From: Smittium mucronatum
Taxonomy: Eukaryota > Kickxellomycota > Harpellomycetes > Harpellales > Legeriomycetaceae
NCBI GenBank assembly: GCA_001953115.1
Contig: LSSL01003473.1
Location: 1-17,874, forward strand
Reading direction: 5' to 3'
Length of the DNA: 17,874 nucleotides
Shown: in pieces, positions 1-17,874 of the stretch
Position numbering within the stretch: position 1 is the stretch's first letter
Layout: each line of letters starts with the position of its first letter
Translations under genes and position numbers: made by a program
Notes under the pieces: model-generated
What the model was told of the DNA's origin: nothing
Seen by the model: the letters and a program-made list of their open reading frames with translations, nothing else
Database searches by the model: none

Positions 1-286
1 AGGTTACGTGCAGTCATGAATTAAGCTCTTTGTCAATGAACTGTTGTTCATTGAAGCTATTGAGCTCCTAGTCAGAGCCTACTTCTAACAGGATTAATAA
101 AATTAGGCTCCTACCCAAACGTGGGTTTGATCAACATGGCTTTCCTACAAATAGCTGTTAGACGCTGAGATCCGTCTGACTGTCGAACGCTGGACTTGTG
201 CACTAGACTATGTCTCAGCTGTGCTAAACGATCGGTTCCTCCTGTTTCTAGATGGTCCTCCTCTGGAATCGCTGTCCTCCGAATCG

Positions 287-372
287 CTGTGCGCTATCTC
301 CACTACTCCCAACCAAGAATAGTGCAACGCTGTGCGCTGTCTCCACTACTTCCAACCAAAAATAGTACAACG
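287..372. repeat. 43-bp tandem duplication inside copy A
   Basis: Units 287-329 and 330-372 are 43 bp each and differ at only four positions. Copies B and C carry a single unit, so the duplication arose within copy A or its private lineage. Because 43 is not a multiple of three, it shifts the short reading frame present in this part of the element. A smaller echo (AATCGCTGT at 282-290 and 267-275) lies next to it. Confidence 0.9.
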
Positions 373-376
373 CTGC

Positions 377-455
377 GTGAAATTTTAGTCTAGTGTACTT
401 CGAAAAGTACACTATTAAGCCCCTAAACCACGGCAAGGTATTTCACTCTTAGGGG
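377..455 (-). ncRNA. HDV-like self-cleaving ribozyme at 5' end of copy A
   Basis: Seen on the minus strand, reading from 455 down, every element of the HDV-like double pseudoknot is present and contiguous. P1 is CCCCUAA (449-455) with UUAGGGG (420-426), 7 bp. J1/2 is GA (447-448). P2 is GUGAAAU (440-446) with AUUUCAC (377-383), 7 bp. P3 is ACC (437-439) with GGU (427-429) around a 7-nt loop L3 (430-436). J1.1/4 is CUUAA (415-419). P4 is a perfect 10-bp stem capped by UUCG (391-414). J4/2 is GACUAAA (384-390); its C at 388 is the expected catalytic cytosine in the C-N-R-A motif. Predicted cleavage is just 5' of P1, at the element boundary. Caveats: P1.1 is weak (one G-C pair plus U-U), and the first base is C rather than the usual G, although L1Tc ribozymes also begin with C. 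Activity is inferred, not shown. Confidence 0.85.
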
Positions 456-3400
456 ATTATTCATACCAGAAAATAAAAATTCATTAAAAAAGTAGCAACC
501 CTTTACTAAAATAATCAATTGGATTTTATAATATTCAGCTTGATTTTATTTTTTTATAATAAATATCGACTATGATTTCATATTTTGCACATCACTCCAT
601 TTTTTTAATTTTAATTTAAAAACTAAGATCTTTTTTATTTAATGAATTTATTAGTATTTATTTAACAATATTTAATTAAATTTGATAAATAAATACAGGT
701 TTAAATACGATTAATATTCATTATTTATCATTTTTCCTTATTAAATCCACATAATATTTATATTAATTTGGTTCTTAAAAATCTAAATAAAAAATTGAAA
801 AATTTATTCGAGATTTTCAAATATCATTTAAAAAAATCCGAGTCTAAATAAAAAAATTATAAAAAAATTTATTTGAAATTTACAGGATTTCTCATTTCTG
901 TAAAAAATTTGATCCAAAAAATAAAAACTTTGGTCTAGTTATATAAATTTTTAGTCCATTTTATTAGATACAACTTTCTATTATAATATAGCCGATTGCA
1001 CAATATAATAATACCCACCCCACCCCACCCCACCTCCAAAAAAAACAAATGCTTTTTCTCTTTTTCAGGATAAAATTTTTCTTCTAAAATAATTTTTCCG
1101 AAAAATCAATAATGGTAAAAAATCAGATGTAATATTTTTTTGCTTTAAAATTTTTCATATAAGATTTTTATGTATAGAGTGCAGAAATTTATAAAAATTT
1201 GATTTTAATTGAAAAAAAATAGCCAATTAAAATTAAACACTGAATTACACCAGAAGACTTTTGATAAAAAAATGAAGAAAAAAAATAATACTCCAAGAAA
1301 TTTTAAAATCCTTTTATAGATAGAAAAAGTCATTTTAAATCAAAAAATATACTTGAAAATTGACAAATTAAATCTGTTTTTTCGATTTTGTAAAACAGGG
1401 GTTTGGGCTTTGAAATAGTGTAAAATTGATATTTTAATATATTAAATTGACTCTATTAAAAATGGTTATCGAGTTTTTTAGTTGGGCTAAATATTTCATA
1501 ACTATGTTAAAAGAATTTATAAAAAGGAAATGATGTGGATCTTAAGCAAATCATTCAATTTTATTCCAGCTTTTCGATACATATATATAGAAAAATATCA
1601 AATTTTAGATAATAGCCATTCTAAAAATATTAATTTTTATCGTTTTTATTAAAGACTTATTATTTATTAAACATTTATACAAGTTTAACATTCAATTACA
1701 AACTGAGCCTTATCCTAAATAAAAAACGTTGTATATATAAATAATTTAAATATTTAAATCCTATAGCTGTTTAATTATAATTGAAGTTTCGAAGGCTAAA
1801 AAAAAATCTAAAAATAAACCTTTTTTATAAAAAAATACAAAATAATATAAAGGAACTACACCTGCTGATTTAGTCATTGTGGGACTCAAATTTTTTTTAT
1901 CTTTTTCTTATTCAAAAATTTAATTATTTGAAGTAATCATCACAAAAACAGCGTTTGCGAATAACTTCGTTTTAAAACTATAAATAATTGTAGCCATTAG
2001 TTATATTATCAAAAAATTTATCTCTGGACTGAAAAAAAAGTTAATCGCTTTTTAGCAGGAAAAAAAAAGTCATGTGGCGTTTGAGATACAAAGTTTATAA
2101 TTTTTAATACCAAAATTATTCATATATCTAGAGCCTCAATTTATTATTTATCCAAATAATATAATGTTGGTTAACATAAATCCATTTAATACTGTCATCG
2201 ATTATGATTATTTGCAAATTTCATTCATTATATTTATTAAAATCAGCTCCAAAAGATATAATTGATATCTTAGATTATTTTTTGATATTTTGTGATAAAA
2301 TAATATAGTTTACATTATTTAAATTTATTTTTTTCATATTAAAAATTAGGGAAATAAAAATATTTCATGCCTAATTATACATTCGAAATCTTTTTGAAAA
2401 AAAATGAAGTCTAAAACCACTTAAAAATGAGATATAATGTTGTAAAAATTATCTAAAAACAAATATTGTTGTTAATTATTACGTCCAAAAATATTCAGTT
2501 ATATAATAAAATCAAAACGATTAATTTTAAAATGGGATTAAAACAACCGGAATAATTTAATTACAATTTTAAAATTTTATTAATAATACCAATGATATTT
2601 TTGCCTATTTTAATAACTTAATTAACATTAAACATTCTAGTAATATAATGAAATATCGATTTGAATAAACAGTGCAAAAACTTTAGTTAACCTTCATTTG
2701 TTTTTTTTTATTACTCTTCTAATTGCTGAACCGTTATTCTTTTTAAAAAAAATTGTTTAAGTGGGTCAGGAATGGATTTAGGGAAAAATATTTGTAAAAA
2801 ACGATATTTTTTCCATATTTAATAACCTCTATGCTTAAATTTAATAACGAAATTACACACACATAAACATACCGCTTTTTCTTAAATTTTATATAAATCC
2901 TAATTTCTGGGGCACAATTTTTATTAATAACAATTTTTATAGATTTCCAAATGTAATAATATAGATTTTTTTTAAATTTTAATAATATAGATGATATTTT
3001 TATTATTTATTTACTATTTTGATATAAATATTCAAATATTTAATTTATTGGTACAGGAGAGATACAAAATAAGATGGCATGTAAAAAAAATTAATTTTTT
3101 TTCCCTCAATTTTTGACTTTTTAATTATTAAAATGCCTTAGCATCATTGTGTTACATATAGTTAATAATTTTTTTTTTTCGTATATTTCCTTTTATTAAA
3201 AAAATAATATCTAAAATTTCCCATTATTATTTAAAAACAGCTTATGTTTCAAAATAGATAAATTTCCATATGAATTACAAAAAAAATTTTGAAAAAATTT
3301 GCTGTATAAAAATATTCAAATAGTTATATACTAAGAACAAAAAAGTCGAATATTCCATGTAAAAATCCTATTGTGAAATAAAATAATTTAACAAAATATT

Positions 3401-5397
3401 TCTTGGGCTTTAAAATAATTAAATTATTTACTCATTAAGAACATATTTAAAAATGTATCTTATAAATATAAAATATCATATAATTTGCCTCAGTCACAAA
3501 GATTAAATAAGATTAAAAAATATTAATATATTAATCTTGATTGATCTATATAATTTTTATTACATTAATTATAAAAAACTAGATAAGATAGATATAAAAT
3601 AACATCTTTTTTTTAGTATTCCAAAAAAATATTAAATCTTTAAATAGTCCAAAAACCGCTTTATTTTTTTTATTTTTTCAGATCCTAATAAATAAAAAGC
3701 TATTATTATTTACTAAAGTTGATCTTTTTAACAAGTAATATTTAAATGGGATGTGATGTTATATTTTTTAATTAGCTCTATTGATAATTTAAAAAATATA
3801 AAAAAAGAAATTTTTTTAGAAAAGTTCAAATAAAATCATCTGATAAACTCTATATCATCGAAACTTTATTTGTATTCCTTAGATATTTAGAATAATGAAA
3901 TTATCCGAGAATATAGTTTTTTTCCAAATAATTATCATTAAACTTATATTTATTTTATAATATCTATAAGAGAAAAAATAAATTATGATATAACCTATTA
4001 TTGCTGTAGAGCCCTTTAACAGTTAAAATATTAGAAAAACTAGTTAGCAGTGCAATAGAGAAAATTAAATATAAACCATTAAATAAATACATTCATTAAA
4101 TCCAAAAAAAATCATTTTTTGATTGATAAAACCAACTCTATATTATTTTTTTGATGATTTAATATTTTAAATAAAAAGTTTATTCTCTTATATTAATTTT
4201 TCGATGCTAAAATTTCATCCTAAAAAAATATTATTTAAGAACAAAGAAAATAGAAAATGGAAATAAAAAAATATAAATAATGTTAAAACTAGGAATAATT
4301 TTTTAAGAAATGAGAATAAATTTAAATAAACTGAAATATTGAAATTATTCATCAAATTTCATTAAATCTCATTAAACCTCGTTTTAATTATTCGGCTAGT
4401 AAAACTTAAATAAAAACAATCTTTAAATTTATTAGAAGATAAAAAATAAAATTTAACACAAATCAATAATTCTTTATGATAAATCAAAGACATAAAGTGA
4501 ACAGCGATTGTATAGATACTCTATAAAAATAAAAGATTTAAAAAAGAGCTTTTTTATTAAATGCTAAAAAAAATTTTTTTTATTAAATATATATAAATAA
4601 AATATTAAAAATTACAAATTTACGAATTTAAAAGTTTAATTTTCACTAAATTAATGTCATGATTTTTGAAGATACAACTATTATCAAAAAAAATGCTTTT
4701 CTATTTAAAAAATAATTTACAATTCAAAACCACAAAAAAATGTAAAGCTAAATCCTCAAATCAAGTAATATAGTCTAAGAGACTTTAATTTTCTAATTTA
4801 AAGTCGATTATAGCTGTTTTTTTGATGATTAAAAAATCTAAGAAATTATCTTTGTTTTCGAATGCAAGAAAAAAAAATTTTATTAAACATATATTACAAA
4901 AACTCTATATTTCGTCTATTATTTTTAAATAGGTGTGACTATTCAATTTTTAATTTTTAATTTTTCTCAAACATTATAATATATCAAATTTTATTTAAAA
5001 AATTTAAATTATAAATAAAAATTTAATTTTTTTCTTTTACCTTGTATTATACTCAATATTTTTTAAATAAAAGATTATTTATCTATTATAATTTGGTTTA
5101 GTGGTATCCCAGTTTTTTTTATTTATATCAAAAATGTATTGAATTCAGTTTTTTTCTGTTTTAACAAAATTTTAATTGTATTTTTTAACGTAAAATAGAA
5201 AAATTATAGAATATATTCAATAAAATATTATATACACGAATTGCTTAAAATTCTTTGATAGTATATAAACACCCTTTTTTTGAAAAAAAGTTGACAAAAA
5301 AATTAAGTATTTATAATAAAAAAATCAACCCTATTTATTATCTTTTCCGTGATCATATAAAATAGTAAAATATTTGATATGGACTATTTGAAAAAAA
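456..5397. other. AT-rich gene-free desert
   Basis: About 4.9 kb of very AT-rich DNA dominated by runs of A and T. No open frame with recognisable protein, no tRNA or rRNA and no further copy of the retroposon was seen in it. The only compositional break is the C-rich tract at 1014-1034. Any old transposon sequence here is decayed past recognition by eye. Confidence 0.7.
1014..1034. repeat. (CCCCA)n microsatellite, G-quadruplex-capable on the minus strand
   Basis: Four C-runs of 3 to 4 bases separated by single A residues, followed by CC. The complementary strand reads as G-runs with one-base T loops, which meets the usual G-quadruplex pattern. It stands out sharply in its AT-rich setting. 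The unit GGGGT resembles telomere-type repeats, but the tract is too short and internal to be called one. Confidence 0.8.
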
Positions 5398-5422
5398 ATT
5401 TCGGGGATTTTCCCACTTATCC
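5398..5422. repeat. 25-bp segment repeated at 8290-8314 (possible LTR remnant)
   Basis: The 25-bp segments at 5398-5422 and 8290-8314 agree at 23 of 25 positions, in the same orientation, on either side of the decayed gag-protease gene. A second short match, CCCAAACCT, lies about 180-190 bp further right in both places (near 5590 and 8472), and weaker similarity lies between. This could be a pair of eroded LTRs. Typical TG...CA ends were not found, and part of the left segment overlaps a frame that still looks coding, so the call is tentative. Confidence 0.35.
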
Positions 5423-5474
5423 AATTTTTATCAAAATTGAATTTACTTCATCTAATCTAATCTTTTATTTTATT

Positions 5475-6110
5475 TTTTCTGGTATAAATCTGAGATATTA
5501 AACCCAATGTTTTAAAAAAAATTCGTTGAGTGGCTTCCTGCTTGATATTGGTGTACATTTTATTTCAGATATATCGTTTAATTTTCCTCCCAAACCTATT
5601 GATAAATATATTTGATTTGAATTAGAAATATATCCTGGTTACTTCTAGCTACAAGTTTCAAATATTGAGTTATATTCACTTCTATTCACACAATATGTAT
5701 ATAAGTTTTCATCAAATCCGCTTTTAATAGTATAAATAAGACTTCAATATGCTCTTTTATCTTAAAACGTTCAGACTTTAGCACAACATGGTTTTCCCAA
5801 TATTACTGACTCTTTAGTAGAGATACTAAAAAAAATAAGTATTATTACTCTACATATTAACTTCAAAGATACAATTATCTATTACAGATAGAAGTTTGCT
5901 TACACCAAAGTTGGTATCTTTTATTTCCTATTTTATGTTACTATTTAATCTTGCTATACTTAAGTTTTTAGTGCGTTTTAGACATCTAATTACAACAGAT
6001 TCACATCGCTCCCTTCGTCAAATGTAAATAATATCTCAGGTCTGTTTAATTTTTAGGATTATTTTTGCTGATCCATTAGAAAGGTAAATTTTATTCGAGT
6101 CATTTACACA
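5475..6110 (-). pseudogene. Decayed Ty3/gypsy-type retrotransposon: protease and downstream part
   Basis: This is the downstream half of the gene whose gag half lies at 6740-8209; retroposon B separates them. Reading the minus strand, the frame that ended at the insertion resumes at 6111 (CVNDSNKIYLSNGSAKIILK). A frameshift follows, then the retroviral-type aspartic protease site FDEGSDVNLL (Asp codon 6017-6019). About 70 codons later comes VILGKPC (5786-5806), which matches the conserved ILG-x-P segment of the same protease fold. A further ~40 codons stay open (5513-5638) and may be the linker towards reverse transcriptase. No reverse transcriptase, RNase H or integrase motif was found below it. 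Several stops and frameshifts make it clearly non-functional. Ty3/gypsy assignment rests on the pre-protease and protease style; a BEL or other LTR family is less likely. The left boundary is approximate. Confidence 0.75.
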
Positions 6111-6111
6111 T
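6097..6111. repeat. Target-site duplication, left flank of retroposon B
   Basis: GAGTCATTTACACAT is repeated exactly at 6740-6754, immediately outside the other end of retroposon B. The last T may belong to the element, giving a 14- or 15-bp duplication. This length is typical of LINE-type target-primed insertion. The duplicated sequence is part of the disrupted gag-protease reading frame. Confidence 0.9.
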
Positions 6112-6190
6112 CCCCTAAGATTGAAATACCCTGCCATGGTTTAGGGGCTTAATAGCGTAGTTTTCGAAGTATACTAGACTAAAATTTCAC
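6112..6190 (+). ncRNA. HDV-like self-cleaving ribozyme at 5' end of copy B
   Basis: Same fold as in copy A. P1 is CCCCUAA (6112-6118) with UUAGGGG (6141-6147), perfect. J1/2 is GA. P2 is UUGAAAU (6121-6127) with AUUUCAC (6184-6190), 6 of 7 pairs. P3 is ACC (6128-6130) with GGU (6138-6140), loop CUGCCAU. P4 is 6153-6176 with a UUCG loop, 8 of 10 pairs including one wobble. J4/2 is GACUAAA (6177-6183), with the expected catalytic C at 6179. The total length, 79 nt, equals that of copy A. The target-site duplication ends at the predicted cleavage site, so the ribozyme would define the exact 5' end of the retroposon RNA. P4 mismatches suggest some decay; activity of this copy is uncertain. Confidence 0.82.
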
Positions 6191-6220
6191 GCAGCGTTTT
6201 ACTATTCTTGGTTGGGAGTA

Positions 6221-6316
6221 ATGGAGACAGTGCACAGCGATTCGGAGAACAGATATTCCAGAGAAGGGCCATCTAGAAACAGGAGGAACCGATCGTTTAG
6301 CACGGCTGAGACATAG
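6221..6316 (+). CDS. Short Arg/Ser-rich open frame inside retroposon B (31 codons)
   Basis: An ATG in a favourable context (A at -3, G at +4) opens a 31-codon frame beginning METVHSDSENRYSREG and ending at TAG 6314-6316. Copy C keeps the ATG (9105-9107) and the same first two dozen codons (METAHSDSE...), then runs into another frame after a 1-base deletion. Copy A has GTG in place of the ATG and is frameshifted by its duplication. I do not recognise the product, and it may not be translated. Conservation could simply reflect common descent of the repeat copies. It is noted because it is the only shared start codon in a sensible position after the ribozyme. Confidence 0.2.
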   Translation: METVHSDSENRYSREGPSRNRRNRSFSTAET

Positions 6317-6711
6317 TCTAGTGCACAGGTCTAGCGTTTGACAGTCAGACGGATCTCAGCGTCTAACAGCTATAAGTAGGAAAGCCATGTCAATCAATCC
6401 TACGTTTGGGTAGGAACCTAATTTTATTAATCCTGTTAGAATTAGTCTCTGACTAGGAGCTCATTGACACCAATGAACCATTTTTCATCGACAAAGAGCT
6501 TAATTCTTGACTACGTGTAACCTCAGTCATCCAGCCTACTTGGAGCAATGCCAGGGGGGGGTCTTTCTTTTATAGATCGTACCATTTTCCTGTAGGTACG
6601 CAGCTGGTAGCCCGGTAGAGGAAATTATTTTAATTACGACAATATTCTTTTCTATATGCCTTTTTCATTTTTTCATTCTTTTTAATATAGTTTTTAATGA
6701 CGTTATCTTAA

Positions 6712-6739
6712 AATAAAATTCCGTGATACAAAAAAAAAA
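6712..6739 (+). other. Polyadenylation signal and poly(A) tail of retroposon B
   Basis: AATAAA at 6712-6717 is followed 12 bases later by ten A residues (6730-6739), directly abutting the target-site duplication. Copy C keeps the same signal (TTTATT on the plus strand at 8616-8621) and tail (eight T at 8596-8603). This indicates that the mobilised RNA was an RNA polymerase II transcript cleaved and polyadenylated in the normal way. Confidence 0.8.
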
Positions 6740-6754
6740 GAGTCATTTACACAT
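6740..6754. repeat. Target-site duplication, right flank of retroposon B
   Basis: This is an exact copy of 6097-6111 lying directly after the poly(A) tail of retroposon B. On the minus strand it ends the upstream half of the gag-protease frame (...ELMKLCVND), and the other copy restarts it. Confidence 0.9.
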
Positions 6755-8209
6755 AGTTTCATTAATTCTGAAACATCTCTAACGTCGCTACCTTTCTTCG
6801 TATTACTCTTCATTTATGGATTTTTTAACCACGGGAGAAGCTATCGCTAATTCATCAAACGATATTTATATTTTCAAATCTTATATTTTAGAGAATATAA
6901 TCTCTACTAGTACATCTTTTACCACTTTAGATTTTACTCGATATGGTTAATAATTAAATATATTTTTCAAATTTTTATTGGAATCTATTTCTCCGTGATT
7001 CATCTTATTTGCCAGCTTGATTAGAGGAATGTCTTCAGGAATCTCAAAAATATCGATAAGCTTTTTTTCGTAGGTTTATCCTTTCAATATGTTAAAACTT
7101 TCATTTACATAATTTTCTACTATATCCCGCTTTGAGGAAAATAACTTTACCAATTGATAAAACATATAATTTTTTATGTCGTCATAATCATTTATGGTAA
7201 TAAAATCACTGGTGTTTTTATTATTATTATTATTTATCATTTAAGTTTCTATCTACAGAAATTGATATAGTTTTACCATTTTTTGTATCCTTTCTTTGAT
7301 ACCCACTTTTCCCCAATTCCGCATCATTTCCTCTCCTTAATTATTTATCATTCATCCATCGCTTATTTTAACCAAACCAGATTTTAATTTTAATTATAAT
7401 TCTTTGCATACCCTTTTTAGGCTTTCACCATTGCGATAAATACAGGGGATTTTTCCAGCTCTCGATAAATCAAATTGTTATTATTGTTGTTTTGGGAGTC
7501 TAAATTGGTTTTATACACCATTTTCAATCCACCTATGCTCTTTTCAGTTCATAAATTTGTTTTTTTAGAATAATCATCTTTTTTTCTTGAAGGATCCTTT
7601 TTTTCGGGTTTATTAACATATTTTATCTTTTAAATTTGTCTTTTGCAGATTATGATGCAGAAATTTATATTTTAGAAGAGTATTCTAATAACGTATCCCC
7701 AGAGTAAATTTTCTTAGCTTTTTGATTTACTAAATCTTGTTGAAGTGCTTTTATAAAATACTTTGATTTTTGATTAGATATACTTCACCTCTATCTTAAA
7801 GTTTTTTCACTACGCATTCAAATTCTAATAAAAAGCAAAAATATTTCTGACTATGAATTCCTTTAGATTATAATAGTCTAAGAGGTTCTAAAAAGTCGTC
7901 TTTGATCTTTTCCTTAAATTTTCTCAAAAGCATGTTTTTTAAACAATCGTATCCTCTATTTTCGTATTATACGGTTTTTTTGATTTTATCCTGTATAGAT
8001 TTTTTGAAATAAAATAGGAACAAATTTTTTCCCTCTTTTGAATTCTTCCTTGATGTTATTACTTTTTATACTTCTATAAAATCTCATACCCTTGCACTGA
8101 TAAAAATTGAATAATCCCTTTATCTGGGAATTATTTAAGGCATTTCGCCATTTTGCGCTGCTCTTTCGGTAAAATTAGACTTTTCTTCCTCAACAGAAAC
8201 ATCATACAT
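6740..8209 (-). pseudogene. Decayed Ty3/gypsy-type retrotransposon: gag and pre-protease part
   Basis: The minus strand holds overlapping runs of good coding sequence in shifting frames. They start at an ATG (8207-8209, MYDVSVEEEKSNFTERAAQ). Then come a Gag core (FKEKIKDDFLEPLRLL from 7918; KYFIKALQQDLVNQKAKK from 7763) and a Lys-rich stretch (near 7590-7620). A zinc-knuckle-like segment follows (CIYRNGESLKRVC from 7444) in which the second Cys and the His are lost. Next is an Asn-rich run encoded by the (TTA)n tract at 7217-7236. A long segment follows (FYQLVKLFSSKRDIVENY..., IPEDIPLIKLANKMN near 6950-7200). Last is a pre-protease motif, FDELAIASPVVKKSINEE (about 6805-6859), of the kind found just before the protease in fungal Ty3/gypsy polyproteins. 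Stops, mostly CAA- or CGA-derived types, and at least four frameshifts make it a pseudogene. It continues at 6111 and below, beyond retroposon B. Confidence 0.78.
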
Positions 8210-8586
8210 ATTTTAATTTTTAATTTTTATACTTTTAAAATTTTATATTGAATAAAGATTTAGATGAGTTCACGGTTAGTCCCCCGATTATTTCGGAGAT
8301 TTTCCCACTTCTCCGACTAGAAATTTTTATATGTATTTAATTTAAGTTCTTACTCGGTTAATAAAATCCTTTATCTTATCTGTTTTTTATATAGATAAAA
8401 TATATATAAATTTAATTCCCTGATACCGAATCCAGTTTTATTTAAAAACTCGAATATTTTTAATAAAACACCCAAACCTTCTCGGAGTGTCGTATGAATA
8501 TTAATTATTATAATAAGGGGTAATAAAAAGCGTAAAGTAAATTTGAAAGACATAAAATTTGTGATAAAAAAAATAAAAGCATTACT
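8210..8586 (-). other. Leader or possible 5' LTR remnant of the gag-protease element
   Basis: This ~380-bp stretch lies between the gag start (8209) and the target-site duplication of retroposon C. It holds the 25-bp segment shared with 5398-5422 and the shorter match CCCAAACCT. Position and repetition suggest an eroded LTR and leader. A 79-codon minus-strand frame here (8371-8610) is hydrophobic low-complexity sequence that begins in the neighbouring poly(T) and is not treated as a gene. Confidence 0.35.
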
Positions 8587-8595
8587 CATAAAGAG
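8587..8595. repeat. Target-site duplication, left flank of retroposon C
   Basis: CATAAAGAG at 8587-8595 is repeated exactly at 9217-9225. The two copies bracket retroposon C: the left one touches its poly(T) end, the right one is one base from its ribozyme end. Confidence 0.82.
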
Positions 8596-9215
8596 TTTTT
8601 TTTGTATCACGAAATTTTATTGTAAGATAATGCAATTAAAAGCTATACTAAAAAAATATGAAAAAAGGAAATATATATATAAAGGGCTGTTATGCTAACC
8701 AAAACCAGCCCCTCTGTAGGAGTATTGGCAATATACCTAATGGAAAAGGGTGCAATCTTAATACCGAAAGACACCCCTGACATTGCTTCAAGTAGGTGTA
8801 TGACTGAGGTTACATGCAGTCAAGAATTAAGCTCTTTTTCAACGAAATATAGTTTATTGAAGCTACCGAGCTCCTAGTTAGAGCCTTATTCTAACGGGAT
8901 AGATAAAATTAGGTTCCTATCCAATCGTAGGATTGATCAGCATATCTTCCCTACAATAGCTGTTAGATGCTGAGATCCGTCAGACTATCAAACGCTGAAC
9001 TTTTGCAATAGAAGATGTCTCAGCCGTGCTAAAGATCGGTTCCTTCTGTTTCTAGATAGTCCTTCTCTGGAATAAAAGTCTTCTGAATCGCTGTGCGCTG
9101 TCTCCATTACTCTCAACCAAAAATAGTACAACTTTGTGTGAAATTTTAGTTTATAGTACTTCGAAAAGTACACTGTTAAGCCTCTAAACCACAGCGATAT
9201 TTTCACTCATCGGGG
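8596..9215 (-). mobile_element. Retroposon copy C, full length
   Basis: A 620-bp complete copy on the minus strand. It runs from the ribozyme at 9138-9215 to an AATAAA signal (8616-8621) and an eight-base poly(A) tail (8596-8603). The 9-bp duplication CATAAAGAG lies on both sides. It aligns with copy B from end to end, including the low-GC 3' quarter, and with copy A over all that is visible. It is the most diverged copy: ribozyme P1 and P4 carry several mismatches, and single-base indels break the short internal frame. It lies about 390 bp upstream of the gag start of the decayed Ty3/gypsy-type gene, in the same orientation. B and C therefore form a 3.1-kb inverted pair, which I read as two independent insertions. 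Confidence 0.87.
9138..9215 (-). ncRNA. HDV-like ribozyme at 5' end of copy C, partly decayed
   Basis: The same parts occur in the same order on the minus strand. P1 is CCCCGAU (9209-9215) opposite UUAGAGG (9181-9187), with three mismatches. J1/2 is GA (9207-9208). P2 is GUGAAA with UUUCAC, 6 bp. P3 is AUC (9196-9198) with GGU (9188-9190), around a 5-nt loop. P4 is 9152-9175 with a UUCG loop and an intact 6-bp inner stem. J4/2 is AACUAAA (9145-9151), with the catalytic-type C at 9149 kept. The damaged P1 makes self-cleavage unlikely today, so this is best seen as a relic. Confidence 0.65.
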
Positions 9216-9216
9216 A

Positions 9217-9225
9217 CATAAAGAG
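9217..9225. repeat. Target-site duplication, right flank of retroposon C
   Basis: This is the exact partner of 8587-8595 (CATAAAGAG). The single A at 9216 between it and the element corresponds to a T in front of the CCCC start on the element strand. All three copies have that T, so it may be the true first base of the element. Confidence 0.82.
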
Positions 9226-12200
9226 AATAAACCTTAATAAAAAACTTACAAAAAAAAAAGTAAGGGATTTCATTTCTAATAATTATTAAAAAGATAAATT
9301 TAAATTTCGATTTAAAAATTATTCGATATGATGAATCTCTAGCGAATTAAAAAGAATTCACTACAACAAATTTATGTTTATTCTTTCATTTTATGGAGTT
9401 TATAATTATTTTTTCATAAATATATTTAGTCAATAAATATCCTTTTGACCTATGATCCAAATATTAAAATTTTTAATTAACTGTAACATTTATCGTTCGT
9501 AACTTAATAAATGAAGTATTCGCATCAATCCTCTTAAATTCTGAGTAGTCTTTATTATAAATTGATTATTCTCGTTTGAAAAACAATTTAATTAAGGAAA
9601 ATTCTCCTCAAATTTAATAATATACAGGATGTAAAAAACTTTAAATATTCTCGATTTATGGATCTTTGTTCATTTTAGATATAATGACGTTAAAATATTT
9701 CAGAAAAAATTACAAAAAATATCACAAGCGTCGCAGAATATTACAAAATATCAGAAAATTTTTATAGGAAATATTTACTATTTTTATAAATAATATTAAA
9801 AAAAACATTTTTAGAAATTAAGTTGATATAAATGTATTGATTGCGAGTAATTTTTTTATTTCATTTTCAATCTTAAGATATATTTATGGAAATTATTTAT
9901 TTATTAAGGTGTAAAATACATATATTGTGCAAAATATAGGGCCTAAATTTTAAACTGCCGTATAAATGAATAAAAAATATATGATGAAAAATTTAAGTAC
10001 TATGAAAGATCATAAAAATAAATAAATTTTAAAAAATAGAGAATTATAAGTTGCTAATTTTCGCATTCTTTTATCACCAATAATTGAAATTTAAACATTT
10101 GTAATCTTTTTTGTTATTTTTTTTTTTTTTTTATAAAGGACCCACAAAAACACTAAACAAAAATGAAAAGAACCAAAGACTTATAAATATAATCAAAAAT
10201 AAAAATATTATTATTTAGGTTGTAATTTTATTTAAAAAATTGATATTCACTTCATTATTGGGAAAAAATATAAGTATTTATCATTATATCAAATAACTTG
10301 CTTAAAAAAGAATGATATCTTAATAATGAAAAAAATCATATATTTTTAGCATCATTAATTATAAACTTGTTTAAATGTGAATATATAAAAAATCTATGAT
10401 TCTATTTGAATATGCATTTTATTATTATCCTGAAAAAAAATCATCTTAAACATATTGATACTATTATAACTATTTAAAATAAACCCATCTATTCCATAAT
10501 ATTCAAAACTCTTGTAGTTGAATTTTTTTTTTAATTCTTTTACCTTGCATTATAAACCTCAATTTTAATTACTTTGAGTCACTATTTTGAGAAACTTTGA
10601 AACGCCAAAATATCTTCAAAACTTGTTTTTTCGCGATAAAATCTTGAGAATTCTATAATATATAACCGAGAATAAAATTTATTTCACTTATATAATTATA
10701 TATTCTAAACGAATTGACATTAAATTGCAAATCGTCCTCATAATATAAAAAAACACCAAAAAAAAAAAAAAATCTATGATTATAAAAATTCATAATTATA
10801 TTTGAGACTATCACAACCAGAAAAAAGATATCGATATAAATATATCCCTATTCAAAAAAAACTACACATCTTGTTCTTTAAAATTTACAATTAAATCACA
10901 TGAAAATTAATAAAAGTGCGTCTTATGATTTTTCTTATATAAAATGAATAAATTATAGACTTGATTTGAATTATAAATATATAAAAGTTACAACCAGATA
11001 CATTATTTTTATTTATCGCCATCCCTTTTCTAATTTTAATTCCTGTATAAAATTAAAAGGAAAATAAACATTATTTTTAAGCGAATCGTTACAAAAATCA
11101 ATATATTATCATATTTTCTGTCAGCATTCTTCTCACTAAAATTTACTTTAATTTTTTTAAAAAAAATAATCTACTATTATAATATTTAATTATCAGTCTT
11201 AATAGCTGAATATATGCTATCTTTGATTATGATGGCTAAAATTTGGGACAATAGTGCAGTCTGAAACCACTGTCGCTATCAAATGTTACATCGGTTAATT
11301 TTTTAGAATGATTATTTAACTACTATACTTCAAATTGTAAAAAAAATAAAAAAAATAAAAAAATATACTTCAAATTGATACAAAACTATATATATTTAAA
11401 GTTCTCTTTTTAAATTTGTTTCTCTAATATCTTCTTTAAAATTTAAAAACTTAACATTTTGAATTATGAAAAAATTAAGAAATTAAAAATCTTTCTTAAT
11501 TTATCAAATAGAGTTAAATTTTTTATCGTAAAAAAAAATATGTGCACATATTCATAAAAAATTACCCATATATATTTTTTAATTTTATAGGTTAATATTT
11601 AAAATGCATGATTTTAATTTGAATTTGTGGTCACAATTCTTACTATAAAAACAAAGAATTTGTAATTTTATTGGATATTTTGGTCTTTTTTAAGAAAGTA
11701 AAAATCCGTTTGTTAGCTTTCTATCCATCAAATTCTTTAAATATTAAAAAATTTTCAATTTAAGCTTTATTATTTGAATTTTTTATTTCAAAATTAATAG
11801 AATAAAGAGGTAAAAAAGTTTCAAGATTAAATAAGTTTATAAAAAATAGTGAGATCAATATACTATCAAAGTTCAAATTAGAATAGAAATATTTGAAATT
11901 ATAAATTTGAGTGTACTATTTAAGTTATTTAAAACACTATTAAATCACAAAAAAAAATTTGAAATTTTTTTTTTTTGTATTATAGAAGATATGTTAAAAT
12001 AGAATAACTCGAAAATTTAATTAATACGTGAAATTTAAATAATAAAATATATTTAATTGTTTTAAATAAAAATTAAGAATATTATTATTGTAATTTATTT
12101 TTATTTCCAATTCCTGATTTTAGGTGTATTAATTTTGGGTCTATATAGACTGACAAATTTCTTTTCGTAAAAAAAACTTAATAAAAATTTCTGAGAATTG

Positions 12201-12729
12201 GAAATTTGATGACTAGTTTTTTTTTGTCACGCTTTAAGAAAATTTTAGGTTTTAATACAAGTAATAATAATAAATTATGATAAATTATTCTTGATTGATA
12301 AATATATTTAAACTGAATATTCATAAAATAAATCAATACATGCAAAAACAAATTAGAGAATTCGATATTTTTATGGGGATAGACATCTCAGATATCTTCA
12401 AAAAATTATAGATAATATTTCTGTATCAGTATTTCAGTATTTTTTTAATAATTTACCCACATTTATTATTGCAATACTGATATTCACTTTCTAAAAGATT
12501 GATTAAATTTTATTTTCACCTTTCATCTATTATTCAGCATAATGATATCCGGTTTAATTTTTCAAGAACTAGGTTATTTTTCTTTTTTTTTTATAATTTA
12601 TAATAATTTTACTTTAAATATTTTAACAGATAAATAAAAAAAATGCCTTTTAATGATTATTTTTTTTACGGGAAATTTATTTTAAAATTTATAAAAAGTT
12701 ACAAAAACTAATTTAAAAAAATTAAAAAT
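9226..12729. other. AT-rich gene-free desert
   Basis: About 3.5 kb of AT-rich DNA with long A and T runs. I found no open frame with recognisable protein, no RNA gene and no copy of the retroposon. A 14-bp direct repeat (TATACTTCAAATTG at 11324-11337 and 11364-11377) flanks an A-rich tract and looks like a local slippage duplication. A small island near 11240-11300 is less AT-rich but shows no identifiable content. Confidence 0.65.
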
Positions 12730-12755
12730 GTGAAAATTTTTTAAAAAAATTTCAC
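12730..12755. repeat. 26-bp near-perfect palindrome at the 3' edge of the LINE remnant
   Basis: Two 13-bp arms (12730-12742 and 12743-12755) are complementary except at one position, with no loop. It overlaps the stop codon of the LINE reading frame on the minus strand (TGA, 12752-12754). In DNA this rich in A and T it may be accidental; it could also mark the start of the element's 3' untranslated region. Confidence 0.4.
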
Positions 12756-13500
12756 TCTACTCCCCTCTGCCGCTCTAGTAGCTCCATACCTCGAGGGCAT
12801 TTGTTCAAAGGATCTGGTGAATCACTTAAACTCTGGAACTTAAGTGTTCGTTGCACGCGGATGCCAATCAGAAATTTGGCTGTTTCCAACACAAATTTTT
12901 GATCGGCGGTGTCAGCCTGTAGCTGACTTAAAGTATGTTTAGACTCCCCCCCAAGGAGTTTTCCAACTATCCCCAACCTAGATTCATTTAAATTAGAAAG
13001 ATGTTTTTTTATGTCTGAGCGGATCGGTGCAGATAAAAACCTGCCGATCGTCTCATTTTGCTGTAGTCACATCGAGAGCAATTTAATAAGATGTGGTTGA
13101 CAGTTTCAGGCACATCAATTTTGTAGAAGGGACAATTTTTTTTAAATTTTTCATCTAAAAATTTCATATTTGATAGTCGCTGGACGGTCGGAAAGGCTCA
13201 TATTCGCATTTTCCCGATGACCTGGAGGCCAAGTTTCAGGTCAGGGTACAGCAGCTGAAGATTCATCCAGTTTCGTTTTCTGCCGATTTATAGGTCCACC
13301 GTCCACTGGTTGATTTAAAACTGGTTATTTTTATTTTCCCTGTCGACAATTTTGATGGTGGTTTCACCTTTTGAATTTTGAACACAAATTTGTTTTATCC
13401 ATCTTGAGCTGCCGGTCACTCAGGTGGCCATTCTGGCTTTGATGGACGACTTAATGAGACCGGAATCCTTTTAATGATTATTGATGCAGAGATGGACGGT
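12752..13500 (-). pseudogene. LINE (non-LTR retrotransposon) ORF2 C-terminal fragment, decayed
   Basis: About 250 codons of the region downstream of the reverse-transcriptase domain can be read on the minus strand. One frame runs from 13500 to about 13012 and includes LYPDLKLGLQVIGKMR (near 13210-13255), AFPTVQRLSN and then CPFYKIDVPETVNHILLNC (13078-13134). This is the LINE C-terminal zinc motif C-x2-C-x(7-9)-H-x4-C, with the second Cys changed to Tyr (a one-base G-to-A change). A frameshift at an A run (13004-13010) leads into the last 75 codons, with VLETAKFLIGIRVQRTLK and a TGA at 12752-12754. In-frame stops at 13471, 13420, 13315, 13288, 13198 and 13009 mark it as dead. No reverse-transcriptase motif is left above 13500, so it is either 5'-truncated, as LINE copies often are, or eroded. 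It is less AT-rich than its surroundings. Confidence 0.85.
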
Positions 13501-14372
13501 AAAAATAATATCTTTCCCTTAGATTTAAAAGCTTAAATGGTAACCTTTTCATATTAATTCAGTAAAATTTACCCCTAAGATTAATGGCTATTTTTATTAT
13601 CCAAATAAAAAAATGATTCTGTGGCAATAATTCTAAATTTTTTATTTACGAGATAATTTAAAAACTTATATTGTAAAAAAAATAATCAAGCTTTGAAAGG
13701 ATAAATATTGTGAAAATATTATTAATAAATTACACATAGTTGTGGGTTTGAAGATTTATCATGTTGTGGAGAATTATTTAAGTTCTGAATGTTTCAATAT
13801 TACATTTCCACCATATTTTTTTATACTGGAGGAAATTATTAAAATTTATCTTCATTGGAAAACACGAATTGGTCTGGTCTTTCCATTTCTTTTAATCATA
13901 ATTTTTTTTCAACGAAAAAAGTTATCAACCAGGGCCCTTTTGGTCTTAAGTTATAAAAAAAATAAATTTCAAACCGAAAAAAGAAAAGAGCTAATATTTA
14001 TGTTAAATATATATCAATTAAACCAATTTAATTATATCAATTTGTATATTTAATCATCAGAAAAGACACATTGAATATAACTTATACATTTTTTTTACAA
14101 AACGAAATATTAAAACTGTTTTGCAAACTATAGATCTTATATATTATTATAATAAGTAATACTAAATAACTAAATCGACTTTAACTATTACAGGTCCAAA
14201 CACAAATATAATCCTTATTTATAGTCCAAAAATAAAAAATAAAAACAAAAAACGGGCTTTATATTTGGTTTCTTTTACTAAAATCTAATAGAAAATTTTA
14301 ATTCCATAAAAAAAACTTTATACATTTTTGGACCATGGTAGGACTAAATAATTGGAATTTATAAAATTTTTG

Positions 14373-14395
14373 TTTAGATAGCTTCGGCATCTAAA
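14373..14395. other. Small hairpin with UUCG tetraloop
   Basis: TTTAGAT (14373-14379) pairs with ATCTAAA (14389-14395). A one-base bulge is followed by GC-TTCG-GC, which would form the very stable C(UUCG)G tetraloop in RNA. No promoter, neighbouring helices or homology to the retroposon ribozyme were found around it, so its meaning is unknown. Confidence 0.35.
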
Positions 14396-14599
14396 AGATT
14401 TATAGTTAGATCTTTTAATATATAGGATTTCTGAAAACAAATAATTTGTGGCTGATAAATTAATTTGCTCGGCGCTATCCTGTATGACTTTAAACTATAT
14501 TATAATAGAAAATCAAAAAATAAAACCTTTAATATATATTACGTTTAATTTTATTATTTATTTCTAACTACTAAATAGGTTACCGAATTAATAAATGAG

Positions 14600-14648
14600 A
14601 GGCCAACTCACCAAACTCGCCGTGATGTATGGCCTGTTTTTTTTTTTT
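14600..14648 (+). other. Inverted repeat followed by T12 tract
   Basis: AGGCCA (14600-14605) and TGGCCT (14630-14635) could pair around a 24-nt loop, and a run of twelve T follows at 14637-14648. This looks like the 3' end of a small RNA polymerase III transcript. No A-box and B-box pair or tRNA-like fold was recognised upstream, so it is only a candidate. Confidence 0.25.
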
Positions 14649-15425
14649 GCGATTTTCCCAAAAACTAAAACCCCCTTAGATTTCGATGTAATCTATAATA
14701 AAAAGCATCACCATAAATCAGAACGTATCTCCAACATACGAATGTGAAATCTAATATGCAATTAGATCTTTCCTTCAACAACAAAATATGAAATATACGG
14801 TTTAACATTTATTATTAAATTACCCCTAGCATAAAAAATAAAAGTCAAAAGATTGTTGATATCTGATGTTTTAAGATTGCATACAAAAAATCACATATCA
14901 GTAATAAATATATCCGTTTAATCCCTTTAGGGAAGAGGTCAAAAAATGGCACTCAGTTTTCCATCAACAAAATCATCTATGTAATAATTTATCAATTGGC
15001 CAAAAAAAATTCATTTCCAAATAGTGTATAAAAAATTTAACAAATGGAAAATAGAAACTTTTTGATCCTGGAAGCGATAAATTTGAGTGTAAAACTTAGA
15101 TGCTGCTGTAATTGATTAGCCTTTTTCGAGTTGGTAATTCACATATTTACTTCATTTTCTGGTAATAGCTGCCCAACTACACTCTCGTGACTTTTTTAAA
15201 TGGAATAATTTGTTCTAGTAAAATTTAAGCAAACGAAAAATAGCCAATAGTATTATTGTACAAATTTAGACTTTGAACGGGCCAAATTAGAAAAATAAAT
15301 TGAAAAAAACGCTATGATAATTGGCTATATTTTATCGAGAAATTAAATTTGTATATTTTTTGGACGTGATTATTAATCCCTGCCCCAAATTCTACTCAAT
15401 AAAAACCTATTATCTCTAAAGCTAG

Positions 15426-16040
15426 ATTGTTCGAATTCTTTTTTATTCTATGAGGTATTTTTAGTTAAACTTTAATGGAAATTCGGAATTAGAATATGGA
15501 GCATTCCAGTGTCAAATGATGAATGAAATTCTAAATAGGGTATATTAAAACTACCAGATTAACAATTCGGTAGAACATCTTCTGAATCATTGGTTATATT
15601 TTTTATTATTATATGCACATAAAGATGATATATGTGCTTGGATTGTGTTTTTAAATAATTTTAAACTGTAAGACCATAACAACCTTAAACCTGGAGAATC
15701 GAAACACCATAAACTCATTCATTGAAATGAGTACTTTGATTTGGTTTTATTATCTATTGTAAAACGATTTTATCAATTATCTAATGAGAGTAAAAGAATT
15801 GTCGAATGGAATAAAGAAGTAGAATTGAGTCCAAAAAGCGAGTAAAAAACGTTCCATAGAATTTCTAAAAGCTAAGTGTATTATCATTCCACCAAAAAAG
15901 AGATGATATTCCCTCACATTATGTATTAATAACAATTAAGATCTTACGAGCATCAGTAGGAATTATTAAAACATCAAATTTCAGAACCATAATATCGAAG
16001 GATGTTTCAAGGAAAGCTTAAAGTGATTATTATAAAATGA
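15426..16040 (+). pseudogene. Decayed reading frame, product not recognised
   Basis: One plus-strand frame of 204 codons ends at TGA 16038-16040 and looks partly coding. Its best part, 15549-15842, reads NYQINNSVEHLLNHWLY..., KDDICAWIVFLNN, then EYFDLVLLSIVKRFYQL and EWNKEVELSPKSE, with only two internal stops in nearly 100 codons. Over the whole frame there are ten internal stops (for example TAG 15462, TAA 15546, TAA 15669, TGA 15723, TAA 15927 and 15930), many of which would be CAA or CAG before a C-to-T change. I do not recognise a family. A retrotransposon pol fragment or a dead host gene are both possible. The evidence is composition and frame openness only. Confidence 0.35.
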
Positions 16041-16068
16041 GTTTAAAAATTAAGCTAATATGAAAAAG

Positions 16069-16076
16069 TATAAATA
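16069..16076 (+). promoter_or_regulatory. TATA-like element upstream of the oxidoreductase gene
   Basis: TATAAATA lies about 120 bases before the start codon, a plausible distance for a fungal promoter. In DNA this AT-rich such matches are common, so it is only a candidate. Confidence 0.2.
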
Positions 16077-16196
16077 TCCTAAAACTTTTTTTTAAAGACA
16101 CAGAATATATTAAACCATAAATTTGCTTTTTGATTTTAATTTCATACCCAGGACAGATTTACATCTTAAGAATTGTAATAAATTAAATATATAACT

Positions 16197-17423
16197 ATGA
16201 AGACCGCTGTAGAATTGATTACTCCCTTTGTTGAAGATCCTCTTGAGTTCGTTCACTTTCAGCCAAATCGTCCAGGAAAGGCCATCGGATTCCTAGAAGG
16301 GGGTGAATCAATAAACTTTGATGAACTTCCTGATAAAAAGTTACCTCTTACTTTTACTCCACTTACCCAGAGAGGAGTCACCTTCAACAATAGGATATTC
16401 GTATCACCAATTCTTACCTATTCTTCTCAGGATGGTTTTTTGACTGACTGGCATGTAGCCCATTATGGAGGATTGTCTATGCATACTCCTGGAGGTATTA
16501 CTGTTGAGGCCACTGGGGTTACAGCACATGGAAGGGTTTCCATTAATTGTCCAGGAATTTGGAAAGATGAACAAATAGAATCGCACAGAAAGGTAGTGAG
16601 AGTTGTTAAAAGCAACAACGTAAGGATTGGTCTTCAATTGGTTCATTCGGGGAGGAAAGGGTCTGGTCTGCCTATTTGGGAGTCTAGTAAGGGGATCGCT
16701 CATAGCTCGATAGGGGGTTGGACAGATGAAGTCTATGGCCCGACCTCCGAAGCCTTTGACGAAATATCTGCTGATACAAAGGAGCTTACAATCTCACAGA
16801 TTGAGAGGATCAAAGAAGCCTACGTTGATGCTGCTATCAGGGCTGATTTAGCCGGTTATGACTATCTTGAAATTCATGCAGCACATGTATATCTTCTTTC
16901 TTCATTCCTTAGCCCGATATCAAATACTAGAAAGGATATTTATGGAGGGTCCTTTGATAACAGAGTCAGATTCCTAATAGAGGTTGTAGAAAGAGTCAGA
17001 AATGTTTTCCCAGAAAATAAGCCCATTTGGGTTAGGTTATCTTGTAATGAATGGTTCGAAGGTGGTTGGGATATCGAAGATTCAGTTAGATTAGCAAGAT
17101 TGTTGAAAGATATTGGAGTAGATCTTGTTGATTGTAGTTCAGGGGGGATGTCAAATAGAGAAGTGGTCGAGTACAGACCTCTTTTCCAAGTATCTTTTGC
17201 TCAGCAAGTTAGAGAAAGAGCCGGGGTTCAAACTGGTGCAGTGGGAATAATAACCAAACCTTCGGAGATAGAAGAAATTCTACAATTAGGACAAAGCGAT
17301 ATTGTTTCCCTCGGCAGACAGTTTTTATTGGAGCCATCATTCGTTAAAAGAGCTGCAGTGGAGTTGGGTGTAGATTTGAGCTACCCCAACCAGTATTTGT
17401 ACGCGAAAAGCTTGATAGACTAG
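16197..17423 (+). CDS. NADH:flavin oxidoreductase / old yellow enzyme family (YqjM-like)
   Basis: A complete 408-residue, intronless protein. The family is an FMN-bound TIM barrel that uses NAD(P)H to reduce activated C=C bonds such as enones. After a ~50-residue N-terminal extension typical of fungal members, the barrel starts at LTFTPLTQRGVTFNNRI (51-67). Visible family residues are: Tyr75; Gln147 and His150 (QLVH); Arg153-Lys154 (SGRK); His227 and His230 with the proton-donor Tyr232 (HAAHVY); FLSP-SNTRKDIYGGS (237-252); Arg280; DCSSGG (312-317); TGAVG (346-350); and GR (373-374). Two features are odd. The Cys that tunes the flavin in YqjM (Cys26) is Leu73 (SPILTYSS), and the C-terminal arginine finger (QYER in YqjM) reads QYLY (399-402). 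No signal peptide is seen, so it is probably cytosolic. The ATG is preceded by an in-frame stop at 16179-16181. The natural substrate is unknown. Confidence 0.93.
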   Translation: MKTAVELITPFVEDPLEFVHFQPNRPGKAIGFLEGGESINFDELPDKKLPLTFTPLTQRGVTFNNRIFVSPILTYSSQDGFLTDWHVAHYGGLSMHTPGGITVEATGVTAHGRVSINCPGIWKDEQIESHRKVVRVVKSNNVRIGLQLVHSGRKGSGLPIWESSKGIAHSSIGGWTDEVYGPTSEAFDEISADTKELTISQIERIKEAYVDAAIRADLAGYDYLEIHAAHVYLLSSFLSPISNTRKDIYGGSFDNRVRFLIEVVERVRNVFPENKPIWVRLSCNEWFEGGWDIEDSVRLARLLKDIGVDLVDCSSGGMSNREVVEYRPLFQVSFAQQVRERAGVQTGAVGIITKPSEIEEILQLGQSDIVSLGRQFLLEPSFVKRAAVELGVDLSYPNQYLYAKSLID

Positions 17424-17458
17424 ATGTCTTATTACTGTTTTTTTTAGTGTTCAGTAGC

Positions 17459-17464
17459 AATAAA
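17459..17464 (+). other. Polyadenylation signal of the oxidoreductase gene
   Basis: AATAAA begins 36 bases after the stop codon and is followed by a T- and G-rich stretch (near 17475-17500), the usual arrangement for 3' end formation. It would give the mRNA a very short 3' untranslated region. Confidence 0.5.
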
Positions 17465-17874
17465 AATGAAGTTATTGTTTTGTAAAAAGTTTTTCTTTTT
17501 GCTTATCTTTGGAGATAATTTATTTTTAAAATATTTTGCAATTATGGGATGGGGGGTTTTTCCGATTTTCTAAAAAAAATACAAGAATGAAGTCGAATAG
17601 ACATACTCTATACCATCTTAATTTTTCTAGATCGTAAAAATGGCCTTTAGTTTGGTTAATAAATGGGAAAGAGCCACCCTACTCATTGAACATAATCGCA
17701 GAGGGATAGTTGTAAAGCTCCTTTAGAAAAAAAAAAGGGGGGGGGGGTCTATTCTCTGTCTCCTTTAAACTTTTTTGAAATGAAAATAAAGATAAAATAG
17801 CTATCAATTCTCTCTATTTCCTTAGTTTTTTTTAATTGAATTAGCCAATAAAATTGCTGAATTCCATTACCAAA
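17465..17874. other. 3' flank of the oxidoreductase gene, with a 28-codon open frame
   Basis: Mostly AT-rich spacer. One short frame (17640-17726) starts with an ATG in good context (AAAAATGG) and reads MAFSLVNKWERATLLIEHNR before ending at TAG. Its composition is less AT-rich than the surroundings. It could be a small gene, a first exon of a gene beyond the window or a remnant; nothing identifies it. Directly after it is a run of ten A then eleven G (17727-17747). No other feature was seen up to the end. Confidence 0.25.
17727..17747. repeat. A10-G11 homopolymer pair
   Basis: Ten A residues (17727-17736) are followed directly by eleven G residues (17737-17747), a striking switch in otherwise AT-rich DNA. 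The G run could be a length-variable site or a base-calling difficulty. Confidence 0.85.

Follow-up and report, generated by a model that had tools for sequence, protein, structure and literature searches.

Does the minus strand of positions 377-455 in contig LSSL01003473.1 of Smittium mucronatum encode an HDV-like self-cleaving ribozyme, and what would such a ribozyme be doing there? Smittium is a genus of insect-gut fungi of the Harpellales (Kickxellomycota), and the window, that is, the whole stretch of 17,874 nucleotides that was analysed, has a G+C content of 25.6% and a sole clear gene at 16197-17423, coding for an Old Yellow Enzyme-type NADPH dehydrogenase with its nearest named relatives in S. 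culicis (67% over the full length) and in S. mucronatum itself (a fragment, 91% over 69% of the query). Positions 12750-13499 form an island of 40-44% G+C between flanks of 14-26%, with no open frame of 80 codons, and are perhaps a decayed gene or a piece of a LINE. Regarding the segment in question, our results make it quite probable that a non-autonomous, non-coding retroposon of about 630 nt begins, at its 5' end, with an HDV-like self-cleaving ribozyme. This reading is supported by a structure score above those of 800 shuffles, by a nested part that coincides with the minimum-energy fold, by the improbability of helix P2, and by an element boundary located exactly at the first base of P1, C1.

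The copy of the element that holds the segment is designated copy A, and the candidate ribozyme, its first 79 nt, is composed of the following parts:

377-455, minus strand: HDV-like ribozyme fold of copy A, equal to the family consensus over the first 79 nt
449-455, minus strand: 5' strand of P1, CCCCUAA; the element starts at base 455, designated C1
440-446, minus strand: 5' strand of P2, GUGAAAU, from pairing and a shuffle test
427-439, minus strand: P3, ACC/GGU, with the 7-nt loop L3, UUGCCGU, from pairing and the minimum-energy fold
420-426, minus strand: 3' strand of P1, UUAGGGG, from helix pairing and the minimum-energy fold
415-419, minus strand: J1.1/4, CUUAA
391-414, minus strand: P4, 10 bp with a UUCG loop, from pairing and the minimum-energy fold
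384-390, minus strand: J4/2, GACUAAA, in which C68 is window position 388
377-383, minus strand: 3' strand of P2, AUUUCAC, from pairing and a shuffle test

In element numbering, read along the minus strand from 455, P1 comprises 1-7/30-36, P2 10-16/73-79, P3 17-19/27-29 and P4 42-51/56-65, with GA as J1/2. The helices (7, 7, 3 and 10 bp, respectively) pair end to end, exactly as an earlier note on this DNA had claimed, and build the nested double pseudoknot of HDV-like ribozymes, in which P3 lies inside the P1/P2 arrangement and P4 outside. The J4/2 junction of HDV-like ribozymes displays a cytosine followed by purine-rich bases, and both are present in the GACUAAA of copy A, which contains the C-U-A-A previously noticed at this place; by analogy, C68 is presumed to be the catalytic cytosine, and C1 is predicted to be the first base after cleavage. 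C68 is kept in 34 of 37 copies, counting only those fetched without a pattern containing C68, and A67, A70 and A71 of J4/2 are invariant among 29 aligned copies. Shared variants occur at consensus positions 23, 66, 69 and 80, several of them in L3, in J4/2 or just 3' of P2, adjoining the presumed catalytic cytosine, and they may represent ribozyme versions differing in activity.

By inspection, P1.1 has at most one standard pair, since only G22-C37 is standard and U21/U38 is mismatched; this single pair, between C37 and G22 of L3, could then make up the whole of P1.1. A weak P1.1 and a cytosine as first base had been raised as caveats, and although both are seen, they have precedents in active trypanosomatid ribozymes (PMC4035085). 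The L1Tc-type ribozymes of these organisms are described as cleaving before C1, the mapped +1 base, and as departing from HDV and R2 both in P1, whose GC pairs are oriented differently, and in P1.1, which varies in the number and kind of its pairs among known examples; the same source calls earlier search rules for HDV-like ribozymes too restrictive (PMC4035085).

Is this fold more than AT-rich DNA would offer by chance? The minimum-energy fold obtained with ViennaRNA, which admits no pseudoknots, consisted of exactly P1, P3 and P4, with both P2 strands left unpaired. This nested part alone (-21.7 kcal/mol, z -1.76) is not remarkable, because 11 of 200 shuffles folded at least as stably; the element body is of ordinary stability as well (z -1.1 in copy L005). 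A 7-bp P2 in the free segments appeared in 30 of 200,000 shuffles. Furthermore, a double-pseudoknot descriptor of HDV topology, with pairs weighted by rarity, accepted copy A with a score of 52, the best on either strand of the window, as compared with a maximum of 47.5 (mean 36.3, sd 2.4) in 800 dinucleotide shuffles of the window; the bounds of the descriptor were set after the fold was seen and had no validation on known ribozymes. The 7/7/3/10 reading totals 55.4, and other listed matches on both strands of the window reached 36.7 at most. With a cruder weighting the margin was thinner, copy A scoring 59 versus a maximum of 56 in 400 shuffles of the window, and among 20,000 shuffles of the 79 nt there were 25 with any match and none that reached 59. 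The reversed window was disregarded as a control, because the complement preserves all Watson-Crick pairs.

Chance complementarity in AT-rich DNA, fixed by the copying of one founder, would agree with the approach of the AT-rich shuffles to copy A in the crude score, with descriptor bounds chosen after the fact, and with the lack of covariation described below; we nevertheless judge it very improbable, since none of the 800 shuffled windows attained the score with rarity-weighted pairs, and the fold begins at the exact boundary of the element in 16 of 22 copies with duplicated flanks.

The Rfam model RF00094 (HDV_ribozyme) has the helix plan P1, P2, P3 and P4, as in copy A, which differs from it in sequence, in its first base C and in its weak P1.1. 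The covariance-model check suggested in the earlier note gave no support: a scan of the window at lax thresholds (E up to 10) returned 5 chance-level matches, and a scan of 340-480 returned 2 (in copy A, E 1.2 and 6.6), none of them HDV, while RF00094 had no match in the whole genome (68 candidates scored). Such a match helps in detecting HDV-like ribozymes but does not define them.

Compensatory changes, which had been proposed as a further check, did not significantly exceed those of shuffles. Over 29 distinct rows pairs were kept at 94.8%, and the observed covariation equalled that of shuffles; in P4, among the first 100 listed of 481 matches, 91.0% were paired versus 91.1% when shuffled, with 2 double changes versus 3.5 expected; and over 55 copies there were 4 pair-keeping double changes versus 2.5 expected, which is not significant, one of the four (L093) probably lying in flanking DNA and two others (P1 U5-A32 to C-G in L018 and P4 A48-U59 to G-C in L096) looking truly compensatory, though isolated. 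Variation among 29 copies was 0.030 at paired versus 0.068 at unpaired sites (one-sided p=0.015; versus the element body p=0.08), and with 55 copies the deficit of changes at paired sites was not significant (p=0.16 and 0.41). Null covariation of this kind is expected in a young family whose copies decay apparently neutrally after insertion, and therefore these tests neither support nor refute the fold. Likewise, non-compensatory changes in more copies, which the earlier note would have counted as a refutation, are not decisive against it.

The window holds three copies of the element, which is polyadenylated:

1-455, minus strand: retroposon copy A, lacking its 3' end, which falls beyond the contig start
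6097-6111, plus strand: 5' target-site duplication of copy B, GAGTCATTTACACAT
6112-6739, plus strand: retroposon copy B, complete, with poly(A) at 6730-6739
6740-6754, plus strand: 3' target-site duplication of copy B
8596-9215, minus strand: retroposon copy C, about 16% from the consensus
8587-8595 and 9217-9225: 9-nt duplication of copy C, with one extra base before C1

Copies B and C, which diverge from the consensus by 10.7% and 16.1%, respectively, had been said to keep the plan of copy A. For copy B this stands in part, as P1 is kept and one P2 and two P4 pairs are lost; copy C is decayed, retaining 4 of the 7 pairs of P1, with P2 hit by a deletion and P3 broken. The copies fetched by DNA search, copy B apart, diverge by 2.4-6.2%.

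The family is numerous. A DNA search of the genome (a 73.8-Mb assembly in 2957 contigs) with the element gave at least 43 matches, with the best 40 of 2540 candidates scored; a 35-nt start pattern (7 N positions, up to 3 mismatches) was present at 851 genomic places and its reversed control at 0, and a 35-nt tail pattern (up to 2 mismatches) was present at 884, with 0 for the control. An 18-nt pattern spanning P4 to the end of the 3' strand of P2 had 504 exact matches, 222 of which also matched a pattern 17 places longer, and all 20 loci fetched among those failing the longer pattern turned out to be diverged or internally duplicated family copies. Among the first 100 listed P4 matches, from a search pattern that admitted only these four variants in J4/2, GACUA accounted for 41, GACCA for 36, AACUA for 21 and AACCA for 2, and to judge from these sequences, subfamilies appear to differ in J4/2. 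Additionally, consensus 81-128, just 3' of the candidate ribozyme, is tandemly duplicated in some copies, namely at window positions 285-375 and in L066, L078, L079, L092, L098, L105 and L109, which suggests a subfamily with a repeated unit.

Insertion sites were compared in a sample of 35 copies, comprising 28 of the 30 DNA-search loci (L016 being a duplicate of L015, and L001 being copy B), copies B and C, and five later copies; removal of L024 and L008, located at contig ends, left 33. A shared flank of at least 8 nt was found in 22 of these 33 copies and ended directly before the element in 18 of the 22, with 16 of the 18 starting at C1 of P1, which bears out the earlier proposal that the fold sits exactly where a polyadenylated retroposon begins. 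When flanks were exchanged between copies as a control, 63 of 1056 pairings had a shared stretch of at least 8 nt, and 5 had at least 10 nt. Among the 22, the duplications of L025 and L027 are A-rich and could be due to chance, and among the 11 copies without a duplication, L026 and L066 have an N in a flank. Furthermore, 12 of 20 tail-selected loci were truncated at the 5' end, and several truncated copies show duplications at the truncated end, for which no control was run. LINE-type target-primed reverse transcription typically leaves poly(A), duplications that vary from copy to copy, and 5' truncation; with duplications, poly(A), truncations and no coding capacity all present, the element has the features of a non-autonomous retroposon inserted by this route.

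An exact 5' end could also have been obtained without self-cleavage. A fold that resembles HDV and does not cleave would be in keeping with the weak P1.1 and the lack of an Rfam HDV match, and a blocked exonuclease would likewise give a fixed 5' end; however, an exonuclease block usually leaves some bases upstream of the fold, here the element begins on the opening base of P1, and in helix order, in the sizes of its junctions and in its J4/2 cytosine the fold agrees with HDV-like ribozymes, for which reasons we regard this explanation as unlikely. We give even less credence to the 5' end being a transcription start site, with the fold as a remnant or as a structure with a promoter or translation function. 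Autonomous transcription would indeed yield exact 5' ends, and trypanosomatid Pr77 has been described as a promoter, but four HDV-type helices at the very start would be left unexplained, and no notable protein is encoded by the element.

The consensus contains AATAAA at 602-607, 12 nt upstream of the poly(A), which starts at 620, has no stop-free frame above 95 codons, and displays T-runs at 550-585 that, from their sequence, would end polymerase III transcription. An A-box-like motif at 187 and a B-box-like motif at 281 are present, either of which would start transcription downstream of the candidate ribozyme. A tRNA search of the window copies found none, and Rfam found no families in them beyond the two chance-level matches in copy A. 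Given the lack of tRNA or Rfam matches and the internal T-runs, the element does not qualify as a strict SINE, which would descend from tRNA, 5S or 7SL RNA and contain a polymerase III promoter within its sequence.

A LINE helper or parent was sought among 151 RVT_1 matches, of which 30, including LINEs and LTR elements, were taken as loci and each compared with the element. The ribozyme covariance model was run on 29 of the 30 (L057 being left out), and the descriptor on all 30 and on 27 further loci; seven longer LINE stretches were also compared and scanned with the descriptor, and open frames were listed for four of them. L081, which we take to be an L1-like LINE, has RVT_1 and zf-RVT domains and ends in a short, polyadenylated 3' region of its own; its 5' end is cut by the contig, and three 5' regions of its family were read. 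Among the loci sampled (the 30 RVT_1 loci, the seven LINE stretches and the three LINE 5' regions), no ribozyme, no tail of the element and only chance-length shared sequence were found, a minority of the LINE families having been read to their ends, and no ends shared with an autonomous LINE were seen in the sampled RVT_1 loci or in 20 ribozyme and 20 tail loci. The best descriptor score outside the family was 46.0 (in 165 kb), below the shuffle maximum of 47.5. Beside a LINE frame, locus L084 (C2122, plus strand) carries at 70-1233 a 387-aa frame with a geminivirus-type Rep catalytic domain (PF00799, E 4e-18), which may come from an endogenised CRESS-DNA virus or belong to a mobile element that carries Rep.

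How would a ribozyme-headed element propagate? In the mechanism that we propose, RNA polymerase II would transcribe the element, probably within longer host transcripts; the ribozyme would cut just 5' of C1, with the J4/2 cytosine in the role that it has in other HDV-like ribozymes, and would thereby set the 5' end, and the AATAAA seen in the consensus would set the 3' end. A LINE reverse transcriptase would insert the RNA by target-primed reverse transcription, as the duplications, poly(A) and 5' truncations suggest, and new copies, bearing the ribozyme, could be released from any transcript with a sense insertion.

Sequence and structure thus uphold the ribozyme interpretation, under which the element would work like the ribozyme-headed short elements NARTc or SIDE; trypanosomatid and R2-type short elements carry tested ribozymes at the corresponding position. 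Pr77 of the trypanosomatid L1Tc, NARTc and SIDER elements is similarly an HDV-like fold of about 80 nt, heading LINEs and LINE-type short elements, with C at +1, from which a C-to-G orientation of P1 as in copy A is inferred; as described, it differs in being a hallmark common to autonomous LINEs and also a promoter (PMC4035085), whereas the Smittium element has a fungal host and no ribozyme-bearing LINE among the loci sampled. The R2 SIDE and R2/R1 SIDE of Drosophila are also short and non-coding, and are said to be processed from co-transcripts, not transcribed by polymerase III, and to need nothing beyond an HDV-like ribozyme at the 5' end and a 3' end to which a LINE machinery binds (PMC3414825). 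SIDEs are derivatives of R2/R1 located in 28S genes (PMC3414825); conversely, copies of the Smittium element are scattered among many contigs, their duplications vary, they carry poly(A), and no relation to a LINE was seen in the loci sampled. Retrozymes are likewise non-autonomous retroposons relying on a ribozyme, but they use hammerhead ribozymes and spread through circular RNA (PMC7761336), unlike the single 5' HDV-like ribozyme and linear polyadenylated copies seen here. That review lists R2 and other LINEs as bearers of HDV-like ribozymes and RTE as bearing twister, with fungi unmentioned in its main text (PMC7761336), and hammerhead ribozymes have been reported in fungi (PMC3088659).

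A literature search limited in extent found no fungal HDV-like retroposon. We know of none in print. On a more far-reaching proposal, which we put forward only tentatively and somewhat doubt, this would be the first such fungal family: a promoterless retroposon, not derived from a LINE, that acquired an HDV-like ribozyme by itself and has this ribozyme and a polyadenylation signal as its whole processing apparatus, with host transcripts across sense insertions yielding the copies.

If the ribozyme reading is true, ribozyme-headed retroposons would extend from animals and trypanosomes into early-diverging fungi, which would suggest that a short element can keep such a ribozyme with no evident LINE parent; it would also provide a second natural group combining a first base C with a minimal P1.1, and lead to broader search rules for HDV-like ribozymes. 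With some 850 alignable copies of one ribozyme, the family constitutes a good case for measuring how ribozyme activity controls retroposition. The true copy number may be higher, as the family probably breaks the assembly, because 22 of the first 100 listed start-pattern copies lie within 600 bases of a contig start (for example, C37:497-531, C43:521-555 and C66:527-561).
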